NCBI GenBank assembly: GCA_016869595.1
Contig: VGDT01000001.1
Location: forward strand, 186,001 to 250,000
DNA: 64,000 nucleotides
Direction: 5' to 3'
Source: Alphaproteobacteria bacterium
Lineage (GTDB): Bacteria; Pseudomonadota; Alphaproteobacteria; Rhizobiales; Beijerinckiaceae
Positions within the stretch are counted from its first letter, which is position 1; each line of letters opens with the position of its first letter. The notes beneath the pieces were generated by a model. That model did not search any database. It saw nothing but the letters and a program-made list of their open reading frames with translations, and had not been told where the DNA came from. Below, piece by piece: positions 1 to 64,000 of the stretch. Both the position numbers and the translations under genes were made by a program.

Positions 1-720
1 GACGGGAATGTCTGTGCGCACGTCAACGCCATTTCTTTCGAGCGAATTGCGCGCGTAGTCCGACAGTCGTTCAGGAAAGCTTGCAAGAATGCGCGGGCCT
101 GCTTCGAGCAGAATGATGTGTGTCTTCCTTGGATCGGCGCGGCGAAACTCCGGGGGAAGCGTTCGCCGCGCGAGTTCGGCGATAGCGCCGGCGAGTTCGA
201 CTCCGGTCGGACCGCCTCCGACAATGACGATAGTCAGCAGTCTCTCGCGTTCGATGGGATCGCCGCTGACCTCGGCGCGCTCGAACGCCAGAAGCAGCCT
301 GCGGCGGATGAGCGCCGCATCGGAGATGGATTTCAACCCTGGAGCCAATTTCGCCCAGTCGTGGCCAAAGTAGGAGTGCGTGGCGCCCGTCGCGACGACC
401 AGAAAGTCATAGCCGATCTCGCATTCTTGAGTCTTCACGACTTTGCGCGCCGTATCGACTCCCTCGACCGTAAGCATCAGCACGGTTGCATTCTTCTGAC
501 GCCGTACGACGTGTCGTATCGGCCAGGCGACCTCTGGCGCAGCGAGCGCCGCAGTCGCAACTTGGTAGAGCAGGGGCTGGAAGCAATGATGATTGTTGCT
601 GTCCAGTATCACGATGCGTGCGCCCGACCCGGCAAGAGCCAGCGCCGCCGCAATTCCCGCAAAACCGCCGCCAATGATGACGACGCGAGGTTTGCTTTCG
701 GCGGCGCTGCTTTGCTGCAT
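1..720 (-). CDS. ndh: Type II NADH dehydrogenase (NDH-2), 3' part outside window
   Basis: Single-subunit, non-proton-pumping NADH:quinone oxidoreductase of the inner membrane, read on the minus strand from the ATG at 720 and cut off at base 1 after 240 codons. An FAD-binding Rossmann motif VVIIGGGFAGIAAALAL starts near residue 13. The family motif FQPLLYQVAT follows near 48, an ATG-type FAD motif near 110, and a second Rossmann motif VIVGGGPTGVELAG near 165 for NADH. An acidic residue (LLEAG, ~206) at the end of the second strand favours NADH over NADPH. Full family members have 400-450 residues, so roughly half is visible. It is transcribed away from rnpB. The family call is firm; the quinone specificity cannot be read. 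Confidence 0.9.
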   Translation of the reverse strand, partial: MQQSSAAESKPRVVIIGGGFAGIAAALALAGSGARIVILDSNNHHCFQPLLYQVATAALAAPEVAWPIRHVVRRQKNATVLMLTVEGVDTARKVVKTQECEIGYDFLVVATGATHSYFGHDWAKLAPGLKSISDAALIRRRLLLAFERAEVSGDPIERERLLTIVIVGGGPTGVELAGAIAELARRTLPPEFRRADPRKTHIILLEAGPRILASFPERLSDYARNSLERNGVDVRTDIPV

Positions 721-812
721 GGCGAACGATCCACGGACTGGCTTGTCGTCAGAGAGAGCGAATCAGGCCTAAAGCAGCCCGAAGCATACAAGGTTCCTGC
801 CGCTGACCGTCC

Positions 813-841
813 TTGCATTCCGGCTCAGGGGCGCCTATCCC
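813..841 (+). promoter_or_regulatory. Sigma-70-type promoter of rnpB
   Basis: TTGCAT at 813-818 and TATCCC at 836-841 are separated by exactly 17 bases. The predicted transcript start, about six bases later, coincides with the first base of the RNase P RNA (about 848). This agreement is the main support; the boxes themselves are moderate matches. Confidence 0.6.
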
Positions 842-847
842 TTCAGG

Positions 848-1228
<381 letters not shown>

Positions 1229-1230
<2 letters not shown>

Positions 1231-1777
1231 AAATCAAAGGAATTTCGTAGAGGAAATAGTCGGATTCAACGAACCACGATGGCGCGCATTGGCGGAGCAG
1301 CACGCCACCGTTCGCCTCGATGACGCGACGAGATGCGATATTATCGACGTCGCAACTCAATCGAGCGATTCCGATTCCCATGCCGCGACAGATGTCCAAA
1401 GCCAGCGCGAGCTGGCGCTTGCCGTAGCCGCGCCCCTGCATCGATGGCCGCACGCCATAGCCGAGATGGCCGCTGAAGTGGGCAAGCAAATGGGTGTCGA
1501 TGCGTGAGCGGATCGTGACCGCGCCTATAAAGGTTTCTCCTTCAACAAGCCAGAAAGCGTTCGCGGGAACGCTCGGCAGCGTTCGTTCGCCAAAGGCGGC
1601 GGGGCTTTGTCCGTCCCGGTCGAGTCTTGCGAGATGGCTCGTGAAGTCCTGCTCAACGGCAGCGATTTCGCTGGCGTCGTATGTGTGGCGTCCACCAACG
1701 GACAATCCTTCCCGCAGCGCGTCGAGATAGCTTTCGCGGAAAATTGGCGTTGGCCGGATCAGAAAGCTTTGCGTCAT
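1229..1777 (-). CDS. GNAT family N-acetyltransferase
   Basis: Predicted 182-residue acetyl-CoA-dependent acetyltransferase, substrate unknown. The acetyl-CoA-binding signature VRPSMQGRGYGKRQLALAL lies near residues 112-130. A typical GNAT ending follows, with DNIASRRVIEANGG, in which an Asn and an Arg/Glu helix precede the last strands, then an aromatic strand. Length and layout match RimJ/RimL-like or GCN5-like proteins. Its stop codon overlaps the last two bases of rnpB on the other strand, so the two genes converge with no gap. Confidence 0.85.
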
Positions 1778-2032
1778 CCCTCGCCCGCCGCCATAAGTCC
1801 GCCAAATTCCGGGCCACCGTAAACGCTCCCTTAACGATAAAAAAGCCTAATGAAACCGGTTGCCGAGTTCGGCGCGTGGCGACCCGCCTGCTCCCCGACG
1901 CCTCGCGGTTTCATGTCGATTAAGACCGCCCAGCCGCAATTGAGCCGTCTCGACGAGCCAGCGCTCGCCGGGCGCACGGCGTCGCGTCGCCTGCCGTCTC
2001 GCGCCGCGCGCCGTTTGGTAAGGAGCATGCCG

Positions 2033-3034
2033 ATGATGTCGGCGCCGCATATTCCGGTGCTGCGCGATGAGGCGATCGCCGCGCTCGCCGTTCGACCGGC
2101 CGGCCGCTATATCGACGCGACATTCGGCGCCGGCGGCTATACGCGCGCCATACTCGCGCATCCCGAAACGCGCGTGCTCGCCTTCGACCGCGATCAGAAC
2201 GCAGTTGCAACGGGTCAGGCGCTCGTCGAGGAGATGGGGGGACGGCTCACTCTCGTCGAGGCGCGCTTTTCGCAGCTTGCGGACGTTGCGCGAGCGCAAA
2301 ATTTTGCGCGGCTCGACGGAGTCGTCTTCGACATCGGCGTCTCGTCGATGCAGTTCGATGAAGCGGCGCGCGGCTTTTCTTTTCGCGTCGAGGGTCCGCT
2401 CGATATGCGCATGGAGGGGCGCGGGGGAAGCGCCGCCGACATCGTCAATCAAGCGGAAGAAGAGACCCTCGCCGACATCCTATATTTCTACGGCGAGGAG
2501 CGCGCCGCGCGCCGCATCGCCCGCGCGATTGTCCATGATCGCAAAATTGCGCCGTTCGAAACGACAAAAGCGCTCGCCGAAATGATCGCCCGCGTCGCTC
2601 CCAATCGCGCCAGCGACATTCATCCGGCGACAAAAAGCTTTCAGGCGTTACGCATCGCCGTCAACAATGAGCTCGAAGAATTGCTGAATGGTTTGCTTGG
2701 CGCCGAACGACTTCTCATCGAAGGCGGCCGGCTCGTCGTCGTGACCTTTCATTCGCTCGAGGATCGCATCGTCAAACAATTTCTCGCCGAACGGTGCGGT
2801 CGCGGCGAAACCGGGTCACGCCGACTTCCCGGCGAAATCGCGCCGCCGGCGCCAAGTTTCGTCTGCGAAGGGCGTCAACCGATCACGCCCACACACGCCG
2901 AGACGACGGCCAATCCGCGCGCGCGCTCGGCCAAATTGCGCCACGCGACGCGCACGACGGCGCCGCCACATCCGCTCGACCCAAGGCTCGCGCGCCTTGT
3001 TCGCTTGCCCGATCGCGACAAGGGAAAAGCCTGA
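2033..3034 (+). CDS. rsmH: 16S rRNA (cytosine-1402 N4)-methyltransferase RsmH
   Basis: S-adenosylmethionine-dependent methyltransferase (MraW) that modifies C1402 of 16S rRNA; first gene of the dcw cluster. The protein opens with [12 protein letters not shown] and continues with the SAM motif [14 protein letters not shown]. Later family blocks are [23 protein letters not shown] and the C-terminal [16 protein letters not shown]. Reading is open from 1850, which would add about 60 residues. I chose the ATG at 2033 because AAGGAG at 2020-2025 sits seven bases upstream and the family starts here; ATG 2027 or 2036 are alternatives. About 333 residues. The stop overlaps the ftsL start by one base. 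No mraZ precedes it. Confidence 0.95.
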
Positions 3035-3447
3035 TGCTGCGGCTCCTCAACATCATCGCGGTTCTCGTGCTTGTCGGTTCGGCGGTTTACGCCTATTCGA
3101 TCAAATATCAGACGAGCTATCGCGCCGAACAGATCGCCAAAACGAATATCGAGATCAGGCAGGAACGCGACGCCATTGCGGTGCTGCGCGCCGAATGGGC
3201 CTATATGACGCGGCCAGAGCGCGTTCAGCAGCTCGCCGACTCTTATCTTACAGGCATGAAGCGGCTCGACGCGACGCAGATCGTCAGCGCGCAATCGCTG
3301 CCTGAGCGATCGCCGCGCGTCGACTCCATCGGCCAAAAGCTCGACTCGCTGGGATTGAGCATGCCGGCGACGCCGCCAGTCGCCGGCGGCGCGTCGACGA
3401 CCACGCCGAAAGCGCAGGGACAGAGCCAAGAGCGACGCAAGCCATGA
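3034..3447 (+). CDS. ftsL: Cell division protein FtsL (probable)
   Basis: Small bitopic division protein of 137 residues. It has an N-terminal transmembrane helix (LLNIIAVLVLVGSAVYAYSI, residues ~4-23), then a periplasmic heptad-type coiled coil rich in Glu/Arg (~28-60). A segment with LRAEWAYMTRPERVQQLA follows, the usual alphaproteobacterial FtsL signature, and the tail is Pro/Ala/Ser-rich. FtsL is poorly conserved in sequence, so the call rests on size, topology and position between rsmH and ftsI. It would bridge FtsQ-FtsB and FtsW-FtsI. ATG overlaps the rsmH stop; its end overlaps ftsI by four bases. Confidence 0.85.
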   Translation: MLRLLNIIAVLVLVGSAVYAYSIKYQTSYRAEQIAKTNIEIRQERDAIAVLRAEWAYMTRPERVQQLADSYLTGMKRLDATQIVSAQSLPERSPRVDSIGQKLDSLGLSMPATPPVAGGASTTTPKAQGQSQERRKP

Positions 3448-5213
3448 CGCAGACGACGTTCGATACGCAAACATCGCCAGCGCGTAGAATGCGCGCGATG
3501 TTGCGCGCCGTGTTCTCGACAAGTCTCGCTCTGAGCGCGTCGCGCATGCGCCTCGCGGCGCTGGGCTTTCTCGTGCTCTATGCCGTGATCGCAATCAAGC
3601 TCGTCTATCTCGGCTTTAAGCCGGAAGCGGCGACGACGCGGCGCGCGGCGGCGGAGGCGGTCGCGGCTTCCCGCCCCGACATCCTCGATCGCAACGGCGA
3701 AGTGCTCGCGAGCGACGTCAAGGTGATGTCGGTTTTCGCCGAGCCGCGCCGTCTCATCGACAAGGACGAAGCGACCGAGCTTTTGACCGCCGTTCTGCCG
3801 GGGCTCGACGCGCGCGAGTTGCGCGAGCGGCTCGGCTCCAAGAAAGGCTTTGTGTGGGTGAAGCGCGAGGTGACGCCGCATCAGCGAGACGAAATTTTTC
3901 ATCTCGGACTGCCGGGCGTCGGATTGATCGCCGAGAATAAGCGCGTCTATCCGAATGGGCCGATCGGCGCGCATGTGCTCGGCTTCGCCAATGTGGACAA
4001 TCAGGGCATCGCAGGCATCGAGAAATATCTCGACGGGCAGGGGCTCGCCGATCTGCATGGCGCCGGCTTTGGCGCGGCGCCTGAAGACCTAAAGCCCGTG
4101 GCGCTTTCGCTCGACATACGCGCGACGCATGCGCTGCGCGACGAGCTCGAAAAGGGCGTCATTCACTTTAAGGCGAAGGCGGGCGCCGCGGCGATCATGG
4201 ACGTCAACACCGGAGAAGTGATCGCGCTTGCCTCGCTCCCCGACTACGATCCGAACAAGCCGACCGACGCGCTCGATCCGATTCACATCAACCGCATGAA
4301 TGTCGGCGTTTATGAGATGGGCTCGACCTTCAAGGCGCTGACCATCGCGATGGCGCTCGATTCCGGCAAGGTCAATCTCAACTCAAGGCTTGACGCGCGC
4401 GGCGTGCTTTCGTTCGGCCGTTTCAAGATTCATGACTATCACGCGCAAAATCGCGCGCTCACCTTGCCGGAAGTTTTCACCTATTCGTCCAATGTCGGCG
4501 TCGCGCGTATGGCGATGGGCCAGGGCGTGGAGCGGCACAAGGCGTTCTTGCGCAAGTTGGGCCAGCTCACCCGCATGCGCACCGAACTGCCCGAAAGCGC
4601 CGAGCCGATCGTGCCGAAAAATTGGGGCGAGTTGAACACCATGACCATCGCCTTCGGTCATGGCCTCGCCGTGGCGCCGCTACAGGCGATGATGGCGGTC
4701 GGCGCGCTGATGAACGGCGGCTATCTGATGGCGCCGACTTTCATCAGGCGCAGCGAAGAAGAAGCGAGAGCGAGCGCAGAACGCGTCGTGAAGCCGGAGA
4801 CGAGCGAGGCGATGCGCTATCTCATGCGGCTTAACGCTGAAATCGGCACGGCGCGAAGGGTGAACATCGCGGGCTATTACGTCGGCGGAAAAACGGGCAC
4901 GGCGGAAAAGGTCATCAACGGCCATTACTCGAAGAACAAGCTTTTTACGACCTTCATGGCGGTGGCGCCATCGGACAAGCCGAAATATCTGTTCCTCACT
5001 ATCATGGACGAACCCCAAGGATTGCCGGAAACCGGCGGCTACGCTACGGCCGCCTATAACGCGGGGCATGTGACGGGCGAGATCATCGAGCGAGTCGGTC
5101 CCATTCTTGGGCTCGCCCCCCGCTTCGAGCCGCCCCACCAGCCTTTCCCCCTCCTCGCCAAATTGGGTTATGGCTATGCCAATGTTCCCGCCCGCGGCGG
5201 GGGAGGGCATTGA
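3444..5213 (+). CDS. ftsI: Septal peptidoglycan transpeptidase FtsI (PBP3)
   Basis: Monofunctional class B penicillin-binding protein that cross-links septal peptidoglycan. Of 589 residues, ~35-60 form the single membrane anchor (LAALGFLVLYAVIAIKLVYL). A dimerisation/pedestal domain follows, starting RPDILDRNGEVLA. The transpeptidase domain shows all three active-site boxes: S294-T-F-K297, S348-S-N and K483-T-G-T. The length matches rhizobial FtsI. The ATGA junction with ftsL and the overlap with murE indicate translational coupling. Confidence 0.97.
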   Translation: MTQTTFDTQTSPARRMRAMLRAVFSTSLALSASRMRLAALGFLVLYAVIAIKLVYLGFKPEAATTRRAAAEAVAASRPDILDRNGEVLASDVKVMSVFAEPRRLIDKDEATELLTAVLPGLDARELRERLGSKKGFVWVKREVTPHQRDEIFHLGLPGVGLIAENKRVYPNGPIGAHVLGFANVDNQGIAGIEKYLDGQGLADLHGAGFGAAPEDLKPVALSLDIRATHALRDELEKGVIHFKAKAGAAAIMDVNTGEVIALASLPDYDPNKPTDALDPIHINRMNVGVYEMGSTFKALTIAMALDSGKVNLNSRLDARGVLSFGRFKIHDYHAQNRALTLPEVFTYSSNVGVARMAMGQGVERHKAFLRKLGQLTRMRTELPESAEPIVPKNWGELNTMTIAFGHGLAVAPLQAMMAVGALMNGGYLMAPTFIRRSEEEARASAERVVKPETSEAMRYLMRLNAEIGTARRVNIAGYYVGGKTGTAEKVINGHYSKNKLFTTFMAVAPSDKPKYLFLTIMDEPQGLPETGGYATAAYNAGHVTGEIIERVGPILGLAPRFEPPHQPFPLLAKLGYGYANVPARGGGGH

Positions 5214-6664
5214 TGCTGCTTTCGGAACTGCTCGCGACGCCTGACCTTGAGCCCGCCTTGCGCGGGCTCGAGATCGCCGGCCTGACGGCCGACAGTCGAA
5301 TGGCGCGCGACGGCTTCGCATTTTTTGCAATTCCGGGTCATGCAGGCGACGGCATGTCTTACGTCGCCGACGCGGCGGCGCGCGGCGCCAGCGTCGTCAT
5401 CGCGCAACGCGCCGCCGAATGTCCGCTGCCGCTTATCGTCGTCGCCGACGTGCGGCGCGCCTTGGCGCTCGCGGCGGCGCGCTTCTTTCCTCGTCAGCCC
5501 TCGACGATCGCCGCCGTGACAGGCACGAGCGGCAAGACCTCGGTCGTCGCCTTCCTGCGCCAGATCTGGGCCGCGCTTGGACATGATGCGGCGTCGCTCG
5601 GCACAGTCGGGATCGTGGACTCGCGCGGCGCCCATTACGGCGCGCTGACGACGCCGGGGCCCGTCGAACTGCATCAGATGCTGGAGGATCTCGCGGCGCG
5701 CGGCGTCACGCATCTCGCGATGGAAGCGTCTTCGCTCGGCATCGATCAGCGGCGGCTCGACGGCGTGCGCGTCACTGTTGCCGGCTTCACCAATTTCTCG
5801 CGCGACCATCTCGATCATCACGCGAGCATGGAGGACTATTTCGCGGCGAAGATGCGGCTTTTCGATACGCTGCTGCAGTCTGGACAGACCGTGGCGATCG
5901 ACGCCGACAGCGACGTCGCGTCCCGCGTTATCGACATCTGCCGCACGAAAGGTCTCCAGATTTTCAGCGTCGGTTCGAAAGGCGAAACGATTAAACTCCT
6001 TTCGGCGACGCCGTCCGCCCTCGCAACATCGCTGCGGCTCAGCCATGACGGCGCCCGATATGAAGTGAATCTGCCGCTTGCCGGCGCATTCCAGGTCTCA
6101 AACGCGCTCGTCGCCGCCGGCCTCGCCATTGCAAGCGGCGATAACCCTCAGAAAGTCTTTGCGGCGCTCGAAGCGCTCACGGGCGCGCCGGGGCGGCTCG
6201 AATTCGTCGGCCAGCATAAGGGGGCGCCGATCTTCGTCGACTACGCCCATAAGCCCGACGCGCTGGAAAAAGTGCTCGCCACCCTGCGGCCGTTGACAAA
6301 AAATCGCCTGATTGTCGTTTTCGGGTGCGGCGGCGACCGCGACCGTGGCAAACGCCCGCTGATGGGCGAAATCGTCGCGAGAGCCGCCGATGTCGCCATC
6401 GTCACCGATGACAACCCGCGCAGCGAGGACGCGGCCGCCATTCGCGCGGAAATCCTTCAAGGAACCCGCGGTGGCGCGGCGCAGATCATCGAGATCGGAG
6501 ATCGGCGCGCGGCGATCGCCAACGCCGTGGCGGAACTTAAAACAGGCGACGCGCTCGTGGTGGCCGGCAAGGGCCACGAAACGGGACAGATCGTCGGCGA
6601 CCGCGTTTTGCCTTTCTCCGATCATGAGGCGATTGCGCAGGCGCTAAAGGAGCATCATCCATGA
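5213..6664 (+). CDS. murE: UDP-MurNAc-L-Ala-D-Glu--meso-DAP ligase MurE
   Basis: Cytoplasmic Mur ligase adding meso-diaminopimelate to the UDP-MurNAc dipeptide. The 483-residue protein has the ATP loop VTGTSGKTSV (Lys108) and a central ligase domain with FTNFSRDHLDHH. The C-terminal domain carries D400-N-P-R403, the motif that selects meso-DAP instead of lysine. I use ATG 5213, which overlaps the ftsI TGA by one base; the TTG at 5210 is less likely. It ends in a four-base overlap with murF. Confidence 0.97.
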   Translation: MLLSELLATPDLEPALRGLEIAGLTADSRMARDGFAFFAIPGHAGDGMSYVADAAARGASVVIAQRAAECPLPLIVVADVRRALALAAARFFPRQPSTIAAVTGTSGKTSVVAFLRQIWAALGHDAASLGTVGIVDSRGAHYGALTTPGPVELHQMLEDLAARGVTHLAMEASSLGIDQRRLDGVRVTVAGFTNFSRDHLDHHASMEDYFAAKMRLFDTLLQSGQTVAIDADSDVASRVIDICRTKGLQIFSVGSKGETIKLLSATPSALATSLRLSHDGARYEVNLPLAGAFQVSNALVAAGLAIASGDNPQKVFAALEALTGAPGRLEFVGQHKGAPIFVDYAHKPDALEKVLATLRPLTKNRLIVVFGCGGDRDRGKRPLMGEIVARAADVAIVTDDNPRSEDAAAIRAEILQGTRGGAAQIIEIGDRRAAIANAVAELKTGDALVVAGKGHETGQIVGDRVLPFSDHEAIAQALKEHHP

Positions 6665-8079
6665 CCCGGAAACCGCTATGGTCGGGACTGGCGCTGGTCG
6701 GCGCGCTGCGCGCGCGCGTCAGCGGCGGCCTTGCGCGCGAAGCCTCGGGCGTTTCCATCGATACGCGCACGCTTCAACCGGGCGATCTGTTCCTCGCCAT
6801 CAAAGGCGAGACGCGCGACGGCCATGAGTTCGTGCGGACGGCTTTCGAAAAAGGCGCGGCGGCGGCGGTGATCGACGAAGCGCATGCGCCTGAGCTTTCT
6901 GGCGCTGGACCGCTTTTTGTCGTTAGAGACGTGCAGCAGTCGCTCGAGTCGCTCGGCCAGCGGGCGCGTGAACGGAGCGCGGCTTTCATCGTCGCTGTCA
7001 CCGGCTCGGTCGGCAAGACGTCAACGAAGGATATGATCCGGCTCATGCTGTCGCGTTTCGGCGACACGCATGCGTCGGCGGCGTCCTACAACAATCAATG
7101 GGGCGTGCCGCTGACGCTCGCGCGGATGCCGGCGGAGTCGCGCTACGGCGTATTCGAACTCGGCATGAATCACACGGGCGAGATCGCCGCGCTCGTCGCT
7201 CAGGTGCGCCCACACGTCGCCGTCGTCACGCGCATCGCGCCCGTTCACCTCGAATATTTCGGTTCCATCGAGAAGATCGCCGACGCCAAGGCGGAAATCT
7301 TCCCGGCGCTCGACGGCGGCGTCGCAATCATCAATCGCGATGACGGGTTTTACGAGCGTCTCGCTGCGGCGGCGGCGCCGACCGCCGGACATGTCTTCAG
7401 CTTCGGCGAGACGGAGGGCGCTGATGCGCGTCTCTTGTCATACGAGACTGTCGACGAAGGCGCGCTCGTCGAGGCGGAAATTTTCGAACGCCGACTGCGC
7501 TTCCGCATCGGCGCGCCAGGCAAGCATGTCGCCATGAATGCGCTCGCGGCGCTGCTCGTCGGCGCCGTATTCGACGTGGATTTGGAAGAGGCTGCGGGGG
7601 CTTTCGCCGAATTCAAGCCGCCGATCGGACGCGGCCAACGTGAAAAAATATCGACGCCGGATGGCGCGTTTACGCTTATCGACGAGAGCTACAACGCCAA
7701 TCCGACTTCCATGCGTGTGGCGCTGCAACTTCTCGGCGGCGCGGCGACGGGACCGGGCGGCCGGCGTATCGCGGTGCTCGGCGACATGTTGGAGCTTGGA
7801 CCCCAGGCGGCCGAACTGCACGCCGAACTCGCGAAAGACCTTATCGACGCCAAGGTCGATCTGCTATTCACCTCGGGACCATTGATGTCGCGCTTAAGTT
7901 ACGCTGCTCCGGACGCCATGCGCGCCGCGCATCGGGCGACGCCGCTGGAGCTGGAAGAGGCGGTGCTTGCCGCCATCCGGCCCGGCGACGTGGTGATGGT
8001 GAAGGGCTCCAATGGTTCGCGCATGTCGCGGATCGTCTCGGCCTTGAAAGACGCATTCGCCGACGAGATGGCGAACTGA
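6661..8079 (+). CDS. murF: UDP-MurNAc-tripeptide--D-Ala-D-Ala ligase MurF
   Basis: Mur ligase that attaches D-Ala-D-Ala to complete the pentapeptide. The 472-residue protein has an N-terminal substrate domain with DTRTLQPGDLFLAIKGE, the P-loop VTGSVGKTSTKDMI (~108-121), and the family stretch NNQWGVPLTLARMP. Near 345 it has IDESYNANPTSM and then LGDMLELG, both diagnostic of MurF rather than MurE. The start overlaps murE by four bases (ATGA); mraY follows after nine bases with GGAGAG as its ribosome site. Confidence 0.97.
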   Translation: MTRKPLWSGLALVGALRARVSGGLAREASGVSIDTRTLQPGDLFLAIKGETRDGHEFVRTAFEKGAAAAVIDEAHAPELSGAGPLFVVRDVQQSLESLGQRARERSAAFIVAVTGSVGKTSTKDMIRLMLSRFGDTHASAASYNNQWGVPLTLARMPAESRYGVFELGMNHTGEIAALVAQVRPHVAVVTRIAPVHLEYFGSIEKIADAKAEIFPALDGGVAIINRDDGFYERLAAAAAPTAGHVFSFGETEGADARLLSYETVDEGALVEAEIFERRLRFRIGAPGKHVAMNALAALLVGAVFDVDLEEAAGAFAEFKPPIGRGQREKISTPDGAFTLIDESYNANPTSMRVALQLLGGAATGPGGRRIAVLGDMLELGPQAAELHAELAKDLIDAKVDLLFTSGPLMSRLSYAAPDAMRAAHRATPLELEEAVLAAIRPGDVVMVKGSNGSRMSRIVSALKDAFADEMAN

Positions 8080-8088
8080 GGAGAGACG

Positions 8089-9171
8089 ATGCTGACGCTG
8101 CTTGCGGACTTTTCTTATCTTTACAGTCCGCTAAACGTCTTCCGCTACATCACGTTCCGCGCCGCCATGGGAGCGGCGACGGCGCTTTTCTTCGTCTTCT
8201 TCTTCGGGCCGGGCGTGATCGCCGCGTTGCGCATCAAACAGGGCAAGGGCCAGCCGATCCGCGAAGACGGACCGGCTTCTCATCTCATCACCAAAAAAGG
8301 CACGCCGACGATGGGCGGCCTGATGATTCTCTCGGGGCTGGTCGCAGCGACGCTGCTTTGGGCGAATTTGCGCAATGCCTATGTGTGGATCGTGCTCTTC
8401 GTCACCGTAAGCTTCGGCCTTATTGGCTTTTATGACGACTATCTTAAGGTGACGAAACAATCGCACGCCGGCTTCTCCGGCAAGCTGCGATTGGCCATTG
8501 AGTTCGTGATCGCCGGCGTCGCCTGTTATTTGATGACGAAGGCTGGCGGCGAGAACATGACGAATATCGCCATACCGATGGTCAAAGGCTATGTCGCGAC
8601 GCTCGGTCCGTTCTTCATTTTCTTTGGCGCATTCGTCATCGTCGCCGCCGGCAATTGCGTCAATCTGACTGACGGACTCGACGGCCTCGCCATCGTACCG
8701 TCGATGATCGCCGCGGGCGCCTTTGCGATCTTCGCTTATCTCGTTGGCAATTCGATCTTCTCGAATTATCTCGGCGTCAATTACGTCGCCGGCGTCGGCG
8801 AACTGACGATCGTCTGTTCCGCCTTCATCGGCGCGGGACTTGGCTTTCTGTGGTTCAACGCGCCGCCGGCGCAAATCTTCATGGGCGACACCGGCTCGCT
8901 GGCGCTGGGCGGACTCGTCGGCTCGGTGGCGGTCGCGGTGAAGCAGGAATTCGTGCTCGTCATCGTCGGCGGCCTTTTCGTCCTCGAAGGCGCGTCGGTC
9001 ATTATCCAGGTTGTCTATTACAAGCTCACCGGCAAGCGCATTTTCCTGATGGCGCCGATTCATCATCACTTCGAACAAAAGGGCTGGAAGGAGCCGCAGA
9101 TCGTTATCCGCTTCTGGATCATCGCCTTCGTCCTGGCTCTGATGGGCCTCTCGACCTTGAAGCTGAGGTGA
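8089..9171 (+). CDS. mraY: Phospho-MurNAc-pentapeptide translocase MraY
   Basis: Integral membrane enzyme that transfers phospho-MurNAc-pentapeptide to undecaprenyl phosphate, giving lipid I. The 360 residues include about ten hydrophobic helices. Cytoplasmic catalytic motifs are [10 protein letters not shown] near 68, FYDDYLK near 118, [10 protein letters not shown] near 195 with its Asp pair, and APIHHHFE near 325. Preceded by GAGGAGAG five bases from the ATG. It is the membrane entry point between the MurF and MurG steps encoded on either side. Confidence 0.97.
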
Positions 9172-9173
9172 CG

Positions 9174-10601
9174 ATGACGCCGGTCGAGACGTTCAAGGAC
9201 AAGCGCGTCGCGCTTTTCGGCCTCGGCGGCTCGGGCCTCTCGACGGCTCGCGCATTGATCGCCGGCGGCGCGCAGGTCGCCGCTTGGGACGATGGCGAGG
9301 CCGGACGGCTCAAGGCGGTCGCGCAAGGCATAGCGCTCGAGGATCTCGCTGTGGCGGATTGGAGCCGCTTCGATGCGCTCGTCCTTTCTCCCGGCGTGCC
9401 GCTGACGCACCCCGAGCCGCATTGGACCGTGCAGGCGGCGAAGGCCGCCGGAGTCGAAATCATCGGCGACGTCGAACTGTTCTGCCGCGAGCGCGAAGCG
9501 CGCGCCGGCGGATCGCCCTTCATCGCCATCACCGGCACAAACGGCAAATCGACGACGACGGCGCTTATCGCGCATATCTTGCGCGAGGCCGGACGCGACG
9601 TGCAGCTCGGCGGCAATATCGGCGTGCCGATTCTCGACCTTGAGCCGCCATCGGACGAACGCATTCACGTCATCGAATGCTCATCGTTTCAGATCGATCT
9701 TGCGCCATCACTGGCGCCGACCATCGGCGTTTTGATCAACGTCACGCCGGACCATATCGATCGTCACGGAACGATTGAAAATTACGCCGCCATCAAGGAG
9801 CGGCTTGTCGCTGCGGCCGAAGTGGCGCTTGTCGGCGTCGACGACGCCCATTGCCACGCGATCGGCGCGCGTCTCGCCGCAACGGCGTCGCCCGACAAGC
9901 GCGTCATGCCTGTGTCGGCGAAACGCGCGCTCGACTGGGGCTTCTATGTCGAGGATCGAAGCGTCTATTTCCGCGAGCATGGGCATCCGCCCGATGAAGC
10001 CGAGCTGATCGGTTCGCTTAAAGGCGCGCGCGCGCTTCGCGGCGCGCATAATGCGCAAAACGCCGCCTTTGCCGCCGCAGCCGCATGGGAGTGCGGACTG
10101 GACGATGATGAGATCGCGAGTGGTCTGTTGAGTTTCCCTGGACTTCCGCATCGCATGGAAGAAGTTAAACGCATCGAGCGTGTGCTGTTCATCAACGATT
10201 CAAAGGCGACCAACGCCGACGCCGCCGAAAAAGCGTTGACCAGCTTTACCGACATCTACTGGGTTCTCGGAGGCCGATCGAAAGCGGGCGGCGTCGAGCC
10301 GCTGCGGCCGCACTTCTCGCGCATACGCAAGGCCTATCTGATCGGCGAAGCGACCGAAGATTTCGCGCGCACGCTTGAGGGAGCGCTGCCTTTCGAGCGA
10401 TGCGGAACGCTCGACGTTGCGACGACGCGCGCCGCGCTCGACGCGCTCGCGGAGGGCGCGCCAGAACCCGTGGTGTTGCTGTCGCCGGCATGCGCATCCT
10501 ATGACCAGTTCGCTAATTTCGAAGCGCGCGGCGACGCGTTTCGTGGCCTCGTTGAGGGACTTCCCGCCGTCATCGCGGCGCGAAAAGGAGGGCTGAGATG
10601 A
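9174..10601 (+). CDS. murD: UDP-MurNAc-L-alanine--D-glutamate ligase MurD
   Basis: Mur ligase adding D-glutamate to UDP-MurNAc-L-Ala. The 475-residue protein starts with a Rossmann-like [17 protein letters not shown] fold. It has the P-loop [15 protein letters not shown] (~120), [24 protein letters not shown] in the central domain, and [17 protein letters not shown] followed by [11 protein letters not shown] in the C-terminal domain. ATG 9174 is two bases after the mraY stop. The frame is open further upstream inside mraY, but nothing there resembles MurD. Ends in a four-base overlap with ftsW. Confidence 0.97.
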
Positions 10602-11752
10602 TCTCGCGCGCTGAACGAACCCCTTTCTCGGACTGGGCGTGGACGGTGGATCGCTGGCTGCTGGCGAGTCTTGCACTGCTGATCGTCGCCGGCCTCGTCT
10701 TCGCCATGGCTGGCAGCCCGCCAGTGGCCGAACGGCTGCATTTGCCGACATTCCATTTCGTCAACCGACAGGTGATGTATCTTCTTCCGGCGCTCGTCGT
10801 GATGATCGCGACGTCCTTTCTCTCGCCGCGTCACGTGCGCCGGCTTGCGCTCGTAATCTTCGTCATTTCGCTTGCGCTCGTCATCGCAACGATCTTCTAC
10901 GGTCAGGAAGTGAAGGGCGCGAAACGGTGGATCTTCGGAATCCAGCCATCGGAGTTTCTCAAGCCCGCCTTCGTCGTGCTTGTCGCTTGGGCTTTTTCCG
11001 AAGGAGCGCGGCGCAAGGACGTTCCCGGGAATCTGATCGCTCTTCTGTTAATGCCCGTCACGATCGCGCCGTTGATACTGCAGCCTGACTTCGGCCAGAC
11101 GATGCTGATTTCGATCGTTTGGGCGGCGCTGTTCTTCATGGCCGGCCTGCACTGGATATGGGTTGTCGGCCTTGGCGGATTGGGCGGCGTCTCGGCGCTG
11201 CTCGCCTATAAATTTGTGCCGCATGTTCACGCGCGCATCGAGAGCTTCCTGGAGCCGCCGCCGCCGGTCGCAGGCGTGCCGGCCAACTTTCAGTCGGAGA
11301 CGGCGCTCGAGAGCTTCATTGCCGGATCGTGGTTCGGCAAGGGTCCCGGCGAAGGGGTGATCAAGCGCATCCTTCCAGATTCGCACACCGATTTCATCTT
11401 CGCTGTCATTGGCGAGGAATTCGGCGTTCTCGTTTGTATCGCGCTCGCGGCGGTCTTCGCCTTCGTCGTTGTGCGAGGGCTCTTCTCGGCGGCGCAAAAC
11501 AACGACCCCTTCTGCCGTTTCGCCACCGCGGGACTCGTGATGCTCTTTGGCTTGCAGAGCTGCATCAATATGGCGGTGAATGTGCATCTCATGCCCGCCA
11601 AGGGTATGACGCTGCCGTTTGTTTCCTATGGCGGCTCTTCGCTCATTTCTTTGTCGCTCGGCATGGGATTTCTGCTCGCTGTCACGCGCAAGCGGCCGCG
11701 CGCCCGCGTGCTGAGCGAGCTCGCCGCGACGGGCGTTCCTGCCGCTGCGTGA
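10598..11752 (+). CDS. ftsW: Peptidoglycan glycosyltransferase FtsW (SEDS family)
   Basis: Polytopic SEDS protein that polymerises lipid II at the septum together with FtsI. The 384 residues contain about ten membrane helices. Family motifs are [16 protein letters not shown] near 108, QPDFGQTM near 165, a long extracytoplasmic loop with the [20 protein letters not shown] stretch near 250-270, and [14 protein letters not shown] near 340. ATG overlaps the murD TGA. FtsW rather than RodA is chosen because of its dcw position. Confidence 0.96.
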
Positions 11753-11765
11753 TAGAAGCTCCGGT

Positions 11766-12881
11766 ATGATCGATTCCCCGATTCTCCTCGCCGCCGGCGG
11801 CACCGGCGGCCATCTTTTTCCGGCCGAGGCGCTCGCGCATGCGCTCGCGGCTCGTGGGCTCGTGGCGGAGCTCGTCACCGAAGAGCGCGCGTTGCGCTAC
11901 GGCGGCAATTTTCCCGCGAGGGCCATGCATGTGATCCCCGCCGGAACGCCGCGTGGCGGCTCGCTCTTCGCCAAGGCGCAGGCGGTGGCGCGTCTCGCGA
12001 TCGGCACAGCGCAGGCGGTCGCGCTCCTGCGACAGGTGAAGCCCGCCGCGGTGATCGGTTTTGGCGGCTATCCGACCGTGCCGCCCTTGCTTGCGGCGTC
12101 CTATCTGGGCGTGCCGAGCGCCTTGCACGAAGCGAATGGCGTGATGGGCAAGGCTAATCGCTTCCTCGCAGGCCGTGTGGACAGGATTGCCGCTGGCCTG
12201 CCGACTCTCGTCGTGCAGCCGGCCCTGCAAAACAAGGTCGTCGTCACGGGCAATCCGGTGCGTCCCAACGTGCTCGAGGCCGCGAAGACGCCTTATCCGA
12301 CCTTTGACGATGGAATCTTCCGGCTGCTTGTCGCGGGCGGTTCGCAAGGCGCGCGCGTAATGGCCGACATCGTGCCAGCGGCCATCGCAGCGCTTCCTGA
12401 GGCTCTGAGAGCAAGAATAACCGTCGTTCAACAAGCGCGCCCCGAAGATATCGAGCGCGTCGAGGCGATCTATGCCGGCGCCAAGGTCACAGCCGAGATT
12501 GCGCCCTTCTTCGCCGATTTCCCGGCGCGGGTCGCCGCGGCGCATTACGTCATCGCCCGCGCCGGCGCCTCGACGGTTTCGGAGCTTGCGGTCATTGGGC
12601 GCCCGGCGATGCTGGTGCCGCTGCCGCATGCGCTCGATCAGGATCAGGCGGCGAACGCCGCCTTTCTTGAGCAGGCGGGGGGCGCTGAAACCGTGCGACA
12701 AAGCGATTTCACGCCGGAATTTTTGACGCAGCGGCTTTCCGAACTCGTTCGTGCGCCGGCGCAACTTTCCGCGCGCGCCGAAGCTGCTAAGCGCGTGGGA
12801 GTCGCCGACGCGGCCGATCGCCTCGCCGATCTGATCATCGACGTTGCGCGAGAAAACGTCGCGAGACGGAGACAAGGATGA
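11766..12881 (+). CDS. murG: Lipid II synthase MurG (GlcNAc transferase)
   Basis: Peripheral membrane GT-B glycosyltransferase that adds GlcNAc to lipid I. The 371-residue protein begins with the glycine-rich loop [17 protein letters not shown] (acceptor binding). It continues with [16 protein letters not shown] and [15 protein letters not shown], and in the C-terminal half has [11 protein letters not shown] and [24 protein letters not shown] followed by DQDQAANA for UDP-GlcNAc binding. The first 13 bases after ftsW hold a weak ribosome site. The end overlaps murC by four bases. Confidence 0.97.
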
Positions 12882-14287
12882 AACTGCCGCGAGAGCTTGG
12901 GCCAATTCACTTTGTCGGCATCGGCGGCATCGGCATGTCGGGCATCGCCGAAGTGCTGCTCAATCTCGGCTACAAGGTACAGGGGTCCGACGCCGCCGAA
13001 AACGCTAACGTCAAGCGGCTTGTCGAAAAAGGCGCGACGATCGGCATCGGACATGACGCGAAAAATCTTGGCGAAGCCGCAGTCGTCGTCGTCTCGACCG
13101 CGATCAAACGCGACAATCCCGAACTTGTGGCCGCGCGCGAAAAACGTCTTCCGGTCGTGCGTCGCGCCGAGATGCTCGCCGAGCTCATGCGCCTCAAGCA
13201 ATGCGTCGCGATCGCCGGCACGCATGGCAAGACCACGACGACCTCGCTTGTCGCGACGCTGCTCGACGCCGGCGGTCTCGATCCGACGGTGATCAACGGC
13301 GGCATCATCAACGCCTACGGCACGAATGCGCGTCTTGGCGCCGGCGACTGGATGGTGGTCGAGGCCGATGAGAGCGACGGCACATTCCTCAAATTGCCGG
13401 CCGACGTCGCTATTGTCACCAATATCGACCCCGAACATCTCGACCATTTCCACACATTCGACGCCATCAAGGAAGCCTTCCGTAACTTTGTGGAGAATAT
13501 TCCCTTCTACGGTTTCGCGGTGATGTGCCTCGATCATCCGACGGTGCAGGAGCTCGTCGGCCGCATCGAGGACCGCCGCGTCATCACCTATGGCGAAAAT
13601 CCGCAGGCCGACGTGCGCCTTCTCGACGTCAATCTCGAGGGCGGCGTGTGCAAATTCAGCGTGCTCCTCCGCGACCGCAAGACGTCGCAGGCGATCTATC
13701 TTGAAGAGCTCGTCCTGCCGATGCCCGGTCATCATAACGCGCTGAACGCGACCGCCGCCGTCGCGGTCGCCAATGAACTTGGGCTATCGCCGGAACAGAT
13801 CCGCAAGGCGCTCGCAGGCTTCGGCGGCGTTAAGCGTCGCTTCACGAAGACCGGCGAATGGAACGGCGTGCAGATTTTCGATGACTACGGCCATCATCCC
13901 GTCGAGATTGCCGCCGTGCTACGGGCCGCGCGCGCTTCGACCAAAGGCAAGGTTGTCGCGTTGATGCAGCCGCATCGCTTCACCCGGCTGCAATCGCTCT
14001 TTGATTCGTTCGCAACTTGTTTCAACGACGCCGACGTGGTCATCGTCGCCGATGTCTATCCCGCAGGCGAACAGCCGATCGACGGCGTCAATCGCGACTC
14101 TCTTGTCTCCGCGATCAAGGCGCATGGCCATCGCCGCGCTTTGGGGCTTCCATCGCCGGAAGTTCTTCCAGCGATGGTCCGCGAGATCGTCGCGCCGGGC
14201 GATTACGTGGTGTGTCTTGGCGCCGGCAACATCACGCAATGGGCCTATGCGCTGCCTGAGCAGCTTGCGGCGGGGAAGGAGCCGTGA
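12878..14287 (+). CDS. murC: UDP-N-acetylmuramate--L-alanine ligase MurC
   Basis: First Mur ligase, joining L-alanine to UDP-MurNAc. The 469-residue protein has an N-terminal [17 protein letters not shown] Rossmann segment and the P-loop [18 protein letters not shown] (~112-129). The central domain contains [13 protein letters not shown] and [11 protein letters not shown]; the C-terminal domain has [14 protein letters not shown] and MQPHRFTRL. This is full length. It ends just before a large hairpin repeat that separates it from murB, the only clear break in the tightly packed cluster. Confidence 0.97.
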
Positions 14288-14298
14288 CGTTGTTTTCA

Positions 14299-14423
14299 CC
14301 CCCTCCCTGTCTCTCCCCCGCTGAAGCGGGAGAGGGGACCCTAACGAGCGGCTTCTACGCAGCTTGGACAAAGCGCGCGATCTGCTCCCTCTCCCGTGAA
14401 ACGGGGGAAGGTTGGGGAGGGGG
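14299..14423. repeat. Double-hairpin intergenic repeat between murC and murB
   Basis: The outer arms (CCCCCTCCC at 14299-14307 and GGGAGGGGG at 14415-14423, plus inner TCCCCCG/CGGGGGA) are inverted relative to each other. Each half also folds by itself: CTCTCCCCCGCT/AGCGGGAG around 14311-14333 and TCTCCCGT/ACGGGGGA around 14391-14408. Purine- and pyrimidine-rich palindromes of this style are dispersed in rhizobial genomes (recollection, not checked). Its last bases supply the purine stretch in front of the murB start. Confidence 0.75.
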
Positions 14424-14429
14424 CATGGC

Positions 14430-15350
14430 GTGACCTTTCCCGACATCTCTGCCGAAATAATCTCCGCCATGCCGCAATTGCGTGGACGGCTCACGGCGAA
14501 TGAACCGCTCGCGCCCTATACGTGGTTTCGAGTCGGGGGGCCGGCGCAGATCCTGTTCATGCCTGCGGACGAAGCCGATCTCGCTTATTTCCTTGCCCAT
14601 CTTTCGAAAGAGATTCCCGTTATCGTGATTGGGCTCGGCTCCAATCTCATCGTGCGCGACGGCGGCGTCGAAGGCGTCGTCATTCGGCTTTCGGCCAAGG
14701 GCTTCGGCGATATCATCGTCGAAGACGGCTGCAGGCTACGAGTCGGCGCCGCCGTTCCCGATGTGAAGGCGGCGCGCGCCGCAGCCGAAGCGGGCATCGA
14801 CGGTCTGGCCTTCTATCGCGGCATTCCCGGCGCCATCGGCGGCGCGCTGCGGATGAACGCCGGCGCGCATGGCGGAGAAACCAAGGATAGGCTGATCGAA
14901 GCGCGCGGCGTCAACCGCGCCGGCGACATACGCGTTTTCACCAACGCCGATATGGGCTACGCCTATCGCCATTGCTCCGCGCCGGATGATGTGATCTTCA
15001 CCCAAGCGCTCTATCAGGGCCACCCAGGCGATCCGGCGACGATCATCGCCGAGATGGAGCGCATCACGGCGGCGCGTGAAGCCTCGCAGCCGATCAAGGA
15101 AAAGACCGGCGGCTCGACCTTCAAAAATCCTGAAGGTGCAAAGGCATGGCAGTTGATCGACGCGGCCGGCTGTCGTGGACTTGTCGTTGGCGACGCGCAG
15201 GTCAGCGAGATGCATTGCAATTTTCTCATCAACCGCGGGCGCGCCATCGCCGCCGACATTGAGACGCTTGGCGAAGAGGTGCGCAAGCGCGTGCGTGAGA
15301 CGAGCGGCGTCGATCTGCATTGGGAGATCAAGCGAATAGGCGTCGCGTGA
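14430..15350 (+). CDS. murB: UDP-N-acetylenolpyruvoylglucosamine reductase MurB
   Basis: FAD-dependent enzyme that reduces the enolpyruvyl group to make UDP-MurNAc. The ~306-residue protein shows [12 protein letters not shown] near 33-44 and [12 protein letters not shown] near 69-80 (FAD binding). [21 protein letters not shown] lies near 130, and GGSTFKNP near 227 carries the catalytic serine. I prefer GTG 14430, seven bases after GGGGAGGGGG; TTG 14412 inside the repeat is an alternative. There is no usable ATG, because the one at 14425 meets a stop at once. Confidence 0.93.
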
Positions 15351-15429
15351 AGTGGCCGCCACTGGGTCGTGAGGCCGTCTTGCGAATTTTTGCGCCGATC
15401 TGCGGCGCGCTCGATCGGATATTCAAATC

Positions 15430-16353
15430 ATGACCAAGCACGTCGCCGTTCTGATGGGCGGACTTTCCGCCGAACGCGAAATTTCTTTGCGGTCGGGCGA
15501 AGCCTGCGCGAAGGCTCTCGAAGAGCAGGGATTTCGCGTTACCCGCGTCGACGCCGGACATGACGTCGCGAATGTCCTTTCATCGCTCAAACCGGACGTC
15601 GCCTTCAACGCGCTCCATGGAAAGTTTGGCGAGGACGGCTGCATTCAGGGCGTGCTGGAGCTTCTGCGCATCCCGTACACGCATTCCGGCGTGCTTGCCT
15701 CATCAGTGGCGATGAAAAAGGACGTGGCGAAGACGGTGATGGCGGCCGCTGGCGTTCCCGTGCCTGGCGGGCGGGTTTTGCACAGGCTGGAGGCCGCCAA
15801 GGCGCATGCGCTGCCCCTTCCTTATGTGCTCAAGCCCGTCTCCGAAGGCTCCTCCTTCGGGGTCTTCATCGTCAACGAGGGCCAGGAGCATCCTCCCCAG
15901 GAGTTATGGCGAGAGGATTGGTCGCACGGCGACATGATGCTTGCGGAGCAGTTCATCGCGGGACGCGAGCTCACCTGCGCCGTCATGGGCGACAAGGCTC
16001 TGGACGTGATTGAAATTCTCGCTTCTGACGGCGGTTGGTACGACTATCACGCGAAATACGCCAAAGGGGGCTCGAAACACGTCCTTCCGGCGAATCTTAA
16101 ACAGAATATTTACCAAGAGGTTCAACATTTGGCCCTTGAGGCTCACCGAGCTCTCGGCTGTCGCGGCGTAAGCCGCGCGGACTTTCGATACGACGACCGC
16201 CCTGGAGGTACGGGTGAGCTCGTCGTGCTGGAAGTGAATACGCAGCCCGGGATGACGGAGACCTCGCTCGTGCCAGAAATGGCGGCTTACGCAGGTTTTT
16301 CGTTCGGCGAGCTGGTCAAATGGATGGTGGAAGACGCATCCTGCGATCGTTGA
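15430..16353 (+). CDS. ddl: D-alanine--D-alanine ligase
   Basis: ATP-grasp ligase that makes the D-Ala-D-Ala dipeptide used by MurF. The 307-residue protein begins KHVAVLMGGLSAEREISLRSG, the classical N-terminal Ddl signature. It contains ALHGKFGEDGCIQGVLELL, YTHSGVLASSVAMKKDVAK, KPVSEGSSFGVF and the metal-binding end VLEVNTQPGMTETSL. The ATG follows an 80-base gap after murB with no strong ribosome site. The 3' end overlaps ftsQ by 34 bases. Confidence 0.96.
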   Translation: MTKHVAVLMGGLSAEREISLRSGEACAKALEEQGFRVTRVDAGHDVANVLSSLKPDVAFNALHGKFGEDGCIQGVLELLRIPYTHSGVLASSVAMKKDVAKTVMAAAGVPVPGGRVLHRLEAAKAHALPLPYVLKPVSEGSSFGVFIVNEGQEHPPQELWREDWSHGDMMLAEQFIAGRELTCAVMGDKALDVIEILASDGGWYDYHAKYAKGGSKHVLPANLKQNIYQEVQHLALEAHRALGCRGVSRADFRYDDRPGGTGELVVLEVNTQPGMTETSLVPEMAAYAGFSFGELVKWMVEDASCDR

Positions 16354-17333
16354 AGGAGTCGTTTGCGGCTCGGCATTCGCTCGTCCCTATCGTCCCCAAT
16401 GAATCCTCATATGCCCTGGCCGCGGTGGTCGCCGTTACGTCGGCTCCGCTTGCGAGCGCTCCCGCCGCCGTCGTCGCGCCGCGCGCGCCATCACGCAAAA
16501 GCCGCCGCGGACGCCTCCTCTCGCGCCTAGCGCTTCTGAGCCGTCCGGGCGTCGGCTCGCTTGCGACGATCGCGCTCTTCGTCTTTGTCGGCGCGGCCGG
16601 CTTCATCGAGAATGGCGGCTACGCCGATCTCGTCGCGCGCGAGGGTGAACTCTACGACGTCGCGGCGCGCTTCGCGGGCTTTCCGATTTCCGCGGTCACC
16701 ATTACGGGCCAGTCGCGTTTGAGCGAGCGCGAACTCCTCGACGCCGCAGGCGTTGGTCCGCGGAACTCTTTGCCTTTCCTCGATGCGACTGCGGTGCGCG
16801 ATCGACTGATGCAGGTCCCGCTCGTGAAATCAGCGCGGGTGATGAAGCTCTATCCCAGCCGCCTCGTGATCGCGATCGAAGAACGCCAGCCCAGCGCTTT
16901 GTGGCAGCGCGATGGACGTGTCGCCGTCATCTCTGAAGACGGCGTGCCGATCGATGAATTGCGCGACCAGCGCTATCTCGGACTGCCGTTCGTCGTTGGC
17001 GAAGGCGCGCAAAAACGGCTACCCGAATTCCTCATGCTGATGACAAAGGCCGGGGATCTTTCGCATCGGATCAAAGCTGGCGTGCTCGTCGCCGGGCGCC
17101 GCTGGAACTTCGAGATGACGAACGGCGTGACGGTGAAGCTGCCGGAGATCGGTCCGGCCGAAGCGCTGGAGACGCTCGCGCGGCTGCAGCGAGAGGCCCG
17201 CATTCTCGATAAGGATGTGATGTTTGTTGATTTGCGAATTCCTGATCGCGTGAGCGTGCGGTTGACGGAAGAGGCCGCGGCGACGCGCGAGGCTCAGACG
17301 GCGCCGCGCAAATCGTCGAAGAGTGGTGGTTAG
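16320..17333 (+). CDS. ftsQ: Cell division protein FtsQ
   Basis: Bitopic divisome protein of about 337 residues. A long basic cytoplasmic tail rich in Ala, Pro and Arg precedes one transmembrane helix near 80-97 (LATIALFVFVGAAGFI). Then come a POTRA domain (ISAVTITGQSRLSERELLDAAGV, ~125-195) and a FtsQ/DivIB beta domain with SARVMKLYPSRLVIAIEERQPSALWQ. ATG 16320 lies inside ddl; the ATG at 16324 is out of frame, and the GTG at 16326 or later starts would shorten the tail. It sits upstream of ftsA as in most Gram-negative bacteria. Confidence 0.92.
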   Translation: MDGGRRILRSLKESFAARHSLVPIVPNESSYALAAVVAVTSAPLASAPAAVVAPRAPSRKSRRGRLLSRLALLSRPGVGSLATIALFVFVGAAGFIENGGYADLVAREGELYDVAARFAGFPISAVTITGQSRLSERELLDAAGVGPRNSLPFLDATAVRDRLMQVPLVKSARVMKLYPSRLVIAIEERQPSALWQRDGRVAVISEDGVPIDELRDQRYLGLPFVVGEGAQKRLPEFLMLMTKAGDLSHRIKAGVLVAGRRWNFEMTNGVTVKLPEIGPAEALETLARLQREARILDKDVMFVDLRIPDRVSVRLTEEAAATREAQTAPRKSSKSGG

Positions 17334-17337
17334 CTGC

Positions 17338-18648
17338 ATGATTTTGCCCATCATTCCTCCACGCATGAAGCCGCTCTCGCCGCGACGTTCTGCGACTTTC
17401 GCGGCGCTCGACGTCGGCACGTCCAAGATCGCCTGCCTCATCGCGCGGCTGACGCCGCTTGGCGCCATAGCGCCCGGCGATTGGCGCACCCACCGAATCC
17501 GCATCGTCGGCATCGGCCATCAGCGCTCCCTGGGCGTGAAGAATGGCTTTGTGGTTGACATGAACGCGGCTGACGCCGCGATACGACAGACGGTGGACGC
17601 CGCCGAACGCATGGCTGGCATGCAGATCGAACGCGTCGTCGTTACGGCTGCGGGCGGCAGATTGTCGTCGGAGCACTTCCAGGCGAAACGCGTCATTGGC
17701 GGCCGCGAAGTCGCCGAAGACGACATTCATCGCGTTCTCGAAGCTTCGGCCGCGCATCATCTCCATCGCGGCCGCGTCGCCGTGCACTCGCTGCCCACCG
17801 GCTTCTCTCTTGACGGCGTGTCAGGCATCCGCGAGCCCAAGGACATGATCGGCGAGGAGCTCGGAGTCGATCTCCATGTCGCGACCTGCGATCAGGCTGC
17901 GGCCCGCAATCTGATCATGGCTGTCGAGCGTGGCCATCTCAGCGTCGAGGGCATGGCCGCTGCGCCTTATGTCGCAGCTCTCTCGACGCTCGAACCCGAT
18001 GAAGCCGAGATGGGCGTCGTCGTCGTCGATATGGGCGCCGGGTCGACTTCTGTCGCCGTCTTCGCCAGAGGCGAGTTGATTTATGTTGACGCCGTCGCGC
18101 TCGGCGGCGGTCACGTCACCATGGACATCGCACGCGGGCTCGATGCGCGGCTCTCCGACGCGGAGCGGCTGAAGACCTTTCACGGGTCGGCGATCGCTTC
18201 GATCTCTGACGAGCGGGAAACCATCTCCTTCGATCACGTCGGCGAGAGCGATCACAAGGCGCATGCGCCGAAATCGCATCTCGTGCGCATCATCCGCCCG
18301 CGAGTCGAGGAGACGCTTGAATTCCTCCGTGACCGCTTGGCCAAGGCCGGCCATCCGAGCGGCCCCGGCCGCCGCATCGTCCTGACTGGCGGCGCAAGTC
18401 AGCTCACGGGCGTCGCCGAAGCCGCGCGTCGCATTCTTGGCGGCCAGGTGCGGGTGGGGCGTCCGATCGGGGTCGAAGGCCTGCCGGAATCGGCAAGGAC
18501 TCCCGCCTTCGCGGCGGCCGCTGGACTGCTCGTCTATCCGCAGGTCGCCGGGCATGAATATTTCGAGCCGCGCCGGATCGAGCGCGCGGCGACAGGAACG
18601 GACGGATACATCACGCGCGTAGGGAGATGGTTAAGAGAAAGCTTCTAG
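17338..18648 (+). CDS. ftsA: Cell division protein FtsA (actin-like)
   Basis: Actin-fold ATPase that tethers FtsZ filaments to the membrane. The ~436-residue protein has the phosphate-1 loop AALDVGTSKIACLIARL, the 1C subdomain around VKNGFVVDMNAADAAIRQTV, and the phosphate-2 motif VVVDMGAGSTSVAVF near 229. The adenosine motif VLTGGASQLTGVAE lies near 345, and a C-terminal amphipathic end (GRWLRESF) serves as membrane target. ATG 17338, four bases after the ftsQ stop, is used; ATG 17365 (MKPLSPRR) and GTG 17323 are also possible because no ribosome site is decisive. Confidence 0.94.
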   Translation: MILPIIPPRMKPLSPRRSATFAALDVGTSKIACLIARLTPLGAIAPGDWRTHRIRIVGIGHQRSLGVKNGFVVDMNAADAAIRQTVDAAERMAGMQIERVVVTAAGGRLSSEHFQAKRVIGGREVAEDDIHRVLEASAAHHLHRGRVAVHSLPTGFSLDGVSGIREPKDMIGEELGVDLHVATCDQAAARNLIMAVERGHLSVEGMAAAPYVAALSTLEPDEAEMGVVVVDMGAGSTSVAVFARGELIYVDAVALGGGHVTMDIARGLDARLSDAERLKTFHGSAIASISDERETISFDHVGESDHKAHAPKSHLVRIIRPRVEETLEFLRDRLAKAGHPSGPGRRIVLTGGASQLTGVAEAARRILGGQVRVGRPIGVEGLPESARTPAFAAAAGLLVYPQVAGHEYFEPRRIERAATGTDGYITRVGRWLRESF

Positions 18649-18795
18649 AATCGCGCGGAAGTGATTCATTCAATCGGCGCGCCGACAGCAGGACGCCGAG
18701 CATGATTGCCGAGGACGACGCGTTCGGCGACCGGGCGTCCAATGGCGAAGGATAATGAGCGCCGAGTCGTGAACGAATGGTGAGAGGCCTGGCAG

Positions 18796-20439
18796 ATGAC
18801 GATCAACCTTAAAGCTCCCGAATTGAGGGAATTGAAGCCCCGCATCATGGTTTGCGGCGTCGGCGGCGGCGGCTGCAACGCCGTCAACAACATGATCTCG
18901 TCCGGTCTGTCCGGCGTCGATTTCCTCGTCGCCAATACCGACGCGCAGGCGCTCGCCTCCTCGCAGGCCGAACGCGTCATTCAGATGGGCTTGCAAGTGA
19001 CGGAAGGTTTGGGCGCGGGCGCTCAGCCTGAAGTCGGCCGCGCCGCGGCCGAAGAAGCGCGCGAAGAAATTCGTGAGCATCTCGGCGGCGCGCATATGTG
19101 CTTTGTCACCGCCGGCATGGGCGGCGGCACCGGCACGGGCGCCGCTCCGGTGATCGCGCAGATCGCGCGCGAGATGGGCATTCTCACCGTCGGCGTCGTC
19201 ACCAAGCCGTTCCATTTTGAAGGCCAGCGTCGCCTGCGCATCGCCGAGTCGGGCATTTCCGAACTGCAAAAATGCGTCGATACGCTGATCGTTATCCCGA
19301 ACCAGAATCTCTTCCGCATCGCCACGGAAAAAACGACCTTCGCCGACGCCTTCGCCATGGCCGATCAGGTTCTCTATTCGGGAGTGGCGTCGGTTACGGA
19401 CCTGATGGTCAAAGAGGGCCTCATCAACCTCGATTTTGCCGACGTCCGCTCGATCATGCGCGGAATGGGCAAGGCGATGATGGGCACCGGCGAAGCCACG
19501 GGCGAAAATCGCGCCAATCTCGCGGCGGAAGCGGCGATCGCGAATCCGCTGCTCGATGAAGTGTCGATGAAGGGCGCGCGCGGCCTGCTGATCTCCATCA
19601 CCGGCGGCCACGACCTCACGCTTTACGAAGTGGACGAGGCGGCGAGCCGTATTCGCCAGGAGGTCGACGAGGACGCCAACATCATTCTGGGCGCGACATT
19701 CGATTCATCGCTCGAAGGCGTGGTGCGCGTCTCCGTCGTCGCAACCGGCATCGATCTCGCCGCAATCACCGCCGACGATCCGACGAGCGAATCGCGTCTT
19801 GCAGAAGCCGCCCAGCGCCTGCGCAACCAGTTGCAGCAGGCCCGCGCCCAGCAATCCGCGCCGGTTGTCGAACCCGTTCCCGTCGCGCTCTATAGGGAGG
19901 AGCCGCAACCTGCGGACAGCTATTACGCTGAGCCGGCGGCGCCGGCGCTTGGCGTCTATCTTGAGCCGGCGCCGCCGCGTCCCTCCTATGGCGAACCGCG
20001 GCTCGACGCCGTGCGTCCTGAGGCGCCCGTCGGCGCCTATGTGCCGCCTGCGCCCGAACAGCCCCGTGCGCCGCGCATGCCGCAGATCGAAGATTTCCCC
20101 CAGCCGATCCAAGATCAGTTGCGTCAGCAAATGGGCGGGGGCGATCATCGCCGCAAATCGATCTTCGAGCGTCTCGCTTCCTTTGGCGCGAGCCGTCAGG
20201 AAGACGGTCTGCAGAGCGCGCCCGCGGCGTCGGGGTCTCGCCCGCAAATGGCCCCGGGGGGCGCTCAGCCGTCGGCGACCCATGCCGAATATGGCAAGCG
20301 TCCCGTCGCTCCGCCGCCGGTGGGCTCTGGAGGGCAAGCGGCGCTTGATCCCCACAGCCGTCGCCCGCTGCAACCTCGCTCCGCTGAGGAGGATCATCTG
20401 GAGATCCCAGCCTTCCTGCGCCGACAGGCCAATCACTGA
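18796..20439 (+). CDS. ftsZ: Cell division GTPase FtsZ
   Basis: Tubulin-like GTPase that forms the Z ring. In 547 residues the N-terminal globular domain shows [15 protein letters not shown] near 17-31, the tubulin signature [13 protein letters not shown] near 110 and the T7-loop stretch [17 protein letters not shown] near 213-230. After residue ~320 comes a long linker rich in Pro, Ala and Gln, typical of alphaproteobacteria. The conserved C-terminal peptide IPAFLRRQ, which binds FtsA and other partners, ends the protein. A 147-base gap after ftsA separates it, and a strong terminator follows. Confidence 0.98.
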
Positions 20440-20456
20440 GCCTCTCAAACAATCGG

Positions 20457-20485
20457 AAAAGGCCCGCCTCGCGGGCCTTTTCTTT
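20457..20485 (+). terminator. Intrinsic terminator after ftsZ
   Basis: AAAAGGCCCGC (20457-20467) and GCGGGCCTTTT (20471-20481) form an 11-bp stem with a three-base loop, followed by CTTTT. It ends the dcw transcript and separates it from lpxC. Confidence 0.9.
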
Positions 20486-20545
20486 TGGGCATCACCGTTT
20501 GTAACAAACTGTAGGAAACCGTGACTGGAGCCGCCACGCTCGGAT

Positions 20546-21541
20546 TTGCTATCTTCCGCGCGGGCTTTAGGGGAGGGTTGCGCCATTCGCTCGGATTCTC
20601 GCCGACTCGCGTCGCGCGCGCCCTGCGCAGCGCTTCCTGTAGGCGCGGCTGCGCCAGCAGTTCAGCAGACGATTGCCCGGAGCGTTAGAATCGCCGGCCA
20701 GGGCGTGCACGGCGGTCGTTGCGTCAACCTAACGCTCGCGCCATGCGGCGCTGACGTCGGGATTATTTTCAGCGTCGCGGGAGCTGAAATCGAAGCGCAT
20801 TGGTCCTGCGTCGACGCATCGAAATTGCGCACGCGGCTCGCGGGTGATGGCGCCAGCGTGTCGACGGTCGAGCATCTGATGGCCGCGCTGGCGGCGCTTG
20901 GCGTCGACAATGCGCTTGTTGCGCTCGACGGCGACGAAGTTCCGGCGTTGGATGGGTCGGCGCGCGACTTCGTCTCGGCGATTGAGGAGGCTGGCGTCGT
21001 CGCGCTTCCTGCGCCGCGACGCGCATTGCGCGTCATAAAGTCGGTGCGCGTATCTGACGGCGCTGGGTGGGCGGAGCTTAGTTCGGCGGACGCCGGCCTC
21101 CATCTCGATGTTGAAATCGCTTTCCCAGCTCCGGTCGGCCGCCAGCGTCTGGCGCTGGACCTGACGACCGAAACCTTTCGGCGTGAGCTGGCCGGCGCGC
21201 GTAGTTTCGGATTTCTGCGCGACGCGGAGCGGCTTTGGCGGGAAGGTCTCGCGCTGGGCGCCAATCTCGATAACACCCTCGTTTTTGATGAGCGCGCCGC
21301 GATCAATCCTCATGGATTACGATTCGCCGACGAATGCGTGCGTCATAAGATGCTGGACGTCGTGGGCGATCTCGCGCTGGCTGGAGCGCCGATCATTGGG
21401 GCTTTCCGTTCCTATCGCGGCGGGCATGGCCTCAATATCGCCCTGCTCGAAGCTGCAGCGCGATCCGGCGCCCTGGCGCCTGAATTCGACGGCGCGGGCA
21501 AGGGAAGCGCAACGGGGGTGGGCCGAAGCCCGTCGCCATAA
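20546..21541 (+). CDS. lpxC: UDP-3-O-acyl-N-acetylglucosamine deacetylase LpxC (start uncertain)
   Basis: Zinc deacetylase that commits UDP-GlcNAc to lipid A. Visible family features: QTIARSVRIAGQGVHGG start, STVEHLMAAL with catalytic Glu and zinc His, RHKMLDVVGDL with zinc His and Asp, and GGHGLN with the catalytic His. The frame contains no ATG or GTG before the conserved core. The only standard start is TTG 20546, which lacks a close ribosome site. AGGGGAGGG at 20569-20577 instead points to an ATT at 20585 with 7-base spacing, giving about 318 residues. I list the longest frame (331 residues) and leave the start open. Confidence 0.9.
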   Translation: MLSSARALGEGCAIRSDSRRLASRAPCAALPVGAAAPAVQQTIARSVRIAGQGVHGGRCVNLTLAPCGADVGIIFSVAGAEIEAHWSCVDASKLRTRLAGDGASVSTVEHLMAALAALGVDNALVALDGDEVPALDGSARDFVSAIEEAGVVALPAPRRALRVIKSVRVSDGAGWAELSSADAGLHLDVEIAFPAPVGRQRLALDLTTETFRRELAGARSFGFLRDAERLWREGLALGANLDNTLVFDERAAINPHGLRFADECVRHKMLDVVGDLALAGAPIIGAFRSYRGGHGLNIALLEAAARSGALAPEFDGAGKGSATGVGRSPSP

Positions 21542-21607
21542 TCTCGCCAGATGAAGGTTCTTCTTTCAGCCGACCGCAAAAAGGCGCGGCGCGCCGCCGC
21601 GCCCTTC

Positions 21608-21656
21608 GAGCAGGTTTTCGAAAAAGTTGACAGACTTTTTCGATGAGAACCTGCTC
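21608..21656. repeat. Inverted repeat with two nested stems, downstream of lpxC
   Basis: GAGCAGGTT (21608-21616) pairs with AACCTGCTC (21648-21656), and inside it TCGAAAAAGT (21618-21627) pairs with ACTTTTTCGA (21634-21643) around a TGACAG loop. The following bases TTTTGAGCGATTCC and ATCGATCATATG look like the continuation of a dispersed element that I recall from methylotrophic Rhizobiales. It may also act as a transcription barrier between lpxC and bamD. Confidence 0.65.
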
Positions 21657-21817
21657 CAACGTTTTGATTTTGAGCGATTCCTTATCGATCATATGTTCCA
21701 TGTGATCGGGAGGCGCTCTAGGCGCAGGGCAGGGGGCCCTTGCAGCGGGATTTGGCTAGTTGAGCTTGAAAAGCGTCCGACGCGCTGGCGTCGCATGGCG
21801 CTGCAATGGGGCAACAA

Positions 21818-22702
21818 ATGACGGTTTTCGCTCGTTCATTCGGTTTTTTGGCTTTGGCGTCGGCCTTATCGATCGGCGCTTCTCCGGCTCGCGCCGACCT
21901 TATGGACCAGGTCACCAGCGGATTCGGCCTTTTTGGCGGGGGCGGCACGAAATATCAGACCGAGATTACGCCCGATATTCCCGCGGACGACCTTTACAAT
22001 GCTGGCTTGGCGAAGCTGAAGGCGAGGGATTACGAGGGCGCGACGAAGAAATTTGGCGAATTGGAGAAGCGCTATCCATCATCGGACTGGGCGCGCAAGG
22101 GTCTGCTAATGGTGACTTTCACTCAGTATGAGCATCCCAAATACGACGACGCCGTGCAGTCGGCGCAGCGCTATATCGGCCTTTATCCGAATTCGCCTGA
22201 CACGCCTTACGTTTACTACCTGGCGGCGATGTCCTTCTACAATCAGGTGCCGGACGTCATGCGCGATCAGCAATCGGCTGAGAAGGCGCTGGAGATTTTC
22301 GCGCAGCTCATTCAAAAATTTCCGAAATCTGAATATGTGAACGACGCCAAATACAAGATGCAGGTGACGCGCGACCAGCTCGCCGCCAAGGAGATGAACG
22401 TCGGGCGCTTTTATCTCACCCGCAAGAATTACCCTGCCGCGATCAACCGTTTCCACGACGTTCTCGGCAAATATCAGACGACGCGCCACACTGAGGAGGC
22501 GCTCTATCGGCTTACCGAAGCCTATCTCGCCATGGGCGTGACCAACGAGGCGCAGACGGCCGCCGCTATCCTGGGCCACAACTACCCGGACTCGCAGTGG
22601 TACAAGGACGCTCACGCTTTGCTAAGGAGTGACGGTCTGGAGCCGCACGAACACACCGATTCTTGGCTCTCCAAGGTCGGCAAGACGCTGCACGCAATCT
22701 AG
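21818..22702 (+). CDS. bamD: Outer membrane assembly protein BamD (ComL)
   Basis: TPR-type component of the BAM complex that inserts beta-barrel proteins. After a signal peptide (~1-26, ending PARA) the ~294-residue protein has DDLYNAGLAKLKARDYEGATKKFGELEKRYPSSDWA. Several TPR-like helical pairs follow, among them the family segment NSPDTPYVYYLAAMSFYNQVPDVMRDQ and NVGRFYLTRKNYPAAINRF. Most BamD proteins are lipoproteins, but no cysteine follows the hydrophobic segment here. ATG 21818 is used because GGGG lies eight bases upstream; ATG 21806 adds four residues. It is followed by a convergent esterase. Confidence 0.93.
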   Translation: MTVFARSFGFLALASALSIGASPARADLMDQVTSGFGLFGGGGTKYQTEITPDIPADDLYNAGLAKLKARDYEGATKKFGELEKRYPSSDWARKGLLMVTFTQYEHPKYDDAVQSAQRYIGLYPNSPDTPYVYYLAAMSFYNQVPDVMRDQQSAEKALEIFAQLIQKFPKSEYVNDAKYKMQVTRDQLAAKEMNVGRFYLTRKNYPAAINRFHDVLGKYQTTRHTEEALYRLTEAYLAMGVTNEAQTAAAILGHNYPDSQWYKDAHALLRSDGLEPHEHTDSWLSKVGKTLHAI

Positions 22703-23598
22703 CTGTCTGTCGCCGAAAAGCGCGCCTGCATAAATGCGCCGGCATGCGCGAGCGCGCGCCTACCTTCCTCAAGACGCGCATTCCATAAGTGCCACGCGTG
22801 AATCATGCGCGGCCAAATCTCCAATGTGACGGAGACGTCGGCCGCGCCCGCGGCCGCTGCGAGTCGCGTCGAATCGGCGAGCAACGTTTCATTCGAGCCC
22901 ACTTGGATGATGAGCGGCGGCAAGCCGCTTAAATCGCCGAAGAGCGGAGAAACGCGCGGATCGCGGCGATCGACTCCTTGCGGCGCATAGGCCTGTGCAA
23001 GTTCCTCGAGGTAGGATCTATGCAGCAGCGGGTCGACGCTGTCCTTCGTCGTCAGCGTTTCGCCAGAGAGCGTGAGATCGGTCCACGGCGAAACGAGCCA
23101 GGCGCAGGCCGGAAGCGCCTCATTGAGGTCGCGCAGTCGCATGAGCAAGGCAAGCGTCAGCCCGCCGCCGGCGCTGTCGCCGCCCACAGCGATCTGTTTC
23201 GCGGGATAGCCTTGCTCGCGCAGAAATCGCCAAGCCGTAAGCGCATCGTCATAGGCGGCGGGAAATGGATGTTCGGGCGCCAGTCTGAAGTCGACGGCAA
23301 GCGCGCGGGCGCGCGCGGCGCGTCCGGCCTCGGTCGCCATCCGGCGATGGCTGACGATCGAGCCTGAGCAATAGCCGCCGCCGTGAAAAAAGAGGAGCGC
23401 CCGCGACGGGTCGCTTTCCGGCGCAAGAGACGATTCGCCGGGCATGCCGTCGATCGAAACCGATTCGAACGAAATATCCGGCGCGGCCGGCCAAGCGGCG
23501 CCGACCTCCTCGATCCGGGCGCGCCGCGCCGGCCATCCGACCGGTCTCGGCTTTGTGCTCAGCAGGGCGCGGATATCGTCAATGCCGAGATCGGCCAC
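22699..23598 (-). CDS. Alpha/beta hydrolase, hormone-sensitive-lipase type esterase
   Basis: Predicted carboxylic ester hydrolase of ~299 residues. The oxyanion motif FFHGGGYCSGS, the nucleophile elbow GGDSAGGGL, a downstream acidic region and the catalytic His in PRMIHAWHLW form the HSL-family layout; DFRLAPEHPFPAAYDDA is also typical. The natural substrate is not deducible. Reading is open to 23727, but that would run into the repeat at 23695-23810. GTG 23598 has GGAG six bases upstream and gives the normal length. The stop overlaps the end of bamD by four bases on the other strand. Confidence 0.88.
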   Translation of the reverse strand: MADLGIDDIRALLSTKPRPVGWPARRARIEEVGAAWPAAPDISFESVSIDGMPGESSLAPESDPSRALLFFHGGGYCSGSIVSHRRMATEAGRAARARALAVDFRLAPEHPFPAAYDDALTAWRFLREQGYPAKQIAVGGDSAGGGLTLALLMRLRDLNEALPACAWLVSPWTDLTLSGETLTTKDSVDPLLHRSYLEELAQAYAPQGVDRRDPRVSPLFGDLSGLPPLIIQVGSNETLLADSTRLAAAAGAADVSVTLEIWPRMIHAWHLWNARLEEGRRALAHAGAFMQARFSATDS

Positions 23599-23694
23599 GA
23601 AAATCTCCGTTTGGAAAAGGTCGCTCACGACTATAATCGCGCAGCGTCCATGCGTCGCGGCCGTGGATTCGTCGCCTGTACACGCCAGGAACGC

Positions 23695-23810
23695 TAGATC
23701 ACGCTGCATTTGGGCGGAATCGCCCAAATGCAGATAACGTGATCGATTCCAAAAATTTGGAGCGCGCTCTACGCGAAAAACCGGTTCCCACTTTTTCGCA
23801 GCGCGCTCTT
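23695..23810 (+). repeat. 116-bp composite hairpin repeat, copy A (before recN)
   Basis: Outer GATCACG (23697-23703) pairs with CGTGATC (23738-23744). The inner CTGCATTTGGGCG (23704-23716) pairs perfectly with CGCCCAAATGCAG (23721-23733). Then follow ATTTGGAGCGCGCTCT and a second palindrome, GCGAAAAA (23773-23780) with TTTTTCGC (23792-23799), flanked by GCGCGCT motifs. A second copy of equal length lies inverted at 57827-57942. The 3' edge is 12 bases before the recN start. Confidence 0.9.
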
Positions 23811-23822
23811 GAGCAAGGCCTC

Positions 23823-25502
23823 ATGCTGATTCGTCTTTCTATTCGCGACATCGTGCTGATCGACGCGCTCGACCTCGAGTTCGCGTCGGGTCTGACGACG
23901 TTGACCGGAGAGACCGGCGCGGGAAAGTCGATCTTGCTCGACGCCTTCGTACTGGCGCTTGGCGGGCGCGGCGACGCGTCTCTCGTTCGCGCCGGCTCCG
24001 AACAGGGACAGGTGACGGCGGTCTTCGATACGCCTTCGGACCATCCCGCGCATCTCGCCGCTCGCGAATTTGGGCTGACGAGCGAGGACGAGCTGGTATT
24101 GCGCCGCGTGCAGGCGGCGGACGGCCGCACTCGCGCTTTTGTGAATGATCAGCCGGCGACGGCGCAGGCGCTGCGCGCCATCGGGCGCGAGCTTGTCGAG
24201 ATTCACTGTCAGCATGACGAACGCGCGCTCGTCGATCCAAGCGCGCATCGCGCGCTTGTCGACGCACATGGGGGTCTGGTTGCGCAAGCGAATGACGTTC
24301 GCGCGCGTTACGGGGCATGGCAGGCGGCGCGCCGCGCGCTCGCGGAAGAAGAAGAGCGCGTCGCCAAGGCGCGCGCCGACGCCGAATATCTGCGCCATGC
24401 GCACGCCGAGCTTGCGGAGCTTGCGCCGCAGACGGGCGAGGAAGAAGCGCTTTCCGAACGGCGACTCTTCATGCAGCGCGCCGAAAAGGTCGCTGCGGAT
24501 ATTTCCGACGCGCTCGCCGCTTTTTCGAATGATGGATCTCCCGCGCGAGAAATCGCCCAGTCGGCGCGCCGCTTGGAGCGGCGTTTGACGCAGGCGCCGC
24601 AATTGTTGGACGCGCCTGCGCGGGCGCTGACGCAAGCGGTCGACGCGCTGGGTCTTGCCGAAGAGGCGCTTGAACGGGCGCTCGCCGAAACGAAATTCGA
24701 TCCGGCGGAATTGGAGCGCGTCGAGGAGCGGCTGTTCGCGCTGCGTGGCGTCGCTCGCAAGCATCAGGTTGCAGTCGCCGATCTGACGAAGCTCGCCGAG
24801 AAATTCGCCGACGATCTCGCGGCGCTCGATGCTTCCGAAGCGCGGCTGGTCGCGTTGGAGCGTGCGCTCGCGGACGCCAAGCGGTCTTACGACGAAGCGG
24901 CCTCAGCGCTCTCGCTTGCGCGCAAGGCGGCCGCCGAAAAACTCGATGCGCTGGTCGACGCGGAATTAAAGCCGTTGCGGCTTGAAGGCGCCCATTTTTC
25001 GACGCAGGTGACGAGCGATCCGGAGTCCGCAGGGCCGGAAGGGATCGATCGCGTCGAATTTTGGGTGCAGACCAATCCGGGGTCTCGTCCAGGGCCGCTG
25101 ACGAAGGTCGCGTCCGGCGGCGAACTCGCGCGCTTCATGCTGGCGTTGAAGGTCGTGCTCGCCGATCGCGGCTCGGCGCCCACGCTGGTTTTTGACGAGA
25201 TCGACACAGGCGTCGGCGGCGCGGTGGCCGACGCCATCGGCCAGAGGCTGGCGCGTCTCGCCGCGCGCGCGCAGGTGCTCGCCGTCACCCATGCGCCGCA
25301 GGTCGCTGCGCGCGCCGGCCAGCATCTGCGCATCAGCAAGGGCGCCCCGGCGAAGCCCGGCAAAGAGAAGCGCGTCGCGACCAGCGTCGCCGTGCTCGCG
25401 GAGGGCGAGCGGCGCGAGGAGATCGCCCGCATGTTGTCGGGCGCCGCCATCACCGAAGAGGCGCGCGCCGCGGCGGCGCGATTGCTGGAAGGGGCAGGGT
25501 AG
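23823..25502 (+). CDS. recN: DNA repair protein RecN
   Basis: SMC-like ATPase acting in double-strand break repair. The 559-residue protein begins MLIRLSIRDIVLIDALDLEF and has Walker A GETGAGKSILLDAF. A long Glu/Ala/Arg-rich coiled coil spans ~150-370. The C-terminal half carries the ABC signature VASGGELARFMLALK and the Walker B VFDEIDTGVGG with HAPQVAARA. The frame is open back to 23739, but those 28 codons are repeat sequence. ATG 23823, after AGCAAGG, is the true start. Order ftsZ-lpxC-bamD-recN is conserved in Rhizobiales. Confidence 0.96.
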   Translation: MLIRLSIRDIVLIDALDLEFASGLTTLTGETGAGKSILLDAFVLALGGRGDASLVRAGSEQGQVTAVFDTPSDHPAHLAAREFGLTSEDELVLRRVQAADGRTRAFVNDQPATAQALRAIGRELVEIHCQHDERALVDPSAHRALVDAHGGLVAQANDVRARYGAWQAARRALAEEEERVAKARADAEYLRHAHAELAELAPQTGEEEALSERRLFMQRAEKVAADISDALAAFSNDGSPAREIAQSARRLERRLTQAPQLLDAPARALTQAVDALGLAEEALERALAETKFDPAELERVEERLFALRGVARKHQVAVADLTKLAEKFADDLAALDASEARLVALERALADAKRSYDEAASALSLARKAAAEKLDALVDAELKPLRLEGAHFSTQVTSDPESAGPEGIDRVEFWVQTNPGSRPGPLTKVASGGELARFMLALKVVLADRGSAPTLVFDEIDTGVGGAVADAIGQRLARLAARAQVLAVTHAPQVAARAGQHLRISKGAPAKPGKEKRVATSVAVLAEGERREEIARMLSGAAITEEARAAAARLLEGAG

Positions 25503-25819
25503 ATGGCCACCTTTCGGTGTGTCTCCGTTCGAATTCCGCCTTTAGCGGGAAGCGGAAATTTTTGGCTGGCAGGCGGGATGGCCGCTTCGCGCCAGAAGCG
25601 GCCATGTGCAAAGAAGGATGGAGCCCGCCCCACCGCTAAATTCTTCCGCGATGTAAGCGATCGCCACAAAGCCAAAGACGCTCATCGAGGGCGGGCGGCT
25701 GCCTACTTGCGCGCCCTTACGGGCGGGAACAAGCAAAGCGGGGCTTGCGTTATAAGGGTGGGCGTTGGGGTTTTGTCCAACAAGGGCCTGGCTGAGCCGG
25801 GCCCGAGGGAGTTCTTCCA
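25503..25819. other. Non-coding gap between recN and the Gly/Tyr-rich protein
   Basis: No convincing gene. It contains a perfect 11-bp stem hairpin (listed separately) and, near 25750, a TATAAG that could be a -10 element for the downstream secreted protein. Open frames on both strands lack family features and ribosome sites. Confidence 0.5.
25578..25605. repeat. Perfect 11-bp hairpin after recN
   Basis: ATGGCCGCTTC (25578-25588) pairs with GAAGCGGCCAT (25595-25605) around GCGCCA. No T-run follows in either direction, so it is not a standard intrinsic terminator. Confidence 0.6.
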
Positions 25820-26209
25820 ATGACGAACTCACGCAAGATAATGACTGCGGCGCTCGCCGCCACGATGGCGATTACTATGCTGTCAATTTCGACCCCAGCT
25901 TCCGCATGGGGCCGCTGTGGCGGCGATTGGGGGTACCGCCAATGGGGCTACGACGGCATGGCGCTCGGCGCGCCGACGAGTTACCCGCCTAGCTACGGCT
26001 ATTACGGCTCTGCTTATCCATCGGGATACGGCTATTACGGCTCTGCGAATGTCGGTTATTACGGCGCAGCCTCTCCCACGCCTGTCGCAACTGAGGGATA
26101 TTATTGCGCGACCCCCGTAAAGACCTGCTTGCTCAGTGAGCCAGGATGGCTCGGGACTGGTTGTTCCTGCAAAGTGTCGTGCGGCCGTGCACGGGGGATA
26201 GTTGAATAG
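25820..26209 (+). CDS. Secreted Gly/Tyr/Ser-rich small protein
   Basis: A 129-residue protein I cannot assign to a family. A clear signal peptide (~1-29, hydrophobic core AALAATMAITMLSI, cleavage after PASA) leads into a low-complexity middle with GYYGS repeats (SYGYYGSAYPSGYGYYGSA). The C-terminal part holds five cysteines (YYCATPVKTC, GCSCKVSC), suggesting disulfides in the periplasm or outside. GGGAG eight bases before the ATG supports expression. A hairpin follows the stop. Confidence 0.7.
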   Translation: MTNSRKIMTAALAATMAITMLSISTPASAWGRCGGDWGYRQWGYDGMALGAPTSYPPSYGYYGSAYPSGYGYYGSANVGYYGAASPTPVATEGYYCATPVKTCLLSEPGWLGTGCSCKVSCGRARGIVE

Positions 26210-26226
26210 AGCGTAGCAAAGAAGCT

Positions 26227-26251
26227 GCGGCCGAGATAAGCAATCGGCCGC
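26227..26251 (+). terminator. Possible terminator hairpin after the Gly/Tyr-rich gene
   Basis: GCGGCCGA (26227-26234) and TCGGCCGC (26244-26251) pair around a nine-base loop, 18 bases after the stop codon. The tail GGTGTTTCGTT is only partly T-rich, so termination strength is uncertain. Confidence 0.4.
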
Positions 26252-26364
26252 GGTGTTTCGTTACAATATGAGCGCGACGCGTGCGATCGTCACCCTTGCG
26301 TGATTGAACCACACGGCGCGCTAAAACGCGTAAGCAGCAACGCCATCCACATCATTCTGCTCTG

Positions 26365-26583
26365 GGTCAGAAGCGGCCCACCACGCTGCGTGATGATGCA
26401 GACTTATTCCGTCTGGAGGTCCAGCCTTCTGCGCGCAATGGACTACGACAATTGTCTCAAGTTGCGATCGATAAGCTCACGGTCGCGCCATCAGCGAAAA
26501 TTGGCGATGTGATCGGAGAAGCTGACGAAGCGCTGCTTTTGCGCCTAAACCGGGCGCTGGCGCTTTTTCTTGGCATCGTGTGA
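26365..26583 (+). pseudogene. 3' remnant of a MazF/PemK-family toxin gene
   Basis: The frame ending at TGA 26581-26583 reads RPTTLRDDADLFRLEVQPSA, then NGLRQLSQVAIDKLTVAPSA, KIGDVIGEADEALLLRLNRA and LALFLGIV. This matches the C-terminal two thirds of MazF-type endoribonuclease toxins: the NGLR-x-x-SQ-x-x-x-DK block and the RVNRALAVFLGI-like end. No start codon or MazF N-terminus (the GD/RP beta strands) exists in this frame; an in-frame TGA lies near 26303 and the intervening bases look shifted. No antitoxin gene is adjacent. It is read as a decayed toxin locus. Confidence 0.65.
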
Positions 26584-26633
26584 GACACTCGCTTCATTGC
26601 CTCCCGCCCGCTGCTGGCCTAAGAGAGAGCGCC

Positions 26634-27512
26634 ATGCAGGACGCGCCCTTGCTCAAGCCCGCCACGGACACGCTCGCCGAATTGCGCGGCGAGATCGACC
26701 GCATTGATCGCGACATGCATCGGCTCTTGATGCAGCGTGGCGAGATCATCGACCGCCTGATCGCCGCCAAGCGCGCGCAAGGCGGCGGCTGCGCCTTTCG
26801 GCCTGATCGCGAGGCGCAGATGATGCGGGCGTTGGTCGAACGTCACGAGGGGACCTTGCCGCTCGACGCCGTCGAGGGCGTATGGCGGGTCATCGTCTCG
26901 ACCTTCACCTATGTGCAGGCGAATTATTCGGTGCATGCCGACGACAGCGGCGGCGACGCCCAAATCCGCGACTCGGCCCGATTTCATTTCGGTTTCACCG
27001 TTCCCTATGTCGCGCATCACGGCGCCGGCGCGGTGATTGAAGCGGTCGCCGCTTCGACGGGCGACCTCGGGATATTGCGCGCGACTGGCGGACTCTCCGA
27101 CGGGGCGTGGTGGATGCGGCTGGTCGGCGAGGATGCACCAAAGATCATCGCGCGCCTGCCCTTCGTCGAGCGGCCTAACCATCCTGCGGGTCTGCCGGTG
27201 TTTGTCGTGGCGCGGCTCGCGCCTGACGCCATGGCCTATGGCGTGACGCTCTATGCGGTCGGCCTCACACGCTGGACTCACGCGTTGCCGGCCGCGTTTC
27301 AGACGCTCAAGGGCGAAATTCTCGCAAGCGCCCCGCATCCTGAAGGTCTGGCGTTGCTCGTCGCCGCAGCCAGCGACGCCGACGCGCAATCCTTCGCTAA
27401 GGCAATGGCCGAAGCAGGAGTGGAGGGCGCACGCGTCGACGTGATCGGCAGCCATGCGATGCGTTTCCAGCTCAATGACGCCCGCAGCGGCGTTTTCGTT
27501 CCCGGCGGTTGA
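26634..27512 (+). CDS. Chorismate mutase (AroQ-type) with long C-terminal domain
   Basis: The N-terminal ~90 residues form an all-helical AroQ domain: [31 protein letters not shown], then [16 protein letters not shown]. These contain the Arg, Lys and Glu positions used to convert chorismate to prephenate. The remaining ~190 residues ([16 protein letters not shown] onward) are not a recognised catalytic domain by eye. They might be a regulatory or degenerate prephenate-dehydratase-like part. Of 292 residues; ATG 26634 follows AGAGAGAG. The stop overlaps hisC, and tyrA follows, so the block supplies tyrosine precursors. Confidence 0.88.
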
Positions 27513-28645
27513 TGATGACGCGGCCAACCCCTCGTCCAAGCGTTCTCGCGATCGACGCATATGTGCCGGGCAAAAGCGCCGCGCCGGGCGCAGCGCGCGT
27601 CTTCAAATTGTCGGCCAATGAGACGCCGCTCGGGCCTTCGCCGCGCGCGGTGGAGGCTCTTCGCGACATCGCGGACCATATCGCGATCTATCCTGAAGGC
27701 TCGTCGCGCGCCTTGCGCCAAGCGATCGGCGACCGCTATGGGCTGGACCCCAATCGGATCATCGCCGGCGCCGGCTCTGACGATATTCTGGAGCTGCTTG
27801 CGCTCGCTTATGTCGGACCGGGGGACGAGGGCGTCTACAGCCAGTATGGGTTCTTGGAGTACAAGATCGTCACCCTCGCCGCTGGGGGAACGCCCGTCGT
27901 CGCGCCCGAGACGAACTACACAGCAGAGGTTGATGCGCTTCTCGCTTGTGTGAGCGAGAGAACAAAGATCGTTTTTCTCGCCAATCCGAATAATCCGACC
28001 GGCACTTTCCTGCCCGCAAGCGAAGTGTCGCGGCTGGCGCGTTCGCTGCCCTCGCATGTGCTGCTCGTGCTCGACGCCGCCTACGCCGAATATGTTCTGC
28101 GCGAGGATTATGAAGCGGGCGTCGCGCTTGTCGATGCGCATGAAAATGTGGTGATGACCCGCACCTTCTCCAAGATATACGGCCTTGCCGGCCTGCGCGT
28201 CGGCTGGGCTTACGGGCCGGCGCATGTGATCGATGCGCTGAACCGTATCCGCTCGCCGTTCAACGTTTCGAGCGCGGGCTCGGTCGCGGCGATCGCCGCG
28301 CTGTCGGATCGCGCCCATCTCGACGCGGCGATCGCGCATAATGCGCGCTGGTTGCCGTGGCTCACCCGAGAAATTTCCGCGCTCGGCCTCAACGTTCTGC
28401 CAAGCGTCGCGAATTTCATCGCCATCCGCTTCCCCGAGACGCCGGGACTAACGGCCGCCGACGCCGACCGATTTCTTACGTCGCGCGGTCTGGTGCTGCG
28501 CGCTGTCGGCGCCTATGGCATGGGCGAGTTTCTGCGGCTCACTGTCAGCATAGAAGAGGCGAATGAACGCGTCGTTGAGGCGCTCTCTGAATTCATGCAG
28601 AACGCCCACGCGCGACACAACGCGCAAGTAGACGTTCATGGCTGA
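27512..28645 (+). CDS. hisC: Histidinol-phosphate / aromatic aminotransferase HisC
   Basis: PLP-dependent class I/II aminotransferase of 377 residues. Motifs: [51 protein letters not shown], and [17 protein letters not shown] with the PLP-binding Lys. The family interconverts imidazole-acetol phosphate and histidinol phosphate. Being between chorismate mutase and tyrA, it may serve prephenate or phenylpyruvate transamination instead or as well. ATG 27512 overlaps the preceding TGA; ATG 27515 is equally good. Ends eight bases inside tyrA. Confidence 0.92.
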
Positions 28646-29561
28646 CGTCGTTTGCGAACGATTGGCGCTGATCGGCGTCGGCCTTATCGGCTCGTCGATC
28701 GCGCGCGCCGCGCGCCAATTCGGCGCGGCGCGGCACATCGCCGTGATGGATTTATCGCCGCAGGTCGTCAGTCGCTGCGGCGAACTCGGTCTGGCCGATG
28801 TCGCGACCCAGGATTATGCAGAGGGGCTTGCCGGAGCCGATCTTGTCATCGTTTGCACGCCAGTCGGCGCTTGCGGCGAAGTCGCGCGAAGCCTCGCGCC
28901 GCATCTGGAGAAGGGCGCGGTTGTTTCCGATGTCGGCTCGGTGAAAGGCGCAGTCGTCGCGCAGATGACTCCGCATCTTTCAGAACCCGCGCGCTTCATC
29001 CCCGCCCATCCGATCGCCGGCACGGAGTTCTCCGGTCCAGATGCAGGATTCGCCACGCTTTTTCAGAACCGCTGGTGCATTCTTACGCCGCCCGAGAACG
29101 CCGATGGCGTTGCCGTCGAAAAGCTCAAAGAATTCTGGAAGCGTTTAGGTGCGAATGTCGAAACGATGAGCGTCGCCCATCACGACGCCGTGCTCGCGCT
29201 CACGAGTCACCTGCCGCATCTCATCGCCTACAATATCGTCGGCACGGCGGATGATTTTGGCGACGAGACGCGCTCTGAAGTCATCAAATTCTCGGCTTCC
29301 GGATTCCGTGACTTTACGCGCATCGCGGCGTCTGATCCGATCATGTGGCGCGATATTTTTCTCGCCAACAAGGACGCCGTCCTTCAGATGCTCGGGCGAT
29401 TCAATGAAGATCTAAGCGTATTGCAGCGGATGATCAGGCGCGGCGATGGGCAGGGACTGCTCGAATTTTTCTCACGTACCCGCGAGATCCGCCGCTCGAT
29501 CATCGAGCAAGGCCAGGACACCGCCGCGCCGGATTTCGGAAGGCGCGCGGAGGGACGGTGA
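28638..29561 (+). CDS. tyrA: Prephenate/arogenate dehydrogenase
   Basis: NAD(P)-dependent dehydrogenase in tyrosine synthesis, 307 residues. The Rossmann start is [20 protein letters not shown]. Diagnostic blocks are [33 protein letters not shown] with the catalytic His, and [20 protein letters not shown]. The all-alpha dimerisation domain fills the C-terminal half with [19 protein letters not shown]. It overlaps hisC by eight bases, so the three genes form one operon. Prephenate versus arogenate preference cannot be read. Confidence 0.94.
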
Positions 29562-29598
29562 GCGCGCCTCTCGAGAGTCGGGCTTGCGAGGATCACAG

Positions 29599-30294
29599 AT
29601 GACCGAATCGAATTCCGACGCGCTGCGCGCCGCTTTCGAAGACGCGGTTCCAGGCTATGACGCGCTGCGACGCAAACTCATTCCGCATTTCGACGCTTTC
29701 TATGGGACAGCGCTTGACCTTCTCGAAGAGGCCGTCGGCGCGGGCGAATTCCGATGCGTCGACCTTGGCGTCGGCACTGGTCTTTTGTCGGAGATGATTC
29801 TCAAGCGGTTTCCCGGCGCGCAGGTCGAAGGCGTCGATTTGGCTCCCAAGATGCTCGACGCGGCGCGCGAACGGCTTGCTATCTTTGGCGCGCGCGTGCG
29901 CCTGTCGTTCGCCGACTATGCGACCGCGCCGCTTGCCGGATCGCTCGACGCCGTCGTTTCGGCGCTGTCCATCCACCATCTCGATCACGAGGTGAAACGC
30001 CGGCTCTTCCGGCGGATTCATGATGCGCTGCGGCCCGGCGGCGTTTTTATCAACGCTGATCAGTCGCTCGGCGCCACGGGAGAAATCGAGGACGCCTATC
30101 AGCGCCGCTGGGAGGCCGATGTCCGACGTTCGGGAATTGCCGACGATGATTTTGCGGCGGCGAGAAAGCGCGCGGAGCTCGATCGCAGCGCGACCTTCGC
30201 CGACCAGATCGCCTGGCTCAAAGACGCGGGGTTCGGCTATGCCGACATTGGCTGGAAACGCCATCGTTTCACGGTGTTTTACGCGCGGCGCTAG
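29599..30294 (+). CDS. Class I SAM-dependent methyltransferase
   Basis: A 231-residue cytoplasmic methyltransferase with motif I DLGVGTGLLSEMIL near 55-68, a motif II acidic VEGVDLAPKMLDAAR, and SALSIHHLDHEVKRRLFRRIH. The substrate is unknown; the layout resembles small-molecule or quinone-type methyltransferases. The ATG at 29599 is 37 bases after tyrA with GAGGATCAC upstream, so it may belong to the same transcript. Its end overlaps the convergent PHA-granule gene by 26 bases. Confidence 0.88.
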   Translation: MTESNSDALRAAFEDAVPGYDALRRKLIPHFDAFYGTALDLLEEAVGAGEFRCVDLGVGTGLLSEMILKRFPGAQVEGVDLAPKMLDAARERLAIFGARVRLSFADYATAPLAGSLDAVVSALSIHHLDHEVKRRLFRRIHDALRPGGVFINADQSLGATGEIEDAYQRRWEADVRRSGIADDDFAAARKRAELDRSATFADQIAWLKDAGFGYADIGWKRHRFTVFYARR

Positions 30295-30622
30295 AGTCGT
30301 CTTTCGACGCGTGGCCGATGCGCAAAGCTTCGTCGGCGTTGCGCGAGATAACCTGCTGCACTTTGCCAGAAAGGACGCCGAGCAGCCAAGGCAGCTGAAC
30401 GTCGACGCGCAGCAAATCTTTCAGCACGGTGATCTCTGCCGTCGCCGTCTGGCCCAGGGCCGCCACCCGAATCGTCGCGACATCCCCGGCCCACGCCACT
30501 TCCGAATGTGCGACCTTATCGACATAGTCGCGTTGCATCTTGGTCAACTGCTCGGAGACGCGGGTTTTCGCCGCTTCGACGCCGAGATTATGCGGCACGG
30601 TGACAGTGATGGCGTTCGACAT
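30269..30622 (-). CDS. Polyhydroxyalkanoate granule-associated regulatory protein (PHA_gran_rgn)
   Basis: A 117-residue protein beginning SNAITVTVPHNLGVEAAKTRV, with LTKMQRDYVDKVAHSEVAW and a beta-rich middle TIRVAALGQTATAEITVLKD. It closes with LPWLLGVLSGKVQQVISRNADE. This matches the small family annotated as polyhydroxyalkanoic acid system proteins. I recall this from family signatures only; no phaC or phasin gene is nearby. ATG 30622 is preceded by GGAGGAAGCC; a start 12 bases upstream is less likely. It overlaps the methyltransferase end. Confidence 0.8.
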   Translation of the reverse strand: MSNAITVTVPHNLGVEAAKTRVSEQLTKMQRDYVDKVAHSEVAWAGDVATIRVAALGQTATAEITVLKDLLRVDVQLPWLLGVLSGKVQQVISRNADEALRIGHASKDDSSAARKTP

Positions 30623-30695
30623 GGCTTCCTCCACGCTCCAATGTAGGGGTCTCCGCTAGGAATAGAAGAATGGCGCGGCTAAAGGCGACGGCCTA

Positions 30696-31439
30696 ATGGA
30701 TTTTCGAGGGATCGTCTTAAGGAGAGGGATAATCGCGTTTGCGCTGCTCATGGGCGTCGGCGCAACCGACGTTGTCGCTTTTGACGTCCCGACGCCGCCA
30801 CGCCGGCCGACTTCTTCCAAGAACGAGTCCGCTCCCGAGGCAAAACCGCCGGCGAATGGCCGGCCCCAAGCAGAGACCGCGCCCGGAGAAGATTGCACGG
30901 CGAAACTGCGTGGGGCAGGCGTGGATTTCGAGCCGACTCAAACGCCTCCGGGCGATCTCGATGGCTGCGCAATCGATGGGCCCGTGCGACTCGCTGCGGT
31001 CATGGTCGACAAGCGTCGCGTCGCGCTCAATGCGAAGCCGGTGCTCAGTTGCGCCTTTGCGCTGCAGTTTTCCGATTTCGTGAAAAATCTGCTCGCGCCG
31101 CTCGGTTCCAGCGCCATGGGCGCGTCGCTCGTCGCGATTGACACAGGTTCGGGCTACGAGTGCCGCGGCCGCAATCATGATTCAGAAGCGAAGCTGAGCG
31201 CGCACGCAAAAGGCCTTGCCCTCGACGTCGGCGCGTTTGTTTTCTCGGACGGTCGAAAAATCGGGATCGACTCTCAGCCAGATCCTCAATCGACAGCTTA
31301 CGTCAAAGCGCTACGAACGGCGGCGTGCGGCTGGTTCACGACCGTGCTCGGGCCCGGGTCAGATCCGTTTCACGCAACGCATCTGCATTTCGACATTGAG
31401 CGGCACGGATCGAATGACGCCTATCGCATCTGTCAGTGA
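30696..31439 (+). CDS. Extensin-like C-terminal domain protein, secreted
   Basis: A 247-residue exported protein. A signal peptide (~1-28, IIAFALLMGVGATDVVA) is followed by a Pro-rich linker (~30-60). The extensin family domain then has CTAKLRGAGVDFEP, CAIDGPVRLAAV, YECRGRNHDSEAKLSAHAKGLALDVGAF and a final DPFHATHLHFDIERHG. The Arg-x-x-H...H-x-H pattern resembles metal-dependent peptidoglycan peptidases of the LAS type, so a cell-wall role is plausible. Start uses ATG 30696; the CTAAGGAGAG motif at 30716-30725 suggests an internal start is possible too. Confidence 0.85.
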   Translation: MDFRGIVLRRGIIAFALLMGVGATDVVAFDVPTPPRRPTSSKNESAPEAKPPANGRPQAETAPGEDCTAKLRGAGVDFEPTQTPPGDLDGCAIDGPVRLAAVMVDKRRVALNAKPVLSCAFALQFSDFVKNLLAPLGSSAMGASLVAIDTGSGYECRGRNHDSEAKLSAHAKGLALDVGAFVFSDGRKIGIDSQPDPQSTAYVKALRTAACGWFTTVLGPGSDPFHATHLHFDIERHGSNDAYRICQ

Positions 31440-31469
31440 AGGCGCCGTTCAGCTTATCTTCGCCTTGGA

Positions 31470-32441
31470 TCAATTCGCCGAGGCGAGCAGTCCGAGCCGC
31501 GTCAGCTCATGCTCGCGAATATTGCGGGTAATCGGATAATAGCCGCCTTTCTTCGCTTGTGTCTGGCCGTCTCTCGAAAGGACATATTTGACGAATTCGC
31601 CGCTTAGCGTGTCGATCGGTTTCTCGGGGTCTTTCAGAAGGCAAATGTAAAGGCCTCTCGCCAGCGGATATTTGCGCGAATAGGTGTTGTCGAAAGAGGC
31701 GCCATAGCAGGCCTTGCCGGCGGAAATCGGAACCGCGCGCACGGCGCTCGTCTTGTAGCCGATGCCTGAATAGCCAATCGCAAATTTGTCAGCGCCGACG
31801 GCGCTTACGACAGCCTCCGATCCGACCTGCATCTTGATGTCGTCCTTGAAGTCGCCGCCGCTCAAGACATGCTGTTTGAAGAATTTATAAGTGCCCGAAA
31901 GCGTGTTGCGGCTAAACAAGGCGATGGGCTTCGTCGCCCATTCGCCGGTCAAACCAAGCTCGCCCCATGTGCGAATGCTTTTCCCTCCGCCGCTTTTCGG
32001 ATTGGCTGCAAAAACCCGCTCTATTTGCTCCATGCTGACGCATTGGAGGGGATTGTCCTTATGGACATAAATCGCGAGCGCGTCGATCGCGACGAGAACC
32101 GCCGTCGGCTTATAGCCGAATTTCGCTTCGAAGGCGCCGATCTCATCCGGAGTCATCGGTCGTGACATCGGACCAAGCTGCGCTTCTCCGGAGAGTAGCG
32201 CTGGCGGCGCCGTGTTCGACCCTTTGCCTTCGATGTCGATTTTCACGTTTGGATAGATTGCCTGAAAGCCTTCAGCCCAGAGCTCCATCTCGTGAAGCAT
32301 GGTGTCGGAGCCGACGGACTTCAGATTTCCTGAAAGCCCGCTGACAACTTTGTAGGGAGAAAGCTCCATATCAAGCGCGGCCGCGCCGAGGGTCAAAGCC
32401 ACGAAAGCGGCGACGGCGGCGGAGAAGGCGCGCAGTTTCAT
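31470..32441 (-). CDS. pstS: Phosphate-binding periplasmic protein PstS-like
   Basis: Periplasmic phosphate-binding protein of the ABC importer PstSCAB, ~323 residues. Signal peptide ~1-22 (FSAAVAAFVALTLGAAA). Ligand-site motifs: LKSVGSDTMLHEMELWAEGF, GEAQLGPMSRPM, LFSRNTLSGTYKFFKQHVL and KFAIGYSGIGYKTS. ATG 32441 has GGAGAG at normal spacing; the longer frame adds 84 non-signal residues. pstC, pstA and pstB are not here, so this is an orphan receptor. The TGACG triplet upstream supports PhoB control. Confidence 0.9.
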   Translation of the reverse strand: MKLRAFSAAVAAFVALTLGAAALDMELSPYKVVSGLSGNLKSVGSDTMLHEMELWAEGFQAIYPNVKIDIEGKGSNTAPPALLSGEAQLGPMSRPMTPDEIGAFEAKFGYKPTAVLVAIDALAIYVHKDNPLQCVSMEQIERVFAANPKSGGGKSIRTWGELGLTGEWATKPIALFSRNTLSGTYKFFKQHVLSGGDFKDDIKMQVGSEAVVSAVGADKFAIGYSGIGYKTSAVRAVPISAGKACYGASFDNTYSRKYPLARGLYICLLKDPEKPIDTLSGEFVKYVLSRDGQTQAKKGGYYPITRNIREHELTRLGLLASAN

Positions 32442-32586
32442 CGTTTCTCTCCGTTGCGTCAAATCATTGCGGCCGAACAACCTCGCCGCGGCAAGCGCCG
32501 CGATCGACGTGGAACGGCTTGGGGAGCGCCCTCTAGGGACGGGTGTTCTGCGAGGCGTTCTTAGTTTCGCCGCAATTTCGCTCGGC

Positions 32587-32617
32587 GAAATGACGGGCGC
32601 ATGACGTTTGCGTGACG
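32587..32617 (-). promoter_or_regulatory. Triple Pho-box-like direct repeat upstream of pstS
   Basis: On the plus strand TGACG occurs at 32591, 32602 and 32613, exactly 11 bases apart. Read toward pstS this is CGTCACG-CAAA-CGTCATG-CGCC-CGTCATT. PhoB boxes are seven-base direct repeats (TGTCA core) with four-base spacers, so the geometry matches. It lies about 146 bases before the pstS start. Confidence 0.7.
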
Positions 32618-32652
32618 CCGCTGCGGCGGCGCATGCGGCGTTCAACGGCGCG

Positions 32653-32689
32653 CAAAAAACCGGAAGGCGAAGCGTCGCCTTCCGGTTTG
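32653..32689 (-). terminator. Intrinsic terminator of glnA
   Basis: On the minus strand AACCGGAAGGCG and CGCCTTCCGGTT form a perfect 12-bp stem with a six-base loop, followed by T4-6. It lies 41 bases downstream of the glnA stop. Confidence 0.9.
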
Positions 32690-32729
32690 ACATTCACGGG
32701 CTTTGCCGAGGCGCGGCCGCGTCTGTTCC

Positions 32730-34139
32730 TTAGTAGGAGTAATACATGTCGAATTCGACCGGATGTGGCGTCATCTCGAAGCGGTAGACGTCCTGCATCT
32801 TGAGGTCGATATATGAGTTGATAAAGTCTTCGCTGAACACGCCGCCGGCGGTCAGGAAGGCTTGATCCGCCTTGAGGCTTTCAAGCGCTTCGCGCAATGA
32901 GCCGCAAACGGTCGGGATCGCCTTCAGCTCTTCCGGCGGGAGATCGTAAAGGTCCTTATCCGCCGGCGCGCCGGGATCGATCTTGTTGGCGATGCCGTCG
33001 AGGCCAGCCATGAGCATCGCCGCGAAAGCGAGATAGGGGTTCGCGGTCGGATCTGGGAAGCGCACTTCGACGCGCTTCGCCTTCGGGTTCGTCGAGAACG
33101 GAATGCGGCAGGAGGCCGAACGGTTGCGCGACGAATAGGCGAGCAGCACCGGCGCTTCGAAGCCCGGAACCAGGCGCTTATATGAATTCGTCGAAGGGTT
33201 GGTGAAGGCGTTCAGCGACTTCGCGTGCTTGATGATGCCGCCGATGTACCACAGGCACTCTTGGGAGAGGCCGGCGTATTTGTCGCCCGCGAAGACCGGC
33301 TTGCCGTCTTTCCAGATCGACTGATGGACATGCATGCCCGAGCCGTTGTCGCCGTACACCGGCTTCGGCATGAAGGTCGCCGACTTGCCGTAAGAATGCG
33401 CGACCTGATGGATGCAATATTTATAGATTTGCAGATGGTCGGCGATGGTGACGAGCGTCTCGAACTTCAAACCGAGCTCGTGCTGCGCTGAGGCGACTTC
33501 GTGATGGTGCTTCTCCACCTTGGCGCCCATGGCCGCCATCGCGGCGAGCATCTCGCTGCGCATGTCCTGCGCCGAGTCGACCGGCGGAACGGGGAAGTAA
33601 CCGCCCTTGGTGCGCACGCGATGGCCGAGATTGCCGCCCTCATAGGCCGTGCCGGTATTGGAGGGCAGTTCGATCGAATCGAGCGTGAAGCCCGTGTCAT
33701 AGGGCTCGACCGAAAAACGCACGTCGTCGAAAACGAAGAACTCGGCCTCGGGGCCGAAATAGGCCGTATCGCCAACGCCGGCGGATTTCATGTGCGCAAG
33801 CGCCTTTTTGGCGATGCCGCGGGGGTCACGGTTATAGGGTTGGCCGGTCGTCGGCTCGATAACGTCGCAGACGATCGAAAGCGTCGAGGCGGCGAAGAAC
33901 GGGTCGATGGAGATGGAATTCAAATCGGGAACCAGCGTCATGTCGGATTCATTGATCGCTTTCCAGCCGGCGATCGACGATCCATCGAACATGATGCCGT
34001 CCGTCAAGGCGTCTTCATCGACGATCGACACGTCGAACGTAACATGCTGCCACTTGCCGCGCGGGTCGGTAAATCGGAAATCGACGTATTTCACGTCGTT
34101 ATCCTTGATCTGCTTGAGTACGTCCTTGGCCGTCGTCAT
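32730..34139 (-). CDS. glnA: Glutamine synthetase, type I
   Basis: Dodecameric ATP-dependent ammonia-assimilating enzyme, 469 residues. Conserved blocks: [105 protein letters not shown] and the NRSASCRIP loop. Tyr398 in [10 protein letters not shown] is the expected adenylylation site, so GlnE control is likely. ATG 34139 is the family start; the frame remains open upstream toward glnB. It follows glnB after about 110 bases, the usual co-regulated pair. Confidence 0.97.
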
Positions 34140-34249
34140 TTGGTTCGATGCCTCTCTTTGCTGATCTTGCTGTTTAGCCGTTTTCGTATTGGGCGCGGCA
34201 GAGCGTTTGAAGATGTTGGCGAGAAAGCTCATGGGGCGGGGGCTCAATG

Positions 34250-34609
<360 letters not shown>

Positions 34610-34770
34610 TTAAGCCCCGGCCCGCTAGCGACTTTGGCTCGGCTGAAGAGCCGCCGAGCTTCTAACACTGCCGCGTTTGTCGCGCCATGGCCAAAGTTCC
34701 GGCGCCTATGGCAGGTCTGGCGCCCATCAGATGTACGATATGCTATTTTATTAAGCGATAAGCTCAATAA

Positions 34771-35643
34771 CTATGCATTACCGCGATCGTCGACGATCGC
34801 GGGCAAATCTTCTCTCGCGCCCCATTCCGACCAGGAGCCGTCATAGACCGTCGCTGGCGGACGGCCTGCCGCAGCGAGCGCAAGACTGATTATGCAAGCG
34901 GTGAGCCCGGAGCCGCAGGTGGCGATTACGGGGGCGTCCGGATTGACGCCCGCCGAGGAAAACGCCGCTTCGAGCCCCGCCTTGCCCTTCATTCTTCCGC
35001 CCTCGAGCACATCGCCGAACGGAAGGTTCAGAGCGCCCGGCATATGGCCGGAGCGCACGCCCGGGCGCGGCTCTGGCGCCCGACCGTGAAATCGTTCAGC
35101 GCTTCGCGCATCGACAACTTGCGACGCGCCGAGATCCAGCGCCCGCCGAACGGTTTCGACGTCGGCGACAAGGCTCGCGTCGAAACGTGGACTGAAGTTC
35201 ACGGACGCTCTCTTGCGCGCTTCGCCCCGCTCAAGCGGCCGGCCCTCGGCTTTCCATGCGGGAAGGCCGCCAGAAAGGATCGATGCCTTTTCCACGCCGA
35301 AGGCCGTGAGCGTCCACCAAAGGCGCGGCGCGGAGAAGAGGCCGACGCTGTCATAGACGACGGCCCGCATGCCGTTTCCAAATCCGAGCCGGCGCATCTC
35401 GGCTGCGAAGACTTCGGGCTCGGGCAACATGTGCGGCAGGTCGCGGGAACGATCAGCGACGGCGTCAATATCGAAGAATTGCGCGCCGGGGATATGCCCC
35501 TCGAGAAACTCCGCGCGCGCATCGCGGCCGGCTGCGGGCATATGCCACGACGCGTCGAAGACGACGAGGTCGGCGTCAGAAAGATGTGCCGCAAGCCAGT
35601 CGGTGGAGACGAAAAGAGAGGCGGGGTCGATTTTGCGCGTCAT
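34771..35643 (-). CDS. sseA: 3-mercaptopyruvate/thiosulfate sulfurtransferase
   Basis: Two-domain rhodanese of 290 residues. The inactive N-terminal domain contains DASWHMPAAGRDARAEFLEGHIPGA and the C-terminal domain DARSAERFHGRAPEPRPG. The active loop CGSGLTA has the catalytic Cys and fits the mercaptopyruvate type (CG[ST]G[VL]TA) better than the thiosulfate type. The reaction transfers sulfur to thiols or cyanide. ATG 35643 (MTRKIDPASLFVS) is chosen over a frame that is open to 35697. Divergent from the cysteine-cluster protein at 35740. Confidence 0.92.
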   Translation of the reverse strand: MTRKIDPASLFVSTDWLAAHLSDADLVVFDASWHMPAAGRDARAEFLEGHIPGAQFFDIDAVADRSRDLPHMLPEPEVFAAEMRRLGFGNGMRAVVYDSVGLFSAPRLWWTLTAFGVEKASILSGGLPAWKAEGRPLERGEARKRASVNFSPRFDASLVADVETVRRALDLGASQVVDARSAERFHGRAPEPRPGVRSGHMPGALNLPFGDVLEGGRMKGKAGLEAAFSSAGVNPDAPVIATCGSGLTACIISLALAAAGRPPATVYDGSWSEWGAREDLPAIVDDRGNA

Positions 35644-35739
35644 GGGTCCGTTCGCTGCGCGCCCGACGCAGCTTGCATCCGGCCGTCTGGCGTTCACAAT
35701 ACGCCGATTCGATTCTCACGCCATCGGCGCTCGACCGAC

Positions 35740-36156
35740 ATGCTCGACATTCCTGGCAAGGCCTGCGGCTCCTGCTTCTTCTGCTGCAAGGTTCTTGAAA
35801 TCGACGAATTCAAAAAGCCGGCGGGCAAGCTTTGCGAGCACTGCGCGCTGACCGGCGGCTGCGGCGTCTATGAAACGCGCCCACAAGTCTGCCGTGACTA
35901 TTATTGCCGATGGAAGGAGGAGCGTAGCTTCTCGCCGCAGTTGCGGCCCGACAAGGTCGGCACGCTGCTGATGGATGATGCGGACAGCGACGAGTACCAC
36001 GCGGTATGCGACCCGGAAAAGCCGTTTTCCTGGCGCAATCCTCTCGTATTTAAGCACCTTGTCGCCGAGGCCAAAGCGGGACGGCTCGTCGTCGCAAAAG
36101 CGGGATTGCGCGCATGGCGCATTTTCGAGGACGGACATTGGCAAGAATGGGCCTGA
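35740..36156 (+). CDS. Cysteine-cluster (YkgJ/UPF0153-like) small protein
   Basis: A 138-residue cytoplasmic protein rich in Cys at its N-terminus: CGSCFFCC, then CEHC and CGVYETRPQVCRDYYC. The C-x-x-C-x-x-C ... R-P-x-x-C order fits the putative zinc- or iron-chelating family PF03692. No partner enzyme is visible, so the function is unknown. The frame is open from 35044 antisense to sseA, but the protein only makes sense from ATG 35740. Confidence 0.75.
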   Translation: MLDIPGKACGSCFFCCKVLEIDEFKKPAGKLCEHCALTGGCGVYETRPQVCRDYYCRWKEERSFSPQLRPDKVGTLLMDDADSDEYHAVCDPEKPFSWRNPLVFKHLVAEAKAGRLVVAKAGLRAWRIFEDGHWQEWA

Positions 36157-36208
36157 GCCTCAGCGTAGACACGGCCGAGGATTCTGCGCCGCGCAGCGCG
36201 TGCAGGCC

Positions 36209-37045
36209 ATGAATTCGACCGGCTTGAAATCACGCCACCTTCCAAGTCGCGGCTGCGCTGCGGCGGCGATCTCGCTTTGCCTCTGCACGCCTGCCGCCAC
36301 TGAGACACTCAAGGCGCATTACGCGCTCAGCCTAATGGGAATACCTATCGGCAGCGCGTTCGCTTCCGGCGTGGTCGACCCGCAAAACTACCGCGTCGAA
36401 ATCTCGATGCGGACGACCGGGCTCGCCAATCTGGTCAATAACACCAGAGGCGCCGCCAGCGCGAGCGGCGGATTGACCGCTGGCGGGCCGTCGCCATTAA
36501 GCTACGCGAACACCACGTCGAATAGCGACGAAACGCGCACGGTTCGCATGTCGCTTGCGGGCAATGCGGTGCGCACGGTGGAGGTCAGGCCCGCGCCCTG
36601 GGACGCCGAGGCGCGCGTGCCCGTGACGGAAAGCGCCAAACGGCACATCCTCGATCCGGTCAGCGCTCTGATTATGCGCGTGCCGCCAGGAGAGGAACTG
36701 ACAGGTCCATCGGCGTGCAACCGAACAATCCCCGTTTTTGACGGCGTAACGCGTTTCGACGTTGAACTCGCCTACGCAGGCGACCATACGGCGCAGACGA
36801 GAGGCTATGAAGGCCCCGTGACCGTATGTTCCGCCCGCTATACGCCTATCGCTGGACATCGTCCCGACAGTTCCGCCACCCGCTATATGGCGCACAATCA
36901 CGACATCAGCGTCTGGCTCGCGCCGCTTCCCGACGCGCATGTCGTCGTGCCGATTCACATCGCGATCGGCACCGCCGCCGGCAAGCTCGTCATCGACGCG
37001 GCTGAATTCGAAATCGAGCAACGCCGCGCCGATTCCAGGCGCTAA
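36209..37045 (+). CDS. DUF3108-type periplasmic protein
   Basis: A 278-residue protein with a probable signal peptide (~14-32, CAAAAISLCLCTPAATE). After it, LKAHYALSLMGIPIGSAFASG and VEISMRTTGLANLVNNTRG resemble the beta-rich DUF3108 domain, and HNHDISVWLAPLPDAHVVVPIHI lies near the end. DUF3108 proteins are exported and usually annotated as hypothetical; a barrel for a hydrophobic ligand has been suggested for relatives. Start ATG 36209 is not supported by a strong ribosome site. It is not in an obvious operon. Confidence 0.75.
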   Translation: MNSTGLKSRHLPSRGCAAAAISLCLCTPAATETLKAHYALSLMGIPIGSAFASGVVDPQNYRVEISMRTTGLANLVNNTRGAASASGGLTAGGPSPLSYANTTSNSDETRTVRMSLAGNAVRTVEVRPAPWDAEARVPVTESAKRHILDPVSALIMRVPPGEELTGPSACNRTIPVFDGVTRFDVELAYAGDHTAQTRGYEGPVTVCSARYTPIAGHRPDSSATRYMAHNHDISVWLAPLPDAHVVVPIHIAIGTAAGKLVIDAAEFEIEQRRADSRR

Positions 37046-37058
37046 CGTCTCGGCGATA

Positions 37059-37451
37059 TCAGTTGATCCGAACTTCTTTGGTTTTCTTCCGGTTCATGCG
37101 ATCGGACTCATATTCAAGATATCTGACTTCCAACGGCTCAGCGCCTTTGTCCTGGCGCAGACAAAATGAGGGGCGAGGCGAAAAGCCGCCTTCCGGGGCC
37201 TGGAAGCAATCCGAGAAACGCAGTTCGCATTGAAACATCGTTTCGCTTTTTGGCGCCGCCCGCGCGATAACAGCGCGCGCTTTTTCAATCGCCTGCTTGC
37301 ATGTTTCCGGCGTGAAGCCCCACGCCTCACAGTCGCTTTGCGTCGCCATATATTTCCCGTCGCCGGCGCAGACGGGCGAGCGCCTGAAAGCGTAAAAGGC
37401 TGAAAATCCTGCGGCCAGGATGGTGACCACGATGATGACGAATTTGAACAT
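37059..37451 (-). CDS. DUF1190-like membrane-anchored Cys protein
   Basis: A 130-residue protein with an N-terminal transmembrane or uncleaved signal helix (FVIIVVTILAAGFSAFYAF). The extracytoplasmic part has a Cys pattern (VCAGDGKYMATQSDCEAWGF, CKQAIEKARAV, FQCELRFSDC), then FSPRPSFCLRQDKGAEPLEV. This ordering recalls DUF1190 (YgiB-like) proteins. No function is known. ATG 37451 is taken; a frame open to 37661 adds 70 unlike residues. Confidence 0.65.
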   Translation of the reverse strand: MFKFVIIVVTILAAGFSAFYAFRRSPVCAGDGKYMATQSDCEAWGFTPETCKQAIEKARAVIARAAPKSETMFQCELRFSDCFQAPEGGFSPRPSFCLRQDKGAEPLEVRYLEYESDRMNRKKTKEVRIN

Positions 37452-37876
37452 CGAAACTTCACGCTCACGAGACGGAGTTTTATCGCGGTTCGATAGATAG
37501 TCGTCAGCGCGCGCCGGCGGCAAGCGCAAACTGAGCTTTTGCTTCGGGTCTATGCGGCGATGCAACGCAGCGTCGACCATGCCGGTCGCTTGACAGCGCT
37601 CGGCGTCTGCAATACTCGAAAACGACCGCATTTCGGAACCGCGGCTGAGAGCTGCGAGCATTGTAGCTCTCCGGGCGCGGCTAGGGCCGAATAAGCGATG
37701 CAGACGCGTTCGCGCCTAGGCGAGGTCGATGTTGAACTAAGACCGAGGCGGGCCGGCGTCGGCCATGTTATCCACTTGACCAATTCGACAAACGACCGCA
37801 ACGCCGCTTCCGCGGATTGCAGCGTGAATCTCGGCTTGTGGCGCAAACCGGCAATGTGTGACAGAAGGAGGAAACT
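37452..37876. other. Non-coding stretch upstream of the 37-residue peptide
   Basis: I see no gene in these 425 bases. A plus-strand TTGACA lies at 37590 with a poor -10 (TACTCG) 17 bases on; if used it would give a leader of about 260 bases to the peptide gene. The last 20 bases carry a very strong ribosome site (AGAAGGAGG). Confidence 0.4.
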
Positions 37877-37990
37877 ATGGGTGCTATTCTTGAACTGACG
37901 AGCTATGCGGCGACTCCGGTCGGCATGATCGCGATCATCGTCATCGGCGCGGCCGCTTATTTCGCCGCCCGCTGGGTGTTCAGCGACTAA
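37877..37990 (+). CDS. 37-residue single-span membrane peptide
   Basis: ATG 37877 is preceded by AGAAGGAGGAAACT, a nearly perfect Shine-Dalgarno at six-base spacing, and the frame ends at TAA 37990. The peptide begins MGAILELTSYAATPVG, contains one hydrophobic helix (MIAIIVIGAAAYFAARWVF, ~17-35) with Ala/Gly faces, and ends SD. A strong terminator 28 bases later makes this a self-contained small gene. I do not recognise the family; subunit-like or regulatory membrane peptides have similar form. Confidence 0.75.
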   Translation: MGAILELTSYAATPVGMIAIIVIGAAAYFAARWVFSD

Positions 37991-38017
37991 GACAAGCTCT
38001 CACGAAGCGTTTAAGAA

Positions 38018-38051
38018 CGGCGCGCTGGCTTAGGCCAGCGCGCCGTTTTTT
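38018..38051 (+). terminator. Intrinsic terminator after the small membrane peptide
   Basis: CGGCGCGCTGG (38018-38028) pairs with CCAGCGCGCCG (38035-38045), giving 11 bp with a six-base loop, followed by six T residues. Confidence 0.9.
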
Positions 38052-38237
38052 CTTGTCGGTTTTACCGGTCCACTCAGCAAGGGACTTGCATCCACAGGCG
38101 CCTGCGGTATTGTGACATGCCACCTCTAACGGGCAGGGCGCGCCGACCCTTTGGGCCAGAACATTAGCTATGTCCAAGGTCCAAGCAGGGCGGAATCGAA
38201 CCAATATGTTGCCTTCGGGCGCACCGGCGGAGGCTTA

Positions 38238-39017
38238 ATGGCTCCCACCTCTTCGACTAGGGCTACAAATGACCAGAAGGACGGCTCGCGCGTGGCTCGG
38301 GCCGATGGTGACGGCGCGCATCTGGCGGAGGCCGAGCGCATCGACGTCGCCATAGCCGACAAGAGCCCGCTGATCCTTGCAGGTCTGGACAAGCTGCTAT
38401 CAGATGACCGCCGCTTCAACTTGGTTGCGAAGTTGACGGATGGCGAAGAATTTCTTGAGGCCGCGCGCCAGCAAAAATTCACCATCGCCGTCATCGGTTG
38501 GCAATTGCCGACGCTGCACGCTCGCGACGTCTTACGCGCGCTGTCGCGTCAGGTCGCTGCGCCAAAGATCGTCGTCTATAGCGGCACCAACGATCCCGCC
38601 GCCCCTGCAGAGACTTTACAGCTCGGCGGCGCCGGCTTCGTCTCAAAACGCGCGCCGCCTGAGCGGCTTCTGGACGTGCTGGCCGCCGTGGCGGCCGGCG
38701 ATATGGTTTTTCCCTTCGTCGATATCCGCAAGATGCGCAGCGACCCGCTGGAAAACTTGACTCTGCGGGAGCGGAGCCTGTTGTCCGCGCTCGGCTCCGG
38801 CCATACCAACAGTCAGCTCGCTAAGGATTTCGGCGTCTCGATCAACACGATCAAGTTCCACCTGCGCAATCTTTTCGAGAAGCTCGAAGTGCGAAACCGC
38901 GCGCAGGCGATCGCGCTCTTCCTGGAAATGAAGCACGGCGCTTATCCGGGCGGCGGAGGCGGGCGCAGCATGGAGCCGGCGGGCTCGTCGCGCGGACGCC
39001 GCAGCCGCTCCGAATAG
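38238..39017 (+). CDS. LuxR/NarL-type regulator with atypical receiver domain
   Basis: A 259-residue DNA-binding protein with a receiver-like domain (~35-150) and a C-terminal LuxR helix-turn-helix (LTLRERSLLSALGSGHTNSQLAKDFGVS, then INTIKFHLRNLFEKLEVRNR, ~172-225). The receiver keeps the acidic pocket (IADK, Asp41), Ser115 (VVYSG) and Lys138 (GFVSKRA), but the expected phospho-Asp is Gly87 (AVIGWQLP). The signal is therefore probably not phosphorylation. The tail is Gly/Ser/Arg-rich. ATG 38238 is five bases after GGAGG. No sensor kinase is adjacent. Confidence 0.85.
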   Translation: MAPTSSTRATNDQKDGSRVARADGDGAHLAEAERIDVAIADKSPLILAGLDKLLSDDRRFNLVAKLTDGEEFLEAARQQKFTIAVIGWQLPTLHARDVLRALSRQVAAPKIVVYSGTNDPAAPAETLQLGGAGFVSKRAPPERLLDVLAAVAAGDMVFPFVDIRKMRSDPLENLTLRERSLLSALGSGHTNSQLAKDFGVSINTIKFHLRNLFEKLEVRNRAQAIALFLEMKHGAYPGGGGGRSMEPAGSSRGRRSRSE

Positions 39018-39059
39018 AGGCGCACAATCGGCGGTGCGCTCCATCGCGCGTTGGCGTGG

Positions 39060-39851
39060 CTAAGGCGCCGGAAACAGCGAGTCGCTTTTTCCGGCAAGCC
39101 GGTAGGCGACGAGCCCAACCCATTCATGCGTGGCGAAATCCACAAGGCTGAGCGCCTTCGTCGGAAAGCGCGGAAATTCGAACCCGGCGCCGCCACTCGT
39201 GCGGTAGTCGACGGGATAGGCGATCACGTCGAACCCCGCCTTGCGAAATACGCCTATAGCGCGCGGCATGTGCATCGCCGATGTGACAATCAACCAGCGC
39301 TCGCCAGGCTTCGGGTGAAGCAAGTCGCGTGTGAAGATTGCGTTCTCGTATGTGTTGCGCGAACGGCGCTCGTATAGGATGTCGTTCTGATCTAGCCCGA
39401 TTTCGCGCCAGAAGCGTTGGACGGCGTCGGCTTCGGCGTAGGACGCGCCGCGCAGCGCGGCGGAGCCTCCCGTAAATACGAGACGCGCGTTCGGATATTT
39501 GCGTTTCAGCGCAATTGGCGCGGTCAAGCGTTCTGCCGCATCGATCAGCGTCGGCCGGTCGCGATCGGCGCTGAGCCGCTCGTCGATCGTGCCGCCGAGG
39601 ACGATAATGCCCTGCGGCGGCGGCATATCGTCAGGCGGAGCGGGAAAGCGCGCCTCGAGCGGCGCCGCCAGAAACCCGCCGAGCGGTCCGAACGCCATCA
39701 GCAGCAATGCGAGCGCGCTCACGCTCGAGAGCGCGCGTCCCCATGTTTTCCAGCGCGTGTAAAGCAGCATCGCGCCGACGACGGCGACGAAAATGAAGAG
39801 GTGGACCGGCGCGAGGAAGAACTCGAAAACTTTCGAGACGATGAAGAACAT
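39060..39851 (-). CDS. YdcF family (DUF218) membrane protein
   Basis: A 263-residue protein with two N-terminal membrane helices (HLFIFVAVVGAMLLY and ALALLLMAFGPLGGFL) and a DUF218 domain. The domain begins GIIVLGGTIDERLS and includes LVFTGGSAAL, DILYERRSRNTYENAIF and WLIVTSAMHMPRAIGVFRKAG. This order is typical of YdcF/ElyC-like proteins, some of which affect envelope biogenesis. The reaction is unknown. It ends close to the LuxR-type gene and starts 90 bases from ETF-QO; both are on the same strand. Confidence 0.85.
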   Translation of the reverse strand: MFFIVSKVFEFFLAPVHLFIFVAVVGAMLLYTRWKTWGRALSSVSALALLLMAFGPLGGFLAAPLEARFPAPPDDMPPPQGIIVLGGTIDERLSADRDRPTLIDAAERLTAPIALKRKYPNARLVFTGGSAALRGASYAEADAVQRFWREIGLDQNDILYERRSRNTYENAIFTRDLLHPKPGERWLIVTSAMHMPRAIGVFRKAGFDVIAYPVDYRTSGGAGFEFPRFPTKALSLVDFATHEWVGLVAYRLAGKSDSLFPAP

Positions 39852-39940
39852 CAGTTCACGCGAGTCCTCGCCGCGTCATTGGCGCAGATGGATATTTCGG
39901 ACCGTTCGTTTCGCGAAATGCGGGCGCGTTGCCGCGCCCG

Positions 39941-41617
39941 TCACATATTCGGATAGTTCGGTCCGCCGCCGCCCTCCGGCGGGACCCAAGTGATATTTTG
40001 TGCCGGATCCTTGATGTCGCATGTCTTGCAGTGAACGCAATTCTGCGCGTTGATCACGAAGCGCGGATCGCGGCGCGTCTCCTCATCGGCATAGACGACT
40101 TCGTAGACGCCCGCCGGGCAATAGAGCCGCGCCGGTTCGCCGTAGATCGGAAGATTGCGTTCAATAGGAATTGCCGGATCGGCAAGCTTCAGATGAACCG
40201 GCTGATCCTCTTCGTGATTGGTGTTTGAGACGAACACCGACGACAGCTTGTCGAAGACGAGCTTGCTTGCGAGTTTCGGGTAGACGATCGGCCTAGCCTC
40301 AGAGAGCGGCTTCAGCGTTTCATAGTCGGCCTTGCCGTGCTTGAGCGTCCCGAAGAAGGAAAAGCCGAACAGCTCATTCGTCCACATGTCGAGCCCGAAG
40401 AGCGGCGCGCCGACATAGGTGCCGTATTTCGACCAGAGCGGCTTGACGTTTCGCACCGGCTTCAAATCGCGGCCGATGTCGGAGCCGCGCCAAGCCGCGT
40501 CATAGGCGACGACTTCGTCATGCGTGCGGCCTTCGGCGATTGCCGCCGCGACATGTTCGGCGCACAGGATGCCCGACAGCATCGCATTGTGCGACCCTTT
40601 GATGCGCGGCACGTTCATGAAGCCAGCGGCGCAGCCGACAAGGGCGCCGCCGGGCATGACGAGCTTCGGAACGCTCTGCCAACCCCCTTCCGTCAACGCG
40701 CGCGCGCCGTAGGAAAGACGCTCGCCGCCTTCGAGCGTCGGCGCGATCAGCGGATGCGTCTTGAAACGTTGGAACTCGTCGAAAGGAGAGAGCGTCGGAT
40801 TTGAATAGTTGAGATGCACGACGAAACCGATCGACACGAGATCGTCGTCGAAATGATAGAGGAAAGAGCCGCCGCCAGTATCGGACGCGAGCGGCCATCC
40901 AAAGGAATGCTGTACAAGACCGTCCTTGTGCTTTTCCTTCGGAATGCGCCAAAGCTCCTTGAAGCCGATGCCGAATTTCTGCGGCTCGCTGTTTGCGCAA
41001 AGGTCGTATTTCGCGAGGAGCTGCTTGGTCAGCGAGCCGCGCGCGCCTTCGGCGAAGGTCGTATATTTGCCCTTGAGCTCCATCCCACGGGTAAAGCTGT
41101 CCTTGGGCTCGCCGTCGCGGCCCACGCCCATGTCGCCGGTCGCGACGCCAACGACTTCGCCACTGTCGCCGTAAAGAACTTCGGCGCCGGCGAAGCCGGG
41201 ATAGATTTCAACTCCGAGATTTTCAGCTTCCGACGCGAGAAAGCGGACGACATTGCCGAGCGAGCCGATGAAATTGCCGTGGTTGTTCATCAGCCGCGGC
41301 ATCAGCATATTGGGAATGCGGAGGCCGCCCCTTTCCGACAGCAGCAGGAAATGGTCCTCATGCACCTGAGTTTTCAGCGGAGCATCGTCGCGCGTGCGCC
41401 ATTCGGGTAGAAGCCGGTCGAGGCCGATCGGATCGATCACCGCGCCGGAGAGGATATGCGCGCCGGGCTCGGAGCCTTTCTCAATGACGACGACTGAAAG
41501 ATCCGGCGCAATTTGCTTTAAGCGAATCGCCGCGGCGAGGCCGGCCGGTCCTGCGCCGACCACAACCACGTCATATTCCATAGATTCACGCGGCGGCAGC
41601 TCCGTATCTTCAGCCAT
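39941..41617 (-). CDS. Electron-transfer flavoprotein-ubiquinone oxidoreductase (ETF-QO)
   Basis: Membrane-bound FAD and [4Fe-4S] enzyme passing electrons from ETF (acyl-CoA and other dehydrogenases) to ubiquinone. The 558 residues begin with YDVVVVGAGPAGLAAAIRLKQ and include EKGSEPGAHILSGAVIDP. They end with CPAGVYEVVYADEETRRD and CVHCKTCDIKDPAQNITW, which supply the four cluster cysteines. ATG 41617 follows AAAGGG; the frame opens 27 codons earlier. No etfAB genes are in the window. Confidence 0.95.
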   Translation of the reverse strand: MAEDTELPPRESMEYDVVVVGAGPAGLAAAIRLKQIAPDLSVVVIEKGSEPGAHILSGAVIDPIGLDRLLPEWRTRDDAPLKTQVHEDHFLLLSERGGLRIPNMLMPRLMNNHGNFIGSLGNVVRFLASEAENLGVEIYPGFAGAEVLYGDSGEVVGVATGDMGVGRDGEPKDSFTRGMELKGKYTTFAEGARGSLTKQLLAKYDLCANSEPQKFGIGFKELWRIPKEKHKDGLVQHSFGWPLASDTGGGSFLYHFDDDLVSIGFVVHLNYSNPTLSPFDEFQRFKTHPLIAPTLEGGERLSYGARALTEGGWQSVPKLVMPGGALVGCAAGFMNVPRIKGSHNAMLSGILCAEHVAAAIAEGRTHDEVVAYDAAWRGSDIGRDLKPVRNVKPLWSKYGTYVGAPLFGLDMWTNELFGFSFFGTLKHGKADYETLKPLSEARPIVYPKLASKLVFDKLSSVFVSNTNHEEDQPVHLKLADPAIPIERNLPIYGEPARLYCPAGVYEVVYADEETRRDPRFVINAQNCVHCKTCDIKDPAQNITWVPPEGGGGPNYPNM

Positions 41618-41762
41618 TTTCAATCCCTTTTGCCTTTCTTGGAGGCATTCTAGCCTTTTTGCAATCGCCGCGGCAAAAGGAGTTTCGTGTTTGGGCAAGG
41701 CTTCGATCGAGTCGCTCGCGGCAGGGTTTCATGGCGCGGCGGGAGAGGTGCATAATCAGACC

Positions 41763-41795
41763 ATGCTCGATCCGCTCTACGCTCCTGCCGCATGA
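41763..41795 (+). other. Possible 10-residue leader ORF overlapping the exporter start
   Basis: ATG 41763 opens a 10-codon frame (MLDPLYAPAA) whose TGA overlaps the next ATG as ATGA. GGGAGAGG lies about 15 bases upstream, while the exporter gene itself has no ribosome site. It could couple translation, but spacing is long. Confidence 0.25.
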
Positions 41796-42781
41796 AGCCT
41801 GTCGCATTCTTCATCGCGCTGGCGCTTCTGACCGTCGTCGTTTGGCGCGTGACCTATCGTCCGGCGAATCCCAACGACGTGTTCCTGGGATACGTGGAAG
41901 GGGACATCCTCTACATCGGCCCCTACGAAAGTGAGAGAGTGGCGACCATCGCGGTCGCCGCCGGCTCGGAGGTCAAGAAGGGCGATCCGCTGTTTACGAT
42001 GTCGACGACGCTTCTCGATCGCGCACGCGACGAGGCGACCGCCCGCATCGCTCAACTCGAAGCGCAAGCCGAAAATCTGCAGGCGGCGATGAATCGGCCG
42101 GAGCAGATCGCCGTTCTGCAAGCCGCGCTTGAGCGCGCCGAGGCCTCGTTGCAATTGTCCCGCGCCGATTATGACCGACAGCGCAAGCTTTATGCCGAAG
42201 GCCATGTCGCGAAGGCGGCGCTTGATCGCGCTGAGATGGCGCGGGCGCGCGACGAGGCGAGCGTTAAGGAAGCGCGCCGGCAGGTCGAGGCGTCGCGCAT
42301 GGCGAGTCGTTCGCAAGAGATCGAAGCCGCCGAAGCCAGTCTGAAACAGGCGCGCGCGCAACTCGACGCGCTCAACATCCGCATCAAGCGCCAAAGCGTC
42401 GTGTCGCCGGCCGACGGCGCGGTGCAGGATGTTTTTTTCAGGCCTGGCGAGATCGTCAACGCTGGACAGCCGGTCATTGCCTTACTGCCGCCTGAGAATC
42501 GCAAGGTGCGCTTCTATGTCTCCGAACCGGAGTTGCCGAAGATTTCGCTGGGCGAGCAGGTGCGCGTCACTTGCGACGGCTGCGCCAGCGATCTTTACGG
42601 TCGCGTCACCTATATCGCCGGCCGCCAGGAATATACGCCTCCCGTCATCTTCAGCGACAACGAACGGGCAAAACTCGTCTTTAAGGTTGAAGCGCATCTC
42701 GAAGGCGCAGCGCGCGCGGTGCCTCTCGGAATGCCGGTCGCCGTCACGCCGGCGTCGGAATCGACTGGATCAACGCAGTGA
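41792..42781 (+). CDS. HlyD-family membrane fusion protein of an ABC exporter
   Basis: Periplasmic adaptor of 329 residues, YbhG-like. One N-terminal membrane helix (VAFFIALALLTVVVW) is followed by the first lipoyl half (GYVEGDILYIGPYESERVATI and VKKGDPLFTM). A long coiled-coil hairpin rich in Ala, Arg and Glu spans ~60-195, and the second lipoyl half follows (VSPADGAVQDVFFRPGEIV). The beta-barrel end resembles YbhG/HlyD. It joins an ATPase and a permease encoded next with four-base overlaps, and would reach an outer-membrane channel located elsewhere. Confidence 0.9.
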   Translation: MKPVAFFIALALLTVVVWRVTYRPANPNDVFLGYVEGDILYIGPYESERVATIAVAAGSEVKKGDPLFTMSTTLLDRARDEATARIAQLEAQAENLQAAMNRPEQIAVLQAALERAEASLQLSRADYDRQRKLYAEGHVAKAALDRAEMARARDEASVKEARRQVEASRMASRSQEIEAAEASLKQARAQLDALNIRIKRQSVVSPADGAVQDVFFRPGEIVNAGQPVIALLPPENRKVRFYVSEPELPKISLGEQVRVTCDGCASDLYGRVTYIAGRQEYTPPVIFSDNERAKLVFKVEAHLEGAARAVPLGMPVAVTPASESTGSTQ

Positions 42782-43707
42782 GCGTCGAGAGCGACATCGC
42801 GATCGATGTGCGCGGGCTGACCAAATCCTTCGGCGCCAAAAAGGTCGTCGACAATTTCACGCTGCAGGTGGCGCGCGGCAACATCCAGGGCTTTCTCGGC
42901 CCCAACGGCAGCGGCAAGACGACGACGATCCGCATGCTCTGCGGCCTGCTGACGCCCGACTCGGGCGAGGGGAGATGTCTTGGCTACGACATTCGCCGGC
43001 AGCAGGAAGAGATCAAGCGCTATGTCGGCTACATGACGCAGGGCTTTTCGCTCTATCGTGACCTCACCATTCGCGAAAATCTTGAATTCGTCGCGCGCGT
43101 TTATGGTCTCGAAGCGCCGGAGGACGCAGCTCAGGCGGCGCTCGAGCGATTGGGCCTTGTCGCGCGCGCCGATCAACTTGCCGGCGAACTCTCCGGCGGC
43201 TGGAAGCAGCGGCTTTCGCTCGGCGCCTGCATTCTGCCCGGGCCTTCGCTGCTCCTCCTCGACGAGCCGACCGCTGGCGTTGACCCCAAAGCGCGCCGCG
43301 ACTTCTGGGATGAAATTCATCATCTCGCGACGCAAGGCTTAACGGTGCTCGTTTCGACCCATTACATGGACGAAGCAGAGCGTTGTCATCAGATCGCCTA
43401 TATCGCCAATGGGCGGCTGCTCGCTTCGGGGACGATTCCCGAGATCATCGCCGACGCGCATCTTTCGACTTGGGTCGTGACTGGCGAGGGCCTCGACGCG
43501 CTCAGCAGCGAACTGAAGCATCTGCCGGGCGTCGACATCGTCGCGCGCTTCGGTTCGACGCTGCACGTCGGCGGCCGCGACGAAGCAGCGATGGAGCGCA
43601 TCGCGCGGCGCTATGGCGCCGAAGGCGTTCACCGTTGGAAACGCGACGAGCCAACGCTTGAAGACGTGTTCATCGATTTGATGACCCGCGCCGGACCGGA
43701 TCAGTGA
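42778..43707 (+). CDS. ABC exporter ATP-binding protein
   Basis: Cytoplasmic ATPase of 309 residues. Walker A GPNGSGKTTTIRML, Q-loop YMTQGFSLYRDL, signature LSGGWKQRLSLGACIL, Walker B LLLLDEPTAGVDPKARRDFW, and switch His in VSTHYMDEAERCH are all intact. The last ~90 residues form a C-terminal extension like that of the CcmA/YbhF group. Relatives such as E. coli YbhF fuse two ATPases; here there is one. The GTG start overlaps the upstream TGA. Confidence 0.93.
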   Translation: MSVESDIAIDVRGLTKSFGAKKVVDNFTLQVARGNIQGFLGPNGSGKTTTIRMLCGLLTPDSGEGRCLGYDIRRQQEEIKRYVGYMTQGFSLYRDLTIRENLEFVARVYGLEAPEDAAQAALERLGLVARADQLAGELSGGWKQRLSLGACILPGPSLLLLDEPTAGVDPKARRDFWDEIHHLATQGLTVLVSTHYMDEAERCHQIAYIANGRLLASGTIPEIIADAHLSTWVVTGEGLDALSSELKHLPGVDIVARFGSTLHVGGRDEAAMERIARRYGAEGVHRWKRDEPTLEDVFIDLMTRAGPDQ

Positions 43708-44891
43708 GCGCGGAGCAAAGCCCGCCAAATGCTGTGCCCCGGCCGGCGCGTCGTGGCGCATTGGCGCAATCCTGGCAGCGTGTCGTCGCGATGTTCGTTA
43801 AGGAATTCATCCAGCTTCGGCGCGACCGGCCGACATTCGCGATGATCATCGGCATTCCGCTCATTCAGCTGCTGCTTTTTGGATTTGCCATCAATACTGA
43901 TCCCAAACATTTGCCGACGGCAGTGCTGACCAGCGACGATAGTCCAATCGCGCGCGCGATGATCGGCGCCTTGCGCGCCACCGATTATTTCAACATCAAA
44001 TATGTCGCGCGGGGCGAGACGGACGCCGACAAATTGCTCCTGTCGAACAAGGCGCAATTCATCATTCAAATTCCGCCCGATTTTTCTCGTCAGCTCGTTC
44101 GCGGCGAAAAACCGGGACTGCTGCTCATCGCGGACGCCTCGGACCCGGTCGCGACCTCTGGCGCCATCGCCGCTGCGCTCGGCGCTGCAGATCAGGCGCT
44201 CGACCGAGAACTGATAGGGCCGCTCGCCTCGCTCAAGCAGAATGCGCCGCCGTTCGAGATCCGCATACATCGCCGTTACAATCCTGCGGGCGAGACCCGC
44301 CGCAATATCGTGCCCGGACTGATCGGCACGATCCTCACCATGACGATGCTGATTTACACGGCGCTGTCGGTGACGCGCGAAATCGAACGCGGGACGATGG
44401 AGGCGTTGCTCGCCATGCCCGTGCGCCCGGTCGAGATCATGCTCGGCAAGATCGCGCCCTATGTGGTCGTCGGCGCGGTGCAGATGTCGACGATTCTCAT
44501 CGTCGCCTCGTTGTTGTTTCAGGTGCCTGTGGTCGGCTCGCTTTTCACGCTCACCCTGCTGACTCTGCTTTTCATCGTCGCCAATCTCTCGGTGGGATAC
44601 ACGTTTTCGACAGTCGCGGTAAATCAACTGCAGGCGATGCAGATGACGTTCTTCTTTTTTCTGCCGAGCATGCTTCTGTCCGGCTTCCTGTTTCCTTTCT
44701 ATGGGATGCCAACATGGGCGCAATATCTAGGCGAGATAATGCCGCTTACCCATTATCTGCGAATCGTGCGCTCGGTGACGTTGAAGGGCTCCAACTTCGG
44801 CGACCTCGCGGTTGACGCCGGCGCGTTGGCCGCCTTCACGCTTGTCGCGATGAGCGTCGCGGTAATGCGATTCCGGCAAACGCTCGACTAA
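43704..44891 (+). CDS. ABC-2 type permease (YbhS/YbhR-like)
   Basis: Inner membrane channel protein of 395 residues. One N-terminal helix (FAMIIGIPLIQLLLFGFAI) precedes a ~140-residue periplasmic domain. Five or so helices close the protein, with the family motifs RRNIVPGLIGTILTMTM, EIERGTMEALLAMPVRPVEI and MQMTFFFFLPSMLLSGFLFP. Only one permease gene is present, so a homodimer is likely. Substrates of this group are mostly drugs, cations or lipids; the present one is not known. GTG start overlaps the ATPase stop. Confidence 0.93.
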   Translation: MSAEQSPPNAVPRPARRGALAQSWQRVVAMFVKEFIQLRRDRPTFAMIIGIPLIQLLLFGFAINTDPKHLPTAVLTSDDSPIARAMIGALRATDYFNIKYVARGETDADKLLLSNKAQFIIQIPPDFSRQLVRGEKPGLLLIADASDPVATSGAIAAALGAADQALDRELIGPLASLKQNAPPFEIRIHRRYNPAGETRRNIVPGLIGTILTMTMLIYTALSVTREIERGTMEALLAMPVRPVEIMLGKIAPYVVVGAVQMSTILIVASLLFQVPVVGSLFTLTLLTLLFIVANLSVGYTFSTVAVNQLQAMQMTFFFFLPSMLLSGFLFPFYGMPTWAQYLGEIMPLTHYLRIVRSVTLKGSNFGDLAVDAGALAAFTLVAMSVAVMRFRQTLD

Positions 44892-44939
44892 TGTTGACGG
44901 CCCAATTCTCTGACGCCTAACATTAGCGCGGAGACGAAA

Positions 44940-45143
44940 ATGTCAGACACGGAAGATCCGCAAACACGGTTCAACATAATGATGAAGATCGCCGCGATCG
45001 CCGCGGTGCTGCTGACCGGCTATTATGTCTGGTCTTTCTTCGTCAGCAGCCGCTACCAGGCGCTTTGCGGCGCCTCTTATTGGGAGCTGAACAAGACGCA
45101 GATCGAATCCTGCGTCGACAGAAAAAAGGAACTCGAGAAGTAG
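44940..45143 (+). CDS. Small single-span membrane protein downstream of the ABC exporter
   Basis: A 67-residue protein preceded by GCGGAGA at six-base spacing. A polar N-terminus (SDTEDPQTRFN) leads into one membrane helix (IAAIAAVLLTGYYVWSFFV, ~17-36). A short Cys-containing end follows (CGASYWELNKTQIESCVDRK) that may hold a disulfide outside the cytoplasm. Function unknown. It is 48 bases after the permease on the same strand, so it may be an accessory of the exporter. Confidence 0.7.
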   Translation: MSDTEDPQTRFNIMMKIAAIAAVLLTGYYVWSFFVSSRYQALCGASYWELNKTQIESCVDRKKELEK

Positions 45144-45180
45144 ATCAGTTCCACATCGCGCTTGTCGCTCGGCGCCAGCG

Positions 45181-46137
45181 TCAGAAAAGGAAGGCGAGGC
45201 TCTGCGCAACAAATCCGGCAAAGAGCAGTAGCCCTGCATCGCGGTTTGACCGGAAAAGCCGCAGAGCGGTCGAGGGCGCGACATTCTCTCGCGTTTGCGC
45301 GGTCTGCCATGCGAGATGCGCCGCATAGGCGGCGACTCCGAGATAGGCGAGCCATCCGCCGCCCGCTGCAAACACGGCGATCGCGGCGCTTGCGATGGAC
45401 GCCGCATAGAGCGCGCCTACCGCGAGTTGCACGCGCTTGCCAAAGAGCCGGGCGGTGGAGCGCACGCCGACGATCGCGTCGTCGCGCAAATCCTGAAGCG
45501 CATAGATCGTGTCGAACCCGACCGTCCAAAAAATCGCCGCCGCGTAGAGAAAAAGCGCTGGCGCGCCGAGCGCGCCGGTCTGCGCCGTCCAACCGAGCAG
45601 CGCCCCATAGGCGAAGGCGCATCCAAGAATCGCCTGCGGCCAGGAGGTGAAGCGCTTGGCGAAAGGGTAGATCAGCACGATCAGCGGAGAGAGCAGGCCA
45701 AGAGCGATCGTGAGCGCGTTAAACGACAGAAGCACCGCGAGCCCAACGAGGCATTGCGCGACGATAAAGGCCAGCGCGGCGCGCGGCGTCACGCGTCCGC
45801 TCGCAAGCGGACGTAGACGCGTGCGTTCGACTTTGGCGTCAATCTCACGATCGACATAGTCATTGTAGGTCGAGCCTGCGCCGCGCATGACGACGGCGCC
45901 GATGAAGAAGAGCGTCAGATGAAAAAAATTCGGCGCTTCGTGAAGCGCAACGGAAGCGAGCGCGCTCGACTCCCAGCAGGGAAGGAGCAGCAGCTGCCAG
46001 CCGATCGGCCGATCCAGGCGCGCAAGCTGTATGAACGGAAGTAGCGCGGGCGGCGCGTGGCGGAGCAGTGGATGGTCGGCGACCGCGTCGGGGAGCGCGG
46101 GCGCCTCCGACGAATCGCCGCTTTGCGCTGCGCTCAC
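45181..46137 (-). CDS. ubiA: 4-hydroxybenzoate polyprenyltransferase UbiA
   Basis: Membrane prenyltransferase joining the polyprenyl tail to 4-hydroxybenzoate in ubiquinone synthesis. About 318 residues with eight or nine helices. The first Asp-rich motif is NDYVDREIDAKVERTRLRPL and the second is YALQDLRDDAIVGVRSTA; RLDRPIGWQLLLLP near the start is also typical. I choose GTG 46137, which shares bases with the stop of the upstream secreted-protein gene (GTGA); the longer frame has no membrane or UbiA features. Confidence 0.94.
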   Translation of the reverse strand: MSAAQSGDSSEAPALPDAVADHPLLRHAPPALLPFIQLARLDRPIGWQLLLLPCWESSALASVALHEAPNFFHLTLFFIGAVVMRGAGSTYNDYVDREIDAKVERTRLRPLASGRVTPRAALAFIVAQCLVGLAVLLSFNALTIALGLLSPLIVLIYPFAKRFTSWPQAILGCAFAYGALLGWTAQTGALGAPALFLYAAAIFWTVGFDTIYALQDLRDDAIVGVRSTARLFGKRVQLAVGALYAASIASAAIAVFAAGGGWLAYLGVAAYAAHLAWQTAQTRENVAPSTALRLFRSNRDAGLLLFAGFVAQSLAFLF

Positions 46138-46595
46138 AGAGGCCCGGCGGGCAGCTTCGGCGGCGCCATCATGCCGCCGCCCCCGGCGGCCGCCTGTTCG
46201 CGTTGCTGTTTCACCTTCGCCGCCACCGAGCAGGTTTGCGAGGCGAAATTCTGAGTCTTGGCGCGCGCTTCCTTGAAGCTGTCGACGGCATTGTCCGGAA
46301 TGTTGCACCATTCCTTGTTCTTGTTGAGATAGTTCAGCATCTCGGTTTCGACAGCGACGAGACGTTTGGCGGCCGGACAGGCGGCTTCGGGGTCCATCTT
46401 GCCCTTGCCCGCCTTGCCGAGATTGTTGAGCGCCTCAATTCCCGCCATGCGCTTTTCAGACAGCTTTTGAAAATCTTCCTGACAGCTTTGCGCATAGGCG
46501 CCGCTCGCGGCGAAAAGCAGCGTCAAAATCGATAAGCGCGCGAGCGCGCGCGAAAAAGTGACAGCGCCGAGGATCATGGCTCTTGGTCCGCTCAT
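46134..46595 (-). CDS. Secreted Cys-containing small protein
   Basis: A 153-residue exported protein of unknown function. Signal peptide to ~35 (ARLSILTLLFAASGAYA, cleavage before QSCQ). The mature part is helical and Lys/Glu/Ala-rich with four cysteines (SCQEDFQKL, AACPAAKRLV, EWCNIPD, QTCSVAAKV). It ends in a Gly/Pro tail. The stop overlaps the ubiA start, so the two are transcribed and likely translated together. ATG 46577 is a possible shorter start. Confidence 0.75.
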   Translation of the reverse strand: MSGPRAMILGAVTFSRALARLSILTLLFAASGAYAQSCQEDFQKLSEKRMAGIEALNNLGKAGKGKMDPEAACPAAKRLVAVETEMLNYLNKNKEWCNIPDNAVDSFKEARAKTQNFASQTCSVAAKVKQQREQAAAGGGGMMAPPKLPAGPL

Positions 46596-46714
46596 CAGGC
46601 GTGCAGCATTACCAGCAGGCTTGCCGGCGACGCAAGTTTTGGCGAACTTGCACGCAACAAAGCGGCGGCTTCATGGCAAGCGCGCAGCGCTCGCGTCTCC
46701 GCTAGGAAGCTATT

Positions 46715-47488
46715 GTGTCTGCTTACGATTTCTCCGCTCAACGCCTCTTTGTCGGCGACGACCTTGCGCCTGGCGTCGAACTCGCCCCCTCTGCCGACGC
46801 GTCGAACTATCTGCTCAATGTCTTGCGCATGCGCGAGGGAGCCGCGATTCATCTGTTCAACGGCCGCGACGGCGAATTCCGCGCGACGCTCGCCAACGTC
46901 TCGCGCCGCTCGGCAAAATTGCACGTCGGCGAGCGGTTGCGCGAACAAAGCCCGCGCGCCGATCTCGACTATTGTTTCGCGCCGTTAAAGCAGGCGCGGC
47001 TCGACTATATGGCGCAGAAGGCCACCGAGATGGGCGCGGGCCGGCTTGTGCCCGTCCTCACGCACCGGACACAGGTTCGTCGCGTCAATTCGGCGCGGCT
47101 GGAAGCCAATGTCATCGAGGCTGCGGAGCAATGTGGCGTGCTCGCCGTACCCGAGGTCGCACCCGCCGTCGAACTTGCTGACTTTCTGGCGCATTGGCCG
47201 GCGGAGCGGCTCCTTATCTTTTGCGACGAACACGCCGAATTGGCCAATCCGTTGGACGCGCTCCATGGCCGTACGGCGCGAGGCGGCATGAGCGTGCTGA
47301 TCGGACCGGAAGGCGGCTTCGACGATGCCGAACGAGCGGCCATCGGGCGCCTGCCGAATGTCGTGCGACTTTCACTTGGGCCGCGCGTGCTTCGCGCCGA
47401 CACGGCCGCCGTCGCGGCTCTGGCGGTCGTACAGGCGACGATCGGCGACTGGCGTTCGCCAACCGCCGTTGGAACAAAAAATAAATAA
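46715..47488 (+). CDS. rsmE: 16S rRNA (uracil-1498 N3)-methyltransferase RsmE
   Basis: SPOUT-fold methyltransferase of 257 residues. It has an N-terminal PUA-like domain (FVGDDLAPGVELAPSADASN, YLLNVLRMREGAAIHLFNGR). The knotted domain contains LKQARLDYMAQKATEMGAGR, VIEAAEQCGVLAVPEV, LIGPEGGFDDAERAAI, then VVRLSLGPRVLRADTAAVAAL. GTG 46715 follows AGGAAG. In relatives it sits between ubiA and gshA as here. Confidence 0.95.
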   Translation: MSAYDFSAQRLFVGDDLAPGVELAPSADASNYLLNVLRMREGAAIHLFNGRDGEFRATLANVSRRSAKLHVGERLREQSPRADLDYCFAPLKQARLDYMAQKATEMGAGRLVPVLTHRTQVRRVNSARLEANVIEAAEQCGVLAVPEVAPAVELADFLAHWPAERLLIFCDEHAELANPLDALHGRTARGGMSVLIGPEGGFDDAERAAIGRLPNVVRLSLGPRVLRADTAAVAALAVVQATIGDWRSPTAVGTKNK

Positions 47489-47720
47489 ATAGAAAATAAA
47501 GGGTAGCGTTCACATGGCCTCGGCGGAATACGCCGGAAGTCTTCTAAAGACACGATCCTGCCACGATGTTTGTCTCTAGTCGGGTAGCGGGCCGATGTCC
47601 TCCTCTGGGGTGGCCATCGCCCCTCCGCGTAGCAACGGCGTTTGGAAACTACTGTCGGGATTGCAGAGCTCCTGAAATCTCGTGCGATGCGCGAACTTTC
47701 GGAAGTGAGGCTAAAGACTC

Positions 47721-48044
47721 ATGACCCTAAACATTATTCGCCGCGGCGATCTTCCATTTTCGGCGCCTTTTTTTGGCGTCATCGCGCTCACCGCCATCGC
47801 TGTCGCGCCGGCGCACGCTGACAATGTGAGCCAGTGCGCGCAATATGGCGCTGATTATGTTGCCGTTGCGGGATCAAACGGGTGCGTTCGCCTCGGCGGC
47901 CATGTCCGTGTGACGATGCCCAGAGCGCCCGTCGCGCCGATGGGTTATGCGGAAATGCGTCGGGATGGCATGCAGCACGCCGCCGCGCATTCCTCGCTGC
48001 CCCCGATGGCGCCTTTCGGACTGCACGACCTTTTCCCGCGCTAA
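47721..48044 (+). CDS. Porin-like N-terminal fragment, secreted
   Basis: A 107-residue protein. After a signal segment (FFGVIALTAIAVAPAHA, ~18-33) comes QCAQYGADYVAVAGSNGCVR, then LGGHVRV. This resembles the beginning of alphaproteobacterial porins (C-x-x-YG-x-x-[FY]-x-x-[IV]-PG-[ST]-x-x-C-[LV]-[KR]-[IL]-GG). A Met/Pro/His-rich tail then stops it, where a true porin would continue for ~350 residues. It is either a free-standing cap domain or a broken porin. It lies between rsmE and gshA, which are neighbours in relatives. Confidence 0.6.
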   Translation: MTLNIIRRGDLPFSAPFFGVIALTAIAVAPAHADNVSQCAQYGADYVAVAGSNGCVRLGGHVRVTMPRAPVAPMGYAEMRRDGMQHAAAHSSLPPMAPFGLHDLFPR

Positions 48045-48059
48045 GCGGTTTCCCAGTGG

Positions 48060-49445
48060 CTATAGCGGCAGGACGCAGTCGGTGAAGGCGGCGTCGATCG
48101 CGCGTCCCCAAGCGCCGTAATAGGCGTCCAAGCTCTGCTGCGCCAAGGTGCGTCCGTCTTCTAGAATTGCCTCCAGCGGCGCGAGATAAACGGTCTCGTC
48201 GCGTCCATCGGCGTCGAGCCGCGCGCGGCGGCGCAATCCTGCGTTGGCCAGCGCAAGAACGTCGCGGCCGATCTCCCGAAGGCTGCGGCCTTCGATCTTT
48301 GCGTCGAGCGCCAGCGCCGGGACATCGTCGCGAAGCGCCTGGCGGGCGGCGGCGCTCCAACCTTTTGTCAGTTCGCGCGCCTGATCGAGCGCCGCGGCGT
48401 CATAAAGCAGACCGGCGCAAAGCGCGGGAAGCGCTGTGAGATGCGCGCGAGGGCCGGCGTCGGCGCCGCGCATCTCGAGATAGGTTTTCAGCCTCACTTC
48501 CGGAAAGATTGTCGAGAGGTGATTGGCCCAGTCGGACATAGTGGCGCGCTCGCCGGGCAGTTGCTGAAGTCGGCCTTCCATCAGATCGCGAAAGCTCGCG
48601 CCCGCCACATCGTGATAAACGTCGCCGCGCTTGACGAAATACATCGGCACGTCAAGCGCATAGTCGACATAGCGTTCGAAGCCGAATCCCTCCTCGAAAG
48701 CGAAGGGCAACATGCCGGTGCGATCTGGATCGGTGTCGAGCCAGATGTAAGAGCGCTGCGACAGCCTTCCGGTCGGCTTGCCGTCGAGAAACGGCGAGTT
48801 GGCGAACAGCGCCGTGAAGAGCGGCTGCAAGGCGAGGCCGACCCGCATCTTTTGAACCATGTCGGCTTCGTCGACGAAGTCGACGTTGACCTGGACGGTG
48901 GCGGTGCGAAACATCATGTCGAGCCCGTGCGCGCCGACTTTCGGCATATAGGCCTGCATGATGGCGTAGCGCTGCTTGGGCATCGTCGGCGTTTCGGCCC
49001 GCGACCATTTGGGACTGCAGCCGAGATCGAGAAAGCGCACGCCGAGCGCGCTGGCCACGGGAGCGAGCGCCGCGAAATGCGCGTCGAGCTCGCCCTGCGT
49101 GGCGTGAATGTCGAGCAGCGGCGCGCCGGAGAGTTCGAACTGTCCGCCGGGCTCGAGCGAAATCGCGGCGCCGCCGTCGGAATAGAGGCCGATCAGCGCG
49201 TCCTGGTCGAGAATCGGCGCCCAGCCGAGCGCGTCGCGCAAGCCTTCAAGCAGCGCCCGCACGCCGCCGCGGCCGGCCAAGCCTTCATACGGCACCGGCG
49301 CATTGTCGGCCGCATAGAAGGGGATTTTCTCATGCTCCGTGCCGATGCGAAGCGGCGCGCCGCCGGCCTTGCAACCGGCTTCCAGCCATTCGACCAGCAT
49401 GTTGCGCGACGTGATTGGCGTCGTGTCGGATACGTCGCGAGCCAT
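48060..49445 (-). CDS. gshA: Glutamate--cysteine ligase (plant/alphaproteobacterial type)
   Basis: First enzyme of glutathione synthesis, 461 residues. Motifs: KAGGAPLRIGTEHEKIPFYA, LYSDGGAAISLEPGGQFELS, DLGCSPKWSRAETPTMPKQR and YAIMQAYMPKVG, then ARSFRDLMEGRLQQLPGE and NHLSTIFPEVRLKTYLEMRG-type blocks. This is the GCS2-like class found in plants and alphaproteobacteria, not the E. coli type. The gene is convergent with the porin-like fragment and ends 15 bases from it. Confidence 0.94.
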   Translation of the reverse strand: MARDVSDTTPITSRNMLVEWLEAGCKAGGAPLRIGTEHEKIPFYAADNAPVPYEGLAGRGGVRALLEGLRDALGWAPILDQDALIGLYSDGGAAISLEPGGQFELSGAPLLDIHATQGELDAHFAALAPVASALGVRFLDLGCSPKWSRAETPTMPKQRYAIMQAYMPKVGAHGLDMMFRTATVQVNVDFVDEADMVQKMRVGLALQPLFTALFANSPFLDGKPTGRLSQRSYIWLDTDPDRTGMLPFAFEEGFGFERYVDYALDVPMYFVKRGDVYHDVAGASFRDLMEGRLQQLPGERATMSDWANHLSTIFPEVRLKTYLEMRGADAGPRAHLTALPALCAGLLYDAAALDQARELTKGWSAAARQALRDDVPALALDAKIEGRSLREIGRDVLALANAGLRRRARLDADGRDETVYLAPLEAILEDGRTLAQQSLDAYYGAWGRAIDAAFTDCVLPL

Positions 49446-49634
49446 CTAAGGGAAGTTTTCCATGCTTGAGGAGACGCACGAATTGCGGCGCGGACGCGCC
49501 TGGCGCTCGGAGGATTCGCGCCGATGGATTGCAGGAAAGCGGGCGCTGCGCAAGCCTGCGCCGCGCCGCGGCGAAGTCCGGCGACCGACCGGCGTCATGC
49601 TTTTTATTTGGCCAGTCGCCTGACAGCCGAAATC

Positions 49635-50510
49635 TCAACGCTTGCCGAACATCTGCCCGATGATGCTCTCGAAGTTCGACCGCGCGCCGGCGCCTTCGCC
49701 GGGAGCGCCGCGCCCGATCTGCAGCGTTTTCTTGATCTCCTCGATCGCCTGCTGAACCGAGTCTTGATCTATCCCCTCCGGCAGTCCCGCCGGGCCGCCG
49801 CCTCCGGCGTCGAGGTCAATGGGCGGTCGGCTGCGGCCATAGCCGCCGTCGTCGTCCATCGGTCCGCTGTAAGGACCTGGCGCGGGACGGCGGCCGCCGC
49901 CGAGCAGCGATCCAAGTATCGATCCCAAGATTCCCCCAAAGAGGCCGCCGCCCATTCCGCCGCCCCGCGGCGTCGGCATTGGCGCTGGCTCGCGTTGCGG
50001 CGAGCGCCCTCCGCCGCCCAGCATCTGCTCCAATATCGAGCTGAGCGCGCCGGAATTGACGAGTTGACCCAATACTCCGCCGAGACCCCGATTGCTGACG
50101 TTTTTGAACAATCCGCCAATGAGCACAGAGGCGAGCACGGGCAACAATTGGGACAAAATGTCCGGGCGCAGGCCCGATTCGCGCGCCGCGACCTGAACGA
50201 CTCGGCCGGCGGCCGCCGGGGAGCCGAAGAGATCGTCGAGCAGTTGTCGCGACTGGGCGAGGGAGTCCACGTCATGGGCGGCGCTCGGCTCGTCGAAAGC
50301 GGCCGCGCGTAAGGGAGAGGCGATATCGCCCAGAAGCCTTTCGAACAGCACGGGCTCTTCGGCGGCGTTGCTCAGGCCGACTTCGAGCGCCGGCGCCAGG
50401 GCTTTGACGGCGCTGTCCATCTGTTCCTCGGTGAGGCCAAAGCGCTGAGCAAGGTTGGCGACCAGCTGTCCGCCTTGCGCCGACTGCAAAATATCGTCGA
50501 CATACGACAT
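49635..50510 (-). CDS. DUF937 family protein
   Basis: A 291-residue protein. Helical N-terminal part (~1-140) with SYVDDILQSAQGGQLVANLA, RFGLTEEQMDSAVKALAPAL and LSQLLPVLASVLIGGLFKN is typical of DUF937 (YidB-like). The C-terminal half is low-complexity, with Gly, Pro and Arg runs (GGGMGGGLFGGILGSILGSL). No enzyme activity is known for the family. Separated from gshA by 189 bases and transcribed in the same direction. Confidence 0.85.
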   Translation of the reverse strand: MSYVDDILQSAQGGQLVANLAQRFGLTEEQMDSAVKALAPALEVGLSNAAEEPVLFERLLGDIASPLRAAAFDEPSAAHDVDSLAQSRQLLDDLFGSPAAAGRVVQVAARESGLRPDILSQLLPVLASVLIGGLFKNVSNRGLGGVLGQLVNSGALSSILEQMLGGGGRSPQREPAPMPTPRGGGMGGGLFGGILGSILGSLLGGGRRPAPGPYSGPMDDDGGYGRSRPPIDLDAGGGGPAGLPEGIDQDSVQQAIEEIKKTLQIGRGAPGEGAGARSNFESIIGQMFGKR

Positions 50511-50806
50511 GGGCGCAGCTCCATTCAGTCAGGCCCTGGATACGAGCCTGTGTTCATCGTGTCACAGTCCGGCGGCGCCGCCAATTGGCTGACCAAGCGG
50601 TGAAACTTCCTAAGGCGGGCGGCGTTTACAACATGCCGGCTCTGCTGCCGATGGCGGTCTCGGGGCGATTCGCTCCGCCCCGGCGGCTTGACACCATCGC
50701 CCACGCGCGACATTCCTTGCCGGCGTTCAGTCCGGCCGATCCGGACGGCCGCGTTTGGCGCTTGAGCGACTAGCCGCCTCGCGCCGCCTCTGCCAAAGGC
50801 GCGAAG

Positions 50807-51775
50807 ATGAACGTTCACCCTCGGCCCGCAAAGCCGCCGCTGAAAATACTCCTTTGCTCGCCGCGGGGATTTTGCGCAGGCGTGGTGCGCGCAATCGACG
50901 CCGTCGAGCGGGCGCTCGCCAAGTTTGGCCCCCCCGTCTATGTGCGTCACGAGATCGTCCACAATCGCTATGTGGTCGAGTCGCTTAAGGCCAAGGGCGC
51001 GGTCTTCGTCGAGGAGCTCGATGAGATTCCGACGGCGAACGTCCCGGTTATCTTCTCGGCGCACGGCGTCGCCAAGTCGGTTTCGGCGGTGGCGGCGGAA
51101 CGCGGACTCCTCGCCATAGACGCGACCTGCCCGCTCGTCACGAAAGTGCATCGAGAGGCGGAGATTCACTGGCGGCGCGGCAGGCGCGTATTGCTTGTTG
51201 GACACTCCGGCCATCCCGAAGTCGTCGGCACGATGGGACAGCTGCCGGAAGGCGTCGTGATTCTGGTCGAGTCGGTCGAGGACATCGGCCGCCTGACTAT
51301 CGAAGACGAAACCAATCTGGCCTATGTGACGCAGACCACTCTGTCGCTCGACGACTCCCAGGAGATCGTCAACGCGCTGATGAAGCGCTTCCCCAAGATC
51401 ATCGGCCCGCACAAGGAAGACATCTGCTATGCGACGACGAACCGCCAGGCTGCGGTCAAGGAAGTTGCGCCCTATGTCGATGCGGTGATTGTCGTCGGTT
51501 CGCCGAATTCCTCAAATTCCCAGAGGCTGCGCGAAGTGGCGGAGCGCGCCGGCGCGCCTGCGCAGCTCGTGCAAGGTCGCGGCGAGATTGACTGGCAGAT
51601 TTTCGGCAGCATTTCTTCGCTCGGAATCACGGCCGGGGCCTCTGCGCCGGAGGTGCTGGTCGAGGAAATCATGGACGCCTTCGCCGAGCGCTACGATATC
51701 ACTGTCGAAACCATCTCCAGCGCCGACGAGAACGTGTCTTTCCCTCTTCCCAAGGAGCTGCGGGCGATCGCCTGA
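50807..51775 (+). CDS. ispH: 4-hydroxy-3-methylbut-2-enyl diphosphate reductase IspH
   Basis: [4Fe-4S] enzyme giving IPP and DMAPP in the MEP pathway, 322 residues. The cluster ligands are visible in [36 protein letters not shown] and [43 protein letters not shown] and [15 protein letters not shown] are also diagnostic. Upstream 50511-50806 contains no convincing gene; TTGACA at 50689 is a candidate -35. ispH-thrB-rnhA is the rhizobial order. Confidence 0.96.
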
Positions 51776-51805
51776 GGGCCCGCCTGCGGTGAACGGTCGG
51801 CGCTC

Positions 51806-52771
51806 ATGGCCGTCTATACGCTGGTCGACGATGAGGAGCTGATCGCTTTTCTCGCGACATATGACCTCGGCGAGTTGCTGTCCTGCAAAGGCATCGCCGA
51901 GGGCGTCGAGAACTCGAACTATTATCTCCATACCGGCGCCGGCAGCTTCATCCTCACGCTTTATGAGAAGCGCGTCGCGGAAGCTGATTTGCCCTTCTTC
52001 CTGGGCTTGATGGAACATCTCGCCGCCCGCGGCGTGACCTGTCCGTTGCCGGTGAAGAACCGCGCCGGCGTCGCGCTGGGGCGCCTTGCCGATCGGCCTG
52101 CCGCAATCATCACCTTTCTCGACGGCTATTCCGTCCATCATCCCGACGCCGCGCACTGCGCGGCGCTCGGCGCGACTTTGGCGCAACTGCATCTTTCGGG
52201 CGCCGACTTCGCGCAACAGCGCCGCAACGCGCTTTCGGTGGAGGGATGGCGGCCGCTCTTTGCGACTTGCGCGTCGCGCGCGGACGAAGTCGCGACGGGA
52301 TTGCGCGCGCTCGTCGACGCTGAGCTCGATCATCTGGAGCGGAACTGGCCGCGCGACCTGCCGAGCGGCGTCATCCATGCCGACCTTTTCCCGGACAATG
52401 TCTTCTTTCTCGGCGAGCGCATCTCGGGACTGATCGACTTCTACTTCGCCTGCACCGACGCCTACGCCTATGATCTCGCGATTTGCTTAAATGCTTGGTG
52501 CTTTGACGCCGAGCATCGCTATCAACCAGAGAAGGGCGCCGCGCTGCTCGAGGCCTATCGGCGCATACGACCGCTTTCGCCCGCCGAGATCGCGGCCTTT
52601 CCCACGCTCGCGCGCGGCGCAGCGCTGCGCTTTCTGCTGACGCGTTACGTTGACTGGCTCAACGTGCCGCCAGGCGCATTAGTGCGTCCAAAGGATCCGC
52701 GCGAATATCTCGCCAAGCTCCGGTTTCACCAATCCGCCGCCGACGCGCGCGTCTATGGCTTCGCCTCATGA
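51806..52771 (+). CDS. thrB: Homoserine kinase, type II (ThrB1, APH fold)
   Basis: Aminoglycoside-phosphotransferase-fold kinase that phosphorylates homoserine in threonine synthesis. The 321 residues begin [20 protein letters not shown]. They include [20 protein letters not shown] with strand lysine in [10 protein letters not shown]. Catalytic [20 protein letters not shown] and [20 protein letters not shown] carry the catalytic Asp and metal ligands. It ends in a four-base overlap with rnhA. Confidence 0.94.
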
Positions 52772-53244
52772 CGCGACGCGTCGAGATCTGGACCGACGGC
52801 GCATGCTCGGGAAATCCGGGGCCCGGCGGCTGGGGCGCGATCTTGCGCTTTGGCGATCGCGAAAGAGAGATCAACGGCGGCGAGCCGCTCACCACGAACA
52901 ATCGCATGGAGTTGACGGCGGCGATCATGGCGCTTGAGACTTTGACGCGGCCTTGCGTGGTCGATCTCCATACTGATTCGGAATATTTGCGCGGCGGCGT
53001 CACGTCCTGGATCGCCGGCTGGAAAACCCGCGGCTGGCGCACCGCTGACCGGAAACCTGTGAAAAACGTCGATCTCTGGCAAAGACTGGAAGCCGCGGCC
53101 GAGCGGCACGACGTCGCCTGGCATTGGGTGAAGGGCCATTCGGGCCATGACATGAACGAACGCGCCGACGAGTTGGCGCGGGCGGGAATGGCCCCGTTCA
53201 TTCCCGGCAAGCCGCCGGGAAGAGAACGGGCGTCTTCGAGATAG
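52768..53244 (+). CDS. rnhA: Ribonuclease HI
   Basis: Endonuclease degrading RNA of RNA-DNA hybrids, 158 residues. The DEDD active site appears in order: [20 protein letters not shown] (Asp), [14 protein letters not shown] (Glu), [12 protein letters not shown] (Asp) and [16 protein letters not shown] (Asp). The basic handle [17 protein letters not shown] is present, as in E. coli RNase HI. ATGA overlap with thrB. Confidence 0.97.
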
Positions 53245-53303
53245 TCTTGCCGGCGGACGGGCGCGCTCTACTTCACATTCGACCAGGACTCTTCTTCGCC
53301 TTT

Positions 53304-53336
53304 GGGGAGCGCGGCGCGGCCGCGTTCCCCATTTTG
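53304..53336 (+). terminator. Probable terminator after rnhA
   Basis: GGGGAGCGCGGC (53304-53315) pairs with GCCGCGTTCCCC (53319-53330), with one G-T pair and a three-base loop; ATTTTG follows. Ends the ispH-thrB-rnhA transcript. Confidence 0.65.
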
Positions 53337-53436
53337 CATTGGCCATCATATTGACATCCCGCCGCGCAAAGGAACCATGTGCAGTTAGAGTATGCGCGTC
53401 TTCGCTGATTCTCTCTAATGGGGAGCAAAGACGTCG

Positions 53437-55188
53437 ATGCATCTTCCCAGAAAATGGTGGATCGGCCTGCCGGTCCTTTTCGGACTGGCCTATTTTGCAC
53501 AAGGCGAGCTGACGTCTCGGCTAGAGAACGACTTGCGCGCCGGGGTCCTCTCGCATCTCGCTCAGTCGCCCGACGCCATCGATAAGGCTGAGGTCGGCAT
53601 TGCGGGGCGTGACGTGGTCATCGCAGGTATTTCGCTGTCGCCTGATGTGAAAGCGCGTCTGCTGACTGCCTTGGGCGTCGACACGCCCGCGCGGCGAATC
53701 ATCGATGCGACACAGCCCCTCTCGCGCGCAACGCCCTTCGTGCTCACGCTCGAGCGTCATGGCGCCAAGGCGACGATGTCGGGCAATGTCCCGCCAACAG
53801 GCGCGCGCGAAAGGCTGCGCGCCGAGATCGCCGCCTTGGGCCTGGAGGTGACGGACAACGCCGCATACGCCGACGGCGCGCCGAAATCCTTCGCCGATCT
53901 GGTTTCCTTCGCCGTGCGCCGCCTCGCTGAACTCGACCCTGCGACAACGACGCTCACGGACGCGACGCTCTCCGTTTCTGGCGAGGCGCGCAGCGCAGCC
54001 GATTACGACAAAGCGGTCGCGGCGCTTAAGGCGCCGCCGTTCAGTGAGAGCGCAATAAAGTCGCAAGTGTCGCCGCCGCGCGTCTCTCCCTACGTATTTT
54101 CTGCAACATTGCGCAACGGGATCATCAGCCTGTCCGGCCATCTTCCGAGCGACGACATGCGCAAACAGGTCGTCGCTATGGCGGCTGCGGCCGGCGCCGG
54201 GGCTGCAGTCAGCGACTCCGCTCAGCTTGGCGCGGGCGCGCCGGTCGGAGACTTCGCCGGCGCGCTTGCGTTCGCGGTCGGCGAACTCGGCAAGTTGTCG
54301 CAAGGCAAAGTCGCCGTGTCGGACGGCAAAATCTACGTCGAGGGGCAGGGGCGCGAAAATGTCTTGAGCGCCACGATTGAGGCCGACGCGAAGGCGCGGC
54401 TCCCTTCGGGATTCGAGATCGCGCGGCTCGACGTCATGGCGGGTCCGATCTCGCCTTATGTCTTCAGAGCGGAACGCGCCGGCGGAGAAGTCACGCTTAC
54501 GGGCTATGCGCCGGATGAAGCCATTCGGAATCGTATTGTCGAAGCCGCGCGCAGGAACTTCTTCGATGCAACGGTTGTCGATCGACTCGTCGTTGCGAAA
54601 GGCGCGCCGCAGAACTTTGCCGAAGCGACGGATCGCTCGCTTGCGGCGCTTGCGCGACTGGATGAAGGTAAGCTCGCGATCAGCGACTCAAATATTTCGC
54701 TTGCGGGCTCCGCGCGCCATCAGAGCGCGCGGGCCGATATTGCAGCGTCATTCCCGGATGCGCTTCCGCAGAGTTTCCGCGGCGAAGCGCAGATCTCCAC
54801 GCGCATCATTGGTTCGCCGCTCGACGCCGGACAATGCGGCGCGGCGCTGTCCGGGCTTCTCGCCAAATCGCCGATGGTCTTCGCTTCCGATGATTCGACG
54901 ATCGCCGCTGAATCCGCGCCTCTCATCGATGCGATCGCCGCGACGGCGCTGCGCTGCCAGGGCGCAACTCTCGAAATCGCCGCTCACACCGACAATGTCG
55001 GAATCGCGGAAATGAACCTGGGACGCAGCAAGCGTCGCGCGCAAACGGTCCTCCAACAACTCGTGAAAGCCGGAATCGACCCATTCAAAATCACCGCCGT
55101 CGGCTATGGCGGCGAACGTCCAATCGTTCCAAATGACAATGACGAAAATCGCGCCCGCAATCGTCGCGTCGAAATCTTCGTCAAGTAG
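53437..55188 (+). CDS. OmpA-family protein with three ~121-residue BON-like repeats
   Basis: A 583-residue envelope protein with an N-terminal membrane anchor (WWIGLPVLFGLAYFA, ~7-21). Three tandem repeats open with PFVL (100), PYVF (219) and PYVF (341). Each has a strand-turn S/T-G-x-x-P, then a GAP-x-x-F helix (GAP at 147, 267, 389) and an SD/TD-x-x-[IL]-x-[VL]-x-G-x-[AG]-R end. The folds look BON-like. The C-terminal OmpA domain (~475-583) keeps the peptidoglycan-binding Asp and Arg (HTDNVG, NLGRSKRRAQ, NRRVEIFVK). The neighbouring HhH protein follows 20 bases later, with an AAGGAG ribosome site. Confidence 0.85.
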   Translation: MHLPRKWWIGLPVLFGLAYFAQGELTSRLENDLRAGVLSHLAQSPDAIDKAEVGIAGRDVVIAGISLSPDVKARLLTALGVDTPARRIIDATQPLSRATPFVLTLERHGAKATMSGNVPPTGARERLRAEIAALGLEVTDNAAYADGAPKSFADLVSFAVRRLAELDPATTTLTDATLSVSGEARSAADYDKAVAALKAPPFSESAIKSQVSPPRVSPYVFSATLRNGIISLSGHLPSDDMRKQVVAMAAAAGAGAAVSDSAQLGAGAPVGDFAGALAFAVGELGKLSQGKVAVSDGKIYVEGQGRENVLSATIEADAKARLPSGFEIARLDVMAGPISPYVFRAERAGGEVTLTGYAPDEAIRNRIVEAARRNFFDATVVDRLVVAKGAPQNFAEATDRSLAALARLDEGKLAISDSNISLAGSARHQSARADIAASFPDALPQSFRGEAQISTRIIGSPLDAGQCGAALSGLLAKSPMVFASDDSTIAAESAPLIDAIAATALRCQGATLEIAAHTDNVGIAEMNLGRSKRRAQTVLQQLVKAGIDPFKITAVGYGGERPIVPNDNDENRARNRRVEIFVK

Positions 55189-55208
55189 CGTCAGAGAAGG
55201 AGAAGCGG

Positions 55209-55991
55209 ATGTCTTACTTGCTGACGCTTGGCTGGCCCTGGTTCGCCGCCGCATGCGCGCTCGGCGCGCTCATCGGCTATCTGACCACGTCAGACGCCAA
55301 GAACGCGCCCATGGCGCCGGGCTGGAATATCATTGCGATCGCATCAGCGCTCGGCGCAGGCGCAGCCGCCTCGGCGCTCGGGGTCTTTGATGGTCGCGCC
55401 GCGCTGACGCTCGACGTCTTTCTGATGGCGGCCATCGCCTATCTTGTTGGTTTGCCGCTCGGCGGCGCGCTTAGGATGACACAAGCGCCAGCGGCGGTTC
55501 ATGCCGGTAAGCGGCCGATCGTCGTGTTGCGCGGCGCGCAAAGTGAAATTCGCGCGCCGAGCCCAGCGCCATCGCCTGAACCGCAGGACGAAATTCTCGC
55601 CAACGTACGCTCAGCAATGCCGCCAAGCGTCGAGCCGACGTTGAACGTGGCGGCGCCTGTGGCGGAGAAATTAAAGGAAAGCGCCGCGCAAATGCGCGCG
55701 CAGAGCGGCAAAGCGACGCCCAGCGCACGTCCTGTAGCGCTTTCCGCGCCGCGGGGCGCCGCCGCCGACGATCTCTCGAAGATCAAGGGACTCGGACCCA
55801 AGAGCGTCGAGAAGCTGCACGCGCTCGGCGTTTTCCACTATGATCAGATCGCCGGCTGGAGCGACGACAACATCAAATGGATCGAGGCGTCGATTGGCGC
55901 GGCGGGGCGCGTGAAGCGCAACGGCTGGGTCGAACAGGCGCGGGCGCTGAGCGGGAAGGCCCACGCGGGTCATAGCGCCGACGCCGCTTAG
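55209..55991 (+). CDS. Membrane protein with C-terminal helix-hairpin-helix region
   Basis: A 260-residue protein: two or three hydrophobic segments (~5-30, 40-60, 65-90; LGWPWFAAACALGALIGYL, NIIAIASALGAGAAASALGV). A Pro/Ala-rich linker follows (~100-180). The terminal domain reads DDLSKIKGLGPKSVEKLHAL, then GVFHYDQIAGWSDDNIKWIE. The IKGLGPK-x-x-x-x-L pattern is a helix-hairpin-helix. Similar ends occur in NADH-quinone subunit E-like and ribosomal-type HhH proteins. AAGGAGAAGCGG precedes the ATG. Function unknown; paired with the OmpA gene. Confidence 0.75.
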   Translation: MSYLLTLGWPWFAAACALGALIGYLTTSDAKNAPMAPGWNIIAIASALGAGAAASALGVFDGRAALTLDVFLMAAIAYLVGLPLGGALRMTQAPAAVHAGKRPIVVLRGAQSEIRAPSPAPSPEPQDEILANVRSAMPPSVEPTLNVAAPVAEKLKESAAQMRAQSGKATPSARPVALSAPRGAAADDLSKIKGLGPKSVEKLHALGVFHYDQIAGWSDDNIKWIEASIGAAGRVKRNGWVEQARALSGKAHAGHSADAA

Positions 55992-56015
55992 CGCCGGAAA
56001 GGCGAGTTCGCGCGT

Positions 56016-56801
56016 ATGCGTATCGTTCTGGGCTTGGTCGTTATCTGCTTTGCGGCGCTATCGGCCCAGGGCCTGCATGCGCAAGACATGCTGCAAGGCG
56101 TCGATCTTGCGCAGCCCGCCTATTCCCAGGCTGAGCTCACACGCGCCGACATCGAAGCGGCGCTGCAGCATCGCAAGAGCGGACACAAGGTCGATCTTTC
56201 GGAGAAAGGCCTTAACGGCCTCGATCTTTCCGGCCTCGATTTGCACGGCGTCGATTTTCGCGCGGCGCGCCTAAACAAGACCTCGCTGGCGGGCGCACGG
56301 CTTGACGACGCCATTCTCGATCAGGCCTGGCTCATTGAGGCGGACCTCACTGGCGCATCGCTCAAAGGCGCGCACGCCTTCGCTACGCAAATGCAGCGCA
56401 TGCGCGCAGACGGCGCCGACTTCGCGCATGCGCGTCTCGCAGGCGATCTCACCGGCGCGTCAGTGCGCGGCGCCAATTTCAGCGAGGCGGATCTTTCCGC
56501 CGACATGAAGAACCAGTCTATGGGTTTGATGCGCGCGGTCCTGCGTTCGGCCGTGCTCGAAGGCGCGCGTTTTCACAACGCTAATCTCGCGAGCGCCGAT
56601 CTCCGGTTTGCGCGCGCCGCGGGCGCCGATTTTTCCAACGCGAATTTGAAAGGCGCGGACGCCGCCGGCGCGGATTTCACAAGCGTCAATTGGACTGGCG
56701 CGAAGACCGACGGTCTCGACCTTGATTCCGCGCAGATCGACTCTGCTGCTCGGGCTACGCTCTCGGGCGCGCAAAACGTCGATCGCGCGCGCCTAAAATG
56801 A
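56016..56801 (+). CDS. Secreted pentapeptide-repeat protein
   Basis: A 261-residue protein with a signal peptide (IVLGLVVICFAALSAQGLHA, ~3-22), then a helical segment. From ~60 it carries A(D/N)LxG-type pentapeptide repeats: LNGLDLSGLDLHGVDFRAARL, ADLTGASLKGA and NLASADLRFARAAGADFSNA. These form a right-handed quadrilateral beta helix. The role is not deducible; many such proteins are structural or bind DNA mimics. It ends in a four-base overlap with the ROK kinase gene, so they are co-expressed. Confidence 0.88.
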   Translation: MRIVLGLVVICFAALSAQGLHAQDMLQGVDLAQPAYSQAELTRADIEAALQHRKSGHKVDLSEKGLNGLDLSGLDLHGVDFRAARLNKTSLAGARLDDAILDQAWLIEADLTGASLKGAHAFATQMQRMRADGADFAHARLAGDLTGASVRGANFSEADLSADMKNQSMGLMRAVLRSAVLEGARFHNANLASADLRFARAAGADFSNANLKGADAAGADFTSVNWTGAKTDGLDLDSAQIDSAARATLSGAQNVDRARLK

Positions 56802-57721
56802 CGCGCGATTTCATTCGCATCGGCGTCGATCTTGGCGGCACAAAGATCGAGGCGATCGCTCTTAACGCCGAAGGGAAGACGCTGGCGCGTCGGCGCGTCC
56901 CGACGCCTGCGCATGATTACGAAGCGATTATCGCCGCTGTCGCGACGCTCGTTCACGATATTGAAGCCGATATCGGCCGGCGCGGGGCCGTGGGCGTTGG
57001 CGCGCCCGGCTCAATTGCCCCCCACACTGAACTTGTGAGAATTTCCAACACCGCCGTCGTCAACGGGAAGCCGCTCAATGCCGATCTCGCGCAGGCGCTC
57101 GGGCGTTCGGTGCGCATCGCCAATGACGCGGATTGTTTCGCGCTGTCGGAGGCGATCGACGGCGCCGGCCGCGGCGCTGGCGTGGTCTTCGGCGTCATTC
57201 TTGGCACGGGCGTCGGCGGAGGCCTTATCGTCAACGGAAAGATCGTCGAGGGCCGAAATCGGCTCGCCGGCGAATGGGGCCATACGCCGCTGCCCTGGAT
57301 GACGCCGGATGAATATCCTGGCGTATCCTGCTTTTGTGGACACAGCGGCTGCATCGAGACCTTTCTCTGTGGCGCGGGTCTTTCACGAGAGCATGAGAGA
57401 CGCTCCGGCGAGCTTCTTCCTGCGACCGAAGTCGCTGCGCTGGCGGAGGCAGGCGACCCAAGCGCGCTTGCAAGCCTCGATCGCTATCAGGATCGGCTGG
57501 CGCGCGCGCTCGCGATGATCGTCGACATCATCGATCCTGACGCATTCGTGCTCGGCGGCGGGCTCTCCAATATCTCGCGGCTCTACGAAGGGCTCGCCGC
57601 AAGAGTGGGAAAGCACGCGCTGATCGAAGACCTCGACACGAAAATCCTGCCGAATGCGCATGGCGATTCAAGCGGCGTGCGCGGGGCGGCTTGGCTTTGG
57701 AGTCCCGGGGAGATCGACTGA
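56798..57721 (+). CDS. ROK family sugar kinase
   Basis: ATP-dependent sugar kinase of 307 residues. The phosphate motif is RIGVDLGGTKIEAIAL, followed by GVGAPGSIAP. Catalytic Asp lies in IANDADCFALSEAI and the sugar site in GTGVGGGLIVNG. The zinc site is GEWGHTPLPW plus CFCGHSGCIETFLCG (His plus three Cys). Substrate could be fructose, glucose or N-acetylglucosamine; the zinc motif fits all of these subgroups. Overlaps the pentapeptide gene. Confidence 0.9.
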   Translation: MTRDFIRIGVDLGGTKIEAIALNAEGKTLARRRVPTPAHDYEAIIAAVATLVHDIEADIGRRGAVGVGAPGSIAPHTELVRISNTAVVNGKPLNADLAQALGRSVRIANDADCFALSEAIDGAGRGAGVVFGVILGTGVGGGLIVNGKIVEGRNRLAGEWGHTPLPWMTPDEYPGVSCFCGHSGCIETFLCGAGLSREHERRSGELLPATEVAALAEAGDPSALASLDRYQDRLARALAMIVDIIDPDAFVLGGGLSNISRLYEGLAARVGKHALIEDLDTKILPNAHGDSSGVRGAAWLWSPGEID

Positions 57722-57826
57722 CGAGCGTGGCGGCGCGGCGCCGTCCAAGAGCGCCTCGCTGAGAGCCTGCGCCGGCGCCGTTCCCTCCGGCTGCGCGCCG
57801 GTGTATGCGGAAAGGATCGTGGCGGC

Positions 57827-57942
57827 AAGAGCGCGCTGCGAAAAAGTGGGAACCGGTTTTTCGCGTAAGGCGCGCTCCAAATTATAAGAATCGATCACGT
57901 TATCTGCGTTCAGGCGAGTCCGCCTGAACGCAGCGTGATCTA
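57827..57942 (-). repeat. 116-bp composite hairpin repeat, copy B (before nadK)
   Basis: The reverse complement of this stretch matches copy A (23695-23810) base for base outside a few positions. It has the same outer GATCACG/CGTGATC pairing, CTGC...GCAG stem and GCGAAAAA/TTTTTCGC second hairpin. The inner stem reads GTTCAGGCG/CGCCTGAAC instead of ATTTGGGCG/CGCCCAAAT, with pairing kept. Lies 24 bases before nadK. Confidence 0.9.
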
Positions 57943-57966
57943 AGGGCGAACGCGAGGGGAGTAGCG

Positions 57967-58761
57967 ATGGGCGCCGCCGGAGACAGCGGAAAGAACCTTT
58001 GCGCCAAGCTGGCCTTTCTCGCCTCGGGCGCGCCGGAGGCGGAAGAAGCGCGCCTGCGCCTCGTCGAAAAATACGGCGACTGCCCGCCTGAAGAAGCCGA
58101 TTGCATCGTCGCGCTCGGGGGCGACGGCCTCATGCTGCGCACGCTGCATCGTTTCATGGACGCCGGCAAGCCGATCTACGGAATGAACCGCGGCTCGGTC
58201 GGCTTTCTGATGAACCAGTATCGCGAGACCGGCTTGCGCAAGCGGATCGCCGACGCCAAATCGTCGGTTGTGCACCCGCTGCTGATGCACGCCGTCAATG
58301 TGCGCGGCGACGAGTTTTCGGCGCACGCCATCAATGAGGTGTCGTTGCTGCGCCAGACGTCGCAGATCGCCAAGCTGCGCATTCTGGTCAATGGCCAGGA
58401 ACGCATGCCGGAGCTCATCACCGACGGCGTGCTGGTGTCGACGCCTGCCGGCTCCACCGCCTATAATCTTTCCGCCAATGGTCCGATCCTGCCGCTCGAC
58501 GCGCCGCTGATGGCTCTGACGCCCATCTCCGCCTTTCGCCCACGACGCTGGCATGGCGCGCTATTGCCGGACGCGGCCAAGGTGCGCATCGAAGTCCTAG
58601 AGGCGGGCAAGCGCCCCGTCTCCGTCGTCGCTGACCATGACGAATTCCGCGACCTCGCCTATGTCGACGTTGAGATGGACCAAGGAACGAAGCTGATCCT
58701 GCTGCACGATCCCGGCCATTCGCTGGAAGAGCGGATTCTTCGCGAGCAGTTCGGATATTGA
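57967..58761 (+). CDS. nadK: NAD kinase
   Basis: Makes NADP from NAD and ATP (or polyphosphate). The 264-residue protein contains the GGDG motif ([15 protein letters not shown], ~48-62), [16 protein letters not shown] and the NE/D block [36 protein letters not shown] and [19 protein letters not shown] complete the family pattern. Start ATG 57967 follows GAGGGGAGTAGCG. Its stop is directly abutted by the next start. Confidence 0.95.
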
Positions 58762-59061
58762 ATGCCTGACTCAGCGATCAAACCATTTCGCTGTCATGTC
58801 TTCGTCTGCGTCAACAAACGCGATGGCAAACCGGCGTGCGAGGACCACGGGGCGAAGAAAGCGCTCGAAAAGGCGAAAGACGCCGTGAAGGCGCTGCCCT
58901 TCGCCAAGCGCGAAGGCGTGCGCCTGTCGCAGTCGGGCTGCCTCGGACAATGCGAACACGGTCCTGTCGCCGTCGCCTATCCTAGCGGAAAATGGATCAG
59001 CTATTCGTCGGCCGACGAACTGATCCGCTTCATTCTGGACGCGATCGAAACGGCGGACTGA
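58762..59061 (+). CDS. Thioredoxin-like [2Fe-2S] ferredoxin-domain protein
   Basis: A 99-residue protein with the thioredoxin-fold [2Fe-2S] pattern: CHVFVCVNKRDGKPACEDHG at ~11-30, then VRLSQSGCLGQCEHGPVAVA. The four ligands are probably Cys16, Cys26 and the two cysteines of GCLGQC. Such domains carry electrons and also appear in NADH dehydrogenase subunit E. The ATG follows the nadK stop without a gap, pointing to coupled expression, perhaps in NADPH-linked redox work. Confidence 0.85.
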   Translation: MPDSAIKPFRCHVFVCVNKRDGKPACEDHGAKKALEKAKDAVKALPFAKREGVRLSQSGCLGQCEHGPVAVAYPSGKWISYSSADELIRFILDAIETAD

Positions 59062-59123
59062 TATCAATGATCAGGCTCGGCTGAGCGTGATAGAGTTCGC
59101 TCAGTCTCGAAACCACCTTGATC

Positions 59124-59852
59124 ATGCGCTCCTGTTTGATCCTTGGCTCGGAAGCTGGCGATAGCCACGTCGCGGCGGCGCTCGATTGCGGCGCCGATGC
59201 GCTGCTGTTGCGGCTTGGTCCCTGTGCGCAGGACGAGGCGCGACGCGGCGCCCGCGCGCGCGCTTGCACGCTTATCGGCGAGGTGAAACGGAAGGACGGA
59301 GCGCCGAAACTTTTCGTGGAAGTCGCTCCCGTCGAAAGCGATCTTATCGAGGCTGACCTTGACGCGCTTTTCGGCCTAGGGCCCGACGGCGTCTTTCTTC
59401 CTTCCTGCGACGGCGCCGCCACACTGCAGCGCTTGGCCGTGAAGCTCGCCGTGCGCGAGGCGCAAGCCGGTCTTCCCGACGGCGTCACTAGAATCGGCGC
59501 CTTCGTGGGCGGCGACCCGGCCGGCGTTTTGGCTCTGCGCTCGCTCGCTAGCGCAACCCCGCGTCTCGCGGCGCTGGCCTTCGACGAAGCTGCGCTGAGC
59601 GCGTCGCTCGGTCTCACTGAGGCCGGCGGCGCCGCCATTGAAATGGCGCGCGCTGCGGTCATCCTGGCGGCGGGTTCTGCCGGCGTTCCGGCGTTTGCGC
59701 CGCCGGTCCGGATCGGGCAAGAGGCCGCCTATGCGGCGGCGCGCCGCGACGGTTTTGCAGGCGCAATGGCGCTGCGACCGGAACAGGTCGCCCACATCCT
59801 CAAAGTCTTCCCGCCGGGGGAGAATCGACAAAAAGGCCAATCGTCGGCATAG
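59124..59852 (+). CDS. HpcH/HpaI aldolase/citrate-lyase-like protein
   Basis: A 242-residue protein with a TIM-barrel-like pattern: SCLILGSEAGDSHVAAALDC, VEVAPVESDLIEADLDALFG and GPDGVFLPSCDGAATLQRLA. A conserved core resembles CoA-ester lyases (HpcH/HpaI), but the usual metal ligand run is not clear to me. Activity is therefore uncertain. TTG 59118 is an alternative start; no strong ribosome site. Confidence 0.6.
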   Translation: MRSCLILGSEAGDSHVAAALDCGADALLLRLGPCAQDEARRGARARACTLIGEVKRKDGAPKLFVEVAPVESDLIEADLDALFGLGPDGVFLPSCDGAATLQRLAVKLAVREAQAGLPDGVTRIGAFVGGDPAGVLALRSLASATPRLAALAFDEAALSASLGLTEAGGAAIEMARAAVILAAGSAGVPAFAPPVRIGQEAAYAAARRDGFAGAMALRPEQVAHILKVFPPGENRQKGQSSA

Positions 59853-59861
59853 AACGGTCCA

Positions 59862-60854
59862 ATGAAAAAAGTCCGATTGGCCGCGCTCAGCCGAGTGGCC
59901 GCGGCGGCGCTCGCCAGCGCAGCGCCACTTTCCGTACAGGCGCAAGCGCAGCAGCAGACTCCACGTCACTCCCGTCCGCCTCACGGCCCGGGCGAGCCGG
60001 CCGGACCCGCTGCGCACGACGAGAAGCTATTCCATCTCCGGCTCAGCGCGACGCTCGCCGCCAATGAGCAGCAGCCTGTTCGTTCGGGCCTCGTCTGGCG
60101 CGTTTTCGAGGAGAGCGCACAGCCGGACGGCTCCCACAAGCTTGTGGCGCAATCCGAGGAGGCGGCCCCGACTCTGCCTCTGCCGCGAGGCTCCTATATC
60201 GTCCACGTCGCCTATGGCCTTGCGGGCGTCACGCGCCGCGTCGCTATAGAGAGCGGCAATGTTTCCGAGCTTATCGTATTGAACGCGGGCGGTCTGAAGC
60301 TTGTCGACAAGCTAGGCGATGCGCGTATTCCCTCGCAGCGTCTCTCGGTTTCGATTTATGTGCCGGAGCGCGGCAATTCCGAAGCGAAGCTCATTCTCGC
60401 CAACGCCAAGTCGGACGAAGTGATCTGTCTCCCGGAAGGCGCCTATCACGTCGTGTCCACATTGCTCGACACGGGGCAGGGCGCTCAGGGCGGAGCCAAT
60501 GAAACAAACTCGGTTGTGACGGCGGACTTGAAGATCCCGGCGGGCAAGCTCGTCGAAGCGACTTTGCGCCATCGCGCAGCCACCATCACCTTAAAGCTGG
60601 TCAAGCAGCCAGGCGGCGAGGCGCTCGCCAATACGAGCTTTTCAGTGCTCACGCCAGGCGGCGACGTTATCCGCGAACTGATCGGCGCCTTCCCTTCTCT
60701 GGTGCTGGCGGAAGGCGAATATGTCGCCATCGCGCGCCACGAGGGCAAAACCTATCAGGGAACCTTTCGCGTGCAGTCGACGAAGGATGCGGACGTCGAA
60801 ATTGTGATGCACGATCAGCCGCGCAATCCCGCGAACGACGAGCCTCCGCAATAA
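59862..60854 (+). CDS. Secreted beta-rich protein of unknown function
   Basis: A 330-residue protein with a signal peptide (LSRVAAAALASAAPLSVQA, ~9-27) and a Pro/His-rich linker. Two or three immunoglobulin- or carboxypeptidase-regulatory-like beta domains follow: VRSGLVWRVFEESAQPDG and LPLPRGSYIVHVAYGLAGV, then EALANTSFSVLTPGGDVI and LAEGEYVAIARHEGKTYQG. The paired segments RGSYIVHVAY, EGAYHVVSTL and EGEYVAIARH indicate repeated domains. Function unknown; close upstream genes are HpcH-like and ferredoxin. Confidence 0.75.
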   Translation: MKKVRLAALSRVAAAALASAAPLSVQAQAQQQTPRHSRPPHGPGEPAGPAAHDEKLFHLRLSATLAANEQQPVRSGLVWRVFEESAQPDGSHKLVAQSEEAAPTLPLPRGSYIVHVAYGLAGVTRRVAIESGNVSELIVLNAGGLKLVDKLGDARIPSQRLSVSIYVPERGNSEAKLILANAKSDEVICLPEGAYHVVSTLLDTGQGAQGGANETNSVVTADLKIPAGKLVEATLRHRAATITLKLVKQPGGEALANTSFSVLTPGGDVIRELIGAFPSLVLAEGEYVAIARHEGKTYQGTFRVQSTKDADVEIVMHDQPRNPANDEPPQ

Positions 60855-60880
60855 AAAGCCGCCCGGAAACCGGGCGGCTT
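60852..60880. terminator. Intrinsic terminator, mainly for the porin gene
   Basis: AAGCCGCCCGG (60856-60866) pairs perfectly with CCGGGCGGCTT (60870-60880) around AAA. On the minus strand TTTTTA follows, so it best serves the porin gene ending at 60912. It overlaps the stop codon of the plus-strand gene and may act both ways. Confidence 0.8.
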
Positions 60881-60911
60881 GCTTGGGATGCGCCTCTTTT
60901 GAAAAGAGGGA

Positions 60912-62537
60912 CTATAGGATCGTGAAGGGAATGATCACGTCCATGTTGAACATTCCTTGGTTCGAACTCAGACCGCTACGGCTGAAGAAGGGCGTCGTGC
61001 CATTGACGGTCGTGTCCCAACGCAGTTCCGGTCGAATGATCAGGCCGGTGACATAGGGCAGTTTGGCGGGCAGTTCCGGCGTGATTGTCATGCCCAGGGT
61101 GAAGGCGAGATAACTGGTGCCGGCGTAGAAGGGTCGGTTGGCGTATAGACCGGTGTTAAGCAGGCTCTGGTTGATGCAGGACGGACACCAGAAACCATGA
61201 ACAGAGTTGACCGAGTCGAAGTATCCTGGAAAGGCGCTGACGAAGAAGTTATTGTTGTCACGGAAGAATTCGGCGCGCGCGTTAAGTTTGAAAGTGTCGT
61301 TGATCTTGTAGGAAGCGTATTGCGCGATGCCGAAGGCGCGTGCGCCCATCGGGTAGGCGGGAGCCATTCCCCAGAAGCCGGTGTTGCCGGTAAGCGCGTT
61401 CGCCGCGGCCCATGCCTTTTGCGGCAGGCCGAAGGAACTCGGATTCCAGCCGCTTTCCAGCATGAAGCTCATGTCGGTAATGAAGGTCAGGTCCTCGGTC
61501 GCTTTCCAGGTCGTCGTTATGTTGTTGAACGAGCGGATCGCTGAGTTGGGGTTACAGGCGCAAAAGCTCGGCTGGCCGATGCCGTTCTGGTTGAAGGGCC
61601 AACCCGGCGTGAGGACAGTTGGCCAACCACCCGCCGTGAAGGGGACGCCTAGGAAGCCGGTGGGCCAGCCGACGCCAAGCGGATCGGTCTGTCTCGGATT
61701 TTCGGGACCGGTATGGGTGATCGCCAGAATGGTCAGTTTGCCGTCGAGCAGGTTGAAGCCCAAACCGCCGTGGAAAGACGCGGCGGCGTTATTGTCGCCC
61801 GGCCAGCCGAGGCTCGTATTCACGCCGCTGGTCACGCCCGTATAGACGTCGAGCCAGGGCTTGACGTGGGTGGTGACCATCGCGCCGGTGTGAATGAAGG
61901 GCCCGAAGTTGAAGATATAAGAGTGGCTGTAGAACAGATTGTCCTTTGCCGGGATCACTTCCGCGCCATTATATGTCGGGAACATGCCGAGCTTCAGGTC
62001 GACGCCGCCCTCGCTGATCGGGCTGGTCCACGGAAAATGCGCCAGAACATTGGCCTCGATCGGTCCGATCTGCGTTCGGGACCGAATGGCGTAGTCGAGA
62101 ATCCCGAGGTAGTGGTTGTAGCGCATGTCCTCGCCGATCATGCCCTGGAACTTGAAGCCGAAGTCATAGCCTTCGGCCTTCGGGTCGAGCGGGCGCTGCA
62201 CCGTGAGGAGGAGGCCGTTAAACGTCGGCCAGTTGGCGCGATCCGTGTAGAGATGGCCCCAGTTGAGCTTGTTGAACGGCTGATTGAAATTGACCGCGAC
62301 GCCGCCTTCGATATAGCCGTCGATCGTCAGCGTATCGAGCCAGGCCGGCGGCGGCGCAGGCGGACCTTTAACGACCTTCTCCTTCTTCGCGGGCTTCGCG
62401 GCAGGAGGCGGAGCCGCTGGCTGGGTTTCCTCGGCCAGAGTCGGGTCGACCTCGAACAGCTTCGCCTGAGCATGCGCGCTGGTGATGCTGGTTGCTAGCG
62501 AGAGAGCAGCCACGGTCGAAAGATAGTGCCACTTCAT
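60912..62537 (-). CDS. Outer membrane beta-barrel porin (OmpL/BBP-2-like)
   Basis: A 541-residue outer membrane protein. Signal peptide ~1-23 (STVAALSLATSITSAHA). A Pro/Ala/Lys linker (PAAPPPAAKPAKKEK) precedes a long barrel-like part with alternating aromatic strands (LTIDGYIEGGVAVNFNQPFN, YHYLGILDY-like segments, FKLNARAEFFRDNNNFFVSA) and a final strand MFNMDVIIPFTIL. This matches the putative beta-barrel porin-2 (OmpL-like) family. Two Cys pairs (FCACNP, FWCPSC) are unusual in a porin. It is divergent from the Rieske protein. Confidence 0.85.
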   Translation of the reverse strand: MKWHYLSTVAALSLATSITSAHAQAKLFEVDPTLAEETQPAAPPPAAKPAKKEKVVKGPPAPPPAWLDTLTIDGYIEGGVAVNFNQPFNKLNWGHLYTDRANWPTFNGLLLTVQRPLDPKAEGYDFGFKFQGMIGEDMRYNHYLGILDYAIRSRTQIGPIEANVLAHFPWTSPISEGGVDLKLGMFPTYNGAEVIPAKDNLFYSHSYIFNFGPFIHTGAMVTTHVKPWLDVYTGVTSGVNTSLGWPGDNNAAASFHGGLGFNLLDGKLTILAITHTGPENPRQTDPLGVGWPTGFLGVPFTAGGWPTVLTPGWPFNQNGIGQPSFCACNPNSAIRSFNNITTTWKATEDLTFITDMSFMLESGWNPSSFGLPQKAWAAANALTGNTGFWGMAPAYPMGARAFGIAQYASYKINDTFKLNARAEFFRDNNNFFVSAFPGYFDSVNSVHGFWCPSCINQSLLNTGLYANRPFYAGTSYLAFTLGMTITPELPAKLPYVTGLIIRPELRWDTTVNGTTPFFSRSGLSSNQGMFNMDVIIPFTIL

Positions 62538-62891
62538 TGTCAGGAACTCCGGTCGGCGGGCGAAATCTGATCGATATCACTCGCGAGCGAAGTTTCGTTC
62601 AAGTCCAAGGTCCGCGCATCTGCCCAATTATTGGGCAAAATTGGCATTGCACATATCTGTTTCTTGTCACTGTGGCGACAATGTCACATTTTTCATTGGT
62701 TTCTGTCCTGCGCCCGTTGATTTTGCGGGACTCATCAGTGAGCGAAATGCGACAAAACTCGGCCGCTGTCAGCCGAATCGCGGTGGTTTCCTTTCCTGGC
62801 CGAGGCTTGTCCGTCATCGAGCCTCGCCCTTGTTAGATAAGCGTGGCCATTGATTGGCGCGCGTTGCGCCGGTTGGAAGCGGGAGAGCGAC
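62538..62891. other. Divergent regulatory region between porin and Rieske-FAD genes
   Basis: This 354-base stretch shows no convincing gene. It contains the TGCCCAAT palindrome at 62621, paired TGTCAC motifs near 62668 and 62685, and GGGAG before the Rieske-FAD start. Promoter boxes could not be placed with confidence. Confidence 0.5.
62621..62637. promoter_or_regulatory. Operator-like perfect palindrome
   Basis: TGCCCAAT-T-ATTGGGCA has eight-base arms around one base and lies 84 bases upstream of the porin start. The size fits a dimeric regulator site; the regulator is unknown. Confidence 0.45.
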
Positions 62892-64000
62892 ATGGCGGAA
62901 GAGGGGCGCGACCAATTAGAGGGCCCCGACTTCTCGCAGGGCGTCGCGCCCGAAGTCATCCCAGAAGGTCGCCCTTTGCTCGGTCACGTGGCGGGCGAGG
63001 AAGCGGTCATGGCGCGGCAGGGTGACGAGTTCTTCGTCACCGGGGCTCACTGCACGCATTATCACGGGCCGCTTGCCGAGGGGCTCGTCGTGGGCGGGTC
63101 AATCCGGTGCCCCTGGCATCACGCCTGTTTCAGCCTTCGCAGCGGCCGCGCATTACGCGCGCCCGCGTTTGATCCGTTGCCGCGGTGGCGGGTCGAGCAG
63201 GCCGATGGGAAGGTTTTTGCCCGCGAAAGGCTTCCCGAGCCGGGGCCGGCGAAGCGCAAGGGCGCCGCCGAACCGCGCAGCGTCGTCATCGTCGGGGGCG
63301 GCGCAGCGGGTTTCGCCGCAGCGCAGATGCTTAGGGCCGAAGGCTACGATGGAATTTTGGAGCTGATCAGCGCCGATACGACGGAGCCGTATGATCGCCC
63401 CAATCTTTCCAAGGACTATCTCGCTGGAACGGCGCAACCGGATTGGCTGCCTTTGCGCGATCCGGCCTGGTATCGCGAGAAGGGCGTTCAACTACGCCTG
63501 GGACAGCGCGTTGAATCGCTCGACCCCGCATCGAAGCGACTGACGCTCATAGACGGCGCGACATTGTCTTACGACGCGCTGCTTTTGGCCACCGGCGCCT
63601 TTCCCGTTAAGTTGCAAACGCCCGGAGCCGATCGTCCGCATGTGCATTATCTGCGCTCGCTTTCCGACGCCGACTATTTGATCGCTGCTTCCGCGCGAGC
63701 GCGTCGCGTCGCCGTCATCGGCGCAAGCTTCATCGGACTAGAAGTGGCGGCGTCGTTGCGCGCTCGCGATCTCGACGTGCATGTCATTGCGCCGGAGGCG
63801 ATCCCGATGGCGCGCATTCTCGGCTCCGAACTTGGCGCGCATGTCAGGAAGCTGCACGAGAGCCACGGCGTCGTCTTCCATCTCGAGGATATAGCGACCG
63901 AGATTGGCGAGCGCACGCTTACCTTGAAAAGCGGCGCCGCCTTGGACGTCGATCTCGTGGTCATCGGCGTCGGCGTGAAGCCGGATCTTTCACTCGCCCA
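62892..64000 (+). CDS. Rieske [2Fe-2S]-FAD oxidoreductase (AIFM3-like), 3' cut by window
   Basis: The protein combines an N-terminal Rieske domain and a pyridine-nucleotide-disulfide reductase-type FAD domain. Rieske ligands are CTHYHGPL and CPWHHACF (~54 and 74). The FAD domain follows at ~130 with VVIVGGGAAGFAAAQMLRAE and DRPNLSKDYLAG. A second Rossmann motif, RVAVIGASFIGLEVAASLRA, binds NAD(P)H near 270. It probably reduces a dioxygenase or ferredoxin partner, but none is visible. ATG 62892 follows GGGAGAGCG. At least 369 codons, running off the right edge. Confidence 0.92.
   Translation, partial: MAEEGRDQLEGPDFSQGVAPEVIPEGRPLLGHVAGEEAVMARQGDEFFVTGAHCTHYHGPLAEGLVVGGSIRCPWHHACFSLRSGRALRAPAFDPLPRWRVEQADGKVFARERLPEPGPAKRKGAAEPRSVVIVGGGAAGFAAAQMLRAEGYDGILELISADTTEPYDRPNLSKDYLAGTAQPDWLPLRDPAWYREKGVQLRLGQRVESLDPASKRLTLIDGATLSYDALLLATGAFPVKLQTPGADRPHVHYLRSLSDADYLIAASARARRVAVIGASFIGLEVAASLRARDLDVHVIAPEAIPMARILGSELGAHVRKLHESHGVVFHLEDIATEIGERTLTLKSGAALDVDLVVIGVGVKPDLSLA

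What the first reader, a model, noticed from the sequence alone, without database searches (positions are those of the whole stretch)
23695..23810. Two 116-bp repeats whose inner hairpin stems differ by compensating base-pair changes
Copy A (23695-23810) and the inverted copy B (57827-57942) have equal length and nearly equal sequence. In the inner stem A has ATTTGGGCG/CGCCCAAAT and B has GTTCAGGCG/CGCCTGAAC. Three positions changed on both arms (A-T to G-C, T-A to C-G, G-C to A-T), keeping full pairing. The loop and both flanks are otherwise conserved. That pattern implies selection for the folded form (RNA hairpin or cruciform DNA), not random drift. Elements with GCGAAAAAGTGGGAACCGG are, as I recall, common in methylotrophic Rhizobiales, but covarying cores are not something I know described.
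Basis: partly seen in the sequence, partly recalled or inferred. Interest (0 to 1): 0.7.

Follow-up and report, generated by a model that had tools for sequence, protein, structure and literature searches.

The report
Mobile repeat with self-copying hairpin arms
The two repeats are copies of a small mobile DNA element common in Methylocystis bacteria; their matched stem changes are real, but they look more like the work of a copying mechanism in which one arm of the hairpin serves as template for the other than of selection for a useful RNA.

Summary
A (23695-23810, +) and B (57827-57942, -) are 116-bp copies of one dispersed two-hairpin element whose inner stems differ at three pairs, each changed on both arms. 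The draft genome has 33 places matching A; the right half matches 29 of 39 genomes of the genus, inferred to be Methylocystis. Insertion duplicates 2 bp, often TA: a MITE.

The covariation is significant, but selection for an RNA is not supported. Unpaired changes are common, and one-sided transitions give G.T and A.C equally (22 vs 24). At 23 insertion sites shared between genomes there are 35 one-sided and 5 two-sided changes; all 5 are Watson-Crick, against about 0.5 two-sided expected.

Within hairpin I, exact loss of the 4-nt bulge is the only recurrent indel of 2 nt or more (7 of 121 sites). Inserts opposite the bulge equal the complement of that copy's own bulge at five of six readable sites (TTAT/ATAA, TCAT/ATGA, TTTT/AAAA). 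This resembles quasipalindrome correction by template switching.

Both pattern and mechanism are in print (REPINs; rRNA; E. coli reporters). New here: the element, and a same-site natural record of the process.

The parts
23695..23810 (+). Copy A: complete 116-bp element, majority stem type ATTTGGGCG/CGCCCAAAT, loop GAAT
   Evidence: the orthologous site is empty in G036 (L235)
23697..23744 (+). Copy A hairpin I: outer stem GATCACG/CGTGATC (7 bp), 4-nt 3' bulge ATAA, inner stem CTGCATTTGGGCG/CGCCCAAATGCAG (13 bp), loop GAAT
   Evidence: Fold; pair counts
23745..23759 (+). Copy A linker (GATTCCAAAAATTTG)
   Evidence: Sequence, fold
23760..23808 (+). Copy A hairpin II: GAGCGCGCT/AGCGCGCTC outer stem, GCGAAAAA/TTTTTCGC inner stem, CCGGTTCCCAC loop
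   Evidence: Fold; also found without this hairpin I (L037, L039)
23695..23696 (+). Left TA of the 2-bp target duplication (right-hand partner reads TT at 23809-23810; empty site TT in G036)
57827..57942 (-). Copy B: complete 116-bp element, minority stem type GTTCAGGCG/CGCCTGAAC, loop GACT
   Evidence: the same insertion is shared by G036 (L172) and G001 (L096)
57893..57940 (-). Copy B hairpin I (same architecture, three inner pairs exchanged relative to A)
23823..25502 (+). Neighbouring gene, RecN-like ATPase; the likely ATG (an in-frame choice within the longer ORF) lies 12 bp beyond copy A
   Evidence: PF02463, E 1.5e-14
57967..58761 (+). Neighbouring gene, NAD kinase; ATG 24 bp from copy B
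   Evidence: PF20143, PF01513

Best explanation
The two repeats are insertions of a non-autonomous MITE-like element of Methylocystis that inserts with a 2-bp duplication (shown at six sites). Each copy has a long imperfect DNA palindrome at its left end. I infer that during replication the palindrome folds back, a stalled polymerase briefly copies the opposite arm instead of the true template (quasipalindrome correction by template switching), and then returns. A mutation in one arm is thereby either erased or written into the other arm, giving paired changes without selection at the site; the same process deletes the bulge or copies it into the opposite arm. Some copies whose stem had been rewritten then transposed and founded subfamilies (GTTTAGGCG, then GTTCAGGCG). 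A belongs to the main type and B to the GTTCAGGCG type. Shown: paired changes at shared sites, absence of wobble preference, recurrent exact bulge deletion, and inserts matching the copy's own bulge. Inferred: the polymerase mechanism, mobilisation in trans by an IS630-like transposase, and the subfamily history.
For: (1) Same-site comparison: 29 of 121 sites have two or more copies, from different genomes. In 23 usable sets (65 canonical copies; L181 left out as mis-registered) there are 35 one-sided and 5 two-sided inner-stem changes, all 5 Watson-Crick, against 0.36-0.56 two-sided expected from independent hits (P about 4e-5 to 3e-4): L019, L174, L117, L030 and the pair L307/L021. L019's T-A pair occurs in no other own-genome copy (one search list; pattern scan), although L034 has the same base in its 3' arm only. 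(2) At L030's changed pair three relatives (L121, L281, L276) carry an A.C mismatch and L030 has A-T, as expected of a caught intermediate. (3) G.T and A.C one-sided states are equally common, 22 vs 24. (4) Within hairpin I, exact ATAA deletion occurs at 7 of 121 sites (four copies otherwise intact, L146 with further paired changes, L102 and L133 heavily altered), every other indel of 2 nt or more at one site; of 3 insertions of 3 nt or more in the whole element, 2 lie opposite the bulge and are its exact complement, TTAT/ATAA and TCAT/ATGA. A targeted scan added TTTT/AAAA (L344, L353) and another TTAT/ATAA (L349). (5) At one site G004 lacks the bulge (L185) while G024 carries its complement in the other arm (L125). 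(6) Template switching makes quasipalindromes more perfect in E. coli (PMC7202029, abstract and start of introduction read); in rRNA, multiple compensatory changes and stem insertions fitting it are enriched over simulation (PMC8794818, abstract and part 1 of Results read).
Against: In PMC8794818 isolated compensatory changes were not enriched over simulation and are called uninformative about mechanism; my five same-site doubles are of that isolated kind, so the weight rests on the bulge. Inverted loops, which some template switches leave, were not seen: 0 of 145. Inner-stem columns vary less than linker or flank at shared sites, which unbiased correction does not predict, though the unpaired hairpin II loop is low too (15/348). 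Outer-stem pairs show no Watson-Crick double changes at shared sites. Outside hairpin I another indel does recur: a two-base-longer 3' arm of hairpin II at 28 of 121 sites, both types at 7 sites, which conversion between copies explains as well. L307/L021's stem type has possible donors (L024, L036) in the same genome, and not all G036 copies were fetched, so a donor for L174 cannot be excluded. The scan favoured inserts like T-N-A-T; one further site (L346, L351) has an insert that does not match the present bulge, and L350 has lost the 3' arm.
Confidence: 0.62

Rival explanations
1. Selection on a DNA hairpin or cruciform needed for transposition: source copies must pair to be mobilised, so only compensated variants found subfamilies.
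For: The main subfamily stems are fully paired (84 of 145 canonical copies have a perfect 13-bp inner stem); stems vary less than linker and flank; capacity to form a hairpin is argued to be a critical feature of REPINs in PMC3116915 (passages).
Against: It does not by itself explain paired changes in resident copies at shared sites, or exact bulge deletion and insertion of the bulge complement. The outer arm ATTGATC, at 15 sites, breaks two outer pairs and is still widespread.
Confidence: 0.2
2. Ectopic gene conversion or recombination between copies transfers stems or short tracts from one subfamily to resident copies.
For: Mosaic stems exist (L097; L357). ACGTGATC/AATTGATC differs within 7 ortholog sets, and both hairpin II 3' arm types occur at 7 sites, as if short tracts were exchanged.
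Against: No own-genome donor for L019's T-A pair was found; L117's T-A pair was the only one among the 130 copies, and the one other seen (L359) is in another genome; inserts match each copy's own bulge allele.
Confidence: 0.13
3. Selection for a functional RNA stem (small RNA or mRNA leader).
For: Strong fold (DNA parameters) and significant covariation; copy A lies 12 bp upstream of the likely recN start.
Against: No wobble preference (22 G.T vs 24 A.C); many unpaired copies; no Rfam family at its gathering score at either copy, and for copy A only matches below it: Brucella CI27 27.8 of 59.8 bits, Brucella CI408 22.1 of 398, mir-5595 20.8 of 100; copy A is absent from the same place in G036.
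Confidence: 0.04

Closest known systems
RUP of Streptococcus pneumoniae and Correia/NEMIS of Neisseria (TA-bounded MITEs)
   Same: About 100-bp, multi-copy, terminal inverted repeats, TA at the termini, target duplication (PMC2229807, passages read)
   Different: No sequence relation tested; two separate hairpins here; no IS with exactly matching ends among 30 loci scanned; three of six empty sites read TT or TC rather than TA
REPINs with RAYT transposases
   Same: Small dispersed DNA hairpins; [quoted passage not shown]
   Different: Not two inverted REPs; a 2-bp duplication; no RAYT (PF01797) hit in the window's genome and in only 8 of 39 of the genus
RIME1 of Rhizobium and Bru-RS of Brucella
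   Same: Alphaproteobacterial intergenic palindromic elements of similar size (RIME anatomy recalled; Bru-RS listed at 103-105 bp in PMC2267715, passages read). Rfam's Brucella CI27 model aligns end to end with copy A, far below its threshold
   Different: No RIME or Bru-RS sequence was compared, so relationship is untested
Quasipalindrome correction / template-switch compensatory mutation
   Same: Arms become more complementary by substitution, deletion or insertion (PMC7202029, PMC8794818)
   Different: Here seen in a dispersed mobile element at the same insertion sites in related genomes; no RNA function is known for it

Membership tests
MITE of IS630/Tc1-mariner type | Short, non-coding, multi-copy, no transposase of its own | tested here: met
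   116 bp; 33 places in G000; 121 distinct sites parsed in the sampled genomes
MITE of IS630/Tc1-mariner type | Terminal inverted repeats | tested here: met
   Imperfect: TAGATCACGC against TAGAGCGCGC
MITE of IS630/Tc1-mariner type | TA target-site duplication | tested here: inconclusive
   2-bp duplication at six sites with clean empty alleles; empty dinucleotide TA at three (L047, a paralogous empty copy in G006; L326; L285, where L286 and L292 have TT), TT or TC at three, including copy A. Other sites were not used: ragged (C3:21642, gaps 0-3; L248, gaps -1 to 2), poorly aligned or nested. 72 of 105 sites have TA at both ends
MITE of IS630/Tc1-mariner type | Autonomous IS with matching ends | tested here: inconclusive
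   No exact end pair in 30 PF13358 loci scanned (more matches exist); one-mismatch pairs in L197 and L210 were not examined further; five loci have TA-GAGCGG inverted repeats. G000 has no PF13358 hit at E 1e-5
REPIN/RAYT | Associated RAYT transposase | tested here: not met
   No PF01797 hit in the G000 draft; 8 of 39 genomes have one
REPIN/RAYT | Two inverted REPs with a GTAG or CGTC tag | tested here: not met
   By reading the consensus: ends TAGATCACG and CGCTCTA, two dissimilar hairpins; base before the element is G at 2 of 105 sites
RIME1 / Bru-RS | Sequence homology to the family | not tested
   Only indirect sub-threshold Rfam matches to Brucella CI27 and CI408
Template-switch (quasipalindrome) mutation | Changes make the arms more complementary, opposite arm as template | tested here: met
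   5 of 5 same-site two-sided inner-stem changes Watson-Crick; insert equals complement of own bulge in 2 of 2 cases of the general sample and in L344, L349, L353; not in L346/L351 (one site)
Template-switch (quasipalindrome) mutation | Loop inversions (expected only of some switches) | tested here: not met
   0 of 145 loops inverted
Structured RNA family | G.U intermediates favoured over A.C; curated RNA model reached | tested here: not met
   22 G.T vs 24 A.C; no Rfam gathering match at either copy

The most novel reading that the evidence does not exclude
In dispersed palindromic elements, replication template switching is frequent enough to produce, without selection on any RNA, the covariation signal that is usually taken as proof of a conserved RNA structure. 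Same-site copies in related genomes then serve as a natural mutation-accumulation record from which the rate and direction of arm-to-arm copying can be measured, and compensatory changes reported in REPIN-like elements would need re-reading in that light.
Probability: 0.48. Interest if true: 0.62.

Novelty: new member of a known kind. Interest (0 to 1): 0.42.

Why it matters
Covariation of paired bases is widely used to claim functional RNAs. This element shows paired changes, together with bulge corrections, in copies that otherwise look like drifting mobile DNA, so palindromic DNA can imitate RNA covariation. The G.T-versus-A.C count and bulge-complement inserts are simple checks that help to separate the two. 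The element is also a source of insertion polymorphism in methane-oxidising bacteria, with one insertion just ahead of recN.

Tried and rejected
Known RNA family: the gathering search over the window found only RNase P; the permissive search around copy A gave three matches, all below threshold.

RAYT/REPIN membership: rejected for G000. IS630 partner: 30 loci scanned, no exact pair of ends; three one-mismatch pairings in two loci (L197, L210) were left unexamined.

Idea that pattern hits L348, L352 and L354 were inverted hairpins: rejected by eye; they are ordinary elements read from the other strand with loop variants. L352 and L354 do share a further two-sided change, CTGG/CCAG.

Recurrent ACGTGATC/AATTGATC difference in 7 ortholog sets: no template found by eye; unexplained.

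Literature: 'Methylocystis' with 'repetitive extragenic palindromic' gave one paper, on flagella, seen as listing and start of abstract. In searches I saw no description of this element or of template switching in bacterial MITEs, but I saw only 1 to 20 rows of each, only open-licence papers are held, and most were seen as listing only. Passages alone were read of PMC2229807, PMC10969869, PMC3116915, PMC2267715, PMC2573895, PMC8604942 and PMC3049150. RIME1 was not read in the original.

Limits: listings are cut and only part of each genome's candidates was scored, so the sample favours copies with a good hairpin II. 145 of 173 parsed copies entered pair counts; the other 28 have a hairpin I of other length or none delimited, or are L181, dropped for misalignment (its 9 spurious inner-stem events). 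6 of 179 copies could not be parsed. Expected doubles assume equal rates at all pairs; the reference state is the family consensus where present, not a reconstructed ancestor. One search did not register the hairpin II arm variant as one indel; one search counts it. Most genomes are drafts.

For these I lowered the main reading from 0.66 to 0.62 and the novel case from 0.50 to 0.48, and raised gene conversion from 0.10 to 0.13.

Full report
Observation. Reading them against each other gives 12 differences: three inner-stem pairs changed on both arms (6 bases), one loop base (GAAT to GACT), three linker bases and two in hairpin II. Each folds into two hairpins.

What it is. BLAST with A gives 45 rows in the 3.28-Mb draft genome: 33 places and 12 rows in which the palindrome matches itself on the other strand. 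Three of the 33 are partial (C4, C62: mainly hairpin II; C6:65002: degenerate). Of 61 genomes searched, own included, 34 match A; by the kinship column 27 of these are in the own genus (of 37) and 7 in other families of the order, the latter with best E-values no better than 3e-5. Of 39 genomes of the genus, own included, 29 match the right half, several with a single weak match. A scan for an exact 39-mer found 36 stretches, titled Methylocystis (including M. rosea SV97 and M. silviterrae FS), Methylocystaceae, or unnamed alphaproteobacterial MAGs; contig lengths equal those of handles such as G006:C1 and G036:C23. I infer that the window is Methylocystis or a very close relative.

Anatomy. 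TA-GATCACG-CTGC[stem]GAAT[stem]GCAG-ATAA-CGTGATC, linker, then GAGCGCGCT...GCGAAAAACCGGTTCCCACTTTTTCGC...AGCGCGCTC-TA. Hairpin II also occurs without this hairpin I (L037, L039). Four own-genome copies have hairpin II collapsed, three to TAGAGCGCGCTCTA (L028, L032, L035) and one to a near variant (L036). Six sites with clean empty alleles hold two bases where the filled site has a dinucleotide on either side: TA at three, TT or TC at the other three, among them copy A, which is absent at that place in G036. For copy A two of the four empty alleles listed aligned with a clean 2-bp gap. Other candidate sites were ragged, poorly aligned or nested and were not used. Of 105 sites, 79 have C before and 65 have G after the element. 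By anatomy this is a MITE of the TA-duplicating kind; no autonomous partner was identified.

Covariation. In 25 own-genome copies, 6 of 20 pairs show changes on both sides against 1.6 in shuffles, and 1-2 when the partner is slid. To avoid bias towards A's stem I retrieved copies by the right half and fetched 115 further stretches from other genomes, two of them from the list. In all loci then held there were 179 distinct copies; 173 could be parsed, on 121 sites. Of 145 with a canonical hairpin I, 112 are nearest the ATTTGGGCG type, 21 GTTTAGGCG, 10 GTTCAGGCG (B's type) and 2 CTTTGGGCG.

Drift, selection or templating. Counted once per site there are 74 one-sided and 13 two-sided inner-stem events, 11 of the latter Watson-Crick. 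Of 46 one-sided transitions 22 give G.T and 24 A.C (P = 0.88). An RNA under selection should tolerate G.U better. At sites shared between genomes, 23 sets with 65 canonical copies hold 35 one-sided changes (12 G.T, 23 other) and 5 two-sided changes, all 5 Watson-Crick; 0.36-0.56 two-sided are expected. As these copies share their insertion site, selection at transposition alone would not make the changes, though it can decide which stems spread. At L030 the A.C state is present in three relatives and A-T in L030, while L271 has G-C; both outcomes of resolving one mismatch may be visible, but the branching order was not established.

Bulge. Within hairpin I, exact ATAA deletion occurs at 7 of 121 sites: four copies otherwise intact (L107, L109, L185, L187), L146 with further paired changes, L102 and L133 heavily altered; every other indel of 2 nt or more there occurs at one site. 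L187 and L107 have bulged orthologs at the same site, and L185's ortholog L125 has bulge plus insert. In the general sample two copies carry a 4-nt insert opposite the bulge, each the complement of its own bulge: TTAT for ATAA (L125) and TCAT for ATGA (L141). A targeted scan returned 11 places. Five match their own bulge exactly (L344 and L353 TTTT/AAAA, the inner stem of L353 being decayed; L345, the same place as L125; L347, the same place as L141; L349); two at one site do not (L346, L351); one has lost the 3' arm (L350); three are ordinary elements read from the other strand (L348, L352, L354). Random insertion, or selection for pairing acting on random inserts, does not readily give own-allele complements; copying one arm from the other does.

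Against this reading. PMC8794818 found isolated compensatory changes not enriched over simulation and uninformative about mechanism, while multiple ones and stem insertions were enriched; so the bulge, not the five doubles, carries most weight. No inverted loops were seen (0 of 145). Stems vary less than linker and flank (48/751, 38/375, 266/2603; P = 0.03 and 0.001). Another indel recurs outside hairpin I: the longer 3' arm of hairpin II at 28 sites, both types at 7. With mosaic stems and the ACGTGATC/AATTGATC difference in 7 sets this suggests some conversion between copies. I therefore give template switching somewhat over six in ten, with selection at the source and conversion as possible contributors.

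Comparison with print. Template-switch origin of compensatory changes is argued for rRNA (PMC8794818: abstract and part 1 of Results read). Quasipalindrome correction is studied with reporters in E. coli (PMC7202029: abstract and start of introduction read). A yeast study describes homogenisation of inverted-repeat arms, and says its authors' earlier work found non-coding short inverted repeats of proteobacteria more conserved than their surroundings (PMC8604942: passages read), which fits the lower stem variability here. Compensatory changes in REPIN hairpins are stated in PMC3116915 (passages). So both pattern and mechanism are known; this element and its same-site record I did not find in the searches named under Tried and rejected.

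Verdict. A real observation with an over-reaching inference: a new Methylocystis MITE whose palindrome most likely edits itself during replication.

Noticed in passing
window 23695-23822: Copy A sits 12 bp upstream of the likely recN ATG and is absent there in the sister genome G036; it may alter recN expression.
   Followed up: partly
ortholog sets of L126, L078, L120, L107, L279, L121 and L100: Two-base difference ACGTGATC versus AATTGATC in the outer 3' arm within 7 ortholog sets; it breaks two pairs and yet recurs. Unexplained.
   Followed up: partly
hairpin II 3' arm, e.g. L191 versus L129: The 3' arm of hairpin II occurs as a shorter (AGCGCGCTC) or two-base-longer (GAGCCGCGCTC) type; the longer one at 28 of 121 sites, both types at 7 sites.
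   Followed up: partly
L028, L032, L035, L036: Four own-genome copies have hairpin II collapsed to a short palindrome (TAGAGCGCGCTCTA or a near variant), an about 80-bp form.
   Followed up: no
L363: A hairpin-I-only form, TAGATCACG...CGTGATCTA, with no linker or hairpin II.
   Followed up: no
L037: Hairpin II joined to a quite different long hairpin on its left; suggests modular assembly.
   Followed up: no
L086, L155: Elements lying directly at the terminal TA of another copy, giving tandem pairs.
   Followed up: no
window 23692-23818 (-): End-to-end but sub-threshold match to the Rfam Brucella sRNA CI27 model; some alphaproteobacterial 'sRNAs' may be such repeats.
   Followed up: partly
window 850-1229: Bacterial RNase P RNA, class A.
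   Followed up: no
G007: This genome gave the most first-look candidates (249) and carries an AAAA bulge allele; probably a rich source for follow-up.
   Followed up: no
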